NCBI GenBank assembly: GCA_028280065.1
Contig: JANQMN010000049.1
Coordinates: forward strand, 1-54,870
DNA: 54,870 nt
Direction: 5' to 3'
Origin: Hahella sp.
GTDB taxonomy: Bacteria > Pseudomonadota > Gammaproteobacteria > Pseudomonadales > Oleiphilaceae
In this document: piece after piece, positions 1 to 54,870 of the stretch
Layout: every line of letters starts with the position of its first letter
Numbering within the stretch: position 1 is the first letter of the stretch
The notes under the pieces: generated by a model
Told to the model about the DNA's origin: nothing
What the model saw: the letters and a program-made list of their open reading frames with translations, nothing else
Databases searched by the model: none
Program-made: the position numbers and the translations under genes

Positions 1-52
1 GAGCAATCGCAACAACGTAGATGGCCCTTTAGCGGCTCGCCCTCCGGGTGGC

Positions 53-139
53 CCTCAGATTCACCACAATGGTGTTGCACTTCTTGGCAAGGTAGGCGAT
101 ATTCCCTGCGAAATGCGCCTTATTGTGGCAAATCTGAGG
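53..139. repeat. Imperfect inverted repeat, possible mobile-element end
   Basis: The arms 53-70 and 122-139 match at 16 of 18 positions when one is reverse-complemented (CCTCAGAT then CACAAT conserved). A smaller nested inverted repeat lies at 95-103/111-119 (7 of 9). The stretch is open in several frames, but none gives a recognisable protein, so I read it as a structured repeat or the edge of a mobile element and not a gene. The window begins inside this region, so its left limit is unknown. Confidence 0.5.
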
Positions 140-150
140 ACCACTTAATG

Positions 151-172
151 AGCTATCTATATGGGACACTAC
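151..172. repeat. 22-bp dispersed repeat, copy 1
   Basis: An exact copy of these 22 bases is at 48788-48809 in the same orientation; the shared block begins AGCTATCTATATGGG and ends CACTAC. Both copies sit at the 3' end of a minus-strand gene, here 2 bases beyond its stop codon. Flanking bases differ on both sides, so the identity ends sharply. It may be an insertion-sequence terminus or a short intergenic repeat. Confidence 0.6.
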
Positions 173-173
173 G

Positions 174-866
174 CTAGGTATAAACGTTATCGCCAATGGA
201 ACAGGCGGCAATGCGGCTTAAATGCGCATATGGCAAGCCGGTTTCGTCGTGCCATCTGTTGAATGCGGCTTGTATCGCCTTCAGGTCCCGTTGTGCTGTT
301 GGATTATCCGGTATTTCCATGCCTGCGCGTTGCAGGGTTGCAACAACATCGGGAGTCAGAATGTAAACATCTTTGCCCATGTTTCGTAAGAATCGGGCAC
401 CGGTATAGCCTCCAAGCCTTGCACCGCGTTTTTTAAGCACCTGGCAAAGCCCGATCTGATCGTTTTCCGGCCATTCGGCAATAAACTCTCCAAAGCTGCC
501 GTGTTCCTGGCAAATATCCAGAACAAATACCAGATTGTCCTTAACCGCCTTGATTTTTTGCCAATTTCTGACAATCCTGGTGTCCTTGGTATAGGCTTCC
601 CATTGCTCATCGGACAGTAAACGAAGTTTGTCCGGGCTAAAGCCGAAAAATGCTTCTTCGAACGCAGGCCATTTTTGCTCGATGACTTTCCAGCTAAAGC
701 CTGCCTGATTGATACAGCGGGTCATCATCGATAAATAGCGGTCGTCAGAAATTTCTTTTAGCCCCTGGGCGGTCTCAATCGTTGGCAATAGTTTTTCAAG
801 TTGCTGCCGGCCACCTTTGCGTTCGGCGGCTATATCGTGAACTGCCTGGAATTTTTGAAGTTGCAT
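174..866 (-). CDS. DNA-3-methyladenine glycosylase I-like protein (HhH family)
   Basis: 230 aa. Resembles the Tag family (COG2818), which removes 3-methyladenine from alkylated DNA in the cytoplasm. Visible family features are the early FSWKVIEQKWPAFEEAF block (residues about 57-72), the RNWQKIKAVKDN segment, the LKKRGARLGGYTGARFLR segment and the ILTPDVVATLQRAG helix region. E. coli Tag binds zinc with an N-terminal Cys/His pair and a C-terminal His/Cys pair; I see no equivalent N-terminal cysteine, so this is a zinc-less relative or subfamily. ATG start at 866, with only a weak GGA upstream. It faces the AlkC gene across about 160 bp, and both act on alkylated bases, so a shared regulatory interval is plausible. 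Confidence 0.85.
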   Translation of the reverse strand: MQLQKFQAVHDIAAERKGGRQQLEKLLPTIETAQGLKEISDDRYLSMMTRCINQAGFSWKVIEQKWPAFEEAFFGFSPDKLRLLSDEQWEAYTKDTRIVRNWQKIKAVKDNLVFVLDICQEHGSFGEFIAEWPENDQIGLCQVLKKRGARLGGYTGARFLRNMGKDVYILTPDVVATLQRAGMEIPDNPTAQRDLKAIQAAFNRWHDETGLPYAHLSRIAACSIGDNVYT

Positions 867-1024
867 GGTTCATCCGTTGAGCGGTTAGTGTGGAAACTGT
901 ACTGAGGAATTTTATTCAAGATAGATATTGGTTACTGTAATTGAAAGTGCAATCTGCAAATGTTCCCGCATTTTTAATGATATCGGTAAATTAGGTCTAC
1001 TTCAGGTTAAGGAAATTGATCACC

Positions 1025-2134
1025 ATGAAGCCAATGAAAGAGGGATTGAACCCCGCAGCGATCGAACGCATGGCAACCAGCCTCCGCCCGGTTTTTCCGG
1101 AAATGGACACGTCAAGGTTTTTAGAGGACGCCTGTAATGGTCTGGATCAACTGGAACTCAAAGAGCGCGTGGATCACCTGATAAGGGTGTTGGCGCAGCA
1201 TCTACCCCAGGACTTTGCCACCGCAGCGGCCGGACTTGCCGAGTTACCCCATTGTTGGCAGGCCGGAGATCCTAACGACCCCATGCGTGGTTTCGCGGCC
1301 TGGCCGGTAACCGATTATGTTGCCCATACCGGTCTCCAAATGCCGGCGGTGGCCCTGCCGGTGCTGGCGAAACTGACGCCGCTGTTTAGCGCCGAGTTTG
1401 CCATCCGGCCATTTCTGCAGAACCATTATGCAATGACCTATCAGCAAATGTTGGATTGGTGTGAGCATCCGGATGAGCATGTAAGACGCCTGGCGACGGA
1501 AGGCATTCGGCCACGATTACCCTGGGGAATAAGGCTTAAACGCTTTATGGAAGATCCGCGCCCAGTGATCGACCTGTTAACCCGGTTGCTGGACGATCCG
1601 GCGCTCTATGTGCGGCGTTCAGTGGCCAATAACCTGAATGATATCAGTAAGGACCATCCGGATTTGGTGATTGAAATCTGCCGCGAATGGCTGGCGCAGA
1701 GCGATACCGCCAACACTTCCTGGATCGTTAAGCATGCCTCCCGAGGTTTGATCAAGCAGGGGCATACGGAGGCTTTTTCGCTGTTGGGCTATAGTCACGA
1801 CCCACAGATCAGGGTGAATCTGCTGCGCTTGCAGACAGCTTCGCTCAAGATTGGCGAAACGCTTGAGTTTGAGTTGCAGTTGGAAGGTCTGGTCGAGCAG
1901 CAGACCGCAGTCGTCGACTATGCTGTGCACCACCGCAAGGCGAATGGCCGTTCGTCGCCAAAAGTTTTTAAGCTCAAAGCGGTATCGCTGGATAAGGGAC
2001 AGCAAGAAACGCTAAACAAACGCCATTCATTTAAGCCGGTAACGACACGCAAGTACTATCCGGGTGAACACTACCTCGGGATTCATATTAACGGCGTGGA
2101 AAAGGCCGGAGCATCCTTTTATTTGGAGGGCTAG
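1025..2134 (+). CDS. alkC: DNA alkylation repair protein AlkC (HEAT-like plus Ig-like domain)
   Basis: 369 aa. AlkC proteins (COG4335) are HEAT-like-repeat glycosylases that excise cationic N-alkylated bases without base flipping. Helical repeats occupy roughly residues 70-265, including the segment WCEHPDEHVRRLATEG followed by RPRLPWG, typical of the family. The last about 100 residues form a beta-rich region (LEFELQLEG, VVDYAVHH, VFKLKAVSL) that fits the extra Ig-like domain of the longer AlkC class. I chose ATG 1025, 11 bases after AAGGA (1009-1013); an in-frame TTG at 1016 lies too close to that site. It is divergent from the 3-methyladenine glycosylase gene. The assignment rests on sequence recall only. 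Confidence 0.88.
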   Translation: MKPMKEGLNPAAIERMATSLRPVFPEMDTSRFLEDACNGLDQLELKERVDHLIRVLAQHLPQDFATAAAGLAELPHCWQAGDPNDPMRGFAAWPVTDYVAHTGLQMPAVALPVLAKLTPLFSAEFAIRPFLQNHYAMTYQQMLDWCEHPDEHVRRLATEGIRPRLPWGIRLKRFMEDPRPVIDLLTRLLDDPALYVRRSVANNLNDISKDHPDLVIEICREWLAQSDTANTSWIVKHASRGLIKQGHTEAFSLLGYSHDPQIRVNLLRLQTASLKIGETLEFELQLEGLVEQQTAVVDYAVHHRKANGRSSPKVFKLKAVSLDKGQQETLNKRHSFKPVTTRKYYPGEHYLGIHINGVEKAGASFYLEG

Positions 2135-2254
2135 TCTTGGCGGTCAAAGCGGATTCGTACCATAGTGCGAGATGGTTTTGCTCTAATACTGGCAAAAGCC
2201 TCAACCGGCCACTATTCTGCGTTCCCAGAAATGATCGATTTGGAGGTATTTATC

Positions 2255-3157
2255 GTGGAACGCATTTCCTTGTGTCAGGGTGGTCCTGAATTTTCCCGTA
2301 TCGTTTACGGTTGGTGGCGATTGGCTGAGTGGAACATGGATACGGCTGCTATTCAGCAGCAGATTGAACAGTGCTTGGAGTTGGGCGTAACCACCCACGA
2401 TCATGCGGATATTTATGGCGATTACACTGTCGAATCCTTGTATGGCAAGGCCTTAGGTGCCGCGCCCCATCTAAGGGACAAAATCGAGCTGGTCAGTAAA
2501 TGCGGGATTAAGCTCATTTCTAAAAACCGGCCGGATCACAAGATCAAATCCTACGACACGACCTATAACCATATCGTTTCTTCCGCGGAACAGTCGCTCA
2601 AGGATCTGCAAACGGATTACCTGGATCTTTTGTTGATCCACCGGCCCGACCCCTTGATGAATGCCGAAGAAGTAGCCAGGGCGTTTATTTCTTTGCGTGA
2701 AAGGGAAAAGGTTAAGTATTTCGGGGTATCGAACTTTGCCCCTTGGCAATTCGATTTGCTTCAATCCTTCCTGGATTTTCCGCTGGCAACCAACCAGGTG
2801 GAAGCATCCGTTTTGCATTTGAATCCATTTCAAGACGGTACATTGGACCAATGCCAGCAAGATGAAATTGCACCGATGGCTTGGTCGAGTCTTGCCGGTG
2901 GCCGATTGTTTTTTAGCGATGACCCCGCAGCGGTCAGAACCCGTCAGGTGCTACAGGGGATCGCTGACCGCATGCATGCGGCAGTTGATCAGGTCGCTAT
3001 TGCCTGGCTGCTGAGGCATCCTTCGAATATCCTCCCCATTGTCGGCAGCCGCTCCATCGACCGGCTCCGGGGAGCCTGCGGTGCATTGGATTTGGAACTG
3101 GACCGTGACGACTGGTATGCGATATGGGAGGCATCTTCCGGGCAGGAAGTGCCGTAG
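2255..3157 (+). CDS. ydhF: Aldo/keto reductase, YdhF type
   Basis: 300 aa, very like E. coli YdhF (298 aa) from the first residues (GGPEFSRIVYGWWRL against GPEFSRFVMGYWRL) to the end. It is a predicted cytoplasmic NAD(P)H-dependent oxidoreductase of unknown physiological substrate. The AKR catalytic set is visible as Asp49 and Tyr54 (DHADIYG), Lys82 (VSKCG) and His129 (LLIHRPDP). The reading frame opens at 2165, but the family N-terminus starts at GTG 2255, preceded by GGAGG at 2242-2246, so I take 2255. It follows alkC by about 120 bp on the same strand and may be separately transcribed. Confidence 0.93.
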   Translation: MERISLCQGGPEFSRIVYGWWRLAEWNMDTAAIQQQIEQCLELGVTTHDHADIYGDYTVESLYGKALGAAPHLRDKIELVSKCGIKLISKNRPDHKIKSYDTTYNHIVSSAEQSLKDLQTDYLDLLLIHRPDPLMNAEEVARAFISLREREKVKYFGVSNFAPWQFDLLQSFLDFPLATNQVEASVLHLNPFQDGTLDQCQQDEIAPMAWSSLAGGRLFFSDDPAAVRTRQVLQGIADRMHAAVDQVAIAWLLRHPSNILPIVGSRSIDRLRGACGALDLELDRDDWYAIWEASSGQEVP

Positions 3158-3183
3158 CATCCAGACCCGGCTCTGCTAGATAG

Positions 3184-4311
3184 CTAAATAACCGTGCGGT
3201 TACGGCCGGAAGCCTTGGCTTTACCGAGCTTGGCTTCCGCCGCTTTCAACGCATCCTCAATGAGATCGTCCTGCTTCATTATGGCGATGCCGGCACTGAA
3301 TGTAACGCTTTGATCTACGCCGCTGAATGAATGGTTCGCCGTTTTGACGCGCATCCGTTCGATCACGATATGCGCATCTTCCAAGGCGATATCCTTCATC
3401 AAGAGAACGAATTCTTCTCCCTCGTAACGAATGGGAATATCTGCCTGGCGAATGGAATCGCGCATGATATCCGCAAATTCCGCGACAACGGTATTCCCGG
3501 TGTGGCGGCCATGATTCGAGACAATTTCACCGAGATTATCCAAGTCGATCATCGTCACGGCGAAAGTGGCTGAGACCGGAGGGGATAACAGATCTTTAAT
3601 CGTTTCGTTTAGGTAGCGTTGATTGAATAGCAAGGTTAAAGCGTCCAGGAAGCCCTTGCTTTTGAAACCCGCATTGGCAGAAGCGACTTTTTGCCGCAGC
3701 AAAAACGTGCTCCGTTCGGCGAGTGACCGGCGATAGCCGCTGTAGGCTAAACCCACCCAGCCGAGTAGTGCGTAGAGGATGGCAAATAGCAGTTCCTGGC
3801 CGGTAAATGACGCCATCGATACCAGGAACAGAATTCCCAGAATCAAGACCGTGAGGCTGGCAATGGTGGCGGCGGGGAAGCGTAACGGAAATAGCTGATA
3901 GGCGGCGAGACTCGGAAACAACAAGCTTACGGTGACAAAGACCGGGTCCTGAATAAAGGCGCTTGCCAGGTAGAGCGCGACGAACCCGGCAATAATGCAC
4001 TTAACGATTAACAGCGGTTGATACAAGCGCCAGAAATGTCCTTTGATCGAAAGAACGGCCAACAAGGCATATACCGGTGCCACCACCAGCACAATTGCCA
4101 GCAATACCGAGACTACATCGGGATAGCCGGTCTGCCAGAGCACCGCAAGTACCGCTACCCAGAAAAATACCGAAATTACTAGGCCCAGTTGAATTGGCCG
4201 GTTACTGCTTTTGTCAAAATATTCGACAAAACTGGTTTCAAGAACTGGATTCCTGAACTTGAGGTTGAGGGGATTCAGGACAGTGCCTTCGATTTCGATA
4301 CTTGGCCACAT
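3184..4311 (-). CDS. Membrane-bound GGDEF-domain protein (probable diguanylate cyclase)
   Basis: 375 aa. About six hydrophobic segments lie between residues 42 and 192 (inner-membrane sensor part, no named domain recognised), then a GGDEF domain at about 218-375. The active-site loop reads EGEEF (297-301) instead of GG(D/E)EF, and the DxLTGLxNR-type motif reads DALTLLFNQR. A product-inhibition I-site RxxD (Arg288, Asp291) sits exactly five residues before the loop. Activity is therefore uncertain: it may be a cyclase with a variant loop or a c-di-GMP-binding effector. ATG at 4311. It is divergent from the RHH-CHAD-ParA operon across about 160 bp. Confidence 0.88.
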   Translation of the reverse strand: MWPSIEIEGTVLNPLNLKFRNPVLETSFVEYFDKSSNRPIQLGLVISVFFWVAVLAVLWQTGYPDVVSVLLAIVLVVAPVYALLAVLSIKGHFWRLYQPLLIVKCIIAGFVALYLASAFIQDPVFVTVSLLFPSLAAYQLFPLRFPAATIASLTVLILGILFLVSMASFTGQELLFAILYALLGWVGLAYSGYRRSLAERSTFLLRQKVASANAGFKSKGFLDALTLLFNQRYLNETIKDLLSPPVSATFAVTMIDLDNLGEIVSNHGRHTGNTVVAEFADIMRDSIRQADIPIRYEGEEFVLLMKDIALEDAHIVIERMRVKTANHSFSGVDQSVTFSAGIAIMKQDDLIEDALKAAEAKLGKAKASGRNRTVI

Positions 4312-4404
4312 GCAGAGCAGGCTCCTTGCAAGGTTTTATTCTTCTAACACAGGTTGTCAGGATAGCGCATTCATAGCGGAAATATAAAGGATCAGTAATG
4401 TCTC

Positions 4405-4432
4405 TTGTAAACTAATTTTATTACCTTAAAAT
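4405..4432 (+). promoter_or_regulatory. Predicted sigma-70 promoter of the RHH-CHAD-ParA operon
   Basis: TTGTAA at 4405-4410 and TAAAAT at 4427-4432, spaced by 16 bp, precede the start codon at 4470. The -10 box abuts the tandem TGACGTCA-type repeats at 4432-4447, so a repressor bound there would block this promoter. Prediction from sequence only. Confidence 0.5.
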
Positions 4433-4447
4433 GACGTCATTACGTCA
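4432..4447 (+). promoter_or_regulatory. Tandem 8-bp repeats, candidate RHH operator or centromere-like site
   Basis: TGACGTCA (4432-4439, itself a palindrome) is followed directly by TTACGTCA (4440-4447), one base different. Contiguous 8-bp repeats overlapping a -10/+1 region are the usual arrangement for ribbon-helix-helix dimers of the ParG/omega/CopG kind, which both repress their own operon and form a segregation complex. The RHH gene starts 22 bp downstream. Its role is inferred. Confidence 0.55.
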
Positions 4448-4469
4448 CTGCTATTCCAAGTGGAGACCT

Positions 4470-4658
4470 ATGAGCAAGCGTAAAGATGAAGACAAGGGAA
4501 AAGACCAGGACAAAGAGAAAGGCAAGAAGAACACCTCTCTCCGGCTCGATCCAAAAACCCTGAAAGCTTTAAAGATAGCTGCAGCAGAAGAAGGCGTAAG
4601 TATTCAGCATATTGTTGAAAAGCTTGTAATCGATTATTTGAATAAACGGAAAAAATGA
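4470..4658 (+). CDS. Small ribbon-helix-helix DNA-binding protein
   Basis: 62 aa. An N-terminal tail of about 20 residues, nearly all Lys/Asp/Glu/Gly (KRKDEDKGKDQDKEKGKK), precedes a ribbon-helix-helix core: strand TSLRLD (about 22-27), helix KTLKALKIAAAEEG, then SIQHIVEKLVIDYLNK. RHH dimers insert the strand pair into the DNA major groove. I chose ATG 4470 because GGAGA lies just before it (4462-4466); an upstream in-frame start at 4431 would lie inside the tandem operator-like repeats. The stop overlaps the CHAD gene start by 4 bases. Beside a ParA ATPase, a small RHH protein with a flexible charged tail resembles ParG/omega adaptors, so it may be autorepressor, ParA partner, or both. It could also be a plain transcriptional regulator. 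Confidence 0.85.
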   Translation: MSKRKDEDKGKDQDKEKGKKNTSLRLDPKTLKALKIAAAEEGVSIQHIVEKLVIDYLNKRKK

Positions 4659-6238
4659 CCCAGTCAGTATTTGACGCATTCTATGTATCCAGTTCGCTTG
4701 ACCTGGAAGAACTCAGCAAAGCCGTCAAGGCTCCCTACCACTTGCAGCTCACCGCTGAAGAAACGCAACCGTATCAGATTCTTGATACTTTTGATCAGCA
4801 GATTCACGGTCAGCGGAAGATACTGTTCAGCCAAGGTAATCGTTTGCTGTTGTTGGATTGGGCGAAGAGCCTGTCGGATCATCAACAGGCGAAAAAATGG
4901 GCTTTCGTCGAGGAGCTTAACGCTGAATCCCTGCGGCAGGAACTAGGTTATGTCAGCTCCCTGCGCGCTCTGCTGCCGGTACAAACCTTGAAAGGCAGAC
5001 TGATTAACGGAAGTCTGTTGGACGATGAGCAAAAGACCGTCGCGCGGATAATCTGCCTCTGCTTCGAGACCGCACCGGGAAAACTGCTGACGCTTACCGG
5101 GCTCAACAAAATCCGTGGCTACGGCAAAGCCTTTAAATTGCTTGCGGAGTTGTTCAGCCATCCGGCGGAAGACGATCTTACTGCATTTGCAGGAACATGG
5201 GCGCTGTTGGTGCCGGATTTCCTGCCCTATACCAATAAACCGCAGGTAGACTACCTGTCGCAATCCCCGGCATACGAAGTTGCTTCCCGGTTAATTGCTG
5301 CGTACCTGCATACTGCCCGGCTGAATGAAGAGGGTGTATGCGCCGATTTTGATAGTGAATTTCTCCATGATTATAGAATCAGTCTGCGCAAGGTCCGGTC
5401 TATTTTGAGTCTGTTCAAAGGCGTTTTTGACGAAGACGTTACATGCGATTTGAAAACCCGGTTTAGCGACCTCATGCGGCAAACCAACCGGCTGCGGGAC
5501 TTGGATGTTTATCTCTTGGAGCAGGAAAGTTACCTGGCGCTGGTTCCTGAAATACTGCGCAGCGGCCTGCTGACGATGTTCGAGGAGTTTGCCGAAGAAC
5601 GCGACCGCACACAGAAGAAAGTAAAACGCCAGTTCTTGAGTAAGAACTATAAGCAGGAAATGACAGCGCTCCAAAAACTCTGCCCCCATACGCCGGCGCA
5701 AATGAAAAAGGCAGCGGCTGAAACGCTCAAGGTTGGGAGCGACGGGGACTTGCCGGTATTCGATTATGCCAGCGCACTGATTTGGAAGCGTTACCGAAAG
5801 GTCCGCAAACTTGCCAGAAGGATCGATGCGGAAACACCGGATGAGCAAGTGCACGAACTGCGTATCCAGTTTAAAAAAATGCGTTATCTTATGGAGTTTT
5901 TTGCCCCCCTGTATTCGGCCAAGGAGATGAAAACCCTAATCAAATCTCTGCGCCGTCTGCAAAATAGCCTGGGCAAATTCAATGATTGTTCGGTGCAACA
6001 AGAGGCACTGAATGCCCACATTACTGCCCACGCCAACAGTAAACAGGACAACGATTTAGAGATGGTGAAGAGCGTCGGGGCGTTGGTTGCGGCAATTCAT
6101 CAAAGCCAATTGGAAGAGAGAATAAAAATAGTGGCGAATCTTGATAGCTTTACCAGTGACGAAACCAGCACCAAATTTGAACACCTGTTTCACTTGCAAC
6201 CCGCAAACTCGGCGCAACTTGCGGAGAAGAATGTATGA
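4655..6238 (+). CDS. CHAD-domain protein (predicted polyphosphate-binding)
   Basis: 527 aa. The C-terminal half is a CHAD domain, an alpha-helical bundle with conserved His/Arg/Lys that binds inorganic polyphosphate and directs proteins to polyphosphate granules. The paired signatures are visible: HDYRISLRKVR from His238 and HELRIQFKKMRYLMEFF from His400, each within basic amphipathic helices. Many CHAD proteins carry an N-terminal CYTH triphosphatase-like domain; here residues 1-220 are only faintly reminiscent (ILDTFDQQ, then RLLLLDW) and lack an obvious ExExK motif, so this half is unassigned. Both ends overlap neighbours by ATGA (4655-4658 and 6235-6238), implying translational coupling with the RHH and ParA genes. 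No membrane segment or signal peptide, so cytoplasmic. Confidence 0.9.
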   Translation: MTQSVFDAFYVSSSLDLEELSKAVKAPYHLQLTAEETQPYQILDTFDQQIHGQRKILFSQGNRLLLLDWAKSLSDHQQAKKWAFVEELNAESLRQELGYVSSLRALLPVQTLKGRLINGSLLDDEQKTVARIICLCFETAPGKLLTLTGLNKIRGYGKAFKLLAELFSHPAEDDLTAFAGTWALLVPDFLPYTNKPQVDYLSQSPAYEVASRLIAAYLHTARLNEEGVCADFDSEFLHDYRISLRKVRSILSLFKGVFDEDVTCDLKTRFSDLMRQTNRLRDLDVYLLEQESYLALVPEILRSGLLTMFEEFAEERDRTQKKVKRQFLSKNYKQEMTALQKLCPHTPAQMKKAAAETLKVGSDGDLPVFDYASALIWKRYRKVRKLARRIDAETPDEQVHELRIQFKKMRYLMEFFAPLYSAKEMKTLIKSLRRLQNSLGKFNDCSVQQEALNAHITAHANSKQDNDLEMVKSVGALVAAIHQSQLEERIKIVANLDSFTSDETSTKFEHLFHLQPANSAQLAEKNV

Positions 6239-7005
6239 AGATTCTTGCCTGCTATAGCAATAAAGGCGGTGTTGGAAAAACCGCAACGGCGGTGAACTTG
6301 GCGCATGCGTTGGCGGAAAGCGGTCTCAAGGTGTTGCTGTGCGATCTGGACCCCCAAGGCGCTTCCAGTTTTTATTTCCGTATCAAACCTTCGAAAAAGC
6401 TGATCGAAGACGCTTTTTTTCATGACGAGAAACGTTTTGTTAAAGCGATTCGGGGCAGCGATTATCCGAATCTGGATTTGCTTCCGTCGAATATGACATT
6501 TCGCGATTTCGATGTGTTTTTGTCGAACATGAAAAAGAGCGATTCCCGGCTGAAAAAAGCTCTCAGGGCTGTAAAATCCCATTACGATGTGGTGGTGTTG
6601 GACTGCCCGCCAAATATCTCCAAACTCGCGGAAGCCGTTTTCGCAAGCGCTGATATTATTGCGGTGCCGGTTATTCCATCGACCCTATCCGAACGGACCC
6701 TTGAACAACTCTTTGAGTTCTTCGAAGACAATGACTATCCCAAAGGAAAATTGTTGCCATTTTTCTCCATGGTCCAAAACAATAAAAAACTCCACAAGGA
6801 AACCATGGCACGGCTCACCCACCTGTACGGCAAGCGGTTGTTGAATACCCACATTCCATTTGCCGCAGAAATTGAAAAAATGGGAGTTCATCGCGCGCCG
6901 GTAATTACCTTTGCTGCCTATAAACCGGCAGCGAAAGCCTATTGGGGGTTGCAAAAAGAACTGCGTAAACGGCTGCTTCGGATTGGCAGAACTACCGTAA
7001 GATAA
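6235..7005 (+). CDS. ParA/MinD-type ATPase
   Basis: 256 aa. Deviant Walker A KGGVGKT (Lys10 to Thr16) with the signature lysine, CDLDPQG (A' motif) at about 36-42, and VVVLDCPPN Walker B around Asp123. Such ATPases form DNA-bound gradients that segregate plasmids, chromosomes or protein cargo (carboxysomes, chemoreceptor clusters). No ParB homologue lies nearby; the operon partners are a small RHH protein and a CHAD protein, joined by 4-bp overlaps. The basic C-terminus (KELRKRLLRIGRT) could contact nucleoid DNA. The cargo is inferred, not shown. A standard chromosomal Soj-type role is less likely given the operon. Confidence 0.92.
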   Translation: MKILACYSNKGGVGKTATAVNLAHALAESGLKVLLCDLDPQGASSFYFRIKPSKKLIEDAFFHDEKRFVKAIRGSDYPNLDLLPSNMTFRDFDVFLSNMKKSDSRLKKALRAVKSHYDVVVLDCPPNISKLAEAVFASADIIAVPVIPSTLSERTLEQLFEFFEDNDYPKGKLLPFFSMVQNNKKLHKETMARLTHLYGKRLLNTHIPFAAEIEKMGVHRAPVITFAAYKPAAKAYWGLQKELRKRLLRIGRTTVR

Positions 7006-7068
7006 GTGATTCCAAGCTAAGCGCCGGGCAATCCGGAATCATTGCATGCTGAAAATCGGAGTGATTTG

Positions 7069-7326
7069 TTAATAGCTGGGATTTGGCAGTTGACCAATCT
7101 GATCAATAAAACGTGTTAGCACGCTTCGGCAACGATATTGCCCATTTCGGCTGATCTCTTCCTGCAGAATATCGATTGCGCCTTGCTTGTTTCCACAATT
7201 CAGATGGTTTGCGGCACTGCGAAGAGTTGACCAACCTGCAGTAGAACGGCTTTGCAGATTGCGATTTTTCGCAATATAGCTTTCGATGATTAAACTAAAT
7301 TCTTGGTATTCGTCTGGAGTTTTCAT
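7069..7326 (-). CDS. Small protein of unknown function
   Basis: 85 aa from ATG 7326 (MKTPDEYQEF...). I do not recognise a family. It looks predominantly alpha-helical, with a repeat-like helical hairpin (STLRSAANHLNCGNKQGAID) and two cysteines, and has no signal peptide or membrane segment. Two in-frame upstream starts (7347 and 7371) would add 7 or 15 residues; none has a strong ribosome site. It lies convergent to the parA gene with 63 bp between stops. It is probably real on composition, but could be a relic. Confidence 0.5.
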   Translation of the reverse strand: MKTPDEYQEFSLIIESYIAKNRNLQSRSTAGWSTLRSAANHLNCGNKQGAIDILQEEISRNGQYRCRSVLTRFIDQIGQLPNPSY

Positions 7327-7809
7327 ATTGCACGATTCTTTCGACATCCGGTATCTAATACGACCCAACAAACTCCGTCACACGATCAACTCAGATCGAG
7401 ATCCATGCGGCAAAATCCAGGTCAAACTAATATGACCGAAACATAGATTGCGCATCTAGGCGATTAAACCTAGATTCGGCAAAATATGGGTAATTACTTA
7501 GGCTCTGTTGACATTTGGTTACAACGGAAGCGACAACCGAATGTCAACAAGGCCCAAACTTGGAAAGCACCATTAAGCTACCTGAGGTTACCTGCTATTA
7601 ATTGGTTAACTCTTGAAAGAGGTCAATCAATTGGCAATTGAGTGGCGTTAGTATTCGCGTTGCTTATTCAAACTATCTAAAATAATTATACTCAGGTCGA
7701 TTACCACCTGATCCGGATATGCAGAAAGATTGAAACATACTCCTTTGAGCAGTTTTTCGCCGGCTTCGACCCCTTTAGAGATTCACCAGATACACTGAGC
7801 CAAGGGCTG
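7327..7809. other. Non-coding stretch with two hairpins
   Basis: No coding region is recognised between the small protein and the NTF2-like gene. It is AT-rich and contains a 7-bp perfect hairpin (7454-7460/7469-7475) and the 54-bp insertion-sequence-end-like palindrome at 7501-7554. The upstream start codons of the 7069 gene would extend slightly into this stretch. Confidence 0.6.
7501..7554. mobile_element. 54-bp palindrome resembling back-to-back IS terminal repeats
   Basis: The left arm 7501-7520 (GGCTCTGTTGACATTTGGTT) and the reverse complement of 7535-7554 agree at 17 of 20 positions, around a 14-bp centre. GGCTCTGTTG is the kind of terminus seen on IS5/IS6-like elements, so this could be a minimal non-autonomous element or a deletion scar in which only the ends remain. 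I see no clear target-site duplication. A large hairpin acting as a terminator is an alternative, although no T-run follows. Confidence 0.45.
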
Positions 7810-8286
7810 CTATTCGGCATACTCAGGGTGTTTCCGAATAAAAGTTTTCAATGAGCCATTGGCGACTGCGCTAACTTTGCGGTGCAGAAAATCCGACCAC
7901 CCCAATAGCACCCCTGGAACTCCCAATGCCTGGCGACTCCAACGGTAAAAATCGAAGGCGTCTCTATGCCGGTAAATTTTACCGTCTTTAAACTCAAACT
8001 CCGCATCGATGATATTGTGCACCTTTTTCCCGGTTTGGCTGAATGTATAGCGAGGTTCCCAGTGGGCTTTAACGGCATTGCCTTCAGCAATGACTTGGAA
8101 CTCCAATGTCAGGTCCTTGCCTCTTTCACAGAGCATATGCCACATAGCGCCAATTTCCTTGCCTTTCAGTTTAAAAACGGCATCTTCAAAGGTTGCATCG
8201 GGATGATAGCAGCCGAACATGGTGGCATGGTCCCGTTGTTGGAATGCTTGGTAAAACCTACTGATCAGATCTTGGTTTTCATTCAT
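7810..8286 (-). CDS. NTF2-like/SnoaL-type protein
   Basis: 158 aa. The pattern fits the NTF2-like cone fold: N-terminal helices ISRFYQAFQQRD, then GCYHPDATFEDAVF, then strands KAHWEPRYTFSQTGKKVHNIIDAEFEFKDGKIYRHRDAFDFYRWSRQALG split over the middle. Members include ketosteroid-isomerase-like and SnoaL cyclases as well as non-catalytic binding proteins. The Asp/His residues in the pocket (YHPD, HRDAFD) are compatible with an enzyme, but the substrate cannot be told. ATG at 8286. Cytoplasmic, apparently monocistronic; no linked pathway genes. Confidence 0.8.
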   Translation of the reverse strand: MNENQDLISRFYQAFQQRDHATMFGCYHPDATFEDAVFKLKGKEIGAMWHMLCERGKDLTLEFQVIAEGNAVKAHWEPRYTFSQTGKKVHNIIDAEFEFKDGKIYRHRDAFDFYRWSRQALGVPGVLLGWSDFLHRKVSAVANGSLKTFIRKHPEYAE

Positions 8287-8406
8287 CTCAATTACCTTTT
8301 TTGTGTTTTGTCTGTCGGCAAGTTTTGAATATGTTGGTTAGAGGTACCTAAAAATACCGGTTATGGTACCGCAAGTAACAAAAATAAGAGTTTGCCAGAA
8401 AGTTGT

Positions 8407-8432
8407 TATCGAGAAACGATCGTTTCAAGATA
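8407..8432. promoter_or_regulatory. 26-bp near-perfect palindrome, candidate operator
   Basis: The core GAAACGATCGTTTC (8413-8426) is a perfect 14-bp palindrome, and the outer TATC/GATA (8407-8410/8429-8432) extends the symmetry; 11 of 13 positions per arm match. Size and symmetry fit a TetR- or LacI-like repressor site. It lies 55 bp upstream of the small zinc-ribbon gene and 120 bp upstream of the divergent NTF2-like gene, so either could be controlled. Confidence 0.5.
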
Positions 8433-8487
8433 GCTGCTGGTTAATCGTTAGTGGGGGACAGTCAATTAATTTGTTTTGGAGTTTAGC

Positions 8488-8835
8488 ATGTCTTCAACCG
8501 TTAACTACGTTCAGTCACCTCAAGATTTTCATAGACTGCCTGCTGAGAATCAGGATTCAAACCCTTCTCAAATACTTCCCGATCCGGTTTCGATTTCACC
8601 CCCCACCCAGTCAAGCGAAAATAGAGTACTATCGGCTTCTCAGAATGGAGAAACATTAGATGGTTCCATTACTTGTCCTTGCTGCGGTACGCGGGGATTT
8701 GTCGAGTGGTTAACGGTGCGGACTCTGGATGCTCTGCATTCGGTCAGTTACGAGTCATTCTTCTGTCATAACTGCCTGGAACAGTTTCCCGAAAAGCGCA
8801 GCGATAGCCGGCACTTGGCTGTCGAGTTTGTCTAG
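8488..8835 (+). CDS. Small protein with a C-terminal zinc-ribbon-like motif
   Basis: 115 aa. The first 55 residues are polar and Pro/Ser/Gln-rich, probably disordered. The C-terminal part carries a four-cysteine type motif, CPCC at 63-66 and CHNC at 93-96, with a hydrophobic strand region between, as in zinc ribbons. I do not recognise the family. ATG 8488 is chosen for GGAG at 8478-8481; a TTG at 8476 would sit on that ribosome site. The gene overlaps the convergent WS/DGAT remnant by 4 bp. A palindromic operator candidate lies upstream. Confidence 0.65.
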   Translation: MSSTVNYVQSPQDFHRLPAENQDSNPSQILPDPVSISPPTQSSENRVLSASQNGETLDGSITCPCCGTRGFVEWLTVRTLDALHSVSYESFFCHNCLEQFPEKRSDSRHLAVEFV

Positions 8836-9224
8836 GATGAACAGTTAGCGGCTGCTTTGGTTTTCCTGGATAGTTTACGCTTGGGTTTGGTCAGCTGTTC
8901 CAGCTCTACCAATGCTGCACCGGAATAGACCGCCGGATTTTGCATATGCGGCAAGGTTTTGCGGCAACCCAGATAACTGAAGTTCATGGTTCCCGCATAA
9001 CTCAGGCGGGTGATGTTGAGTGCGCTCCCCTGAACGATCATCGAAAGCGGATACATTGCCTCCATTTTCGCGCGGTTGTAATAGCGGTTTTTATCCGGGC
9101 CTGGGACGTTGGAAATGATGAGATTGAAACCGGGCCGGATGCGCCCGCCAAGACCAAACAGTATCTCCAGGATATAGGGAGACATAACCAGCACGGTATA
9201 GTTGCCGAGCGCGCTACGTGGCAT
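8832..9224 (-). pseudogene. Wax ester synthase/diacylglycerol acyltransferase, C-terminal remnant
   Basis: 130 codons. It matches only the C-terminal WS/DGAT domain: FNLIISNVPGPDKNRYYNRAKMEAMYPLSMIVQGSALNIT is characteristic, preceded by LEILFGLGGRIRPG. Full-length enzymes are about 450-500 aa and need the N-terminal HHxxxDG acyltransferase motif, which is absent; an in-frame stop occurs 15-12 bases before the first ATG. About two thirds of the gene is missing. It ends the BVMO-hydrolase-SDR direction of transcription, so it may once have been the last gene of that operon. Expression as a separate small protein seems unlikely. Confidence 0.8.
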
Positions 9225-9332
9225 CCAGCAGATTTACTCGTTTCATAGCGTCTATTCGATTGTGGTGAGCGGGATACCCTTAGCGTTAACTCGGTCTTTT
9301 AGCGTTTGCCGTTAAAGTTCAATCTTTCGCCT

Positions 9333-10151
9333 TTACCGCAACAGCTTGTTAACGCCCATGAGAGTATTGGATACTTTGTAATAATTCGTGGGTAACAGCT
9401 TATATAGTACGTCGACAATCCTTGCATCAATGCCGATTAGCACACGAAATCGGTTTTTACGCATGCCTTTTTCTATCACCTTTGCCGCCTGTTCCGGGCT
9501 AGTCAGCGCGTGTTGTGCAAAATGACCGGCAAAGTCCCGCTTCTGAGTTGCTTCGGTCTCCGCGCATTTGGCGATGTTGGTTTTAATGCCACCTGGCATG
9601 ACGCATATGACATCAATGTTTTTCTTGGCATACAACATGTCCTGCTTCAAGGCTTCGCTGAAACCGCGAACGGCAAACTTGGAGGTGTGGTAGGGCGTCA
9701 TCATCGGCATGGTTATTAGGCCGAAGATCGAAGCGACGTTTACAATCAGCCCGCGTTTTGCTTTCTCCAGCAGCGGCAGCATTTCCCGGCAGCCGATCAC
9801 AACGCCGTGCAAGTTAACGTTCAATACCTTGTTAAACAGGTGCTCAGATGTCTCGTCAAAAAAACCGAACGAGGACATACCTGCATTGTTGACCAATACA
9901 TCCAGATACCCGGTGTTCCGGTCGATGTCAGCAGCTAAGGCTTGCCAGTCCGACCTGCTGCTGACGTCGGCAACTTTGGAATATTGGACTGCCGATTCAA
10001 GCGCTTTGCAGGTGTCTGCCAAGTTCTGCTTGTTGATATCCGTGAGGATTAGTTTCGCTCCCAAGCCACCCAGCAGTGTTGCCAGCGCCTGGCCAATTCC
10101 TGATCCTGCCCCTGTAATCAGGATGACTTTGTCTTTCCAGAGGCTACTCAT
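9333..10151 (-). CDS. Short-chain dehydrogenase/reductase
   Basis: 272 aa classical SDR, NAD(P)-dependent oxidoreductase. TGAGSGIG cofactor loop (13-20), NNAG (88-91), catalytic Ser141, Tyr154 and Lys158 (YHTSK). A C-terminal amphipathic region (VDVLYKLLPTNYYKVSNTLMG) is common in SDRs of lipid metabolism. I choose ATG 10151, which has GGGAG upstream and overlaps the hydrolase stop by 4 bp; an open frame upstream lies inside the hydrolase gene and is not used. As third gene of the BVMO operon it probably oxidises an alcohol or reduces a ketone in the same pathway. Confidence 0.9.
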   Translation of the reverse strand: MSSLWKDKVILITGAGSGIGQALATLLGGLGAKLILTDINKQNLADTCKALESAVQYSKVADVSSRSDWQALAADIDRNTGYLDVLVNNAGMSSFGFFDETSEHLFNKVLNVNLHGVVIGCREMLPLLEKAKRGLIVNVASIFGLITMPMMTPYHTSKFAVRGFSEALKQDMLYAKKNIDVICVMPGGIKTNIAKCAETEATQKRDFAGHFAQHALTSPEQAAKVIEKGMRKNRFRVLIGIDARIVDVLYKLLPTNYYKVSNTLMGVNKLLR

Positions 10152-10963
10152 AGTGAGCTCCCTTGTGCTGTGATGGTTGTTATTGTCCTTTGCTCCTGCA
10201 GCCAGGCAAACATCTTGGCTTTGATCAACGGAAAGAAACTGCCGCCTATGGTCCAGTGACAAACTCCTGGCAGCAGGATCAGCTGTGCCCGGCCGGGATA
10301 CTTGGTGGCGATTTTTCGTTGAATGTTCCCTGGCGTTATTTTGTCTTCGGTGCCGCCGATGACCAATACCGGGCAGTGGACCTTGTCATAGGCAACTTTC
10401 GTCGGTGGCTTTCGATACAGGAACCACATGCTGATTTGCCAGGATACCCGTCCGGACTCGAACGTGCTTTTTTGAATGATGTCCCTCTGTACCGCCGGGG
10501 ATTGGGTGTTGGCAATCCCATATTGAATGTTCTTGAGCAGCAGGTTAGTGGTGAGTTTCCAAATCGGAAACTTAAAAAGGTTACGGCCGAAGGTGCGAAG
10601 TGCCGACCAGCTCAGGGAGTTGATGCCGGCTGGCGCTGCCGAAGAAATGAGAATCAACTTTTCGCAGGCTGTTTTGGCTGCCACTAACTGGGCAATCAGT
10701 CCTCCCATGGAGTGCCCGGCCAGTATGACCGGTACTCCTAAGTCTGCTAGATAAGCCAGCACGGCGTCTACGTACTGCTCGATGCTTGCCGTCGCGAGTT
10801 GTTGCTTCTTTTCCTCGGTAAATTGATTTCGAGCTTCATGATAGGGTAGGCAGGGAGTATGCACGACATACCCCTCTTCCTCGAAGGCAGACCTTATTTC
10901 GGCAAGCACTACCGGTGTGCTCCACATCCCATGAATCAGCACCACGGGGGATTTGCTAGACAT
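10148..10963 (-). CDS. Alpha/beta hydrolase (esterase-like)
   Basis: 271 aa. Oxyanion HGMW near residue 11, nucleophile elbow GHSMGG (Ser85), acid Asp207 (GGTEDKITP) and His236 (GVCHWTIGG) complete a catalytic triad. No signal peptide, so cytoplasmic. Downstream of a Baeyer-Villiger-type monooxygenase by 10 bp and overlapping the SDR by 4 bp, it is likely to cleave the ester made by the monooxygenase. The substrate chain length is unknown. Confidence 0.88.
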   Translation of the reverse strand: MSSKSPVVLIHGMWSTPVVLAEIRSAFEEEGYVVHTPCLPYHEARNQFTEEKKQQLATASIEQYVDAVLAYLADLGVPVILAGHSMGGLIAQLVAAKTACEKLILISSAAPAGINSLSWSALRTFGRNLFKFPIWKLTTNLLLKNIQYGIANTQSPAVQRDIIQKSTFESGRVSWQISMWFLYRKPPTKVAYDKVHCPVLVIGGTEDKITPGNIQRKIATKYPGRAQLILLPGVCHWTIGGSFFPLIKAKMFAWLQEQRTITTITAQGSSL

Positions 10964-10973
10964 CCTTCCCTTC

Positions 10974-12518
10974 CTACGCTGCGGACTTGGTCATCGCTTC
11001 GCTGGGGGATTCAAGGCTGTCGCCCGGGTCCGGTTTATGAAACTCCGCCAAGGGTGCATTATCGTCAAAATGCAAAACACCGTCCGCAAGTTTACTGTGC
11101 TTGATGGCATATAGATCCTTGAAATAGAAATCCTTGTTGCACCATGGGAAGTCGGTGCCCTGGGTGGGAAGCCAGGGCAGGGCGCGGAGAATGTAGCCCG
11201 CCTTTAGCGCTACCGGGGCAACTTTGTCTTGCGGTGTATCAGGGTCGCGATAAGGATAAACACTTTGATAACCGTGCTGTTCCATATGATGCAGTAGTCG
11301 GCAAACGTAGTCGTAGGTCAGTTCCGCCTTGAGAGTCCATGACGAATTGGTATAGCCGAAAACCCAAACGAAGTTGGGCAGCTGACTGAACATCATGCCT
11401 TTGTAGTTGGTCAGCTTATTGCCCACTACCTTGTGACCGTCGACGCTAAGCGCCATATTGCCCCAGAGCTGCAGTTCCAGGCCGGTGGCTGGAACAATAA
11501 TATCCGCCTCTATGTCTTGCCCTGACTTCATTTTTACACCGGTTTCAGTGAAGCGCTCGATATGATCAGTGACCACGGAAACCTTTCCGGATCGTACTTC
11601 ATTGAACAAATCGTTATCCGGGACCAACGCCATGCGCTGATCCCAGGGGTTGTAGTCCGGTTTGAAATGCACATCGACATCGGCAGCGCCGGCCAATGAT
11701 TCCTTATTCTGTTGCCGGACCAGTTTGCGGACAAACTCCGGGTAGCGTTTTGATAGGTAGTACGCCATTTGCTGCAACGTCATATATTTGAAACGCATGA
11801 TTTTATTCGTGATGCCCCGCGGCAAAATCCGGGAGAGTACCCGGAATAGGGCATCCGAAGCGGGACGAGAATAAATGTAGGAAGGTGACCGCTGCACCAT
11901 GGTGACATGCCGGGCTTTTTTCGCAATGGAGGGCACGATGGTCACGGCAGTAGCGCCACTGCCGATTACGATCACTCTCTTGTTACTGTAATCGAGGTTC
12001 TCAGGCCAATGCTGGGGATGAGCGATAATGCCTTTGAAATCGCTGTAGCCGGTAAATTCCGGCAGATAGCCATGGTCGTATTTGTAATAGCCGCCGCAGC
12101 AATTGAGGAACTTGGCCGCAATGTAGTACTCGCTGCCATCGCGCCGTTGCACCGTCACCAGCCAGCGGTTTTTGGAGGAATCCCAATTGGCTTTGGTGAT
12201 TCTCTGTTGAAACCGGATGTAGTGGTCGAGGGCTTCGTCCCGAATCAGTTCGTTTAGGTAATTCAGTATGCGGTCACCCGTTGCGACATAATTGCGTTCG
12301 GTCCAGGGTTTGAAAGAATAGGAAAAGGTGTACATATCGGAGTCTGAACGAATACCGGGATATTTAAACAAGTCCCAGGTCCCGCCAATACTGTCACGGG
12401 CCTCAATGACCGCAAAAGCGTCGAACGGCCGCTTCTTTTTTAGGGTGTAACACATGCCGATTCCGGAAATGCCGGCGCCGACGATGAGCATATCCAATTC
12501 TTCGTAGTCTTTATTCAT
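10974..12518 (-). CDS. Flavin-binding monooxygenase, Baeyer-Villiger/AlmA-EthA type
   Basis: 514 aa. Two Rossmann motifs, GAGISG (14-19) and GSGATA (187-192), flank the BVMO fingerprint FxGxxxHxxxWP at Phe161-Pro172 (FKGIIAHPQHWP). Length and sequence resemble EthA and AlmA, the latter a long-chain n-alkane monooxygenase of Acinetobacter and Alcanivorax relatives. The reaction would be FAD/NADPH-dependent oxygen insertion into a ketone, or hydroxylation of an alkane. It heads the operon with the hydrolase and SDR. The promoter must lie in the 180-bp interval shared with the divergent AraC-type gene. Whether alkanes are the true substrate is not decidable here. Confidence 0.9.
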   Translation of the reverse strand: MNKDYEELDMLIVGAGISGIGMCYTLKKKRPFDAFAVIEARDSIGGTWDLFKYPGIRSDSDMYTFSYSFKPWTERNYVATGDRILNYLNELIRDEALDHYIRFQQRITKANWDSSKNRWLVTVQRRDGSEYYIAAKFLNCCGGYYKYDHGYLPEFTGYSDFKGIIAHPQHWPENLDYSNKRVIVIGSGATAVTIVPSIAKKARHVTMVQRSPSYIYSRPASDALFRVLSRILPRGITNKIMRFKYMTLQQMAYYLSKRYPEFVRKLVRQQNKESLAGAADVDVHFKPDYNPWDQRMALVPDNDLFNEVRSGKVSVVTDHIERFTETGVKMKSGQDIEADIIVPATGLELQLWGNMALSVDGHKVVGNKLTNYKGMMFSQLPNFVWVFGYTNSSWTLKAELTYDYVCRLLHHMEQHGYQSVYPYRDPDTPQDKVAPVALKAGYILRALPWLPTQGTDFPWCNKDFYFKDLYAIKHSKLADGVLHFDDNAPLAEFHKPDPGDSLESPSEAMTKSAA

Positions 12519-12697
12519 GGTGATCCCTGAGATAAGGCAATTGCTGTTATTGTTTTGGTCGCTTTATGTACAAAAATCATAATGACAGAGAGGCACGGAA
12601 AATAGGATGGAATCTGTCAATAATTAGCATATTCGGCCATACTGACTGAATGTGATGGCGTTAAAGGCTTTTCTTCAGGCTGTTAGCAGGATTTCCA

Positions 12698-13753
12698 ATG
12701 GCTTCCAACCATCTTGGCGCGCGTCCCGAACGCAAAAATTCTACAGTGAAAACGCACTCTATCCTTGGCCTGTTGCCGCTGTTTGAAGCCATCGAAGCGG
12801 CCGGGAAAGATCCGGCGGTGTTACTACGACAGCATGGAATAACACTGGATGCGATGACCGGAGCCGCTGTCATCAGTCAGGAAGTAGAGCTGGCAATTGT
12901 GTCGGATGCAATGGCACTGGTAAAGGATCCGCTGTTGGGAATCAAAGTCGGCAGTCAGGTCACCTTCACCTCGTTTGGCACCTATGCGATGTTGCTGTTG
13001 ACGGCGGATACGTTTCTGGATTCCTGCCGGGAAGCCGTGCAGTTCCAATCGTTGTCCTTGCTGTTCTCGACAATGACCATGCATCTGGATCAAACCTGCT
13101 GCGAAATGCGTTACACCTTGCCGGATGCCGATCCCGGCTTGCGGAACTTTATGGCGGATCGGGACTTCATGGGGACCTATATCTTTATCCGCGAGTTTTT
13201 GAGCAACGTCTCGGAAGTCATGTTGGGCGCCGGAACCGCCCGGTCAAAACCCGGTAAAGAAGATATGCCGACCTATCGCAATTATATTGATTTTGATGTG
13301 GAGTTTAATCAGCCGTACAACTGGTTTCGGATTCCCACTGCGATATTGCGTACCAAGCAGAAACATCGAAATCACTGGGCCCACAAGTTGTATCGCCTGC
13401 AAGCCCATGAGCTGATGCGTAAGTTTTATCCGGATGCGACGGATGTGGTTGCGCAGATCCGGCAAATTATCGACGGTTACGAATCTCACTACCCGTCGGT
13501 GCCGGAGATTGCCCGCATGTTCGGTGTCAGTGAGCGCACTCTCCGGCGCAAACTGGACGAAGCGGGGATTGGCTATCGGGAACTGGTTGACGCCAGGAAA
13601 AAACACCTGGCGATCAGCATGTTGGCACGGAAAGATGTAAATATTGCGGAACTCGCCGAAACCTTGGGTTATACCGAATCGGCAAGTTTTCTACGCGCCT
13701 TTAAACGTTGGACCGGCTGTACGCCAAAGCAGTTTGTGCAGGCGCGAAATTAG
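12698..13753 (+). CDS. AraC-family regulator (OruR/arabinose-binding-like sensor domain)
   Basis: 351 aa. The N-terminal sensor region (about 20-220) has the LPLFEAIEAAGKDPAVLLRQHGI opening typical of the family with an Arabinose_bd domain; a two-helix-turn-helix AraC domain lies at about 250-351 (VPEIARMFGVSERTLRRKL and IAELAETLGYTESASFLRAFKRWTG). Such regulators often sit divergent from lipid or ketone catabolic operons and activate them. The start could also be the ATG-like codon further in (VKTHSILG...); ATG 12698 follows the AGCAGG tract. It ends 7 bp from the convergent small secreted protein gene. Confidence 0.9.
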   Translation: MASNHLGARPERKNSTVKTHSILGLLPLFEAIEAAGKDPAVLLRQHGITLDAMTGAAVISQEVELAIVSDAMALVKDPLLGIKVGSQVTFTSFGTYAMLLLTADTFLDSCREAVQFQSLSLLFSTMTMHLDQTCCEMRYTLPDADPGLRNFMADRDFMGTYIFIREFLSNVSEVMLGAGTARSKPGKEDMPTYRNYIDFDVEFNQPYNWFRIPTAILRTKQKHRNHWAHKLYRLQAHELMRKFYPDATDVVAQIRQIIDGYESHYPSVPEIARMFGVSERTLRRKLDEAGIGYRELVDARKKHLAISMLARKDVNIAELAETLGYTESASFLRAFKRWTGCTPKQFVQARN

Positions 13754-13760
13754 CCGTTTT

Positions 13761-14114
13761 CTAATAGCAATCGCGACGATATAGCCTGTCCAAATTGGCC
13801 ACAACACTGTCTAGAGACAGTCTAAACCGTTCGGAGTCCATGTCATCGTAAGCCTTGGTCAGGCTATTGACCGCATTTGTCATGGCGTTATTGTTTTCTA
13901 CTTCCGCCACTATGTATAAGGCATCCACCAGCTCTCCTAACGCCACATCTATCTCATCGCCTTCATAGATAGCGCCGGCCTGGTCAAATGCTGCTCCAAC
14001 TTGATCAAGGGCGTCCGCCATATCTGTTAAGTCCTCACAACTTGGTAGTTCTTGCGCCAGGGTGGCTGACGAAAAAAGCGCAAGCAATGCCGCTAAGGCA
14101 ACGGTTTTAACCAT
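13761..14114 (-). CDS. Small periplasmic protein of unknown function
   Basis: 117 aa. A clear signal peptide (MVKTVALAALLALFSSATLA, cleavage after Ala20) precedes a short acidic helical domain with two cysteines (SCEDL near the start and RRDCY at the end) that could form a disulfide joining the two termini. No family recognised. GGAG lies 7 bases before the ATG. It is convergent with the AraC gene and seems monocistronic. Confidence 0.75.
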   Translation of the reverse strand: MVKTVALAALLALFSSATLAQELPSCEDLTDMADALDQVGAAFDQAGAIYEGDEIDVALGELVDALYIVAEVENNNAMTNAVNSLTKAYDDMDSERFRLSLDSVVANLDRLYRRDCY

Positions 14115-14390
14115 GGTATTACTCCTAAATCAGGGGGATTTTTCAGTTCGGTTTATTTAGCAAGAAACTTTCCCCTAAGAGTAGTCCAGTTTCGGTTTGA
14201 CAGCATTTTTTTATTTGCGATGGCCCTGCCTGTCAGCCGTGCAACGGTCGTTCAAGTTAACCGCACGACCTTGAAACCGAACCTTTCATGTAATTAGCGA
14301 CTAGCTTTCTTAAAAAGTCCTATACTGCAAGTAGCCCTGTCGACTGCCCGATAGGCAATGTCTCACTAAACAACAATAAGAAGCGTTCTT

Positions 14391-15641
14391 TTGGAAACCC
14401 AATTTCTATCAAAAAAAATCCAGTTCGGTGATTGCGAGCCCTTTGAAAAAGTAGCGGTTATGCCTGCCCGGGACGATACCGCCTGCCCTGCGGAGTTTCG
14501 CCCAAGAATAATGATTCATGTCATCCATGAAGGCAATTGTATTCCCGAAGAGTATATTTTTAACGAAAACGGCGGTTTATTGATTCCTAAAAAGCTTCTG
14601 CATCAAAGGTACATTGAGGAGCGGGATTGGGGCGCGGAGCTAGTCGCTTACTACACCGCAAGTGCGCTGCACCTGGATGCCTACTATCGGGTGAATATTG
14701 CCCGAGTACTATTGGATTTTGGGCGTTTCCCAGGGGATACTTCGAAAATCGATAACCACATGACGCGGTTTGCGATCAATCATCCCTTCTCGCAGGTGTT
14801 CTCTTTCCAGCAAAAACGGACGCTGCTTGCGAACTATTATGATGAAATCTCCAATCGAATAGAGCCGATTCTCGCCGATAAACTGATTGCGATTGGCATT
14901 CACAGTTACGACGAAAAGAATCATAGCGATCTGCGACGTCCGGCGATCAGCATCATTGATAGATCTCACGGCCATCAACAGGGAATCGATATCCCCATCG
15001 CAATGTTCGATCCCCTGGCGCCTCACGAACTGGCCGAGTATACAACCGATACCATTTTATCTTCCCGCATCGCGCTGACATTTGAGGAGGCAGCGATTCG
15101 CGTGGCGAGCAACTACCCTTATTCGTTACCCGAGGGCAGTGTGGAAGTACGTTCGCAAATCTGGTCATTTTTCCGTTATGTACAACAGGAATACGAAAAA
15201 CGCTTTCCGCAACCCGCCGGCGCCTCAGAAAAGACGCCAAGAAACGCAACCTGGGACATGCTGCTTGATACCAATTTGCGCTCTACCCAAAGCGAGGCCG
15301 TGCGCTCTTACCTGCATATGTACCGTAAGCCGCCACCCGGCACCGACAAGTTTTATCAACAAGCGCATCTAGAGTATGAAAAAATCGCGCAATTCATTCA
15401 CCAGAAACGGGATCTCTTGGTAGAAGAATACATGCAGTCCAGCAATCGTCTGAGTTCGATCTGTATCGAGATTCGGAAAGACCTGCTGTGGAAATTCGAT
15501 GCCGGTAAACCGCAAAGGCCCCGGCTTAAAAATGCGAAAAAGATCGGCCGGGTACTGGCAGAGGCGATAAAGCAGTATGTCACTGTGGATAGAGAGGCCA
15601 AGGCTTATTCGTTATCAAAACGCAAAATCAAGGTTTTTTAA
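14391..15641 (+). CDS. N-formylglutamate amidohydrolase-like protein
   Basis: 416 aa. Residues about 90-210 carry the family pattern: ARVLLDFGRFPG, then LIAIGIHSYD and the conserved acidic/His positions of the FGase (PF05013) zinc hydrolase fold. True N-formylglutamate amidohydrolases of histidine breakdown are about 270 aa; this one has an extra N-terminal strand region and a 160-residue helical C-terminus rich in Lys/Arg, and no hut genes are adjacent, so the substrate is probably different. The first start is TTG 14391, with a weak AAGAAG upstream; ATG 14460 is an alternative. A TATACT -10-like box lies at 14321-14326. Confidence 0.7.
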   Translation: METQFLSKKIQFGDCEPFEKVAVMPARDDTACPAEFRPRIMIHVIHEGNCIPEEYIFNENGGLLIPKKLLHQRYIEERDWGAELVAYYTASALHLDAYYRVNIARVLLDFGRFPGDTSKIDNHMTRFAINHPFSQVFSFQQKRTLLANYYDEISNRIEPILADKLIAIGIHSYDEKNHSDLRRPAISIIDRSHGHQQGIDIPIAMFDPLAPHELAEYTTDTILSSRIALTFEEAAIRVASNYPYSLPEGSVEVRSQIWSFFRYVQQEYEKRFPQPAGASEKTPRNATWDMLLDTNLRSTQSEAVRSYLHMYRKPPPGTDKFYQQAHLEYEKIAQFIHQKRDLLVEEYMQSSNRLSSICIEIRKDLLWKFDAGKPQRPRLKNAKKIGRVLAEAIKQYVTVDREAKAYSLSKRKIKVF

Positions 15642-15701
15642 TAGGCCTGACGGGTATCGGGACAAGGCTAAATTCTATATATGCTGACGAGGGTAAAAGC
15701 G

Positions 15702-16118
15702 ATGAAAAAAACAGTATGTTTGATCCTTTTTTCGATACTTCTCCTTCCACAAGCTATCTGGGCCGATCAGGAAATCGAGATAGAATTTCGGTTGCAACCG
15801 GATCGAACCGGCAACAATACACGAAACCAGGGGATAAAGGTTGATGGCGATGCGGTAGAAGTTTATCTCGATGGCGATGAATGGGAAGTCAATGGCTCCA
15901 CCGTGGATTCTGACGGACTCTTTAAACTGGTCGCCAGGGAAATTAAGGCATTTGAGTTTGTCGAAGGAAAGAAAGTCAGGCCGCCCTATGTCGAAGTTAA
16001 AATGGAATTTTCCGGCGAAGACCGGGAGATTGAAATTTCGAGATCCTACCCGGCGGGAAAAGTGCCGAAAGATTTCGTTCAGCTACAGGAGAAATATTTG
16101 AAAGAAGTTTGGGAATAG
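15702..16118 (+). CDS. Secreted protein of unknown function
   Basis: 138 aa from ATG 15702. Signal peptide MKKTVCLILFSILLLPQAIWA with probable cleavage before DQEIEIEF. The mature part is beta-rich and very acidic, with alternating strands (EIEIEFRL, AVEVYLDG, YVEVKMEFSG, REIEISRSYP). No family recognised. GAGG about 11 bases upstream supports this start over an in-frame ATG seven codons earlier. It follows the FGase-like gene by 60 bp on the same strand, possibly in one transcript. Confidence 0.75.
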   Translation: MKKTVCLILFSILLLPQAIWADQEIEIEFRLQPDRTGNNTRNQGIKVDGDAVEVYLDGDEWEVNGSTVDSDGLFKLVAREIKAFEFVEGKKVRPPYVEVKMEFSGEDREIEISRSYPAGKVPKDFVQLQEKYLKEVWE

Positions 16119-16163
16119 GCTGGTTTGAAGAGGTTATGGCATCGGGCTGTCGTAATTCGTATA

Positions 16164-16185
16164 TTCGGCGACTTCAGTCGCCGAA
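16164..16185. repeat. Perfect 9-bp hairpin downstream of secreted protein gene
   Basis: TTCGGCGAC (16164-16172), loop TTCA, GTCGCCGAA (16177-16185). There is no T-run after it, so it is a poor intrinsic terminator on its own; it may be a REP-like element or protect the upstream transcript. It lies 45 bp after the stop at 16118. Confidence 0.5.
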
Positions 16186-16375
16186 ACCGATCCATCACAA
16201 GCAGAGACCTAGTGGGGTCATCTGTAGCTGGTAAGGATACTTAATGTAACTAGCCAGCAAGTGGCTTGCAAATAAACAGCCTTTTTAGAGGGCGTATCTT
16301 TGGTTTGGCAACTTAGGCCCATTAACTGCGATAATGCGGGGCTTACTACTGATTCACCTCCGCAGGAAACGCTTT

Positions 16376-17266
16376 ATGCTCTCCATTACCCGATTTGAGA
16401 CACTTATTCCCGGCCCGCACCTGACTATTTTTGGAGCTGTTCATGGCAATGAAACCTGCGGTACTCAGGCCATTCGCCGATTGATTGATCTACTCAACAA
16501 TGGGTTCGCCCTGTCCAGAGGGACATTGACCTGTGTCCCCATTTGCAACCCTAAAGCGTTTGAGAACGGCACTCGATTTTACCAACGCAATCTCAACCGA
16601 TCACTTTATATAAAGGAATCACCCAGGGACTACGAAGACTTAATTGATCCTGTCCTATGCGGTCTTCTCGATCAATCCGATGTATTACTCGACCTTCACT
16701 CTTATGCTTCCCAAGGTGGCGCGTTTGGATTCCTGGGCAACACGAGTGCACAGGAAATCGATTATTGCCGTTCGCTGGGTGTTAATAACTTTGTGTATGG
16801 TTGGGCTGATGCCTTTGGCAAGGTGGAAGCTGATCCCAGAGATAACATGGGAACCGTTGAATATGCTCGATCAGTGGGATGTATGGCAACAACTATCGAA
16901 TGCGGACATCACCACAATAAAGGTGCCGCCGATATCGCCTATCGCACTATCGTTCATGCGCTCGCGCATTTCGACATGATAGCGCCTGACAGTATCGAAC
17001 AAGTTGAAATTCAACCGGCCAACCGTCAACGGTTCGTGCAGATGCGATCGGTTTTTCATAAGCAAAAAGAGGGAGACACCACACATCCCTGGAAACACTA
17101 CGATTCCGTGGCAAAAAATGACATCTTGGCAACCTATGCCGACGGTGAGAAGATCATAGCCCCTGAAGATGGTGTCATTATATTACCGAAACTGCAGGCC
17201 GATGTGGGTGGTGAATGGTTCTACTTTGGTGTTGAAACACCTTGCCCTGCGCCAATGAAACACTAG
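16376..17266 (+). CDS. Succinylglutamate desuccinylase/aspartoacylase family protein
   Basis: 296 aa. Zinc-carboxypeptidase-like fold of the AstE/AspA family: VHGNETCG supplies the His and Glu zinc ligands (HxxE), DLHSY the second His, and the IECGHH region the catalytic Glu. Family enzymes cleave N-acyl amino acids. Length is close to AstE, but no arginine-succinyltransferase genes are nearby, so the acyl group is unknown. I choose ATG 16376 with AGGAAA before it; ATG 16334 lacks a ribosome site. It lies on the same strand as another amide-hydrolase-like gene (14391), though 1 kb apart. Confidence 0.85.
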   Translation: MLSITRFETLIPGPHLTIFGAVHGNETCGTQAIRRLIDLLNNGFALSRGTLTCVPICNPKAFENGTRFYQRNLNRSLYIKESPRDYEDLIDPVLCGLLDQSDVLLDLHSYASQGGAFGFLGNTSAQEIDYCRSLGVNNFVYGWADAFGKVEADPRDNMGTVEYARSVGCMATTIECGHHHNKGAADIAYRTIVHALAHFDMIAPDSIEQVEIQPANRQRFVQMRSVFHKQKEGDTTHPWKHYDSVAKNDILATYADGEKIIAPEDGVIILPKLQADVGGEWFYFGVETPCPAPMKH

Positions 17267-17363
17267 CGGCTACTTGCGAGACAATAGATTGTTACCGGTT
17301 CTTTTGTTCCTGATCGATGTCTTGTACCCACCCCTGATGATTCTTCCAACTCGCATCTCACAA

Positions 17364-19085
17364 TTAGGAAGAGCAACTATAATGCGACACCCCTCCTGCC
17401 TCGAAATATTCTTGCGGTCTCAAGTGGTAGTACTTGTCTTCCACTTCTTTTGATTGTTCTTCATAGGGGCGGGTCAACACCTCCTGTAACTCTCGAACGA
17501 GTGTGAAGTCCCCCTCCTTCGCCTGTTGATAGGCGGGTGCGATCAGCCATTCTCGCCATGTGTACTTTGGATTGACTCGTTTCATCTGTTGCGAAAGTTG
17601 CTCAACGTTACGATCACGACCGATAAGAGTTTTCCACTTTTCTAGCCACTGGGACCATTGCTTTTCCTGCGCTTCAGTCGTGCTATTGTAGAAACTCTTC
17701 TTGAGTCCGAGGATACTATCAGGGACTTCTGAGAGTTGGCGGAAGAAGATGGTGTAATCCACAGAGGTTTGAACTATCAAATTGATGAGTTGACTAAATA
17801 GCTCCGGGTTAAAATGGTCCAGGCCCAGTTTAGCCGCCCACATCTTTTCCATTTGCTCCTGCATCACAATGGAAAAGCCTTTTCGAATCTCGTCGAATTT
17901 TTCAAAAGCGTCTGGGTGCGATATGAGTAGCGGCCGTAGTGCTGTCCAAAACATATGAAAGTTGGCTTCTGCGGCGACCGGCTGGTTGAAGAAGGAGAAG
18001 TGTTGCCCACCACCAGTCCACGGCTGATAAAGCGGATCAAAGAGCTCGCAAAATCCGAAGGGCCCATAGTCCAGGGTAAAGCCGCCGCCTGCGCAGTTAT
18101 CACTATTGAAGTTACCCTGGCAGTAGCCAACACGAATCCAATGGGCTATGAGAGAAGTTAGGCGCTTGCGAAACTCAGCCGCCAGCATCACTAATTTCTC
18201 TGCTGTTGAATGGCCGTCACTAATATCGTTTTTATACTCACGGTCAATCAAATGCAACGCAATCAGTTCCAACTCTTCCGTGGCTCCAGGGTGCTCATTG
18301 TTCCGGGCTCGACGACCAAAGAGTTCGAGTTGACCGACACGAAGAAAGGAAGGAGCGACACGTGTTGAGATTGCCACAGGATCCGATACCATCATGTCAG
18401 GGTCTGTGGAGCATGAACCCTCTGAGTACCATGGTCGTTTGACGGTCTCGGATTTCGATACATACAGACTCAGAGAGCGAGTGGTTGGTACACCCAGGGC
18501 ATGCATGTGTTCTTGTGCCAGAAACTCTCGGACACTGGACCGCAAAACCGCTCGTCCATCTGCACCGCGGCAATAGGGTGTGCGCCCCCCGCCTTTTAAC
18601 TGCATCTCCCACCGTTGGTCATTAATGACGGCTTCCAGCACTGACACCGCACGACCATCACCGTATCCATTTCCCGTTTGGAATGGGCACTGCTGGATAT
18701 ACTCGGTACCATAAATAGAGAGGGCATAGCCCGTGGCCCAACCCGTTTTGCGCATGGGTTCCGGAACTTGAGAGAGATCGCCAGAGAATAATCGACGGAA
18801 GTCTTCCGTTTGCGCTAAGCGATCGTCAAACCCGAGTTCACGGAAAAATATATGGCTGTGAGCAACGTACTCAGGATCACTAATAGGTGTAGGTTTAACT
18901 GGAACATAATGTCCCGAGAAAACCTGGCGCGGGTTGTAATCCTCTCCGTTGACAGTGGCGTTGGGATCGCAATTCAGTGTATCCAACAAAGAGTAGTCTG
19001 TTAATTTAGCGAGATCATCAACACCGGCCACAGTAGCCAAGTCATTATCAAACTGTTGGGATCGATCACTCATAGTTATCTTCAT
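17364..19085 (-). CDS. selO: SelO-family protein adenylyltransferase (YdiU family)
   Basis: 573 aa. SelO pseudokinases transfer AMP to protein Ser/Thr/Tyr. Clear motifs are [28 protein letters not shown] (about 163-190) and the metal-binding NSDN with the DYGPFGF loop. The canonical HG(V/F)MNTDN stretch reads CQGNFNSDN here, placing it in a divergent SelO subgroup. The C-terminus ends Ser-Cys-Ser-Ser with a TAA stop, so it keeps a cysteine but has no selenocysteine codon. ATG 19085 has AAGG upstream; ATG 19073 is the alternative. It lies 248 bp downstream of the thiol-redox pair, a suggestive but unproven link, since SelO acts in oxidative stress. Confidence 0.92.
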
Positions 19086-19333
19086 TTGTAGTGCCTTTTT
19101 TCCGAAGAACGCTTTTTTTCAGGCTGGCTATGTTTAGTACGAAAGAAAGGTCTGCAAGGCACACTCTTTTAACCAGTATCGACACCAATATCAATTTGTG
19201 CCAGAGCTGAGAATCTATCACTCCCATCGGCTATTGTGGAAATAGTCGTAACTTTAAACACCCAGAGCTTGATGTTGAACTAGCTCCCTTTATCTCAAAG
19301 TCCTAACGCAAAGCAAAAACTCCTTGTGACTGT

Positions 19334-21430
19334 CTAGCTGCCGCTTAGGTAATCTTCGACGATCCCGGGTGTGAGTATTTGTGGCAGCAAGACCGGGTCC
19401 GGCCGCTGCCCTGTTTGCTCATCGCGTGGTCCATAGTAGACATATAATGGGACACCATTGCGACCGAAGCCTTCCAAGTATTGGGTGATGTGGGAGTCAT
19501 AATTAGTCCAGTCACCAATCATGCGCTCGACCTGATGCTGTTCAAAAGCCTGCGTTGTCGACTCAAGATTAAGGGCGACTCGTTCATTAACTTTACAGGT
19601 GATACACCATGCGGCAGTCATTTCCACGAACACGGGGTGATCTTTGGTCTCAAGTGTTTGGTCAAGTGCTGTTTGTGAAAAGGCTTGTTCTGAAGGTGCT
19701 GCATGACTTGGTTGCAAGGTCGTCAGCGGAAATAGCGCGCCCACCACCAATACAATGGCCGCTGCATTAACCAAGCGTTTCCAAACCAGGCCACCGTTGG
19801 CCACCAGCTTGCGAAACCAAATAGCGAAAACCAGCACTAACATGCCTGATAAAGTGACCAAGACACCGTTTGATCCTGCCTGTTGGCTGAGTACCCACAC
19901 TAACCAGATGGCCGAGGCATACATTGGGAAGGCTAAGAGTTCTTTGAATCGAGCCATCCAGGGGCCAGGCCTTGGCAGCCGACTGCGTAAACTTGGGAAA
20001 TAACACAACAACAGATAGGGTAACGCAAGTCCTAAACCCAGCATCGCGAAAACGATGAGGGCAACAGCGGGTGGTTGGGTAAGCGCATAACCAATAGCTG
20101 CACCCATAAATGGGGCAACGCAAGGGGCGGCGACCAGAGCGGCCAGTACGCCGGTAAAAAATGAGCCGGAGGCACCTTCTTTTTCAGTCAATGACTGACC
20201 TGCATGGGAGAAGGATACGCTGATTTCAAAGAAACCTGACAAGTTCAATCCCACCAACAGCAATAGGTAAGCCAATACGCCGACTATTAAGGGGTTTTGT
20301 AATTGGAAACCCCAGCCGACCTGAAAGCCGAATGCCTTTAGTGCAATGAGCACGGTGGCGATGGCCAGAAAGCTTAATATGATCCCGGCGGTGTAAGCCC
20401 AGCCATGTCGAATAGCGACGCTAGCTGACTTATCCCCCATATGAATCAAAGACAGAGCCTTCATGGATAATACCGGGAATACACAGGGCATAAGATTTAA
20501 GACCAAGCCACCCAACAATGCGAACAGTGCAGCCATCAGAAAGCTTGAAGATTCCGCCTCACTTTGGTGAGAAGCTGCGGTTGACTGCTCGTTGGCAGAA
20601 GTGTTGGCCAGACCGCTTGGAATGGCGCTGACCGTATATCCGACAGACTGGCCCCGATTATCGCTAACGGCCAGAACACCTTCAATCACGCTGTCTGAAT
20701 TGAGTTCGGTATTTAACGCCTGTCGATATTCAATCCGCCCGTCTTCTAAGGTACGAATCTTAGGGGCAGCAGCGTGTTGGAGTAGATCGTTGTCGTTGGC
20801 AAAAAAGAACAGACGGTCTGGTTGGACTTGAGTTTCCAGTTGGGTTTTCAAAACAAGTTCTGACTGCTCGACATCATAATGCACTGTTTGTGTATAGGGA
20901 GTAGGTAGTGCAGCTTTTGCGGTGTCGAAATAGGATGGACTCACATCCGCTATGCCAGAATCGCTATTGAAGCTGATCGATACCGTACCGGATTCCGGAA
21001 TACAGAGTTCTTCACATACAAGTAGTTGGTATTTGCCGTTGATAGTGAGTTCGGACGGCGGCGCGGTTTCAGGAATGTTTAAGGTTTGTAGTACAACCGC
21101 CTGATGCTTGTAGCCAAAATTAACCAGCGGGTCATAAGGGATGCGTTTAGGTGTTGGCCAAACGAACTCTTCGACACTAAAGCCTTCCGGTAGATCCCAT
21201 GCAATAGATAAGGGCGCTCCCGAATCGCCTGGGTTCTTCCAGTAGGTATGCCATCCCGGCGAAATGTTTTTCTCGATGGCAAGTAAGACGGTTTCGCCAC
21301 CTTCAAGTGCCTGGTGATCCGCATAAATAACGACTTCTACATGCTTGGTGTCATCCGCTAACGCGGTTTGAGATATCCCAATCGCAGCGAATAACGTAAG
21401 AAGGGCGGTTAACAACCTGGCAGCAATCAT
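19334..21430 (-). CDS. Thiol:disulfide interchange protein, ScsB/DsbD type
   Basis: 698 aa. Signal peptide (cleavage near ALA25), a periplasmic N-terminal domain with Cys139/Cys143 (LLVCEELCIP), a DsbD-like membrane domain of about eight helices with LMPCVFPVLSMK and AAPCVAPFMG cysteines, and a periplasmic thioredoxin domain with WCITC near residue 610. It would carry electrons from cytoplasmic thioredoxin through the membrane to periplasmic partners. The larger N-terminal domain resembles ScsB more than E. coli DsbD. Its likely partner is the secreted thioredoxin encoded 98 bp upstream (21529-21930). GGAACT precedes the ATG. Confidence 0.92.
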   Translation of the reverse strand: MIAARLLTALLTLFAAIGISQTALADDTKHVEVVIYADHQALEGGETVLLAIEKNISPGWHTYWKNPGDSGAPLSIAWDLPEGFSVEEFVWPTPKRIPYDPLVNFGYKHQAVVLQTLNIPETAPPSELTINGKYQLLVCEELCIPESGTVSISFNSDSGIADVSPSYFDTAKAALPTPYTQTVHYDVEQSELVLKTQLETQVQPDRLFFFANDNDLLQHAAAPKIRTLEDGRIEYRQALNTELNSDSVIEGVLAVSDNRGQSVGYTVSAIPSGLANTSANEQSTAASHQSEAESSSFLMAALFALLGGLVLNLMPCVFPVLSMKALSLIHMGDKSASVAIRHGWAYTAGIILSFLAIATVLIALKAFGFQVGWGFQLQNPLIVGVLAYLLLLVGLNLSGFFEISVSFSHAGQSLTEKEGASGSFFTGVLAALVAAPCVAPFMGAAIGYALTQPPAVALIVFAMLGLGLALPYLLLCYFPSLRSRLPRPGPWMARFKELLAFPMYASAIWLVWVLSQQAGSNGVLVTLSGMLVLVFAIWFRKLVANGGLVWKRLVNAAAIVLVVGALFPLTTLQPSHAAPSEQAFSQTALDQTLETKDHPVFVEMTAAWCITCKVNERVALNLESTTQAFEQHQVERMIGDWTNYDSHITQYLEGFGRNGVPLYVYYGPRDEQTGQRPDPVLLPQILTPGIVEDYLSGS

Positions 21431-21528
21431 GGTGAGTTCCGTCAGTAAAAAGAAAGGTTTTAAAATAGTGGGTTAGCGCGAGGGCAGCGAAACTGCCCAT
21501 CGACTAATGAGTGTATGTTTTAGTGGAA

Positions 21529-21930
21529 TTAGACTTCTTTCACTTTTTCTTTGATGAGCGCGGCAATGTCATCGGCATTGTGTTTCTTGGTGATTTTGCC
21601 CAAGGACTCACCGGTTTTGCTATTAATCAGGACAATGTAACCGGTTTTGCCGTTGTTCTCTTTGTACAGTTCGCCAATGCCCATTGCATTTGCCATCATG
21701 GCGGATTGGTTGCGGGTAGTTTCATTAGTCAGATCTAGGGTAACAAACAGGACGTTCAAGTCATCTAAAGCATGTTTGCCACGTGCTTTTTCAAGCTGCG
21801 GAGCAATGGTTTTGCAGCTACCACACCAATCTGCATGGAACTTGACTGCATGTACTGCAGTTTGTGCAAACGCTGTGGCGGAAAATAGTGCGATGGAAAT
21901 AAGTCCTACAAAGGCGACTATTTTTTTCAT
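21529..21930 (-). CDS. Periplasmic thioredoxin-like protein
   Basis: 133 aa. Signal peptide MKKIVAFVGLISIALFSATAFA, then a thioredoxin fold starting almost at once with the WCGSC active site (Cys36, Cys39) in ADWCGSCKTIAPQLEKA. The usual thioredoxin cis-proline position is not obvious (KTGYIVLINSKTG), so the fold is slightly divergent. It is probably kept reduced by, or exchanges with, the ScsB/DsbD protein encoded just downstream. AGAGGA ribosome site before ATG 21930. Confidence 0.88.
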   Translation of the reverse strand: MKKIVAFVGLISIALFSATAFAQTAVHAVKFHADWCGSCKTIAPQLEKARGKHALDDLNVLFVTLDLTNETTRNQSAMMANAMGIGELYKENNGKTGYIVLINSKTGESLGKITKKHNADDIAALIKEKVKEV

Positions 21931-22506
21931 GGAAGTCCTCTAAGTTTAGATTTTTGGTTTGAACAACCGTGTCATTTTCAGTTCACGGCTCTTCACAAGC
22001 ACATTTGTCTTGTGCAGATCTTGTGACAAAGAGGTATTGGAAAAGTTCATAGAAATACCGAGTTATTTGCATCGGATTTAATTGAGGATTTCTTCGAAAA
22101 ATCCGATGCTTATGGTAAAGCCCGAGAACTCTTTACATTCCAGGCAAAACAGTTGATTTTGGTGCTGCGAAGGATCTGACGAATTGACAGGCCGATGTCA
22201 AAGCGCAGACGCAGAACTTCTCGTGAGTTTCGCATTGTGTTAACGGCTTTTCCTTTTACGCTCGAACCCTCGATATGAGCTGTCTGCTCGGGAACGTCTC
22301 AGCTCACACCATAAGCGGCTTCGACCCCCTTGTTGCTTTGCTTATTAACGACAAGATCAAACTGAAAGGCTAATACGTGGGATCGAACGCCTGTATATGG
22401 TGAAGGGTGTGGTGCTGAAGGCTTTTTAAGTCGATTGTCATAGGCAGATTACTAAACGCTGAGAAAGCGTTTCTTCTACCAAACTTCTCAATCTGAAAAA
22501 TAACTG
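21931..22506. other. Long intergenic stretch with inverted repeats and a coding relic
   Basis: No complete gene is recognised. It contains the perfect 11-bp inverted repeat 22069-22079/22099-22109 and a weak hairpin at 22454-22472 followed by TTCTTCT. A roughly 50-codon frame without start codon crosses the first repeat (about 22036-22185; LFASDLIEDFFEKSDAYGK within it) and looks protein-like, so it may be a gene relic. Confidence 0.5.
22069..22109. repeat. 11-bp perfect inverted repeat with alternative inner stem
   Basis: GCATCGGATTT (22069-22079) pairs with AAATCCGATGC (22099-22109). An inner GGATTT at 22087-22092 can pair with the same right arm, so two exclusive foldings exist. It may be a coincidental structure in a relic, a terminator of the divergent region, or a regulatory RNA fold. 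Confidence 0.4.
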
Positions 22507-22533
22507 TTGATAAATTGAACACAATCGTATAGT
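22507..22533 (+). promoter_or_regulatory. Predicted promoter of the GntR-ABC operon
   Basis: TTGATA (22507-22512) and TATAGT (22528-22533) with 15 bp between them. The predicted start of transcription would fall inside the operator palindrome, leaving a leader of only about 10-15 nt before ATG 22554. Confidence 0.45.
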
Positions 22534-22553
22534 GTATTACTTAATTAATACAC
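22532..22553. promoter_or_regulatory. GntR/YtrA-type operator palindrome
   Basis: GTGTATTA (22532-22539), six-base centre, TAATACAC (22546-22553): a perfect palindrome overlapping the -10 box and abutting the first ATG of the GntR gene. Paired GTGTA/TACAC half sites are the usual form for YtrA-subfamily regulators, so autorepression of the whole operon is likely. Confidence 0.7.
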
Positions 22554-22949
22554 ATGATGTTAAGCATGCTTGATGATTTAGTAATTCAGCCTGAAGACAG
22601 TACGCCGATTTTCCAACAGCTGGAAAATCAGATTATTCGCTTTATTCGGGCAGGCAGGATTAAACCAGGTCAGGAGTTGCCTTCTGTACGCGCGATTGCA
22701 GCGCATTTAGCGGTAAACCCCATGACCGTAAGCAAAACGATCAATCGTCTGGTCGATTATGGCTGGCTTCAGCGGCGGCGAGGCCGACCCACATGTGTGG
22801 CGGATCATTTGCCGGATGAGAAACAGGAACCAATGGACCAATCCACTTTGGCTGAGATTCAGTTGGTGGTAAGGCACTGCCAACAACTCCGGTTGTCGCT
22901 GGAAGAAGTCCTGGATTTAGTTGCAAAAGTTTGGAAAAAGGAGATTTAG
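22554..22949 (+). CDS. GntR-family regulator, YtrA subfamily
   Basis: 131 aa. A winged helix-turn-helix (PIFQQLENQIIRFIRAGRI, ELPSVRAIAAHLAVNPMTVSKTINRL, DYGWLQRRRG) followed by only a short helical tail, as in YtrA-type repressors, which lack a large ligand domain and usually control a linked ABC transporter. An operator palindrome abuts the start. No Shine-Dalgarno is visible before the first ATG, so translation may be leaderless-like or begin at a later Met (22557 or 22566). The ABC ATPase follows after 3 bp. Confidence 0.9.
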   Translation: MMLSMLDDLVIQPEDSTPIFQQLENQIIRFIRAGRIKPGQELPSVRAIAAHLAVNPMTVSKTINRLVDYGWLQRRRGRPTCVADHLPDEKQEPMDQSTLAEIQLVVRHCQQLRLSLEEVLDLVAKVWKKEI

Positions 22950-22952
22950 TCA

Positions 22953-23819
22953 ATGATTAGTGAATGCAGTAATACCACTGTTCAACTTGGCGACCACCTA
23001 GTTTTAAAAAGTCTTAACTGGCAAATACCAAAAGGAAAGGTCATCGGTTTACTAGGCAAAAATGGCGCTGGTAAAACCACACTTATCCGAACGCTTCTTG
23101 GTTTGATAAAGCCATATAGCGGCAAGGTACAAACCTTGGGAATCAACCCTCAGGATTTCGATGATGAACACAAGGAGAAGCTTGCTTACGTACCCCAGAC
23201 CGCCATCGGGTATGAAGGTTTGAAAGTTGAAGATGCCATTGAACTTCACGCTTCTTGTTACCCTGCGTGGGATAAGCAGTTAGAGCAAAGAATGGTGGAA
23301 AAATTTTCCCTACGTCTCAAGAGCAAGGTGCATAAACTATCTGTTGGGCAACGTCAGGCATTAATGCTGGTATTCGCCCTTTGTGTGCGGCCAAAGCTCT
23401 TAATCATGGATGAGCCGGTGGCTAGTCTTGACCCTTCCGCACGTCGTGAGGTGTTGCAATTCGTAGCGGAAATAGCAGGTGACGACTGTACTATCCTATA
23501 CTCCACGCACCTCACTGCCGACCTTTCCAGAATGGCCGACGAAGTCGCGTTGTTGGCTGATGGGCAAATCCAATTTCATCATTCCTTCGAGCAGCTTGAT
23601 GGATCTGTATTAGTAAAGGGTGCAACTGATGATTTCTTTCAAAGCGCTAATCTGGGTGAAAAAGTTCTTACTCGTAATAAAGATTCAGCAGTCATTAGCG
23701 GATGGAAACCGGAACTAAAAAACCTTTTACCCGAACATGCTCTGGTTCAACCGTTAAGTCTTGAAGAACTATTTATCCGCTGGCACCAAATAAACGGAAC
23801 ACCTTTGGAGATTCATTAA
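22953..23819 (+). CDS. ABC transporter ATP-binding protein
   Basis: 288 aa. Walker A GKNGAGKTT, Q-loop YVPQ, signature KLSVGQRQ (LSxGQ), Walker B LLIMDEP and the switch His in STHL are all present. The C-terminal 70 residues are an extra region typical of antibiotic- or lipid-exporter ATPases of the YtrB/BcrA class. It forms an exporter with the membrane protein encoded directly downstream, with no bases between stop and start. Repression by the upstream GntR protein is likely. Confidence 0.93.
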   Translation: MISECSNTTVQLGDHLVLKSLNWQIPKGKVIGLLGKNGAGKTTLIRTLLGLIKPYSGKVQTLGINPQDFDDEHKEKLAYVPQTAIGYEGLKVEDAIELHASCYPAWDKQLEQRMVEKFSLRLKSKVHKLSVGQRQALMLVFALCVRPKLLIMDEPVASLDPSARREVLQFVAEIAGDDCTILYSTHLTADLSRMADEVALLADGQIQFHHSFEQLDGSVLVKGATDDFFQSANLGEKVLTRNKDSAVISGWKPELKNLLPEHALVQPLSLEELFIRWHQINGTPLEIH

Positions 23820-25055
23820 ATGGAAATTGTAAGAATTTGGCACTTTCATAGGGGCTTACAGTCAGGAATATTCCCAGTGATAGTCCTTGCTATTTCTCTT
23901 GTAGCTATTTTAGAGCTATTGGAAAGCGGGTCATCTGGGTCAGTTTTGGTAGCCGCTGCCCTTGGGTCTTTTTGGTCTGTAAATAGCCAACGTGTGATAG
24001 ATAACAATGAACTTTTAAGGCTAGCACCCAGACTTCGAAGAAGAGTTTTAGGTCCAGTTAGTATCCTGGCTATCTTGCCACTTTTGATTTGTCTGTTTTT
24101 TCAGTATACCAGCAGCCTTGTCCTATTATTTTATCTTGCTTTCCTTTTGTTCTACTTCTTTGAGAATCGAACACTTTGGCTCGGCAAAATCCATACTTTA
24201 TTGTTATTTATCCCGTTCGTTCTCGTCGCTATCTACCTTAAAGATGTTGTTATTAATCCTTTAGTTTGGAACGTGTCCGCTCTTCTGACTATTTTTGCCT
24301 CAATCGCCCAGATTTTTACACAGAAAAAATGGAATGAGTTTTGGTATCAGAAGCAGGGCAAGATGCTTGGTGGAGGGAAGGTTAAGGTATCCCAGTCTTT
24401 CCTATTCCCAGTTAAAACCAATAATCTGCCACTCCTCATTCCTGGATATAGTTTAAAAAGTTGCCTTACCGTTTTTTTAGTAGGCAATGTTCTGCCTTTA
24501 GGCTTTCTTTTCTTAGTAGATATGCCTTTGGCTTTCTGGAATCCGATATTCACCATGCCAATGATAGTGCTGTTACTCACTGAAAGTATTCTAGAACGCA
24601 GAGAACACCTTTTGTGGTATCAACTGAGACCGGGGTTTGGAACTCAAAAGAATCTACTGGTTGCAGCTTTAAAAAGAACGGTTATAACAATCCTGGGCTG
24701 GTCGTTAATCTGTTTTATAACCGGTATTCTGATCGGACTCGCCTTCGAATCTGAATCCAGCTATCTGACACAATGGCCTCTGCACTTAGTGACGTTCTTT
24801 ACTCTAGTGATTTGTTACTTCGGCTTATTTTTCTCCACAGTTTCTGTAGGTTACCGAAATTCGGTTACTAGCATCTTAATTAGTTTGTCTGGATTAGCTA
24901 TTGCGATTCTAAGCATGGTGCTTATCGCAAATCTATATTTTCGAGATAACTTTGTTGCAGAAGGGTGGGTTGTGCTACTCGCTATCGGAGGAGCTTTATT
25001 GGGAATAGGCATAAAACGATCAGCAGCCATGTGGATACTAATAGGCAAGAGTTAA
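23820..25055 (+). CDS. ABC transporter membrane protein (exporter permease)
   Basis: 411 aa, strongly hydrophobic, with about ten predicted membrane helices distributed as a first group of five (residues about 15-175), a loop of about 45 residues, and a second group. No named family recognised, but position and composition fit the membrane half of the YtrA-type ABC system. ATG starts at the base after the ATPase stop. The segment is visibly more AT-rich than its neighbours, hinting at acquired DNA. The substrate is unknown. Confidence 0.82.
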   Translation: MEIVRIWHFHRGLQSGIFPVIVLAISLVAILELLESGSSGSVLVAAALGSFWSVNSQRVIDNNELLRLAPRLRRRVLGPVSILAILPLLICLFFQYTSSLVLLFYLAFLLFYFFENRTLWLGKIHTLLLFIPFVLVAIYLKDVVINPLVWNVSALLTIFASIAQIFTQKKWNEFWYQKQGKMLGGGKVKVSQSFLFPVKTNNLPLLIPGYSLKSCLTVFLVGNVLPLGFLFLVDMPLAFWNPIFTMPMIVLLLTESILERREHLLWYQLRPGFGTQKNLLVAALKRTVITILGWSLICFITGILIGLAFESESSYLTQWPLHLVTFFTLVICYFGLFFSTVSVGYRNSVTSILISLSGLAIAILSMVLIANLYFRDNFVAEGWVVLLAIGGALLGIGIKRSAAMWILIGKS

Positions 25056-25122
25056 TAGACAGATGTTCATACAATCGTTCCCGAGACGATTTTGAACATC
25101 GATTCGATATCAAATCAGTAGA

Positions 25123-25656
25123 TCAAGCGCTATCTTTCACCCACCCAAGTTTATCAAGGTACTTCAACATAAACGTATCCCGAGCGGTCCAAAACGGAGC
25201 GTCGCCTGAAGCCAAAACCTTCTGGTTTGCAACGATGGCTTTGGTCAATTCAATCCATACAGGCTGAAAGCCCAATTGCGCTTCATAGTCATCCAGGGAA
25301 AGGGGACCCAAAGAGCCAGTTAGGCTACCTTGGTAGTAGTAGGATCGCATACGGAAGAACTCAAACAGATTTCCCGGATTTGTGTGCGGGCGTTCTTCAA
25401 TAATTACTCCAAAGGATTTAGGTTCATTGGCCAAAGTTGCGCCACATTCCTCCTGGAGTTCTCTGGTCAATGCCTGTTGATGGTTTTCTCCTGCTTCGAT
25501 GCCTCCGCCAGGAAATTTGTAGTCGCCATTTCGAGTAGAGTGGACAAGCAGGATTTCAGTTCCATTTTGGATAATCGCTCTTACGGCTTCACGCTCAAAT
25601 ACCCTGGCATTGTGGGGAATTCGAATATCGCCTGGAAGCGTTGCAAGAGTTTTCAT
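25123..25656 (-). CDS. NUDIX hydrolase
   Basis: 177 aa from ATG 25656. Complete Nudix box at about residues 50-72 (GGGIEAGENHQQALTRELQE then ECGA; Gx5Ex7REx2EExG). NUDIX enzymes cleave nucleoside diphosphate-X compounds using Mg2+ held by the RELQEE glutamates. The preceding strand DYKFPGGG and upstream VRAIIQNGTEILLVHST are typical. The substrate cannot be predicted. An in-frame ATG at 25680 would add eight residues; neither has a strong ribosome site. It is convergent with the ABC operon. Confidence 0.9.
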   Translation of the reverse strand: MKTLATLPGDIRIPHNARVFEREAVRAIIQNGTEILLVHSTRNGDYKFPGGGIEAGENHQQALTRELQEECGATLANEPKSFGVIIEERPHTNPGNLFEFFRMRSYYYQGSLTGSLGPLSLDDYEAQLGFQPVWIELTKAIVANQKVLASGDAPFWTARDTFMLKYLDKLGWVKDSA

Positions 25657-25691
25657 TACCGGGAGTCTTCTAATAGTCAAACTTAGGTGGC

Positions 25692-26336
25692 TTACTTAGA
25701 CAGCATGTTCTCATGCCGTTCCTGCATGTCCAATAATTGATTATTCAGGTGGTCTATGTCCAGTTCCAGAAGTTGGATATTGCGTTTGTCAGTTGCGCGA
25801 CTTTTTTCCAAGGCCAGTAACTCGTCAATCAGGCTTTTTCGTTCGGCTTCCGGGGTCTCGTCGGCTGTGGCTTTCGCCTTTAAGTCGGCATGCTCTTTTT
25901 CAAGCTTTTCCACTGAGGTGCGGAGACCTGCCAGCTCATATTCCTTTTTGCTGATTACTTCGCTCAATTCATGTTCCTTAATCCCACGCCGATATCCGGC
26001 TAAAAACCGGCCTTCTAGATTTGCCGGGCACACATGCTGGTATTTGTTGCCGCGTCCACCTTCGGTATACCCCCGGCGTTGGGTACAGTAGTCGCCCAAA
26101 CCTTCGTCGCGGCCCTGGCGATAGAGGTCCAGGTCGGGAGCCACGCCATGCTTGGCGCACGCTTCCCGGTGCTCGCCCAGATAATTCAAGGATTTACCAC
26201 GGCTACCGTCCTCATAGCCGATGATGCGCCAATCAGCATTCAGGCATTCGTCTTTATCCAACGTTGCGCAGCCGTTAAGAGTAAATATGCCCGCCAGTAA
26301 TCCCAGCAGACAGGTGGCTAGTCGTTGTCCTCGCAT
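25692..26336 (-). CDS. DUF2799-type lipoprotein with coiled coil
   Basis: 214 aa. Lipobox LNGC (Cys23) after a hydrophobic stretch, so a lipoprotein. The middle has the DUF2799 pattern (CLNADWRIIGYEDGSRG, YLGEHREACAKHGV, YRQGRDEGLGDYC, FLAGYRRGI). The C-terminal 90 residues are a heptad-rich coiled coil (ELAGLRTSVEKLEKEHADL onwards). The biological role of the family is unknown; a periplasmic structural or envelope role is likely. AAAGGAA is somewhat far (about 12 bases) from the ATG. It lies 18 bp after mltD on the same strand, so the two may be cotranscribed. Confidence 0.85.
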   Translation of the reverse strand: MRGQRLATCLLGLLAGIFTLNGCATLDKDECLNADWRIIGYEDGSRGKSLNYLGEHREACAKHGVAPDLDLYRQGRDEGLGDYCTQRRGYTEGGRGNKYQHVCPANLEGRFLAGYRRGIKEHELSEVISKKEYELAGLRTSVEKLEKEHADLKAKATADETPEAERKSLIDELLALEKSRATDKRNIQLLELDIDHLNNQLLDMQERHENMLSK

Positions 26337-26354
26337 GGGATTGGATTCCTTTGC

Positions 26355-28388
26355 TTAGGTGGATGGAATAGGTGACTTTCGAGTAGTGTCCCGGGTTTGG
26401 ACTAAAGGCACTTGAATCTTCTGCCTGGGCTGCAATTGACTGAGGTCGACATCTGTATTCAGCCGGGATAAAAGCCAAAGTGGCACGTCAAAAACCTGTT
26501 GGCTGAGGCGCCAGATACTGTCGCCGGGTTTGATTTGGTAAGAAGAGATTCTGGTGATCTCATACTCGTCAAAAAACGCCTCTTCATGGGTACGGTGGAA
26601 TCTGTAGCGCTGTTGTGCAAATGCATGCCAATCGGCATTTTCAGCGGGAATCAGAATCGGCTGATGCAGCAGCAAGACCGAACTGGCAGACAGATTGTTC
26701 GCTTGGATCAAGGTCGCCTCCGATACGCCCAGCCATTGTGCGTATAGGCCGATGGTTTCCTGATAGGCAACCCGGATACGGCCCGCCTTTCGGCCAGCAT
26801 TTACCTCGATAGGTTCCACCCGAAAATGTCCAAGTAAATCAACGGGATTTTCTTCTAAAACCGGTTCCAATGCAGCGAGTGCTGCGCTGGCCGCATTAGT
26901 ATTGTCAGGCTGATTTTCGGGTTTGCTTGTTTGTGCAGGAGCCATCATGGCCAGTTCCGTCACCGGAGCACTAGATGCTGCTTTCCGGTCAAGCTTTTCG
27001 CCGGTGGTCGGCTTTTGGGCTTCGGTGTTGGCAGAAGCAGGTTTTTTCGACAATTTTTCCGGCGCTTTGGCGAGTTGGCCGGCTTTGCCCGGAATCCGCA
27101 GTTTTTGTCTCGGGTAAATTGTGGCCTTGCGATTGAGATTGTTGGCTACAATCAAATCCCTGACTTTAACGCCGTGCAGTTTGGCGATACCGCTAACGGT
27201 TTCGCCTTTGCGGACCCGATGATATTGGCTTGGTTTCTGGCGGTTATAAAACTCATTCAAGGCAATGCGTTGGCTAATCGATTGATACTCGATAGCTCCC
27301 GGAAGCCGCAAGGAGTAACCCTTGGGGATGTATTTTTGACCCGATAGAACCGGTTTTTTGAGGGCGGGATTCAGCCGGCGGATTTCCTTGGTGGTTAAAC
27401 CGAGTTTGCTTTCAAGTGTTTCAATGGGTAAATAGCCCGGCAGCTCAAACAGGGTGAATTGCGTGGGACGATGCAGTTCCAGACTGCCAAAATATTGCTG
27501 GTATTTGGAAGCCACTTCGTAGGCGGCGATAAACTCCGGGTAAAAGTTTCTCGATGCAAACTTGAAACTGCGGCTCTGATACAAGGAAAAAACCGAAGGA
27601 TAATCGCCGTGCCGCGCCTTCGCTCGCTTCATGCCCGCCAGGCCGTGATTATAGGCGGTAATGGCTAATGGCCAGTCATTGAGTTCCGTATAGTTCTTCT
27701 TCAGCAGCTTGGCGGCGGCATGAGTGGCCAGGATCGGATCTCTCCGTTCATCAAGGGTGTAGTCGATTTCCATGAACTGCTTGCCGGTGCCGCGGGTAAA
27801 CTGCCACATGCCGGCAGCGCCATACTTGCTGTAGGCATTGATATTAAACGAAGATTCCACATGCGGCAGGTAGGCGAGAGCTTCCGGCACGCCATAACTC
27901 TGCATGATGTCCTTTATCTCTTCCATGTATTTGCCCGAGCGAACGATGCCGGCCTCGAAACGGTCCTTAATGCCCCGTTGCATACGAATGTCATTCATCG
28001 CTTCCAGATAGTCTTTCGGTTTGGCGTTGGCGGCGAACAATGTTGCGATATGGCGTACTTTGGGCGAGTCCGGGGAGTGGCCATTGGCCAACTGCCGAAG
28101 AATATCCTTGATTTCATCGGTGGCCCTTTTTAAGCGGGATTTGTTGGTCTTCTTGGCGTTTGGCTTATATCTGTCCACCAACTTAATGATGGTGTAGACC
28201 CGGGTTAAGTCATACCTATCATGTATAATGCCTTCTTGGCTGTCATACTGGCCAAACACCTGTTTCCAGAACTCAATATTTGCGGCATAAATCGGATGCA
28301 CAGGGAAGAGCTTTGGATCGAGCTGAGCGAAACACCTTGAAGCGATAAAAAAACACAACAGGATCGAAAAAAATCCAATTTTTTTCAT
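26355..28388 (-). CDS. mltD: Membrane-bound lytic murein transglycosylase D with LysM modules
   Basis: 677 aa. N-terminal signal sequence (MKKIGFFSILLCFFIASRCFA), SLT catalytic domain at about 145-290 with catalytic Glu178 in PHVESSFN and the YSKYGAAGMWQF motif, then LysM repeats (YHRVRKGETVSGIAKLHGV, near 400; YQIKPGDSIWRLSQQV near 620, and a weaker unit between). It cleaves the MurNAc-GlcNAc bond to give anhydro ends. No lipobox Cys is apparent at the signal end (Cys19 lies inside RCFA). A linker rich in Ala/Pro/Lys (about 450-520) separates the LysM units. The start at 28388 has AGG upstream. Confidence 0.93.
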   Translation of the reverse strand: MKKIGFFSILLCFFIASRCFAQLDPKLFPVHPIYAANIEFWKQVFGQYDSQEGIIHDRYDLTRVYTIIKLVDRYKPNAKKTNKSRLKRATDEIKDILRQLANGHSPDSPKVRHIATLFAANAKPKDYLEAMNDIRMQRGIKDRFEAGIVRSGKYMEEIKDIMQSYGVPEALAYLPHVESSFNINAYSKYGAAGMWQFTRGTGKQFMEIDYTLDERRDPILATHAAAKLLKKNYTELNDWPLAITAYNHGLAGMKRAKARHGDYPSVFSLYQSRSFKFASRNFYPEFIAAYEVASKYQQYFGSLELHRPTQFTLFELPGYLPIETLESKLGLTTKEIRRLNPALKKPVLSGQKYIPKGYSLRLPGAIEYQSISQRIALNEFYNRQKPSQYHRVRKGETVSGIAKLHGVKVRDLIVANNLNRKATIYPRQKLRIPGKAGQLAKAPEKLSKKPASANTEAQKPTTGEKLDRKAASSAPVTELAMMAPAQTSKPENQPDNTNAASAALAALEPVLEENPVDLLGHFRVEPIEVNAGRKAGRIRVAYQETIGLYAQWLGVSEATLIQANNLSASSVLLLHQPILIPAENADWHAFAQQRYRFHRTHEEAFFDEYEITRISSYQIKPGDSIWRLSQQVFDVPLWLLSRLNTDVDLSQLQPRQKIQVPLVQTRDTTRKSPIPST

Positions 28389-28592
28389 GCACAACCTACT
28401 TTTCACATCGCCGTGAAGAAAACCAACAGGAAAAACGGACCATCATCTGCCTCTTGAAAGTATAGGTTCATCTAACCGCGTTGCCTATAGCTGAATTGAA
28501 TTTGATACTGCCCGAGCCACGTTTGAAAAAGTCTTTGCTAAACTGTTACGACCAATACGGAATCCTGTTCACTTTCTCACTTTTTAACAATC

Positions 28593-29324
28593 GTGAAAAC
28601 TCCTATGCCGATTTCACATTCCTTCGCTTTAATGCTGCTGTTTGCGTTTTCGTTGGCCGCTCGTGCTGAAACTGTATCACTCGGCGTACCCAAGGAAATA
28701 TTTAAAAAACCGTTACCTCTGACGCTTCAGCTTTGTTTGGAAGCCGCCGAATTGGCTTTTCATAAGATGGACCGGGAGTTTCGGGTTGTTCCCGTGCCTT
28801 TGAAGGAGACTAAAAACCGCTTTAAAAGCGGCAAACTGCACGGGGAATTATGTCGTACCGAGGCATTTGGCCGTTTGGTTCCTGTTTTGGACAAGGTGCC
28901 CACGCCAGTTGGCGTGATCGACGAGGCTGTTTTTATTTTGGCTGAAGAGCAAGAGATCAGCCGTGAAAACTGGAAGATGGCCAGAGTGGGGATTCTACAG
29001 GGAGTTCTGGATACGTTGATCCTGGCGCAAGAAGTAGAAACCGCTATGCAGTTCAAATCGCCGGCCGGGATGACCAAGGCATTGCGCGATGATACGGTCG
29101 ATGCCCTGCTGATTTCCAGGGTAGACTATCTGAGATTTCTGGAAGACCATCGGTTAATGGACAACGTCAAGATTCTCGATCCATCCGTGGAGCGCAAGAA
29201 CCTTTATATGTTCGTTCACCAAAAGTATCCCGAGCTGCATGAACAACTGGCAGCGGCGGTCAAAGTGCTGGAGAACACCGGGATGATTACCGAACTGCGA
29301 TTACGTATCGCGACCGGCGGGTAG
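28593..29324 (+). CDS. Periplasmic solute-binding-like protein
   Basis: 243 aa. Signal peptide (KTPMPISHSFALMLLFAFSLAARA), then a bilobal substrate-binding fold of the amino-acid-binding (SBP_bac_3-like) type: VSLGVPKE, HGELCRTEAFG, ARVGILQGV, VDALLISRVDYLRFL. No transport genes adjoin, so it may be an orphan sensor or a divergent ligand-binding protein. GTG 28593 gives a Lys in the n-region; ATG 28605 is equally possible, and neither has a clear ribosome site. It is divergent from mltD. Confidence 0.75.
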   Translation: MKTPMPISHSFALMLLFAFSLAARAETVSLGVPKEIFKKPLPLTLQLCLEAAELAFHKMDREFRVVPVPLKETKNRFKSGKLHGELCRTEAFGRLVPVLDKVPTPVGVIDEAVFILAEEQEISRENWKMARVGILQGVLDTLILAQEVETAMQFKSPAGMTKALRDDTVDALLISRVDYLRFLEDHRLMDNVKILDPSVERKNLYMFVHQKYPELHEQLAAAVKVLENTGMITELRLRIATGG

Positions 29325-29373
29325 TTGCCGGACCGGTAGCCCGGTCACAAAAGACTTTCCCGCCCGGACTAGA

Positions 29374-31056
29374 TCAGCTTGCCTGCTGCTGAGCAAGCTT
29401 TGCCGCCGCTTCCATATAGCTCCCGACGCAGGTCAGCAAGGCTTGTAAAGTTGCGGAAGTGGTGTCTTCTTCCGTGGCGACCGCACTGGTTTCCTGGTTG
29501 TTGATCAATACCCGAATACAGGCCAGGGCGTTGGCGTCCGTGCCTTCACTCAGAGCAAATTCGTCGTAAGCCTCAACTTGCAATGTGATACCTAACCTTG
29601 ACTCCAGGGCGGCTGCCAGGGCTTCCACCGCACCATGGGCTTGGCCTTGCACGACTTGATTGACAATGCCGTCGCCGAACTCCACCCGCGCTTGCACATC
29701 CGATTCAGACCGGTGTAAGTCGTAAGACCTAAGCTGCCATCCCAAGGGTATGCGGGCGTAGGTATTGTTAAACAACTTGTGAATTGTAAAGGAATCAATT
29801 TCACCGCCGGTCGCTTCCGCCTGTTGCTGCACGACCTGGGCAAATTCAACCTGCAGCCAACGGGGCAGGCTGATGTTGTAATCCCGTTCCAGTATATGGG
29901 TGACGCCGCCCTTGCCGGACTGACTGTTGATCCTGACGACTTCTTCGTAGCGGCGGCCAAGATCCGCGGGATCGATGGGCAAGTAAGCGACATCCCAAAT
30001 ATCGTCCGGCTGGCGGGCCTGTAAACATTTTCTGATGGCATCCTGGTGACTGCCGGAAAATGCCGTGAAGACAAGTTCGCCGGCGTATGGATGGCGCGGA
30101 TGTACCTGGATCTCGGTACAGCTTTCCACCGTGGAAATGATTCTATGCATGTCGGATAAGTCCAGCTCCGGATCAACGCCTTGGGAATACAGGTTCATGG
30201 CCATGGTGACCAAATCCATATTGCCGGTGCGTTCGCCATTGCCGAGCAGTGTGCCCTCTATCCGGTCGGCACCGGCCATAACTCCCAGTTCCGCGGCGGC
30301 CACGGCGCAGCCCCGGTCATTGTGGGTATGCAGACTGATTTGAAAATGTTCCCGATATTGCACGCGGTCCGATACCCATTCGACCTGGTCGGCAAACACA
30401 TTGGGCGTGGCCATTTCAACGGTCGCCGGTAAATTGATGATTACCTTTTGGCCTTGATCCGGACGCCAAACCTGATTTACTGCATCGATAACCTCGACGG
30501 CGAATTCCAATTCGGTTCCGGTAAAGCTTTCCGGGGAATACTGAAAGGTCCAATCGACCTCGGGGTAGCGTGCGGCATGCTGTTTAACCACTTCGGCACC
30601 CTCGACGGCGATGGCCTTGATTCCCGCCTGGTCAAGCCGAAATACCTGTTTCCTTTGGACGGTGGATGTCGAGTTGTAAACGTGTACGATAGCCCGTTTA
30701 CAACCTTTTAGTGCATCATAAGTGCGGGCGATCAGTTCCGGGCGTGCTTGAGTCAGTACCTGGATGGTGACATCGTCCGGTATCCGTTCTTCCACGATAA
30801 GTTTGCGGCAAAAATCGAAATCCGGTTGGCTGGCCGCGGGAAAACCAATTTCAATTTGTTTGAAACCGCAGTCCACCAGAAGATCGAACAAACGTTGTTT
30901 TTGAACCACGTTCATCGGCTTGACCAGTGCCTGATTGCCATCCCGCAGATCAACGGCGCACCAGGTAGGCGCTTGTCGAATAACCCTTCCCGGCCAGCGG
31001 CGGTCAGTCTTGTTTATCGGCGTGAAAGGACGATACTTTTGGTAGTGATAACTCAT
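29374..31056 (-). CDS. leuA: 2-isopropylmalate synthase, actinobacterial/yeast class
   Basis: 560 aa. First committed step of leucine synthesis, condensing acetyl-CoA with 2-oxoisovalerate. It matches the larger class known from Mycobacterium and yeast (KYRPFTPINKTDRRWP, APTWCAVDLRDGNQAL, YSPESFTGTELEFA, HTHNDRGCAVAAAELG, AFSGSHQDAI, VNSQSGKGGV) and not the about 520-residue E. coli class. A C-terminal regulatory domain (about 440-560) should bind leucine. ATG 31056 has GGAAAG upstream; the frame stays open 27 codons further, but the family begins near this Met. It is divergent from an Lrp/AsnC gene across about 200 bp that may hold the control region. Confidence 0.95.
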   Translation of the reverse strand: MSYHYQKYRPFTPINKTDRRWPGRVIRQAPTWCAVDLRDGNQALVKPMNVVQKQRLFDLLVDCGFKQIEIGFPAASQPDFDFCRKLIVEERIPDDVTIQVLTQARPELIARTYDALKGCKRAIVHVYNSTSTVQRKQVFRLDQAGIKAIAVEGAEVVKQHAARYPEVDWTFQYSPESFTGTELEFAVEVIDAVNQVWRPDQGQKVIINLPATVEMATPNVFADQVEWVSDRVQYREHFQISLHTHNDRGCAVAAAELGVMAGADRIEGTLLGNGERTGNMDLVTMAMNLYSQGVDPELDLSDMHRIISTVESCTEIQVHPRHPYAGELVFTAFSGSHQDAIRKCLQARQPDDIWDVAYLPIDPADLGRRYEEVVRINSQSGKGGVTHILERDYNISLPRWLQVEFAQVVQQQAEATGGEIDSFTIHKLFNNTYARIPLGWQLRSYDLHRSESDVQARVEFGDGIVNQVVQGQAHGAVEALAAALESRLGITLQVEAYDEFALSEGTDANALACIRVLINNQETSAVATEEDTTSATLQALLTCVGSYMEAAAKLAQQQAS

Positions 31057-31258
31057 GCTGCTTTCCAAATCGCGATAGGCGTTGTAGTCAAGTTTTGTGG
31101 TATTGTTAAGGAGGATTATAGCGGTATTGCTGCGCAATTGTTTGTCTAAATGCTGAAATATAGAGATAAATAAGCAATGTTATGCTAATTTAGTTATTGT
31201 ATTTGCTATATTATTGCGTTGAGTTATTGGCTGTCGCTATTCGGATCAGTGCCGGGAC

Positions 31259-31744
31259 ATGAAAGAAAAATTGGTTAAGCTGGATAAAACAGATCGCCAA
31301 ATACTTGAATATTTACAACGGGATGCGGCGTTGAGCAATCAGGAGCTTGCGGAATTGGTCGGCTTGTCTCCTTCACCTTGTTTAAGGCGGGTGAAAGCAT
31401 TGGAAGAAGCCGGCGTGATTGTGCGGCGGGTTACGCTGCTTGACCAGAAGCGTTTGGGATTATCCTTGACCGTGATAATTCAAATCGGCATGGATCGTCA
31501 TACGCCCGACCGGTTTGAAACTTTTCAGGCGCAGATCGAGGCATTGCCGGAAGTTCAAAAGTGCTTTTTGATTACCGGTCAGGAAGCCGACTATATTCTT
31601 GAAGTCGTGATCCCGGATATGGATGCCTATCAGGAATTTCTGTTGAATAAAATCACCCGCATTCCCGGTGTCAGCGGTGTGCATTCGAGCTTCGTACTGC
31701 GTAAAGTCGTCGACCACACTGTACTGCCGCTTAATTATTTGTAA
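31259..31744 (+). CDS. Lrp/AsnC-family regulator
   Basis: 161 aa. N-terminal winged HTH ([47 protein letters not shown]) and C-terminal RAM ligand domain ([30 protein letters not shown]). Lrp-type proteins sense amino acids, often leucine or branched chains. Its position divergent from leuA makes leucine-responsive control of leuA a reasonable guess. ATG 31259. Confidence 0.92.
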
Positions 31745-31826
31745 CTATCCGTGCGCAATTTTGCTTAGGCACACTTGCCAAACGACAACAGAGCTTAGCA
31801 AGTTGATATCTAAAAGGGGTAAATCT

Positions 31827-32267
31827 ATGGAGTACCTACATACCATGGTGCGCGTGTCTGATCTGGACGCATCGTTAGACTTTTACTGCAATAAACTCGG
31901 GCTGGAAGAAGTTTCCCGTTATGACAGTGAGCAGGGACGTTTTACTCTCGTGTTTCTGGCCGCGCCTGGAGATCAGCCCGGCGCCGGTGAGAAAAAAACG
32001 CCGACGGTTGAACTGACCTATAATTGGGACCCGGAAGAATATACAGGCGGCAGGAATTTTGGCCACTTGGCGTATCGCGTCGAGAATATATACACGCTTT
32101 GCCGGAAGTTGATGGATGAAGGCGTGGTAATCAACCGTCCGCCACGGGACGGGCATATGGCTTTTATTCGCTCGCCGGACGGCATTTCCATCGAACTACT
32201 ACAAAAAGGCGAGAGCTTGCCTAAACAAGAGCCATGGGCATCCATGCCGAACACCGGAACCTGGTAA
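31827..32267 (+). CDS. gloA: Lactoylglutathione lyase (glyoxalase I)
   Basis: 146 aa. Single VOC domain pair with metal ligands in the family positions: [19 protein letters not shown] (His5), [10 protein letters not shown] (Glu), [11 protein letters not shown] (His) and [10 protein letters not shown] (Glu). It converts the hemithioacetal of methylglyoxal and glutathione to S-lactoylglutathione. GSH-dependent enzymes of this length are common in Gammaproteobacteria. AAAAGGGG precedes ATG 31827. It follows the Lrp gene by about 80 bp. Confidence 0.93.
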
Positions 32268-32311
32268 CCGTGGATTGTTAAACCGTCTTCGGGTGGGCGG
32301 AACGCAACTCC

Positions 32312-32581
32312 TTAGTTCGGGGTTACTTCCTTAATAGTGGCCTCGCTTTCCTTTTCGTCTACCTCAAGGACAATGGTGCCACCTGCATGTTCACCGGTGG
32401 CCACCCGAATATTTTTCACCATGGCGTACCAGGCAATAGGGCCATCGGACTTGTGTTCAAACTCCAGAATTTCATCTTCCTCGGCAGAGGTGTAGCCATG
32501 TTGATGGTCGGTAAGGAACACTTCGACCTTAACCGGCAGACCTGAGCTCTTCGCAACTGCTTTGAAAGCGATTTTTGGCAT
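32312..32581 (-). CDS. Small protein of unknown function
   Basis: 89 aa. A compact, strongly beta-patterned acidic protein (KIAFKAVAKS, PVKVEVFLTDH, GPIAWYAMVKNIRV, GGTIVLEVDEKESEATIKEV), without signal peptide or membrane segment. I do not recognise the family. ATG 32581 has AAAAGGAAAAA about 6-10 bases upstream, a good ribosome site, and codon use looks normal, so it is probably expressed. It is convergent with gloA. Confidence 0.7.
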   Translation of the reverse strand: MPKIAFKAVAKSSGLPVKVEVFLTDHQHGYTSAEEDEILEFEHKSDGPIAWYAMVKNIRVATGEHAGGTIVLEVDEKESEATIKEVTPN

Positions 32582-32850
32582 AACTTTTTTCCTTTTGAAA
32601 CTGGTTTCTACGAGCCTGCCCTAAATACACGGCAGCAAAATATTGTTAGGCAATTTGTTGACAATTAGATGAAATTGGTCGAATTTGAACGTTAAACTTG
32701 AAGTTTTACGCCAACTATAGATTAGTAATCCGTATTGCGAAGGATGTCCGTCCGCAATTTACATACTTATGCTGAAGTGATTTAGCGTCGTGTTAGACGG
32801 GGCTGCAATTTCGATCCGGATCGTTCAGCGATGCCTGTTGGGAATATTGA

Positions 32851-33189
32851 ATGGAAATCGAAGAAACAAAAGCAAAATTGCTTAAGTTGCTTGCAGAGCT
32901 GGAGCAGCGTGCCGCTTCTGTTGAACGCAATTTGACTGCCAAACGCTCAAGCGATTCCGCAGAACAAGCCCAGGAGCGGGAAAACGATGATGTGCTGGGC
33001 GCTATCCGTCAGGAAAGCACGGAGGAAATTCTGGAAATACGGCGAGCCCTCATCCGCATTGAAGAAGGAGAATATGGATATTGTGCAGCCTGTGGTAACG
33101 ATATCTCCCCCCAACGCCTAGAGGCGCTGCCTTACGCGACGCTTTGCGTGCAGTGTGCGGAAAAGCGAGATAAGAGGTTGCATCCATAG
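32851..33189 (+). CDS. DksA/TraR-family zinc-finger protein
   Basis: 112 aa. A coiled-coil N-terminal half (residues 1-70, acidic tip around ENDDVLG) and a C4 zinc finger with Cys78, Cys81, Cys99 and Cys102 (CAACG...CVQC). Shorter than DksA (151 aa), it resembles the DksA2/YbiI-type small members that bind the RNA polymerase secondary channel or simply share the zinc finger. GGGAA upstream of ATG 32851. The FadL-like frame opens at the base after its stop codon. Confidence 0.88.
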   Translation: MEIEETKAKLLKLLAELEQRAASVERNLTAKRSSDSAEQAQERENDDVLGAIRQESTEEILEIRRALIRIEEGEYGYCAACGNDISPQRLEALPYATLCVQCAEKRDKRLHP

Positions 33190-34134
33190 GTGCCGGCCAC
33201 CTCGACTGCATGGTGGACAATCTACGAACCGTGCACGCGGCCAGGGGCCACGCTTCCGGCACCCTTCATGCCGCTCGTTTTCGAACAGATTACTTCCCAT
33301 GAGCTAAATGCAGAAAGTACTGCGCCGGAGTATCGGTTTGGTATTGGCCATGCTTTTAACAAGCAGTTTTCCGTGTCAGCCGGGTTACGTTATGTTGACT
33401 TTGAACGGTTGGCGAATGGTGGCGCTACGCTGACAGATCTCGACGGCGACCTCGGTGGAATCAGTACAACAGCGCGCATTGGTTTTAAAGAGCAGGGCGA
33501 TGGTTTTGGCGGATTCATTGGATTTACCTATACGCCGGATGACAGCATTGTCGTCGGTCTTCGTTATGAAACAGAAGTTTCCATAGAAGTAGAACAAAAA
33601 GTCACCGAGTCCGGCATTGATATCAATCCGGCATTATCGGTTGTGACAGACGGTATCCTCGCCGCAAGCAATGTTGTGGATGGAACCAAGTTGGACTCTG
33701 ATCTTCCAGCCCTTCTGGGAACCGGAATCGGCTATCATCTGACGAAGAAGTTTCGTATGGATGTCAATTATATCCTGTACTTCGATAGTGAAAGCGAGCT
33801 TGGGTTGACCCGCTATTCCAGTATTGGCGACAGCTCCGAAATCGGACTGTCGGCCGAATACAGATTTTCGGACACATTCAAGCTTTCCGGCGGCTATCTT
33901 CGTACCCGCAAGGACTTGTCCACGCCTAACTTGTTGGCTGAACGTCCGGAGTTGAATGCGAACAGCCTAAGCCTCGGATTTTTATGGACGCCAATGAAAG
34001 ATATGGACCTGAGTTTGGGGTTTGCGAAGATCAATTATGATTCGGAGGACTATATCGATCCGAACACTGGGGCAAGGGTTGAGTTTGGCAAAGACAGCAT
34101 AGTGTTTGCCGCAGGTCTCTCTTATACCCACTAG
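33190..34134 (+). pseudogene. OmpP1/FadL-type outer-membrane protein, 5'-truncated
   Basis: An open frame of 314 codons, of which about residue 40 onward looks like the C-terminal two thirds of a FadL/OmpP1 barrel: repeated amphipathic strands such as FSVSAGLRYVDFERL, DSIVVGLRYETEVSI, KFRMDVNYILYF, KLSGGYLRT, and a terminal strand SIVFAAGLSYTH. There is no signal peptide, and the first about 30 residues (Trp/Pro/Thr-rich, GC-rich DNA 33190-33270) are unrelated, so the export signal and plug region are missing. Intact members are usually above 400 aa. It could not reach the outer membrane as it stands. The join just after the DksA-like stop suggests a deletion or insertion breakpoint. Confidence 0.7.
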
Positions 34135-34136
34135 TT

Positions 34137-34256
34137 TTAGCGAACCTCCATCAGTCCCTTTTCCTGCCCACAAAATTTGCAACTGGGAGGAAATTCGAAA
34201 CCACATTGTCTGCAACTGAGACCGGAATAATTGCAACCTGACCGCAAACAGAATTT
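34137..34256 (-). pseudogene. Double zinc-ribbon protein, C-terminal relic
   Basis: Reading the minus strand, 39 codons end in SCRQCGFEFPPSCKFCG followed by QEKGLMEVR and a TAA stop at 34137: paired CxxC motifs of a zinc ribbon. A TGA at 34257-34259 closes the frame upstream, and another frame continues open, so a frameshifted or truncated gene is likely. It ends only 2 bp from the truncated FadL gene stop. Confidence 0.45.
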
Positions 34257-34259
34257 TCA

Positions 34260-34789
34260 AACCAGTTGCAAACAAGAGACATCAAACTGGCAGACCGGCT
34301 TTGCGCATTTCATCCCTAGATGGGGCTTTGTAGAAGAACCCAAATTGGCGGATCTAGGAAAAGCGAGCATTGTTGCTATTCCGGTTGTTGATATGGCTGT
34401 GTTGCAATTGCTGCTTTCAAGTAGCCTGCGGATCGTTCGTATACGCTGGCATGATGACTAGCTATTCCCCGGAGGGGAAACGTTTTATAGCCGGTGGTTT
34501 CAATCACCGGAACAGATACATTCCTCAACCCAAGCCCTGAAAGGGCGACGTAAAATGGGTTAACATATAGAAGTTTCAATCAGACCAGACAGTTGCAAAT
34601 AAACTGGGCAGGAGCTTGGTCTGATTGCGTATTAGGCCTGATATGATTGCGGTTCGCTGAATCTAGTAGTTGCCAGGAACGGCGAAGCAGCCATTGAGAC
34701 TGCTTCGCGCCATTACGAGGTTCTTGCAAAATTACGCGTCTTGCTGCCGTATGCGCCATGCGCACCGTTTTCCTAACTTCTTTAAAAAA
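34260..34789. other. Non-coding stretch with a hairpin cluster
   Basis: No gene recognised. It carries the REP-like hairpin array at 34465-34627 and a further 9-bp hairpin at 34682-34708 (GCGAAGCAG/CTGCTTCGC). The latter lies downstream of the glycoside-hydrolase-like gene, and I see no T-run beside it. Confidence 0.6.
34465..34627. repeat. Cluster of four hairpins, REP-like
   Basis: Perfect stems follow one another: TTCCCC/GGGGAA (34465-34479), CCGGTG/CACCGG (34491-34510), GCCCT/AGGGC (34534-34546), and an 11-bp pair CAATCAGACCA/TGGTCTGATTG (34577-34587/34617-34627). GTTTCAATCA occurs at 34497 and a close copy at 34574. The layout resembles mobile REP-type intergenic repeats; only one array is in the window. 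Confidence 0.5.
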
Positions 34790-37186
34790 CTAATAGTTAC
34801 TGACTTGAATCGCCGGTGCACGATTGTGGTAGCCGTCGACGGCAATTACTTCATAAACTATTTCACCCGCAGGCGGCCAGGGATCATGGAATAAGGTATC
34901 TGAGGTATGAGTGTAGGGTTCTCCATTGCGGTAGATTTTATAATAAGCGACGCCGGTATTATCCGTTGCTTCGCTCCATGCCAGCTCATAACCCCAGGCG
35001 CCATCACTTTCCAATGTCAGCTCTGTCGCTTCAGTCGGCGGCTCTGAGTCACCCGCCATCAGCGGTGCCGGCGTGGCGCTCGCGATTACTGTTCCAGCGC
35101 TATCCAAAGCGTCGATGCGATATTCGTAAAGCTGACCCAGGCTCAGCCAATCGTCGTTAAAGGACAACTGTAGCGCTGTGCGCCAGCCAATTAGTATTTC
35201 ATCGCGATATATTTTGAAGTGATCGGCAGTACCGGTAATTTGCCATTCCAACCGAATACCCCAGCTCGCCGGTACCGCCGTGGCGCTCGCATTGAGGGAA
35301 ACCGGTGTCGGATCTTCCGGCGGCGTATCATTGTTGCCGCCTCCGTCATCACCGCCAGCATCGCCATCTGATGGCGGGACTTCATTATCGATATCGCGCT
35401 CACATTGGGACCACCAACAAGGGACGTTCAGGCTATAGTCTTTGACAGCAGCGAATTTAACGGCTTCGTTATCGGATTGCAGTTGGTATTCTTTTAACGG
35501 GAAGGCGCCATAGGCCCCCCAGCTTTCAATGCTTTCGAAAACGATATAGAGACCCCCTCCGGCGTTACGCCAGCTGTCAAAATGATCGACAAATGCCTGT
35601 GCCATTCTCGGGTCGCGATTGGCATCCAGAAACATGTCGTTGACTGCTGTCCGGTCGCCGCTAAGATTGCCGGCAAAGGTTAAATGCTGCCCCCCTTCGT
35701 AGGCCACCAGCTCGAGTCCATATTGATCGGCCATATCTTTGTTCTGATGCATTTGTGACTCTGCAGCGGCCAGTGCACCATGCTCAGGCGCTTGTGCCCA
35801 GTCGGGGAGGTCGGGGTCATAGGTCAATCCGTACAGCACGCCTTCTACGAACTCATTGAAGAGGTTGTCTAGGCCGCTGCTGCCCTGACTTGCCCAGTCG
35901 CTCATAATCTGCAGGTAACGGTCATTAGCGAAATAACCGCCGAAGTAAGGACCTATGGCTAAAGAGTCGACGTTGGCGGCGCAATTCTGGCCGGTATAGA
36001 GAGCGGCTACCGGGCAGGCCAGCGATTGCTGTCCCACCCAGGCATTGCCGCCTTGCGCTCCCATAACGCAGTTAACGCGATCGGCCTCCTCGGCGAACTC
36101 TGCCTTGATAAGTCCGCAAACCTGATTAACGCGATGGCCGTAATAATTCAGTCGATATTCAAAATCGCTTACGCCGGCCTCCGGCCAGGTGGCGCGTCCT
36201 TGTTCCTGCATATATTGGGCGTCAAGAATGTAAGGCCAGGCGCTGTTCCAAATTTCATTCGCTAACTCGATATGAACCCGGAGGTGAGGGGCAAGGTCTG
36301 CCCTAATTAATCGTGCTAGCTCTCGAACGTATTCATCGTTAGCCCGTGCCGGTATATTAATCCAGGGCTCCGCATGTACCGCGTTACTCATTTGCAGAGC
36401 CAATTCAAACGGAGCGCCCTTCAGCGCCCAACTGGCATCTTCAAGTTGGGTCCGGTCTTGCCAGTCCGTTATCGGGTTGGTGATGGTGTTTAGGTACTGC
36501 ATAAAGCGTAGGGCCCGAAAATTTTGCAAATCCTGAAGCAGGCGCGGATGAATCGGTTGCTCTTGGTAAGTCTCTTCGAATGGTACGAACGCATCACTGC
36601 ATTCGGCGGCTGATTCTGCGTAATGCAGCGGGTTTCCATCACATGTGCCGCCAGGAACGATAATCCGAATGTTGCGTAGATAGTTGCCGTTGCCCGACGG
36701 GTCTGTCGCATCGATGTGGAGGAAAAAGTGGCTGCCTTCAGCGACATTCACTATATGCCGACCTGGTTCGGATTGTTCCGCGATAAAGTTTCCACCGCTG
36801 TATCTGAGAGTTCCTTCGCCATCGTACAGAACAACAAAATCTCCGTGAGGATGGTGCGCGTTATCGAGATAGATAATGCTGGTTAAGTACTGGTAGTCAA
36901 CATCGTCACCGGGCACCGGTAAGGAGCGCGGCCAGCCTTGAGGGTCAAGATCGAGCCGGTCATATTCACGAGTATTAAAATTATTCCAACTGGAGGTCGC
37001 CCAGAGGTTGCCGCTGCCATCCGAAGCTTGCTTCATGACATCGATCAAATTCCACTGACTGGTCCAGTAAGACAAGCCGGTTACATTGATACCTAATCCG
37101 GAATCTTCGTTGGGCGGGGCGGCAAGGGACAATGTTGAGATGGTGAATGCACAGGCGAAGGCAAAACTGACAAGTTTGTTTTTCAC
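34790..37186 (-). CDS. Secreted glycoside-hydrolase-like protein with two FN3 domains
   Basis: 798 aa. Signal peptide (KNKLVSFAFACAFTISTLSLA). A large N-terminal part (25-595) has clan GH-A features: an Asn-Glu pair at 310-311 (HIELANEIWN) fits the acid/base, and Glu497 (VAYEGGQH) the nucleophile. A Gly/Asp-rich linker (about 612-632) leads to two fibronectin-III-like modules (about 635-705 and 712-798), each with the YKIYRxGE-type strand. The exact GH family is not recognised; polysaccharide binding or hydrolysis outside the cell is inferred. GTG start 37186 with AAGGAG. A 24-bp palindrome of AcrR type lies 61 bp upstream. Confidence 0.8.
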   Translation of the reverse strand: MKNKLVSFAFACAFTISTLSLAAPPNEDSGLGINVTGLSYWTSQWNLIDVMKQASDGSGNLWATSSWNNFNTREYDRLDLDPQGWPRSLPVPGDDVDYQYLTSIIYLDNAHHPHGDFVVLYDGEGTLRYSGGNFIAEQSEPGRHIVNVAEGSHFFLHIDATDPSGNGNYLRNIRIIVPGGTCDGNPLHYAESAAECSDAFVPFEETYQEQPIHPRLLQDLQNFRALRFMQYLNTITNPITDWQDRTQLEDASWALKGAPFELALQMSNAVHAEPWINIPARANDEYVRELARLIRADLAPHLRVHIELANEIWNSAWPYILDAQYMQEQGRATWPEAGVSDFEYRLNYYGHRVNQVCGLIKAEFAEEADRVNCVMGAQGGNAWVGQQSLACPVAALYTGQNCAANVDSLAIGPYFGGYFANDRYLQIMSDWASQGSSGLDNLFNEFVEGVLYGLTYDPDLPDWAQAPEHGALAAAESQMHQNKDMADQYGLELVAYEGGQHLTFAGNLSGDRTAVNDMFLDANRDPRMAQAFVDHFDSWRNAGGGLYIVFESIESWGAYGAFPLKEYQLQSDNEAVKFAAVKDYSLNVPCWWSQCERDIDNEVPPSDGDAGGDDGGGNNDTPPEDPTPVSLNASATAVPASWGIRLEWQITGTADHFKIYRDEILIGWRTALQLSFNDDWLSLGQLYEYRIDALDSAGTVIASATPAPLMAGDSEPPTEATELTLESDGAWGYELAWSEATDNTGVAYYKIYRNGEPYTHTSDTLFHDPWPPAGEIVYEVIAVDGYHNRAPAIQVSNY

Positions 37187-37583
37187 GGTCGCTCCTTAAA
37201 TCGGGAATTCCTAAGCTTTAATGACTGCGTGTTCCTGTCTACATCATATACATACATTGGTGTATGTATAGTATATTTTTGCGAAATTTGGGAAAGGATA
37301 TTGAAAAAATGTGTAACCAAAGGTTGTGTCCACTGGACCGCGATAGTTTTCCATCGGCTATCTCAGATCATAGCATCAGTTTTCATTGACAATCTTCTGC
37401 GCTTGGGCCTATTTGTGAACCAGTCTGTCTACTGGCCGTATCTGAGAAACACAATCATGTCCGACGCGTATCCAGTCAAGGTTTTTCAGAAAAAGGCGTA
37501 CCCTTCTGATTCCATTGATTTATTTGACGTTACGCCGGTACAGGTGGGTATTATCAAGAAAGTCGCTTTCCAAGTTGGCAACT
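37187..37583. other. Intergenic stretch between GH-like gene and acrR-like gene
   Basis: No gene recognised. It holds the promoter region of the GH-like gene with the palindrome at 37247-37270. Long open frames across it overlap the regulator gene on the other strand and do not look coding. The unusual width next to an AcrR-type gene could mean a lost neighbour. Confidence 0.5.
37247..37270. promoter_or_regulatory. AcrR-like operator palindrome upstream of the GH-like gene
   Basis: TATACATACA (37247-37256), TTGG, TGTATGTATA (37261-37270): perfect 10-bp arms. TACATAC/GTATGTA half sites are those of the E. coli AcrR operator, though the spacer here is shorter. The matching regulator gene lies about 310 bp away. 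Confidence 0.6.
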
Positions 37584-38195
37584 TCAAGCCTGAAAACCTC
37601 GCAGGAACAGGCGAACCAATTCTAGCGCCCGGTTTTTCAGCGAAAATTGATCGGCATGAGAAAGCCAGTGCTGAGCATGCCCCATCAGAAACGCGAAGAT
37701 GCTGTGGGCCAGAAGTTCAGTATCGACATCTCCGCGAATTTCTTCGATGTCTATCAGCCACCGCAAGTATAGTTGCAAGCTCCGAATGTCTGTTTCAGCC
37801 TGTTCGTTCAGGTGTTCAATCAGCGACTTAGTTTCGCCGACTTTCTCTACCTTGAAAAAAACCACATCAAAGAGTTTTCTTGATGTCGGTAAGTTCTCTA
37901 TATGGCTTAGCCAGGCAACCAGAAAGGTTTCCAGGTTAACCAAACTCGGCGACTCATTTAGCAAATGTTCTTGCACTAAGGCATTCGCGGGCGCCAACCA
38001 GTCAGTAAGAATTTCCTCAAATAAGGCCGTTTTATTTTTGAAATGCCAATATATCGCCCCTCTGGTAAGTCCTGCCTGTTTGGCAATTTGATCCATGCTG
38101 GTGGCGGAAAATCCTTTATCCAAGATCACTTCTAACGCGGAATCCAGAATCGCTTGTCGTGTTCTCTCTGCTTCCTCTTTGGTTTTGCGAACCAT
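37584..38195 (-). CDS. TetR-family regulator, AcrR type
   Basis: 203 aa. N-terminal HTH typical of AcrR/TtgR repressors (EEAERTRQAILDSALEVILDKGFSATSMDQIAKQAGLTRGAIYWHFKNKTALF, residues about 7-60), and a helical ligand domain that binds hydrophobic compounds in relatives. AcrR genes usually face an RND efflux operon; here no acrAB follows on either side, so it is an orphan. Two AcrR-like palindromes flank the gene (37247-37270 and 38231-38254), pointing to autoregulation and possible control of the secreted GH-like gene. Confidence 0.92.
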   Translation of the reverse strand: MVRKTKEEAERTRQAILDSALEVILDKGFSATSMDQIAKQAGLTRGAIYWHFKNKTALFEEILTDWLAPANALVQEHLLNESPSLVNLETFLVAWLSHIENLPTSRKLFDVVFFKVEKVGETKSLIEHLNEQAETDIRSLQLYLRWLIDIEEIRGDVDTELLAHSIFAFLMGHAQHWLSHADQFSLKNRALELVRLFLRGFQA

Positions 38196-38230
38196 ATTTT
38201 TCGTACCGGCGCTTTATGATAAATGAATCA

Positions 38231-38254
38231 TACAAACATGCAGGAACGTATGTA
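38231..38254. promoter_or_regulatory. AcrR-like operator in the acrR promoter region
   Basis: A 24-bp site beginning TACAAACATG and ending ACGTATGTA lies 36 bp before the regulator start. I count 18 of 24 positions equal to the E. coli acrAB operator as I remember it, including spacing. Likely autoregulatory site. Confidence 0.5.
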
Positions 38255-38285
38255 AATGTTTAAACAAGGTTTGTGAAATAACTGG

Positions 38286-39203
38286 CTATTCGAGTTGCGG
38301 ACGCATTTGGTATAGCTTTTCAGCTATGTCGACGATGATTTCCGAGTTTTCCAGCTGTTGCGTGAGTTCAGCCATTTGGCCGGTACCGTTGTAAGCGCCC
38401 CAAATTGCACTTGCCATCGCTCCGATCGTGTCGGTATCGCCTCCCAATGCGAACACTTTGCTTAACATTTCATTTAAGCCTTTTTCTCGGTGCTTTAGAG
38501 CAAAATACAGGGCAGCGGGACAGGATTCCAGGGCCAACATGCCATTGCCGAGCTTCTTTCTGATCACCTTTGTCCCGGCATCTTCTTCGCCCTCGCAAAG
38601 ATTGGCTACGGTGCGGATTTTTTCCTGGTACTTGGCTGAAATACAAGCGTTTGCCAGTCCTTTTATCACTTCCGAGCTGGTTGCATTATTAAGAGCCTGT
38701 ATCGTCGCCACGGCGATCAGGTGTGCGCCTTCAATGGCCAGGGGATGCGCATGGGTAATCTCGGCGGATTTCTTTACATAATCGAAGAGCTGCTCGTCGT
38801 GGTATGGATGATACAAAGCGACCACCGGCGCTCGCATGGCTGCTCCATTGCCCATTGACCCATCTTTGAATTTCCTTCGATTTAGCTCCTGCCAGCTTTT
38901 CCCGCTTCTGATTCCTTTAAGCAACTTACCGGCACTCGGTCCATAGCCTCTGGACCATCGATAACTGCCTGCAAACGTCTCAGCAAGATGTTGTTGCTCG
39001 ATGCCACCGACGGTCAAAATGGAATTGGCGACATCCATCGACATTTGGGTATCGTCGGTGTAGCGGCGTCTTCCATTTTGGAATCCGATAAGTTTCCAGA
39101 GTGACCGTTCCAGGATTCCACCTTCGTAAGGCGCGCCAAATGCATCGCCGATCGCCAAACCTAAGAAGCAGCCTCGGTACTTATCTATTCCAACTGCCGA
39201 CAA
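38286..39203 (-). CDS. ADP-ribosylglycohydrolase family protein
   Basis: 305 aa. ARH/DraG-like fold: GCFLGLAIGDAFGAPYE (about 11-27), YTDDTQMSMD with the Mg-binding Thr49, Asp50 and Asp51, GSMGNGAAMRAPVVALY, and the C-terminal metal motif ALGGDTDTIGAMASAIWGA. Enzymes of this fold remove ADP-ribose from proteins or small molecules using two Mg2+ ions. No partner ADP-ribosyltransferase is adjacent. The start read here is TTG 39203, with GGAAAAG very close; the true start is uncertain, but the family N-terminus fits. Confidence 0.9.
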   Translation of the reverse strand: MSAVGIDKYRGCFLGLAIGDAFGAPYEGGILERSLWKLIGFQNGRRRYTDDTQMSMDVANSILTVGGIEQQHLAETFAGSYRWSRGYGPSAGKLLKGIRSGKSWQELNRRKFKDGSMGNGAAMRAPVVALYHPYHDEQLFDYVKKSAEITHAHPLAIEGAHLIAVATIQALNNATSSEVIKGLANACISAKYQEKIRTVANLCEGEEDAGTKVIRKKLGNGMLALESCPAALYFALKHREKGLNEMLSKVFALGGDTDTIGAMASAIWGAYNGTGQMAELTQQLENSEIIVDIAEKLYQMRPQLE

Positions 39204-39365
39204 ACTTTTCCAGCCTTAAATTTTCACACTAATAACAATAACGCCGATCCGCTTACGGGCCGGACCTTGGTTTTGGATCAGGTAGCGGTAACTTACCATG
39301 GCCGACCTAAGTCTAGGGCAACTTTACCGGTTTACCCAGTCTATACTTGATCCCAACCTTCAGAG

Positions 39366-40199
39366 TTATTGTGCGGGAACAAACTGGTTGACAATTTCAG
39401 TGATCTCGCCTGACCTTTTCATTTTATAAATCTGAATGTCGAACTTTTGATGAAAGTCCTTTTTGAATGGAAAGTTGATTTCAGCATTCACATCCGTAAA
39501 GGCAAGATAACCATCATTCTCGGAGATGGTTTGTATTTCCACTAAACGGGTATTCTGTTGCCGGATTTTGTATTCATCGGAGTTCTGAATGATATTGACA
39601 TACCATTCAAAAGGCAGTTTTGCAGTTACCGTACAATTTGCTCTGCCGAATAGCATTACTCGGGCAACTTCTTTGACGGAATTTTGATAAACCACGTTAA
39701 TACTTTTTTCTTTGACAAGTTTTTCAAAAGATTCTCCCGCCCGACCGTCTCCCTGCCACATTGCGACAACGACATCCTGTAAGTAATCGGGATAGCCGAG
39801 GCTAGTATCAATGTCGGTGCTTGAGGAGCAAGCCACGATATCTTTTTGGGTGAAGAGAGGCAATGAGTAAGGCCAAAGATAAGGCTTTGGCGGATCGCTG
39901 GCAGTAAGCCAGTCGTGGGCATGAAAATACGGCGGAAGAATGGCAAATGCCTTGCCTTTTTTGGCAAGATACTTCGCCCTTGCCCATGGTACGACGTTGA
40001 AAGACAGCCGGTATGAGGGAATTCGAGATACCGCCCTCCTGACGGTCTCTATATAGATACCGGTAAGCACGCCATCGGTGTCCCGATAGGTAAAGGGCGG
40101 CAGCGTATCGTTGGTGTAAATCTCAATCGGTTGCACGGATTCAGAGTAACAGCTTGCAGCCTGAAACAAGGTAATTAAGGCAAGTACTCTTAAACCCAT
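39366..40199 (-). CDS. Periplasmic substrate-binding protein-like
   Basis: 277 aa. Signal peptide (MGLRVLALITLFQAASCYSES) and a bilobal fold of the polar amino-acid/SBP_bac_3 type: IEIYTNDTLPPFTYRDTDGVLTGIYIETVRRA at the mature N-terminus, VPWARAKYLAKKGKAFAILPPY, and a C-terminal GEITEIVNQFV. No transporter genes adjoin; orphan proteins of this group are common in Gammaproteobacteria and their ligands unknown. ATG 40199 is preferred because AGAGG precedes it; TTG at 40205 would add two residues. Confidence 0.82.
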   Translation of the reverse strand: MGLRVLALITLFQAASCYSESVQPIEIYTNDTLPPFTYRDTDGVLTGIYIETVRRAVSRIPSYRLSFNVVPWARAKYLAKKGKAFAILPPYFHAHDWLTASDPPKPYLWPYSLPLFTQKDIVACSSSTDIDTSLGYPDYLQDVVVAMWQGDGRAGESFEKLVKEKSINVVYQNSVKEVARVMLFGRANCTVTAKLPFEWYVNIIQNSDEYKIRQQNTRLVEIQTISENDGYLAFTDVNAEINFPFKKDFHQKFDIQIYKMKRSGEITEIVNQFVPAQ

Positions 40200-40441
40200 T
40201 GTCAACCTCTGGTTAAAAACTTTTACCAGTCTCCCATTTGTTTATCCTAGTCCATCGATAAGTATTTAGGAAATTCGGGAGAAAAGCGCCGCTCTTTTTA
40301 TCTAAAACGAGTAAGACCAATTCGGAGCAGCTTGCGCTATAAGTGGAATGGAGTAAGTCACCGGTATATTTTTACCTTGTTTGCAAAAACTGGCCAAAAA
40401 TAAGTGGGAAAATTTCCCTCAAATCCTGTATGCTAGTCGCT

Positions 40442-41302
40442 ATGGATAAATCGCACAATCAAACCCCAGCCGCACTTGTTAAAGCAATAGTGAAGCTTGC
40501 AACGCCTTTGGTGCGGCTGTTGTTACATTTTCAGATCACTTTTCCGGTCTTCAGCCAGATGTTGAAGCGCATCTATATAGACATCGCCGATCAGGAATTC
40601 GGCATCGATAACAAACCCCCCACGGATAGCCGAATCAGTTTGTTGACCGGTATTCATCGAAAGGACGTGAAACGCTTTCGGCATGACGAACCCGATCAGA
40701 ACAAAGCCCCGGAAACATTTTCCGTCGGAACTCAGTTGATTAGTGTATGGCTTAGCGACCCGGCCTACCTTGATTCGGAGGGCAAGCCGAAAGCGCTTCC
40801 GAAAGCCTCCCCCAAGAATCCAGGTAATGCGATTAGTTTCGAGACATTGGTTGCCAGTGTAACAAAACAGGATATTCGTCCAAAAGTTGTTTTAGAGGAA
40901 TGGTTGCGGCTTGGCGTTGTGCATATCCAGGACAATCAGGTTGTCCTCAATGCCAATGCATTCGTACCACAGCAAGGATTTGACGAGAAAGCCTTTTTCT
41001 TCGGCAAGAACCTACACGACCATATCGCTGCCGGTACTCATAATTTACTCAATGGGCAGCCACCCCAGTTTGATCGGGCAGTGTTTTATAACAGGTTGAC
41101 GCCGGACGCGATTAGCGCTCTGGAATCCATGATTAATGACAGAGCCTCCCAGCTATTGGTGGATGTCAACAAAGAGGCGAAACGCCTGCAGATCAAAAGC
41201 CGGGGAAATGCGAAGGCCCATTTTCGATTCAATCTGGGTGCCTATTTTTGGGTGGAACACCAAGCACCTGCCAAGTTTGGGGATACCAATGAAAAGGATT
41301 AA
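40442..41302 (+). CDS. DUF6502-family protein
   Basis: 286 aa. Matches my memory of DUF6502: the N-terminal LVKLATPLVRLLLHFQITFPVF-type hydrophobic start, TDSRISLLTGIHRKDVKRF (a winged-helix-like segment), ISVWLSDPAYLDSEGKP, and a helical C-terminus. Cytoplasmic; probably DNA-binding or regulatory given the HTH-like segment, but the function is unknown. The last 14 bases overlap the start of the small acidic secreted protein, an arrangement suggesting coupling. The frame opens further upstream (40343), but this ATG fits the family; the ribosome site is poor. Confidence 0.72.
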   Translation: MDKSHNQTPAALVKAIVKLATPLVRLLLHFQITFPVFSQMLKRIYIDIADQEFGIDNKPPTDSRISLLTGIHRKDVKRFRHDEPDQNKAPETFSVGTQLISVWLSDPAYLDSEGKPKALPKASPKNPGNAISFETLVASVTKQDIRPKVVLEEWLRLGVVHIQDNQVVLNANAFVPQQGFDEKAFFFGKNLHDHIAAGTHNLLNGQPPQFDRAVFYNRLTPDAISALESMINDRASQLLVDVNKEAKRLQIKSRGNAKAHFRFNLGAYFWVEHQAPAKFGDTNEKD

Positions 41303-41624
41303 CCACGTCCTAATTACAGCAGTACTACTGACCCCGCTGTCATCTGCGTGGGCGGAAGCACCATCGGCCGATCCTGATGAAGAGGGTGGAATAGCAGGTA
41401 CTGGGGCACCTCATGAAGCGCTTGATATCGTCGAACCCCCCGAAGTCCCGGAAATGGATATCATTGTCCCCGAAGACTATGACTTTTACGACGGGACCGA
41501 TGTTGGCGAGGGGCTCGAGACAGTGGAAACGCCGGATTCCGATATCGACGGACCGGAAGTACCGGATACCGGCATAGACGATGGCGATTTGGATCCGCCA
41601 GATACTCCTAAGCCGCCGGGCTAG
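41289..41624 (+). CDS. Small acidic secreted protein
   Basis: 111 aa. Signal peptide (MKRINHVLITAVLLTPLSSAWA) followed by an extremely acidic, Pro/Asp/Glu-rich mature chain (about 35 Asp/Glu, ending DPPDTPKPPG) with the segment EEGGIAGTGAPHE. It has no Cys and is probably disordered or Ca-binding. DUF6502 genes are, as I recall, often followed by a secreted DUF5666 protein starting with a similar GGI(A/G)GTG stretch; here only that stretch remains, so this may be a short or decayed form. AAAGG-type site within the upstream gene; coupled to it by a 14-base overlap. Confidence 0.7.
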   Translation: MKRINHVLITAVLLTPLSSAWAEAPSADPDEEGGIAGTGAPHEALDIVEPPEVPEMDIIVPEDYDFYDGTDVGEGLETVETPDSDIDGPEVPDTGIDDGDLDPPDTPKPPG

Positions 41625-41718
41625 AAGTGCCAGACCCGTTTCGACCGATAATTTGCTGCATTCCTGCGGCCAGGAGATCTTCCTGGTCGGCTTCCATGGC
41701 AAGTTGAAAATTGGTTGC

Positions 41719-42474
41719 CTAAAATTTTCGCGTTACATTAAATCCTAACGCATAATCGTCACTGTATTCCGACAAGCCGTAAATGGCATAGGGCGTTACA
41801 GACCACTCGGGCGTCAGATAATGTTGGCTCGTCATTAAAAAGTAGGTATTGGTGCCGGCTGCTTCCGTGCTTCGCTGTTTGCTGTTAATCAGTGTGCTAA
41901 TCCGAAGTCTATTGGAATGCTTGTAGGATACGCCCAGCCCGGTTTTCCACTGATTAAAGTAATTCGTTCGAGGAGAGTCGCCTTTGACCCGATAGCTTAG
42001 TTTTAAAAACGGGTTCCAGGTGCCGATGTGCATCAGCGTTACTCCTGGTTCGAAATCAAGTTCCCCCGAGCCCAAGCCCTTTTTTTCATCGGCGGTTGGT
42101 ATTTTGGTTTTCAACCAAGCAGAATAAAAGATGGGTGCGGGTGTTTTCAGTAGCCAGTCGCGACTGACGGTGACTGTAGTGTCGCCCATTCCGGATATGG
42201 TTTCCCGGCTTTTACCCTGGTCGGGCTGGCTAACCTCGTCTTCCAGGCGCAACCAACTGACCGCCACTTTGAAAGACCAGGGCCAGTGTCGGACTTTAAA
42301 TGAAACAGGCAGGGCGGACAGCGTTCTTTCCCTGTCCACGAAAGCGGTTTCCAGTCCATAGCTGCCCTGGCTGTAATAACCGCCGAAATCCAAGGAGATC
42401 CTCGGTTCCCTAGCCTCTGTATATTGGGCAAACTGGAAACCAAGCAGATAAACGAATAAAGAGATATAACGCAT
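41719..42474 (-). CDS. Outer-membrane beta-barrel-like protein
   Basis: 251 aa. Signal peptide (MRYISLFVYLLGFQFAQYTEA) and a mature part of alternating amphipathic strands (ISLDFGGYYSQGSYGLET, SFKVAVSWLRLEDEV, GDTTVTVSRDWLL, NPFLKLSYRVKGD, WKTGLGVSYKH, YALGFNVTRKF) ending in a C-terminal Phe, the BAM recognition signature. No named family recognised; transport or adhesion roles are possible. It is convergent with the acidic protein gene. Confidence 0.72.
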   Translation of the reverse strand: MRYISLFVYLLGFQFAQYTEAREPRISLDFGGYYSQGSYGLETAFVDRERTLSALPVSFKVRHWPWSFKVAVSWLRLEDEVSQPDQGKSRETISGMGDTTVTVSRDWLLKTPAPIFYSAWLKTKIPTADEKKGLGSGELDFEPGVTLMHIGTWNPFLKLSYRVKGDSPRTNYFNQWKTGLGVSYKHSNRLRISTLINSKQRSTEAAGTNTYFLMTSQHYLTPEWSVTPYAIYGLSEYSDDYALGFNVTRKF

Positions 42475-42768
42475 AGTGGCCGTCGGTTCCGCTCTTTTCC
42501 CTAACGAGTAAATAAATCACGCGATAAATTATGCTAAAAAGTCAAAAGAAACAACGAATTAATTTATCGAGAACCATGGTTTACCAGGCGAAGGATGCCG
42601 TTTTAGGGTGAAAACAAATAGAATGTGGCCGGTTTCCCGGTCCGCCTTCTATACTTAAATGGCCGAGCGCGCTAATTGACATTCTTTCTTGCTATCCGAT
42701 GACCCACGTTGGCAATCACCGGGGAAAAATGGCTAGGATAAACCAAAAATAACAAAGTAGATGTTCAA

Positions 42769-43551
42769 ATGACTCTAGAAAAACCGCTGAATGCCCGCCA
42801 GTCCGAATTACTAAAAACCATCGAAGAGCATGGAACCGTCACCATGGATGACCTGGAGGCGGAGTTCAAGGTGACGCCGCAAACCTTGCGGCGGGATCTC
42901 ACCTTGTTAGCGGAGGCCGGGTTGATTCAGCGATTCCACGGCGGCGCAAGTGCCGCTAACAGCACGGAAAATCTTCCTTATCAGGATCGGCAAATTCAAA
43001 ATCTGGCGGCCAAGGAAGCGATTGCCCGGGAAATTTCGGCGGCCATCCCTGACCACAGCAGCATGTTCATCAATATTGGAACCACAACTGAATCGATCGC
43101 CAAAGCACTGATGCAACACACCGGCTTGCAGGTTGTGACCAATAACCTGCATGTGGCAAGCCTGATGAGTAAGAAAGAGGATTTTCGTGTCATCGTGACT
43201 TCCGGAGAAGTGCGTTCGAGAGACGGAGGTATCGTCGGCGAAGCCGCGATGGATTTTGTCCAGCAGTTTCGACTGGACTTCGGCATTATCGGGATCAGCG
43301 CCATAGATGAGGATGGAACCTTATTGGACTACGACTACCGGGAAGTGCGGGTGGCCCAGGCAATAATCCAAAATAGCCGGCATGTCTATCTGGCGGCGGA
43401 TCACTCGAAATTCGGCCGCCGCGCGATGGTGAAACTTGGCAACATCTCCCAGGCCAGTTCGCTCTATACCGATCAGCCCCCCCAGCAAAGTATTGCAACT
43501 ATTCTGTCGGATGCCGGGGTGGATCTGCATATTTGTACCGTTGACGACTAG
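42769..43551 (+). CDS. glpR: DeoR-family regulator of glycerol 3-phosphate metabolism
   Basis: 260 aa. Winged HTH of DeoR type (ARQSELLKTIEEHGTVTMDDLEAEFKVTPQTLRRDLTLLAEAGLIQRFHGGA) and a DeoR sensor domain (MFINIGTTTESIAKAL, VVTNNLHVASLM, VIVTSGEVRSRDGGIVG, GIIGISAIDEDGTLLDYDYREV, HSKFGRRAMVKLG), identical in layout to GlpR, which is released from DNA by glycerol 3-phosphate. It is followed on the same strand by glpD (244 bp) and glpK. Candidate target repeats of the TTTCG kind are present upstream of glpV. Confidence 0.95.
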   Translation: MTLEKPLNARQSELLKTIEEHGTVTMDDLEAEFKVTPQTLRRDLTLLAEAGLIQRFHGGASAANSTENLPYQDRQIQNLAAKEAIAREISAAIPDHSSMFINIGTTTESIAKALMQHTGLQVVTNNLHVASLMSKKEDFRVIVTSGEVRSRDGGIVGEAAMDFVQQFRLDFGIIGISAIDEDGTLLDYDYREVRVAQAIIQNSRHVYLAADHSKFGRRAMVKLGNISQASSLYTDQPPQQSIATILSDAGVDLHICTVDD

Positions 43552-43795
43552 ATTTTACGCGCTAGCTCTAGCTTTCTCTTTACTTCTTTCGATCTAGGTT
43601 TGCCATGGCAGCAGGCTCCCTGCCTGTCTGCCTCCTATCCTTTCATAACCTCATCCTATACATTTTTTTTCTAAACACAGGTTTTGTAATTCCTAAATGT
43701 TCATACTATTTTCATATTGCATGCGTTATAGTGCCAAAACGAAAAAATAAGAAAATTATATGTAATAATTCGAATTAATTGGAAGGAGAAGGGTA

Positions 43796-45313
43796 GTGAC
43801 AAACGGCCAATCGGATAACGGTTATCACTTGATTGTGATCGGTGGTGGTATAAATGGCGCTGGGATTGCCGCAGATGCGCAAGGCAGAGGCTTGCGAACC
43901 GCCCTGATTGAAATGAACGATCTGGGCTGGGCCACGTCCTCTGCAAGCAGCAAGTTGATTCATGGCGGTTTGCGTTATTTGGAGCATTATGAGTTTCGAT
44001 TGGTAAAAGAAGCGTTAAATGAACGGGAAGTGGTATACCGTAAAGCGCCCCATATAGTGCAGCCGATGCGTTTCATTCTGCCTCACCGGCCGCATTTGAG
44101 ACCGGCCTGGATGATTCGGTGCGGTATGTTTCTTTACGACTTTCTTGGCAAACGCGATGTCCTGCCCGGTTCAAAGTTAGTGAAATTTTCTCAGCAGTCG
44201 CCGGTAAAGCGGGATATTCGCAAAGGCTTCGAATACTCCGATTGCTGGGTAGACGATGCCCGACTGGTCGTCCTCAATGCCAAGCAATGCCGGGATTATG
44301 GCGGCGATGTCCTGGTCAGGACCAAGTGCATTGGCGCCGAACAGAAGGGAGGGCTTTGGCATGTCACGGTGGAGGATCAAACTACCGGGGAGAAGCGCGT
44401 ATTAAAGAGCAAGGCACTGGTCAATGCCGCCGGGCCTTGGGTGAAATCACTATTGACCCGGCAATTGGCAAGACCCAGCCCCAGAGGTATCCGGCTTATC
44501 AAAGGCAGCCACATCGTGGTGCCGAGACTGCACGATCAGGAGCAAGCTTACATCCTGCAAAATGAAGATGGCCGTATTGTCTTTGTCATTCCTTATCTGA
44601 ATGATTTCTCCCTGATCGGTACCACGGATGTCGAGCATAACGCCGCACCGGACAGCGCCACGATTTCAGATGAGGAAATCCGCTACTTGTGCCAAGTCGT
44701 GAACGATCACTTTCAATCGCAAATATCTCCTGAAAATGTCGTCTGGTCTTTTTCCGGGGTTAGGCCCTTATGTGATGACGAGTCTTCTTCTGCCCAGGCA
44801 ATCACCAGGGATTATACGATTGAACTGGAAAATGTCGGCGCTGCGCCCTTGCTTTCGGTATTTGGCGGTAAGCTCACCACTTATCGAAAACTGGCTGAAG
44901 CGGCAATAGCCAAACTCGCGCCATGGTTCCCGACCATGCGGGCGCCATGGACGGCTTTTCACGCATTGCCCGGTGGAAATCTCTCCGGGACTGTCGAGGA
45001 ACTTACGGAGGAGCTTGCGCAGCGTTATGAGTTTCTTCCGAGGAGTTATCTGCGGCGCTTGGTAGGTACCTATGGCACGGAGAGCCATAGGTTGCTGGGC
45101 GACTGCGAGTCGTTGGAAGACCTGGGCGAGCAATTTGGCCATGGCCTTAGTCGGCGTGAGCTGGATTATCTCATACAACAGGAATTTGCCGTCACCGCTG
45201 AGGATGTTTTGTGGCGTCGGACCAAACTTGGTTTATACCTGTCCGAACATCAGCAGCAGGCGGTAGCGGAGTATCTGGCGGGCAACCTGCTAAAAATACG
45301 GCAGGCTGCCTAG
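43796..45313 (+). CDS. glpD: Aerobic glycerol-3-phosphate dehydrogenase
   Basis: 505 aa, FAD enzyme peripheral to the inner membrane, oxidising glycerol 3-phosphate to dihydroxyacetone phosphate and passing electrons to quinone. Dinucleotide motif IVIGGGINGAGIA, the SSASSKLIHGGLRYLEHYEFRLVKEAL segment, and the later FSGVRPLCDDE and VFGGKLTTYRKLAE blocks are the GlpD hallmarks. The start is GTG 43796, preceded by AGGAG (43783-43787). Upstream DNA has a TATAGT box (43727-43732) and CGAAA/TTCG sequences that might be GlpR sites. A second GlpD-like gene lies at 47060. Confidence 0.97.
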   Translation: MTNGQSDNGYHLIVIGGGINGAGIAADAQGRGLRTALIEMNDLGWATSSASSKLIHGGLRYLEHYEFRLVKEALNEREVVYRKAPHIVQPMRFILPHRPHLRPAWMIRCGMFLYDFLGKRDVLPGSKLVKFSQQSPVKRDIRKGFEYSDCWVDDARLVVLNAKQCRDYGGDVLVRTKCIGAEQKGGLWHVTVEDQTTGEKRVLKSKALVNAAGPWVKSLLTRQLARPSPRGIRLIKGSHIVVPRLHDQEQAYILQNEDGRIVFVIPYLNDFSLIGTTDVEHNAAPDSATISDEEIRYLCQVVNDHFQSQISPENVVWSFSGVRPLCDDESSSAQAITRDYTIELENVGAAPLLSVFGGKLTTYRKLAEAAIAKLAPWFPTMRAPWTAFHALPGGNLSGTVEELTEELAQRYEFLPRSYLRRLVGTYGTESHRLLGDCESLEDLGEQFGHGLSRRELDYLIQQEFAVTAEDVLWRRTKLGLYLSEHQQQAVAEYLAGNLLKIRQAA

Positions 45314-45503
45314 CCCGGATTTTAACTTATCGAGTGAATTGTCCATCTGTAGGCTAAGCTTAGAGCCTAATACCGTAAAGCCGGGGTTGCGTGGCACCGA
45401 ATCGAATTGACGGAGCGGTTACGATGCCCGGCGGCGGTTAGTCGGCTAAGTAGCAAAACTGAAGAACAGCATAACAAGAACCTTCGTTAACGGAGCGTCT
45501 CCC

Positions 45504-47000
45504 ATGAGCGAGAATAAAAATTACGTCATCGCCTTGGATCAAGGCACAACATCGTCCAGAGCCATTATCTTTAATCGTCAGGCGGAAATCGTCGGCGTCG
45601 CCCAAAAAGAATTTCGGCAGATCTATCCCCGGTCCGGCTGGGTAGAGCACGAACCCATGGAGATCTGGTCCAGTCAGCGGTCCGTGCTCACTGAAGTGAT
45701 GGCGAAAACGGGTATCGGCAGTGATGAAATTGCGGCCATAGGAATCACCAATCAACGGGAAACCACCATCGTCTGGGAGAAGAAGACCGGACGGCCGGTG
45801 TATAACGCGATCGTTTGGCAGTGCCGGCGGACCGCTGCGAAATGTGAAGAGCTGAAACGGGCGGGCCTCGAACCCTATATCCGGGAGACGACCGGCCTGG
45901 TTACCGATGCGTATTTTTCCGGGACCAAAATCAGTTGGATTCTGGATAAGGTAGAAGGCGCAAGAGAGCGGGCGGCCCGAGGCGAACTGTTATTTGGCAC
46001 GGTGGATACTTGGTTGCTCTGGCAATTGACGCGCGGCGAAGTGCATGTCACCGATTATACCAATGCCTCCCGGACCATGCTGTTTGATATAAAAAAACGT
46101 CAGTGGGACGAAAAGCTTCTCGGTGCCTTGGACATCCCGAAAGCCATGCTGCCGGAAGTGAAGTCGTCATCTGAAATCTATGGCCAAACCAGCTTGGGAA
46201 CTTCGAAGATTCCCATCGCCGGCATGGCCGGCGATCAGCAAAGCGCGCTTTTCGGCCAGCTCTGTACTAAACCGGGCCTGGCGAAAAACACCTATGGCAC
46301 CGGTTGTTTTCTATTGATGAACACCGGCGAACAGGCGGTGGCCTCCAAGAACGGCTTATTGACGACCATGGCCATCGGGCCCGATTGCGAACCCAACTAC
46401 GCGTTGGAAGGTTCGGTATTCATGGGCGGGGCGGTGATTCAGTGGCTGCGGGACGAACTGGGATTGATTCGTCAGGCGGACGATACCAATTATTTTGCCC
46501 AGAAAGTTGACGACACCAATGGCGTATATCTGGTGCCCGCCTTTGTCGGCCTTGGCGCGCCGCATTGGGACCCATATGCCCGAGGTACCATGGTGGGATT
46601 AACCCGTGGCACCAACCGGAATCATATTATTCGCGCCGGCCTGGAATCCATTGCATACCAGAGCACCGATGTTTTGGAAGCGATGGAGCAGGATTCCGGG
46701 CTCGATCTTGCCGAGATTAAAGTTGACGGTGGCGCTTCCGCCAATGATTTTCTGATGCAGTTTCAAGCCGATATGGCGAAAGCCAAGGTGGTACGTCCAA
46801 CGCTGATCGAAACTACCGCCATGGGAGCCGCTTTCCTGGCAGGCATAGCAACCGGTTTTTGGGAGTCGACCGCAGAGCTGGAACGCCTGCAGGCAACGGA
46901 TAAAGTGTTTGAACCGCAATTACCTACAGAGGCAAGAGAGAGTCATTATGCCGGATGGCGTAAGGCAATCCAGCGGGCGTTGAAATGGGAAGGTGCATGA
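45504..47000 (+). CDS. glpK: Glycerol kinase
   Basis: 498 aa. ATP-dependent phosphorylation of glycerol. The N-terminal [13 protein letters not shown] phosphate-binding loop, [43 protein letters not shown], and the C-terminal [17 protein letters not shown] are typical FGGY/GlpK motifs. ATG 45504 follows GGAGCG about 10 bases upstream. The interval from glpD is 190 bp with no recognised gene. No glpF aquaglyceroporin gene is in the window; uptake is likely by the ABC system at 49849 onwards. Confidence 0.97.
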
Positions 47001-47059
47001 ACCTTGTCGCTTGTTACAGGCAAGTCGGTTGAATTTTTAGATAGCGGGAGTAGCTAGGT

Positions 47060-48664
47060 ATGCAACTTCGACAAAACAATATCCAACAATTAAAAGACGA
47101 AAGTTTTGACGTCTTGATTATCGGCGGCGGGATAAATGGCGCAGTGTCTTCCGCCGTACTGTCGGCGCGCGGACTGCGAGTCGCACTGATTGATGCGCGG
47201 GATTTTGCCGGGTTTACCAGCCAGGAATCATCGAATCTTGCCTGGGGTGGCATCAAGTACATGGAAACCTATGAGTTCCCTTTAGTGCGGAAGCTATGTA
47301 TGTCGCGCAACAAACTCATGCGCTGCTATCCCTCCACGGTGCAAGAAATTCGTTTCTTTACCACGATCAAGAAGGGATTTCGGTTTCATCCATTATTTCT
47401 GTATTTAGGTACCATTCTCTATTGGTTCATGGGCAACGGATTCACCAAGTTTCCCAAGTATTACACGCCGGAAAAGGTTGAAGAAAGTGAGCCAGTCGTT
47501 AATACCAATGGCAGTAACGGAGGCTTCGAGTATTCAGATTGCTACTTGCATGACAATGATGCCCGGTTTGTCTTCAACTTTATTCGCTCGGCGATGAACT
47601 ATGGGTGTATCACGGCGAACTATGTCCGTTCCAACGGTGCCGCATTTTCCGGAGATGCATGGCTGACTGAGGCTGAAGATACCATTAGTGGGGAAAAGTT
47701 CACGATTAGGTCTAAGGTTCTGATTAATGCCTGTGGGCCATTTGCAGACGAGCATAACCAGTTTACCGGCCAAAGAACGAAACATCATCACGCCTTTTCT
47801 AAAGGTATTCACCTGATTGTTGACCGGCTGACGCCAAATCATCGGGTGTTGACCTTTTTTGCGGATGATGGCCGCTTGTTCTTCGTCATTCCCATGGGGC
47901 CGAAAACCTGTATCGGCACCACCGACTCCAAAATGGATACGCCCTATTCCGAGGTGACTCCGGAGGATAGAAAGTTCGTTTTGGATAATATCAACGCCAG
48001 GTTGGACTTGGACAAACCCCTTACGGTAGACGATGTGGTTGCGGAAAGGTGCGGCGTGCGCCCATTGGTGGTTGAAAGTCAAAAAGAAGATACATCCGAT
48101 TGGATTCAGCTTTCCCGTAAGCATGCCGTGGATGTCAATAGCGACCAACGCCATATAAGTATCTTCGGCGGTAAGTTGACGGATTGTCTCAACGTCGGCG
48201 AGGAGATCTGTGACTTCGTCAAGGATATGGGGATCAATATCCCCTTTCCTAAACGGTTATGGTATGGCGAGCCGCCCAACGCCGTTAGAGATGAGTTTAT
48301 GCACCAGGCGCGGTTGATGGATCTGGACGACTTTACCGATAAATCCTCCCCTGAGCCCCTATCCATACGATTTTGGCGCCGTTATGCAGCGAATGCATTC
48401 GAGTTGCTGGAAGCCATTCGGGAAGATCCCAAGCAGGCGAAACTGGTCATCGAAAATGCGGAATATACCCGCTGCGAGATTGCCCTGGCAGCCCGTCGCG
48501 AAATGATCACCAAGCTTGAGGATTTTTTACGGCGGCGTTCGAAAATTTCGCTGGTGGTCGGGCGCGAAGCCATTAAAAGCGCCAAGGGACTTAAACCCGC
48601 TTGTGAAATTCTTTTTGGCGACGAAGCTGACGCCAAGATAGAGGAATACTTCCGTGACCATTAG
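47060..48664 (+). CDS. Second glycerol-3-phosphate dehydrogenase-like FAD oxidoreductase
   Basis: 534 aa, clearly a GlpD paralogue: LIIGGGINGAVSSAVLSARGLRVALIDARDFAGFTSQESSNLAWGGIKYMETYEFPLVRKL at the N-terminus, ERCGVRPLVV and SIFGGKLTDCLNVGEE later. Differences from GlpD1 include INGAVSSA instead of INGAGIA and SNLAWGGIKYMETYEF where GlpD1 has SKLIHGGLRYLEHYEF. It may use glycerol 3-phosphate under other conditions or a related phosphoglycerol compound. It follows glpK by 59 bp, so probably in the same transcript. Confidence 0.88.
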   Translation: MQLRQNNIQQLKDESFDVLIIGGGINGAVSSAVLSARGLRVALIDARDFAGFTSQESSNLAWGGIKYMETYEFPLVRKLCMSRNKLMRCYPSTVQEIRFFTTIKKGFRFHPLFLYLGTILYWFMGNGFTKFPKYYTPEKVEESEPVVNTNGSNGGFEYSDCYLHDNDARFVFNFIRSAMNYGCITANYVRSNGAAFSGDAWLTEAEDTISGEKFTIRSKVLINACGPFADEHNQFTGQRTKHHHAFSKGIHLIVDRLTPNHRVLTFFADDGRLFFVIPMGPKTCIGTTDSKMDTPYSEVTPEDRKFVLDNINARLDLDKPLTVDDVVAERCGVRPLVVESQKEDTSDWIQLSRKHAVDVNSDQRHISIFGGKLTDCLNVGEEICDFVKDMGINIPFPKRLWYGEPPNAVRDEFMHQARLMDLDDFTDKSSPEPLSIRFWRRYAANAFELLEAIREDPKQAKLVIENAEYTRCEIALAARREMITKLEDFLRRRSKISLVVGREAIKSAKGLKPACEILFGDEADAKIEEYFRDH

Positions 48665-48787
48665 CCTGGTCGCGGCTTGAAACGCCTCCTTGCCAGGGCG
48701 GACGGCCTTTTTCGCGGACTAAACATGCGCTGAAACGATGCCGCCGGGTGGGAAAGCATACTTATTGGGGACTTCCGGTGCATTCTT

Positions 48788-48809
48788 AGCTATCTATATG
48801 GGACACTAC
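48788..48809. repeat. 22-bp dispersed repeat, copy 2
   Basis: Exact copy of 151-172, same orientation. Here it covers the last codon bases and TAG stop (48806-48808) of the DUF502 gene on the minus strand, so the repeat supplies that gene's stop codon. Confidence 0.6.
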
Positions 48810-49441
48810 ACTTGATCTTGCTCAAACAGTTCTTTGCCAAAAAGTTGCGCACTGCCGGCTCCGCAGGAAAATATTGTTCTGACTGCGCTGTCAAGGCCGA
48901 TGTCCGGTCGGCGTTCGATGAGTTCCCAGCTTACCTGGTAAGCAAATCCGCTCGTCGGATTGGGGCAAGTCGGCACGAATACCGTAGCATATTGCTCTGA
49001 TCGCGATGTGATGATACCCGTTACCTTAACGGGTATATGCGCGCCGTATATCCGCACCAGGCATACCTCGCCTTTGCTGAAGGGCGATTCCTCGTCGCTG
49101 CCTAAGACCTGGGTGACCACTTCCCTGACTATTCGGTAGCCCGGCGCCATTTTGATCAAGGCCGTGTCGAAACGATGGTGGAACCAGCGCCCGGCGCCCG
49201 TGGTGACCAACCAGCCGATGACAAAGCAAAATATGATTATCAGGGAGATGGCAATGAAATCCCCGATGAACTCCGGGTAATCGTAAGTTTGAATCAATAG
49301 GTTGGTGAGCGGCTGTATCACGTCGGTTATCAGTCCGAAGATCCATTTGCCGACAGCGAGCATGATGCCGACGGGCAGTAAAACGATCAGGCCGCCGAGT
49401 AAGGTTTGTTTGAAAAAGTATCGGGTCTTGGTTTCTGTCAT
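48806..49441 (-). CDS. DUF502-family membrane protein
   Basis: 211 aa from ATG 49441 (MTETKTRYFFKQTLLGG...). Two membrane helices at about 11-33 and 52-75 (TLLGGLIVLLPVGIMLAVGKW; FIAISLIIIFCFVIGWLV), then a conserved cytoplasmic or periplasmic domain (RIVREVVTQVLGSDEESPFSKGEVCLVRIYG, VFVPTCPNPTSGFAYQV). The family function is unknown. GGAAGAA precedes the start; an ATG at 49483 would add 14 residues. It is convergent with glpD2, and the stop codon lies within the 22-bp repeat. Confidence 0.88.
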   Translation of the reverse strand: MTETKTRYFFKQTLLGGLIVLLPVGIMLAVGKWIFGLITDVIQPLTNLLIQTYDYPEFIGDFIAISLIIIFCFVIGWLVTTGAGRWFHHRFDTALIKMAPGYRIVREVVTQVLGSDEESPFSKGEVCLVRIYGAHIPVKVTGIITSRSEQYATVFVPTCPNPTSGFAYQVSWELIERRPDIGLDSAVRTIFSCGAGSAQLFGKELFEQDQV

Positions 49442-49848
49442 TGATTTCTTCCGGGTATCGCTGGAAAAACTGTATTCGCGCAAGTTTCTTAACGATTCAG
49501 GGCATTAATTTGCTTGCTTTGGTTTGCATGAAGTTAAATCGTTTCGGCTAGTGCAAATCAAGGCTTCTCTGAACTTATTTGATGTCTTTTTCGGCAAATC
49601 GAAGGGTTTTTTGTCGTTCATTGTTGTTATCTCAACGCAGATTGCAGGGTTCACTGCTATATTTCAGGTCAGGCAATATTGTGCACTTGAGGTTTATCTT
49701 CGATATTTTCGAATATTTGCCTTATGAGAATATAATGAAAAAAATAGAAAGATTAAATTTTCGGTTGACTTTCGTTTGTTTTCGGATGAGCATAATAGTC
49801 CACGCCTAAATGCGGCAAATAAAAACAATAGCCTGCTTGGAGGTACAC
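49442..49848. other. Upstream region of the glycerol ABC operon
   Basis: No gene recognised. The right part holds candidate promoters (TATAAT at 49731-49736; TTGACT at 49765-49770 with CATAAT at 49791-49796, long spacing) and the TTCG repeats described separately. The left part serves as the DUF502 gene's upstream region. Confidence 0.5.
49699..49796 (+). promoter_or_regulatory. Candidate promoter and GlpR sites upstream of glpV
   Basis: TTCG occurs at 49699, 49708, 49760, 49771 and 49781; the last three are spaced 11 and 10 bp, one helical turn apart, and the first two 9 bp. DeoR-family regulators commonly bind tandem TTTCG-type repeats. They overlap TTGACT (49765-49770) and lie near CATAAT (49791-49796), so binding would affect transcription of the transporter operon. 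Confidence 0.5.
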
Positions 49849-51588
49849 ATGTTCAAAAAAGTAGCAACTGCTGTTGCTGTCCTTTCTATTTCAGCTTCTA
49901 GCATTAACGCCTGGGCTGACATGAATGCAGCGAAAAAATGGGTTAATGACGAATTCCAGCCATCAGTGCTTTCGAAAGATGAGCAGATGAAGGAAATGGA
50001 ATGGTTTATTAACGCCGCGAAGCCTTTCAAAGGGATGGAAATTAACGTCCTGTCCGAAACCATTCCTACCCATGAGTATGAATCGAACGTCCTGACTAAA
50101 GCTTTTGAGGAAATTACCGGTATCAAGGTAAATCACCAGTTGCTTGGCGAAGGCGAAGTGGTTCAGGCCGTGCAAACCCAAATGCAGACTAAACGGAATC
50201 TTTACGATGCCTATGTCAATGATTCCGATTTGATCGGGACGCATTCGCGTTTGCAATTAGCGGTTAATCTCACGGATTGGATGAAGGGTACCGGTAAGGA
50301 CGTAACCAATCCTAATCTCGATATCAAAGATTTCATTGGCATATCCTTTACCACCGGCCCGGATGGCGACATTTACCAATTGCCGGACCAGCAATTCGCA
50401 AACCTTTACTGGTTTCGTAAAGACTGGTTTGACCGCCCCGATCTGCAGAAGAAATTCAAAGAGATCTATGGCTATGACCTGGGTGTGCCCGTCAACTGGT
50501 CAGCCTACGAAGATATTGCCGAATTCTTCTCTGTGCACGTGAAAAACATTGACGGCACGAGAGTTTACGGCCACATGGATTATGGTAAGCGTGCACCGGA
50601 TCTCGGTTGGCGGATGACGGATGCCTGGTTGTCCATGGCAGGCGCCGGTTCCAAAGGCCTTCCTAACGGTCGCCCAATTGACGAATGGGGAATTCGCATG
50701 GAAGAGGGCTCCTGTAATCCTCAAGGTGCGAGCGTATCTCGAGGTGGCGGCGCAAATGGCCCCGCAGCGGTTTACGCGATCCGCAAGTGGGATGAGTGGC
50801 TACGCAAATATGCCCCTCCGGGCGCTGCTAGCTATGATTTCTATCAGTCCTTGCCAGCCTTGTCTCAAGGTAATGTTGCACAGCAGATCTTCTGGTACAC
50901 CGCCTTTACCGCAAGCATGGTGGCTCCTAAGAGCGATGGCAACAATACTGTCGACGATGCGGGTAACCCCTTGTGGAGAATGGCGCCAAGTCCGAAAGGA
51001 CCCTATTGGGAAGAAGGTCAGAAGTTGGGATACCAGGACGCAGGTTCTTGGACCATTTTGAAATCCACTCCTGAAGACCGCGCCAAGGCAGCCTGGCTGT
51101 ATGCCCAGTTTGTTACCTCTAAAACCGTTGATGTTAAGAAGTCTCACGTTGGTTTGACTTTTATTCGCGATTCTTCCGTAAGACATGCGTCCTTCACCGA
51201 ACGTGCGCCGAAGCTCGGAGGATTAGTTGAGTTCTACCGCTCTCCGGACCGGGTCATGTGGTCACCCACAGGGGTGAACGTTCCCGACTATCCGAAGCTA
51301 GCGCAAATCTGGTGGCAGCAGATTGGCGACGTGAACTCCGGCGCCTTCACTCCACAAGAAGCCATGGATCGCCTCGCTTCCGAAATGGATAACGTTATGC
51401 GCCGTATGGAAGCAGCTGACAAAGCCGCGAAGGTTTATGGCGGTTGCGGACCAAGGCTAAACGATGAAAAAGATCCTTCTGAATGGCTTGGTAAACCGGG
51501 TGGACCAAAAGCCAAACTCGCTAACGAGAAACCCAAGGGCCAGACCGTCAACTATGACGACCTGATTAAACGCTGGAAGTCCAGCTAG
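49849..51588 (+). CDS. glpV: Glycerol-type ABC transporter, periplasmic substrate-binding protein
   Basis: 579 aa. Signal peptide MFKKVATAVAVLSISASSINAWA, then a large type-1-family (SBP_bac_1) domain; unusually long for sugar-binding proteins (usually about 420) but right for the rhizobial GlpV class, with the GMEINVLSETIPTHEYESNVLTKAFEEITGIKVNHQLLGEGEVVQ start. The GGAGG site at 49839-49843 makes ATG 49849 the start. It is followed after 82 bp, including a hairpin, by two ATPases and two permeases. With GlpK/GlpD nearby, glycerol is the likely substrate. Confidence 0.88.
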   Translation: MFKKVATAVAVLSISASSINAWADMNAAKKWVNDEFQPSVLSKDEQMKEMEWFINAAKPFKGMEINVLSETIPTHEYESNVLTKAFEEITGIKVNHQLLGEGEVVQAVQTQMQTKRNLYDAYVNDSDLIGTHSRLQLAVNLTDWMKGTGKDVTNPNLDIKDFIGISFTTGPDGDIYQLPDQQFANLYWFRKDWFDRPDLQKKFKEIYGYDLGVPVNWSAYEDIAEFFSVHVKNIDGTRVYGHMDYGKRAPDLGWRMTDAWLSMAGAGSKGLPNGRPIDEWGIRMEEGSCNPQGASVSRGGGANGPAAVYAIRKWDEWLRKYAPPGAASYDFYQSLPALSQGNVAQQIFWYTAFTASMVAPKSDGNNTVDDAGNPLWRMAPSPKGPYWEEGQKLGYQDAGSWTILKSTPEDRAKAAWLYAQFVTSKTVDVKKSHVGLTFIRDSSVRHASFTERAPKLGGLVEFYRSPDRVMWSPTGVNVPDYPKLAQIWWQQIGDVNSGAFTPQEAMDRLASEMDNVMRRMEAADKAAKVYGGCGPRLNDEKDPSEWLGKPGGPKAKLANEKPKGQTVNYDDLIKRWKSS

Positions 51589-51615
51589 TACCTGGCGTTT
51601 AACACATCAAAAGGC

Positions 51616-51637
51616 AGAGCCGCTACATGGCGGCTCT
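51616..51637 (+). terminator. Intercistronic hairpin between glpV and glpS
   Basis: AGAGCCGC (51616-51623), loop TACATG, GCGGCTCT (51630-51637), a perfect 8-bp stem followed by TATCTCAATTCTTTT. It may act as a partial terminator or RNA 3' stabiliser that keeps binding-protein mRNA more abundant than the rest of the transporter mRNA, as in many ABC importer operons. Confidence 0.6.
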
Positions 51638-51670
51638 TATCTCAATTCTTTTCATTGAGCTAATTACGCG

Positions 51671-52735
51671 ATGGCAATTGAACTCCAAGATGTATTCAAG
51701 CGTGTTGGCGCAGAGACCTATATTTACGATACTTCTCTAACCTTTGCAGAAGAAGGCTTCAACGTGCTACTCGGCGCCACCAACGCTGGTAAAACGACCC
51801 TGATGAAGCTGATGGCCGGCTTGGAAAAACCGAACCGGGGCAAAGTGCTTTTTAAAGGTGTGGACATAACCAAACAAACTCCGCAACAGCGGAACATCAG
51901 TTTCGTCCATCAGTTTTTCGTAAATTATCCTCATCTGACTGTTTACGACAACATAGCTTCACCACTCAAGGTTGCCCGCATGTCGGCAACCGAAATTAAA
52001 AAACGCGTACAGGAAGCCGCTGACTTGCTGCAGCTTGGTCCGATGCTGGACCGCCGCCCGCATGAATTATCCGGCGGTCAGCAACAGCGAACGGCGCTGG
52101 CGAGAGCCATAGTTAAAGATTCCCAAGCGGTGTTCCTGGATGAGCCGTTGGCGAACCTCGACTATAAGCTCCGGGAAGAACTGCGTGCGCAATTACCGCA
52201 ACTATTGGCGGATCGCGGAGCTACGGTGGTTTATGCAACCAGCGAGCCGATGGAAGCCTTAATGCTTGGCGGGCATACCTGCACACTGCTTGAAGGGCGG
52301 GTTACCCAGTTTGGAATAACCTCAGAGCTTTATCGGCAACCACGGAACCTTAACACAGCCGAAGTTTTCTCCGACCCTCCGCTCAACACGGCCAAAGCGG
52401 TTAAAGCGGGTGGCTTGATTAAACTCAGCGACCGTGTCTCCTGGCCGGCGGAAGGGAATGCTCAGGCATTGCCGGATGGAGAGTATACCTTAGGCGTACG
52501 CCCTCACTATATTAAGCCTACCCGAGAAAACTCCCATGATGTTGCGTTGGAGGGTGTTGTCCAAATAACCGATCTCTCGGGTTCTGAGAGTGTTGCCCAT
52601 TTCAATATGGAAAACCAGTCCTGGGTCTCTCAGTCAGATGGCGTTTTTCCTTTTGAAGTCGGAAGCAACCAACGGTTTTATTTGGATGCTTCACAGTGTT
52701 TTTATTTTGGCCAAGACGGCCAGTTGGCAGGGTAG
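51671..52735 (+). CDS. glpS: Glycerol-type ABC transporter, ATPase 1
   Basis: 354 aa. NBD plus C-terminal regulatory (TOBE-like) domain. Walker A reads GATNAGKT (35-42), signature LSGGQ (133-137) intact, Walker B AVFLDEP (about 153-159). The switch-loop histidine is missing: YATSEPMEAL replaces the usual (Y/V)THDQxEA. Together with GlpT it should drive import through GlpP/GlpQ. Its own ATP site is therefore unusual, while it supplies a canonical signature to the partner. ATG 51671, 9 bp before the glpT gene. Confidence 0.9.
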   Translation: MAIELQDVFKRVGAETYIYDTSLTFAEEGFNVLLGATNAGKTTLMKLMAGLEKPNRGKVLFKGVDITKQTPQQRNISFVHQFFVNYPHLTVYDNIASPLKVARMSATEIKKRVQEAADLLQLGPMLDRRPHELSGGQQQRTALARAIVKDSQAVFLDEPLANLDYKLREELRAQLPQLLADRGATVVYATSEPMEALMLGGHTCTLLEGRVTQFGITSELYRQPRNLNTAEVFSDPPLNTAKAVKAGGLIKLSDRVSWPAEGNAQALPDGEYTLGVRPHYIKPTRENSHDVALEGVVQITDLSGSESVAHFNMENQSWVSQSDGVFPFEVGSNQRFYLDASQCFYFGQDGQLAG

Positions 52736-52744
52736 AGCAGTTCA

Positions 52745-53809
52745 ATGGCAAAAATTACCTTGAAGAATATACGGCACAGCTATCTGCCAAATCCACAATC
52801 AGAAGATGATTATGCATTGAAAGAGGTAGATTTAAGTTGGGACGACGGCGGTGCCTACGCATTGCTCGGTCCTTCAGGCTGCGGAAAAACGACGCTGTTA
52901 AACATTATTTCCGGACTTCTGATTCCCAGTGAAGGCGAACTCCTGTTCGACGATCGCAATGTAACCCGAATGGAACCCGATGAGCGCAATATTGCCCAGG
53001 TTTTTCAGTTTCCCGTGGTCTACGACACCATGAGCGTGGAAGATAACCTGGCGTTTCCCTTGCGCAACCGCGGTGTTTCGGAATCGGTCGTTAAACAGCG
53101 GGTAAGTGAAATCGCTGCAATGCTGGAACTTGACGACGTAATGCAACAGAAGGCGGCAGGTCTGTCACCCGACAACAAACAGAAAATCTCGCTAGGCAGG
53201 GGATTGGTACGGGACGACGTGAACGTTGTGATGTTTGACGAACCGCTTACGGTTATCGATCCCCATCTGAAATGGAAATTACGGTCAAAGTTGAAAGAAC
53301 TGCACCAGAAGGTTCAGCGGACAATGATCTATGTCACCCATGACCAAACCGAAGCGTTAACCTTCGCCGATCGCGTAGTCGTTATGCAATTTGGCCAGAT
53401 TCTGCAGGTCGGCACGCCGCAGGAGCTTTTTGAATGCCCCGCACATACTTTCGTCGGCCACTTCATCGGCTCACCGGGCATGAATATCGTTCCTTGCCGG
53501 GTTCAGGGAGGAGAGGTGCTTTTGGATGGTTTTAAAGTGGCTGTCGCCAATAGTCCAAAAGCTGCAACCTCTTCAAATACCGAAATCGGTGTCCGTCCGG
53601 AATTTGTCCGGTTGGCGGATCAGGGGCTGCAAGTGGATGTGGTCAATGTGATGGATATCGGTCGCAACAAAGTCGTCGAAACCCGCTTGGGGCAGCATAA
53701 GATTAGTGTACTGGTGCCGGAAGGGAAGGCAGTTCCGCAAGGAACGGTTTATTTGGAATTTGATTCTGATAATACCCGGTTGTATGACAATGGCTGGCTG
53801 GTCGAGTAA
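52745..53809 (+). CDS. glpT: Glycerol-type ABC transporter, ATPase 2
   Basis: 354 aa. Walker A GPSGCGKT (42-49), Walker B VVMFDEP (161-167) and switch His in YVTHDQTEAL are canonical, but the signature motif is degenerate: LSPDNKQ (140-146) instead of LSGGQ. TOBE-like C-terminal half as in MalK-type ATPases. Same length as GlpS; the two form a heterodimer. The name GlpT follows the rhizobial transporter and is unrelated to the E. coli antiporter GlpT. A 41-bp gap precedes the permease. Confidence 0.9.
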   Translation: MAKITLKNIRHSYLPNPQSEDDYALKEVDLSWDDGGAYALLGPSGCGKTTLLNIISGLLIPSEGELLFDDRNVTRMEPDERNIAQVFQFPVVYDTMSVEDNLAFPLRNRGVSESVVKQRVSEIAAMLELDDVMQQKAAGLSPDNKQKISLGRGLVRDDVNVVMFDEPLTVIDPHLKWKLRSKLKELHQKVQRTMIYVTHDQTEALTFADRVVVMQFGQILQVGTPQELFECPAHTFVGHFIGSPGMNIVPCRVQGGEVLLDGFKVAVANSPKAATSSNTEIGVRPEFVRLADQGLQVDVVNVMDIGRNKVVETRLGQHKISVLVPEGKAVPQGTVYLEFDSDNTRLYDNGWLVE

Positions 53810-53850
53810 AGACACTTGCCTAGCCGCTTGGTAACAGAGAGAACACATCA

Positions 53851-54711
53851 ATGAAAACCGTAAATCAAAAAGCTTGGTTTCTGGTCTTGCCGGTTTTGGT
53901 TCTAGTGGCATTCAATGCGCTGATTCCCTTGATGACTGTCGTTAACTATTCAGTCCAAGAAACCTTCGGCAACAACCTGTTTTTTTGGCATGGTGTAGGA
54001 TGGTTTGAGGATATTCTTCATTCCGACAGATTTCATGCCGCATTGGGAAGGCAGCTAGCCTTTACCGCCACCATACTGATTATCGAAGTGCCTTTGGGCG
54101 TCGCCATTGCGCTGACAATGCCCCGGTCCGGACCCTGGGTATCGGTGTGCCTGGTGTTAATGGCCCTGCCGCTCTTGATTCCCTGGAATGTGGTGGGTTC
54201 CATGTGGAATATCTTCACCCTGCCGGACATCGGTCTCTTGGGTTATACGCTGAACTCCATGGGTATTGAATACAACATGACCCAAAGTCCGACGGCGGCC
54301 TGGGTTACGTTGATCATGATGGATGTCTGGCATTGGACGAGCCTGGTGGTACTACTGGCATATGCCGGTTTGATTTCCATTCCCGATGCCTACTATCAGG
54401 CGGCGAAAATTGACGGTGCCTCAAAATGGTCGGTGTTCCGCCATATCCAGTTGCCAAAAATGAAAAAGGTCCTGACCATCGCAATACTTTTGCGCTTTAT
54501 GGACTCTTTCATGATTTACACCGAACCTTTCGTGCTAACCGGCGGAGGGCCTGGTAATTCGACGACGCTGTTATCCATCGATTTGGTCAAAGTAGCCCTG
54601 GGGCAGTTTGATCTCGGTCCGGCTGCCGCGATGTCGCTTATCTACTTCGTGATTACCCTGCTGGTCTCATGGGTCTTCTATACGGCCATGACTAAAGACG
54701 ATAAGAGCTGA
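53851..54711 (+). CDS. glpP: Glycerol-type ABC transporter, permease 1
   Basis: 286 aa. Six predicted helices (about 11-31, 68-92, 94-118, 150-172, 205-225, 257-280) with the EAA loop YYQAAKIDGASKWSVFRHIQLP (about 181-202), the contact site for the ATPases. It belongs to the MalF-like inner-membrane subunits. It is followed by a second permease after 8 bp. Matching GlpP of the rhizobial transporter is by order and family. Confidence 0.9.
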   Translation: MKTVNQKAWFLVLPVLVLVAFNALIPLMTVVNYSVQETFGNNLFFWHGVGWFEDILHSDRFHAALGRQLAFTATILIIEVPLGVAIALTMPRSGPWVSVCLVLMALPLLIPWNVVGSMWNIFTLPDIGLLGYTLNSMGIEYNMTQSPTAAWVTLIMMDVWHWTSLVVLLAYAGLISIPDAYYQAAKIDGASKWSVFRHIQLPKMKKVLTIAILLRFMDSFMIYTEPFVLTGGGPGNSTTLLSIDLVKVALGQFDLGPAAAMSLIYFVITLLVSWVFYTAMTKDDKS

Positions 54712-54719
54712 GGTGCCAT

Positions 54720-54870
54720 ATGAAACTTAAATCACTCGCGCCCGTTATCTATATCCTGTTTTTGATGTTACCGATTTACTGGTTGGTATCGATGAGTTTT
54801 AAGACCACCAATGAGATATTGGCTGGCTTTTCCCTGTTTCCCCAGGAGTTTACCCTGGAAAACTATATCG
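54720..54870 (+). CDS. glpQ: Glycerol-type ABC transporter, permease 2 (partial, cut by window end)
   Basis: 50 codons from ATG 54720 to the window edge: KLKSLAPVIYILFLMLPIYWLVSMSFK is a first membrane helix, then TTNEILAGFSLFPQEF, the typical start of MalG-like permeases. GAGGTG precedes it. Nothing can be said of its C-terminal EAA loop. In the rhizobial system this gene is glpQ; it is not the periplasmic diesterase GlpQ. Confidence 0.8.
   Translation, partial: MKLKSLAPVIYILFLMLPIYWLVSMSFKTTNEILAGFSLFPQEFTLENYI

Follow-up and report, generated by a model that had tools for sequence, protein, structure and literature searches.

Judged from sequence, a gene pair encoding a CHAD protein and a ParA-family ATPase is a strong candidate for an ATP-driven means of moving or distributing polyphosphate (polyP) granules. 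The pair was studied in a stretch of 54,870 nucleotides from Hahella sp. (the window), where it is headed by a gene for a small ribbon-helix-helix (RHH) protein. The core of the system is the CHAD-ParA pair, and the RHH gene is an uncommon addition to it. In the best reading, polyP granules are positioned at the expense of ATP, with CHAD as adaptor and the RHH protein mainly as autoregulator; this is given about an even chance of being correct. For the placement of polyP granules, the conserved pair points to candidates for the cargo protein and the motor, which one deletion could put to the test.

Operon layout in the Hahella sp. window

Three open reading frames on the same strand, encoding the RHH, CHAD and ParA proteins in this order, occupy positions 4470-7005. 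Their coordinates bear out the claim of the first-pass annotation that the genes are linked by 4-bp ATGA overlaps, as such an overlap is present at both junctions. The RHH gene (4470-4658, + strand) encodes 62 amino acids with a Lys-rich tail at residues 1-20 (nt 4470-4529), and a ribosome-site-like GTGGAG is located upstream at 4460-4465. The CHAD gene (4655-6238, + strand) encodes 527 amino acids comprising a beta-rich, CYTH-fold-like N-terminal part and a long CHAD domain. The third gene (6235-7005, + strand) encodes a ParA-family ATPase of 256 amino acids with the deviant Walker A motif KGGVGKT. None of the three proteins scored above a model's cut-off among the NCBIfam matches listed (25 of 29 for ParA); the ParA protein gave 94.5 bits with the ParA_partition equivalog NF041546, below the curated cut-off of 180.

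The host genome encodes a member of the PPK1 family. A foreign composition of the operon was considered and gave no signal (GC 0.485 versus 0.493 for the window). Useful synteny for locating an empty site was absent across six other species of the genus, and no convincing CHAD of the window kind, no such RHH and no such operon were found in these six species.

Conservation of the CHAD-ParA pair

A scan of genome contigs with the window CHAD protein yielded two loci only, and whole-genome searches were therefore used. When a ParA subfamily profile was run against 369 genomes from the class of the window, presumably Gammaproteobacteria, CHAD was located directly upstream on the same strand for 43 of 73 ParAs found at E 1e-40 or better. 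The fraction was 41/48 for ParAs of at least 257 bits, a set picked by likeness to CHAD-linked ParAs because six of these made up the profile (A1), and 0/14 for ParAs below 150 bits. Matches counted as adjacent when they shared a strand and their edges lay -100 to 600 bp from each other, and the two fragments of genome G341 were merged into one row. A spacing of exactly -4 bp occurred in 21 of the 43 pairs, that of the window included. The adjacency is thus conserved, with a recurrent -4 bp spacing, and exceeds chance.

As 92 of 135 CHAD matches had no such ParA beside them, ParA is not required wherever CHAD occurs. Among 57 relatives of the window, ParA was present in the short flanks at 5 of 18 CHAD loci. 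For close ParA relatives from other classes of the phylum, no profile-recognised CHAD was found within 1.5 kb in 23 of 28 cases. The pair is also present in a Chloroflexota MAG. The first-pass annotation had named the absence of a conserved gene order beyond close relatives as a refuting outcome, but such conservation was found: the CHAD-ParA pair is widespread, and the complete RHH-CHAD-ParA trio is present again on six plasmids of Paracoccus, in G545, which like G722 belongs to another class than the window's, and in G1026 of another family.

The CHAD protein

The Pfam CHAD model (PF05235) matched residues 213-452 of the window protein (5291..6010, + strand) with an E-value of 4.2e-57 and 194 bits, the cut-off being 25.6. 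By Foldseek, the fold matches polyP-bound CtCHAD (6qv7/6qva) with TM scores by target length of 0.93-0.94 (0.94 for 6qva). Of the ten CtCHAD positions named as polyP contacts in PMC6537752, nine are occupied by Lys, Arg or His in the window CHAD (H238, R241, R245, R281, K378, R381, K382, K430 and R433), and W377 is the only one that is not kept. The CYTH-like N-terminal part (residues about 25-155; 4727..5119, + strand) is rich in beta strands, gave weaker Foldseek matches to ygiF and thiamine triphosphatases, and does not contain the ExExK motif.

The charge of the CHAD proteins was compared in an alignment of 32 rows (A4), which was made without L059, L077, L084, L109, L110, L080, L081, L083, L089, L094, L095 and the CHAD-less loci. 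The net charge of the window protein (-1) is the third lowest of the 32. A basic, disordered N-terminus is stated for ParA partners (PMC10241942). The first 40 residues of the aligned CHADs carry net charges from -6 to +6 (-4 in the window protein), and a basic N-terminus is not the rule among them. The idea that charge at the CHAD C-terminus replaces the RHH tail gave a mixed result and was set aside.

The ParA ATPase

The window ParA matched Pfam AAA_31 with an E-value of 3.8e-41. Conservation was assessed in an alignment of 38 rows (A3), from which L059, L077, L084, L109, L110 and every locus lacking a CHAD match were omitted. The deviant Walker A signature Lys (K10), the Walker A Lys and Thr (K15 and T16), the catalytic Asp (D39) and the Walker B Asp (D123) are kept in all 38 proteins. 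The Arg that binds nonspecific DNA in M. xanthus ParA (R238) aligns with E212 of the window protein, and this position is basic in none of the 38 family members. Tracking along the nucleoid, which the first-pass annotation had ascribed to ParA, can therefore not be assumed. Other basic positions such as R220, basic in 37/38 proteins, may serve instead of the canonical Arg.

Phosphate-related genes near the pair

A polyP or phosphate gene (SixA-like, PPK1, PPK2, Ppx, PhoU, PiT, CYTH or NUDIX) was present within about 10 kb of 22 of 45 CHAD-ParA loci, but of only 1 of 16 CHAD-less ParA loci, 7 of which have a ParA of at least 257 bits. The p value of 0.0024 for this contrast is only a guide, because the queries were drawn from the very loci compared, some of which are closely related to each other. 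On one Paracoccus plasmid, about 1.3 kb separate the trio from pst-phoU-phoB genes upstream. The operon itself runs on into CYTH and NUDIX genes in four of the six Paracoccus records and in G545, and into a CYTH gene alone in the other two; the CYTH protein of locus L129 has the ExExK motif. The proposal that polyP is the cargo of an RHH-CHAD-ParA system was thus strengthened as to the cargo, with the polyP-contact residues of CHAD kept and polyP/phosphate genes commoner nearby than at CHAD-less ParA loci, but not as to the RHH protein, which is not part of the core.

The extension of the operon into CYTH and NUDIX genes, the ExExK motif in L129 and the SixA-like, PPK and Ppx genes near part of the loci would also be expected if the ATPase moved nothing and instead sensed ATP to regulate, or helped to assemble, a polyP-turnover complex of CHAD, CYTH, NUDIX and SixA proteins. 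The absence of the canonical DNA-binding Arg agrees with such a metabolic switch, as does the proposal in PMC6416229 that the CHAD protein of Acidithiobacillus is functionally linked to PPK1. This is the main rival explanation and is considered possible, if rather improbable.

The ATPase, however, carries the complete set of deviant Walker motifs known from ParA/MinD proteins, most of which have positioning roles, and a switch alone leaves unexplained why CHAD, a granule-surface domain, is its closest partner.

The RHH protein and its predicted operator

Pfam matches of the 62-residue protein were weak, and none exceeded the gathering score (e.g., RHH_1 with 19.2 versus 20.5 bits and ParG with 14.2 versus 21.4). 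A putative RHH fold is supported by the AlphaFold2 model, which predicts helices at residues 28-41 and 45-61 and a tail of low confidence at residues 1-20. The best Foldseek match of the model was ParG (1p94), with a probability of 1.00 but an E-value of 0.058; Arc, MatP, PutA and CopG-type entries, all of them RHH proteins, ranked next. The charged tail described in the first-pass annotation is present and is located at the N-terminus. Its Lys-rich composition and low AlphaFold2 confidence agree with the basic, disordered N-terminus expected of ParA partners.

A promoter-like sequence, TTGTAA-16-TAAAAT (4405..4432, + strand), is located upstream of the RHH gene and has 9/12 consensus matches; taken alone it is weak, because four such sites occur in the region and the shuffle mean is 2.8. 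A predicted RHH operator (4431..4447, + strand) adjoins it and consists of two 8-bp direct repeats, ATGACGTC and ATTACGTC, with TGACGTCATTACGTCA at 4432-4447. The exact sequence TGACRTCATKACGTCA occurs once in the 6.68-Mb assembly, at the window site. The repeat TGACGTCA is found at -27 upstream of the RHH gene in 6/6 Paracoccus records, at -75 in G545 and about 257 bp upstream of the RHH relative in G042. A search for TGACGTCA repeats in 143 genomes gave five sites, including that of the window, and four of the five are beside an RHH gene. The TGACGTCA repeats are thus a predicted operator that accompanies RHH, and they provide a DNA handle for finding more members.

A search for the RHH protein in 398 genomes of the phylum gave four matches at 1e-5, of which G000 and G545 carry the trio and G602 and G755 are weak (27-29 bits). 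No match to the RHH profile was found in the further CHAD-ParA loci retrieved from the class of the window, where small ORFs were also listed, and RHH was rejected as a core part. The profile was built from five close relatives, and the absence is only as sure as this profile; in three of the loci (L059, L075 and L084) the sequence stops at the CHAD start or no more than about 220 bp from it, and in L178 a divergent RHH-like ORF was recognised by eye. In G042 and G985, RHH relatives adjoin an H1-like gene, and CHAD and ParA are absent from the fetched 10 kb.

The RHH protein had been proposed as adaptor or DNA anchor. Autoregulation is better supported, since the predicted operator is what accompanies RHH. 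A rival reading makes RHH the true ParA partner and DNA tether, so that a CHAD-RHH complex ties granules to DNA, ParA drives them and the trio works unlike the two-gene form. The Lys-rich, low-confidence tail ahead of the RHH core, the fold match to ParG and the position of all tested RHH-bearing ParAs inside one 11-row set (SH-aLRT 99) fit this tether, but NUDIX-only members of the same set have no RHH by the profile, the relatives in G042 and G985 lack both partners in the fetched 10 kb, and the operator adjoins the promoter, which suggests local repression. A tether is rated quite unlikely.

The likeness to ParG, the six trio loci on plasmids and a ParA-RHH pair on a Corynebacterium plasmid could also point to a remnant of DNA partition or plasmid maintenance, in which RHH and ParA form a type Ib-like pair and CHAD is a passenger. 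The common form, however, is CHAD-ParA without a detected RHH, and the repeat site of the window has just two 8-bp repeats and occurs once in the host genome. One of the six Paracoccus plasmid records, pCP157_03, carries its own repABC, and the trio is therefore not the sole partition system of this plasmid. Such a remnant is regarded as very improbable.

Proposed mechanism

In the preferred reading, positioning of polyP granules by the CHAD-ParA pair, CHAD would hold polyP via its basic pore and faces and serve as a granule-bound adaptor. The ParA ATPase would cycle, being bound to a surface as an ATP dimer in one state and free in the other. CHAD-coated granules would stimulate ParA hydrolysis on contact and would follow, or spread along, the resulting ParA gradient, and granules might thereby be shared out at division. 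The RHH protein would bind the TGACGTCA repeats at the operon promoter and thereby set the operon's dose. Contact of its Lys-rich tail with ParA, like that of the ParG tail with ParF, is also possible.

A broader reading would see a widespread, horizontally moving, ATP-driven system for positioning and partition of polyP granules. Where headed by RHH, the system would amount to a self-contained mobile kit (RHH-CHAD-ParA-CYTH-NUDIX) with its own conserved operator, and the RHH tail would also sense or contact polyP and ParA. This reading is doubtful. If true, a ParA-type system would for the first time be known to serve a phosphate-storage body, and the RHH-headed kit would place granule dose and position under joint control.

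Comparison with known systems

The 2025 review PMC13052382 tables AlgP as a placing factor for polyP granules, states that the Caulobacter proteins responsible for granule placement are not identified, and leaves it to be seen whether localisation of the granules costs energy. In a literature search whose scope excluded preprints and most subscription papers, no paper joined CHAD, ParA, polyphosphate and ribbon-helix-helix, and the portions of papers available contained no description of CHAD-ParA as a granule-positioning system. The first-pass annotation treated the combination, as a defined system, as undescribed. This is almost correct, but conservation of a folD-ppk-parA-CHAD cluster in Acidithiobacillus has been published (PMC10892726, PMC6416229). 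In that cluster CHAD likewise adjoins parA and ppk; the available portions of both papers mention neither RHH nor a positioning role. AlgP of Pseudomonas aeruginosa resembles the present system in its proposed role in polyP-granule spacing (PMC9239181, PMC13052382), but it is a histone-H1-like DNA binder, and its ATP dependence is listed as unknown in PMC13052382.

Carboxysome positioning by McdAB is similar in that a ParA-family ATPase is encoded with a cargo protein and the proposed cargo is a cytoplasmic body. In place of McdB, however, the candidate cargo protein of the present, putative system is a CHAD protein predicted to bind polyP, and the canonical DNA-binding Arg of chromosomal ParA is not conserved in the window ParA family. 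ParF-ParG and omega-delta plasmid partition likewise combine ParA with a small RHH protein that has a basic tail, and in these systems the RHH protein acts at its own promoter. Here, in contrast, the CHAD gene is located between the two, the window has a two-repeat site with no long centromere array seen, and repABC is separate on pCP157_03. The window CHAD differs from phosins and other CHAD proteins (CtCHAD, ygiF and PptA) in its CYTH-like N-terminal part without ExExK and in its coupling to a ParA gene, while it shares with them the CHAD fold and keeps the polyP-contact residues.

The operon and its proteins

Reading of the open reading frames bore out the gene structure of the first-pass annotation. 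An RHH gene (4470-4658), a CHAD gene (4655-6238) and a parA gene (6235-7005), all on the forward strand, are joined by two ATGA overlaps. CHAD and ParA were securely named by Pfam, RHH weakly. The AlphaFold2 model of RHH consists of a low-confidence tail, a ribbon region and then two helices, and its top fold match was ParG (E 0.058, probability 1.00), the partner of ParF. A 23-nt inverted repeat (14 nt between the arms, 83% complementary) at 7498-7557, 3' of the operon, could be a mobile-element end.

The CHAD model (pLDDT 87) matched polyP-bound CtCHAD (6qva; TM 0.94 by target length), with weaker matches to ygiF and thiamine triphosphatases. A sequence scan found no ExExK motif in this CHAD. 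The ten CtCHAD positions taken for comparison from the mutation work reported in part of PMC6537752 correspond, as counted along the printed alignment, to H238, R241, R245, R281, W377, K378, R381, K382, K430 and R433, and a basic residue or His is kept at nine of them. K10, K15, T16, D39 and D123 of ParA were kept in 38 of 38 ParAs. The reference position R238 of M. xanthus ParA, as described in the relevant part of PMC12462528, corresponds to E212 and was basic in none of the 38. ParA partners reportedly use a basic, disordered N-terminus (PMC10241942, in part); the N-terminus of RHH is Lys-rich, unlike that of CHAD, which by charge comparison is not of this type.

CHAD and ParA as the core

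Two genes, CHAD and ParA, make up the core of the system, and not all three genes of the first-pass annotation, which had proposed polyP-granule segregation by RHH-CHAD-ParA. A ParA profile (A1) made from six CHAD-linked ParAs was searched against 369 genomes of the window's class, PF05235 was searched across the same genomes, and the ParA and CHAD coordinates were then compared. Among the matches listed, 43 of 73 ParAs were directly preceded by a CHAD gene on their own strand, in a search that favours CHAD-linked ParAs by construction. This arrangement was found for 41 of the 48 ParAs with at least 257 bits, and CHAD was directly upstream of none of the 14 below 150 bits. Of 135 CHAD matches, 43 were paired with ParA and 92 were not. 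The spacing was exactly -4 in 21 of the 43 pairs, that of the window included. The window's genome encodes a further ParA of the wider group (G000:C16:20968-21705; 245 bits) that had no adjoining CHAD in the coordinate comparison; it adjoins a threonyl-tRNA-synthetase-like gene, named by eye.

In relatives of the window's genome ParA lay within the short flanks of only 5 of 18 CHAD loci, and the other six species of the same genus showed no such operon. Of 28 loci of close ParA relatives scanned in the phylum's other classes, 23 showed no CHAD within 1.5 kb by profile. The pair was also present in a Caldilineales (Chloroflexota) MAG, with a ParA 46% identical by tblastn.

Polyphosphate genes near the pair

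Of 45 CHAD-ParA loci, each taken as about 10 kb, 22 contained at least one polyP or phosphate gene. These were SixA-like (11), PPK1, PPK2, Ppx and NUDIX (3 each) and CYTH (2) genes, together with genes identified by eye that we take to be PhoU (3) and PiT (3). One representative each of His_Phos, PPK1, PPK2, Ppx, NUDIX and CYTH was confirmed by Pfam, the NUDIX of locus L075, a query in this count, scoring below the Pfam gathering score. Among CHAD-less ParA loci 1 of 16 had such a gene, a PPK1 directly preceding the ParA. This arrangement is seen at L092 (2741-5759), where the ParA belongs to this group and CHAD is missing. The window's genome encodes a PPK1 family member.

We give an even chance to the reading that CHAD-ParA is a module which positions polyP granules in an ATP-dependent way, CHAD serving as the adaptor. 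Its main rival, a metabolic switch, predicts the same gene neighbourhood and is in our judgement less likely.

The RHH-headed form

The three-gene order does occur elsewhere, on Paracoccus plasmids and in genomes G545 and G1026, but it is rare. Of the 398 genomes sampled from the phylum, two (G545 and the window's own) had a strong RHH match, and the ParA profile of the clade was matched at 1e-75 in 2 of 190 genomes of the class of G722, G722 counted.

Six Paracoccus plasmid records, from five strains of three species, carry a small RHH gene ahead of CHAD and ParA, with identities to the window of 61-65% for ParA, 40-43% for CHAD and 60-64% for the RHH core. L169 has an ambiguous base within RHH, which is not annotated, and in L131 the ParA annotation is split in two pieces. 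According to the annotation, CYTH and NUDIX follow 3' of ParA on four records and CYTH only on L169 and L170. On pCP157_03 pst-phoU-phoB lies about 1.3 kb upstream of the trio, with two hypothetical genes in between. G545, of another class, has RHH-CHAD-ParA-CYTH-NUDIX (the last two named by eye), and G1026, of another family of the same order, has RHH-CHAD-ParA with identities of 51% (ParA), 33% (CHAD) and 60% over 42 residues (RHH). In G722, of another class, a small K-rich RHH-like ORF of differing sequence was seen by eye upstream of CHAD-ParA (L178, 3006-3347).

In a quick ParA tree (51 rows, no bootstrap, G1026 left out) the RHH-bearing rows fell inside one set of 11 rows (SH-aLRT 99) that also takes in L076 and three NUDIX-only loci. 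The RHH label needs two changes on this tree, which still allows one origin. On a Corynebacterium mustelae plasmid (L132, 3876-4717) a ParA gene is followed by an RHH gene (44% identity over 41 residues), likely a plasmid partition pair.

The predicted operator

Two 8-bp repeats within TGACGTCATTACGTCA lie upstream of the window's RHH gene, adjoining a promoter-like site. TGACGTCA was found at -27 in all six Paracoccus loci and at -75 in G545, and TGACRTCATKACGTCA occurs exactly once in the window's own genome. The window and Paracoccus sequences supplied a pattern with which 143 genomes of the order were searched. It hit five sites, each in a different genome; read backwards as a control, it gave one site among the matches listed. 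An RHH gene stood beside four of the five sites (window, G042, G985 and G1026), and none was found beside that of G995. Since the G042 site was known before the search and the window was a source of the pattern, two of the four, G985 and G1026, are new predictions that were borne out.

In G042 (L203, 1572-2851) and G985 (L202, 1548-2761) the same operator is followed by a 37-aa Lys-rich ORF, then the RHH relative and finally a Lys/Ala-rich, H1-like protein, possibly a second regulon of this RHH family. No CHAD or ParA was found around these RHH genes by eye or by profile in the 10 kb fetched, and the window CHAD had no match in the whole G042 genome. The site thus stays with RHH even without CHAD and ParA and is its constant companion, so that autoregulation is the best supported of the jobs predicted for RHH from sequence. 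In G795 a CHAD-ParA pair at which no RHH gene was seen is preceded, at a distance of about 10 bp, by TGACGTCA (L177, 3404-3411).

Comparison with known systems

By composition only, the H1-like proteins of G042 and G985 resemble AlgP/PhaF-type tails. A 2025 review (PMC13052382) does not, in the parts examined, name a ParA for polyP granules. Granule positioning is likewise not proposed in the examined parts of PMC10892726 and PMC6416229, which describe a folD-ppk-parA-CHAD neighbourhood in Acidithiobacillus.
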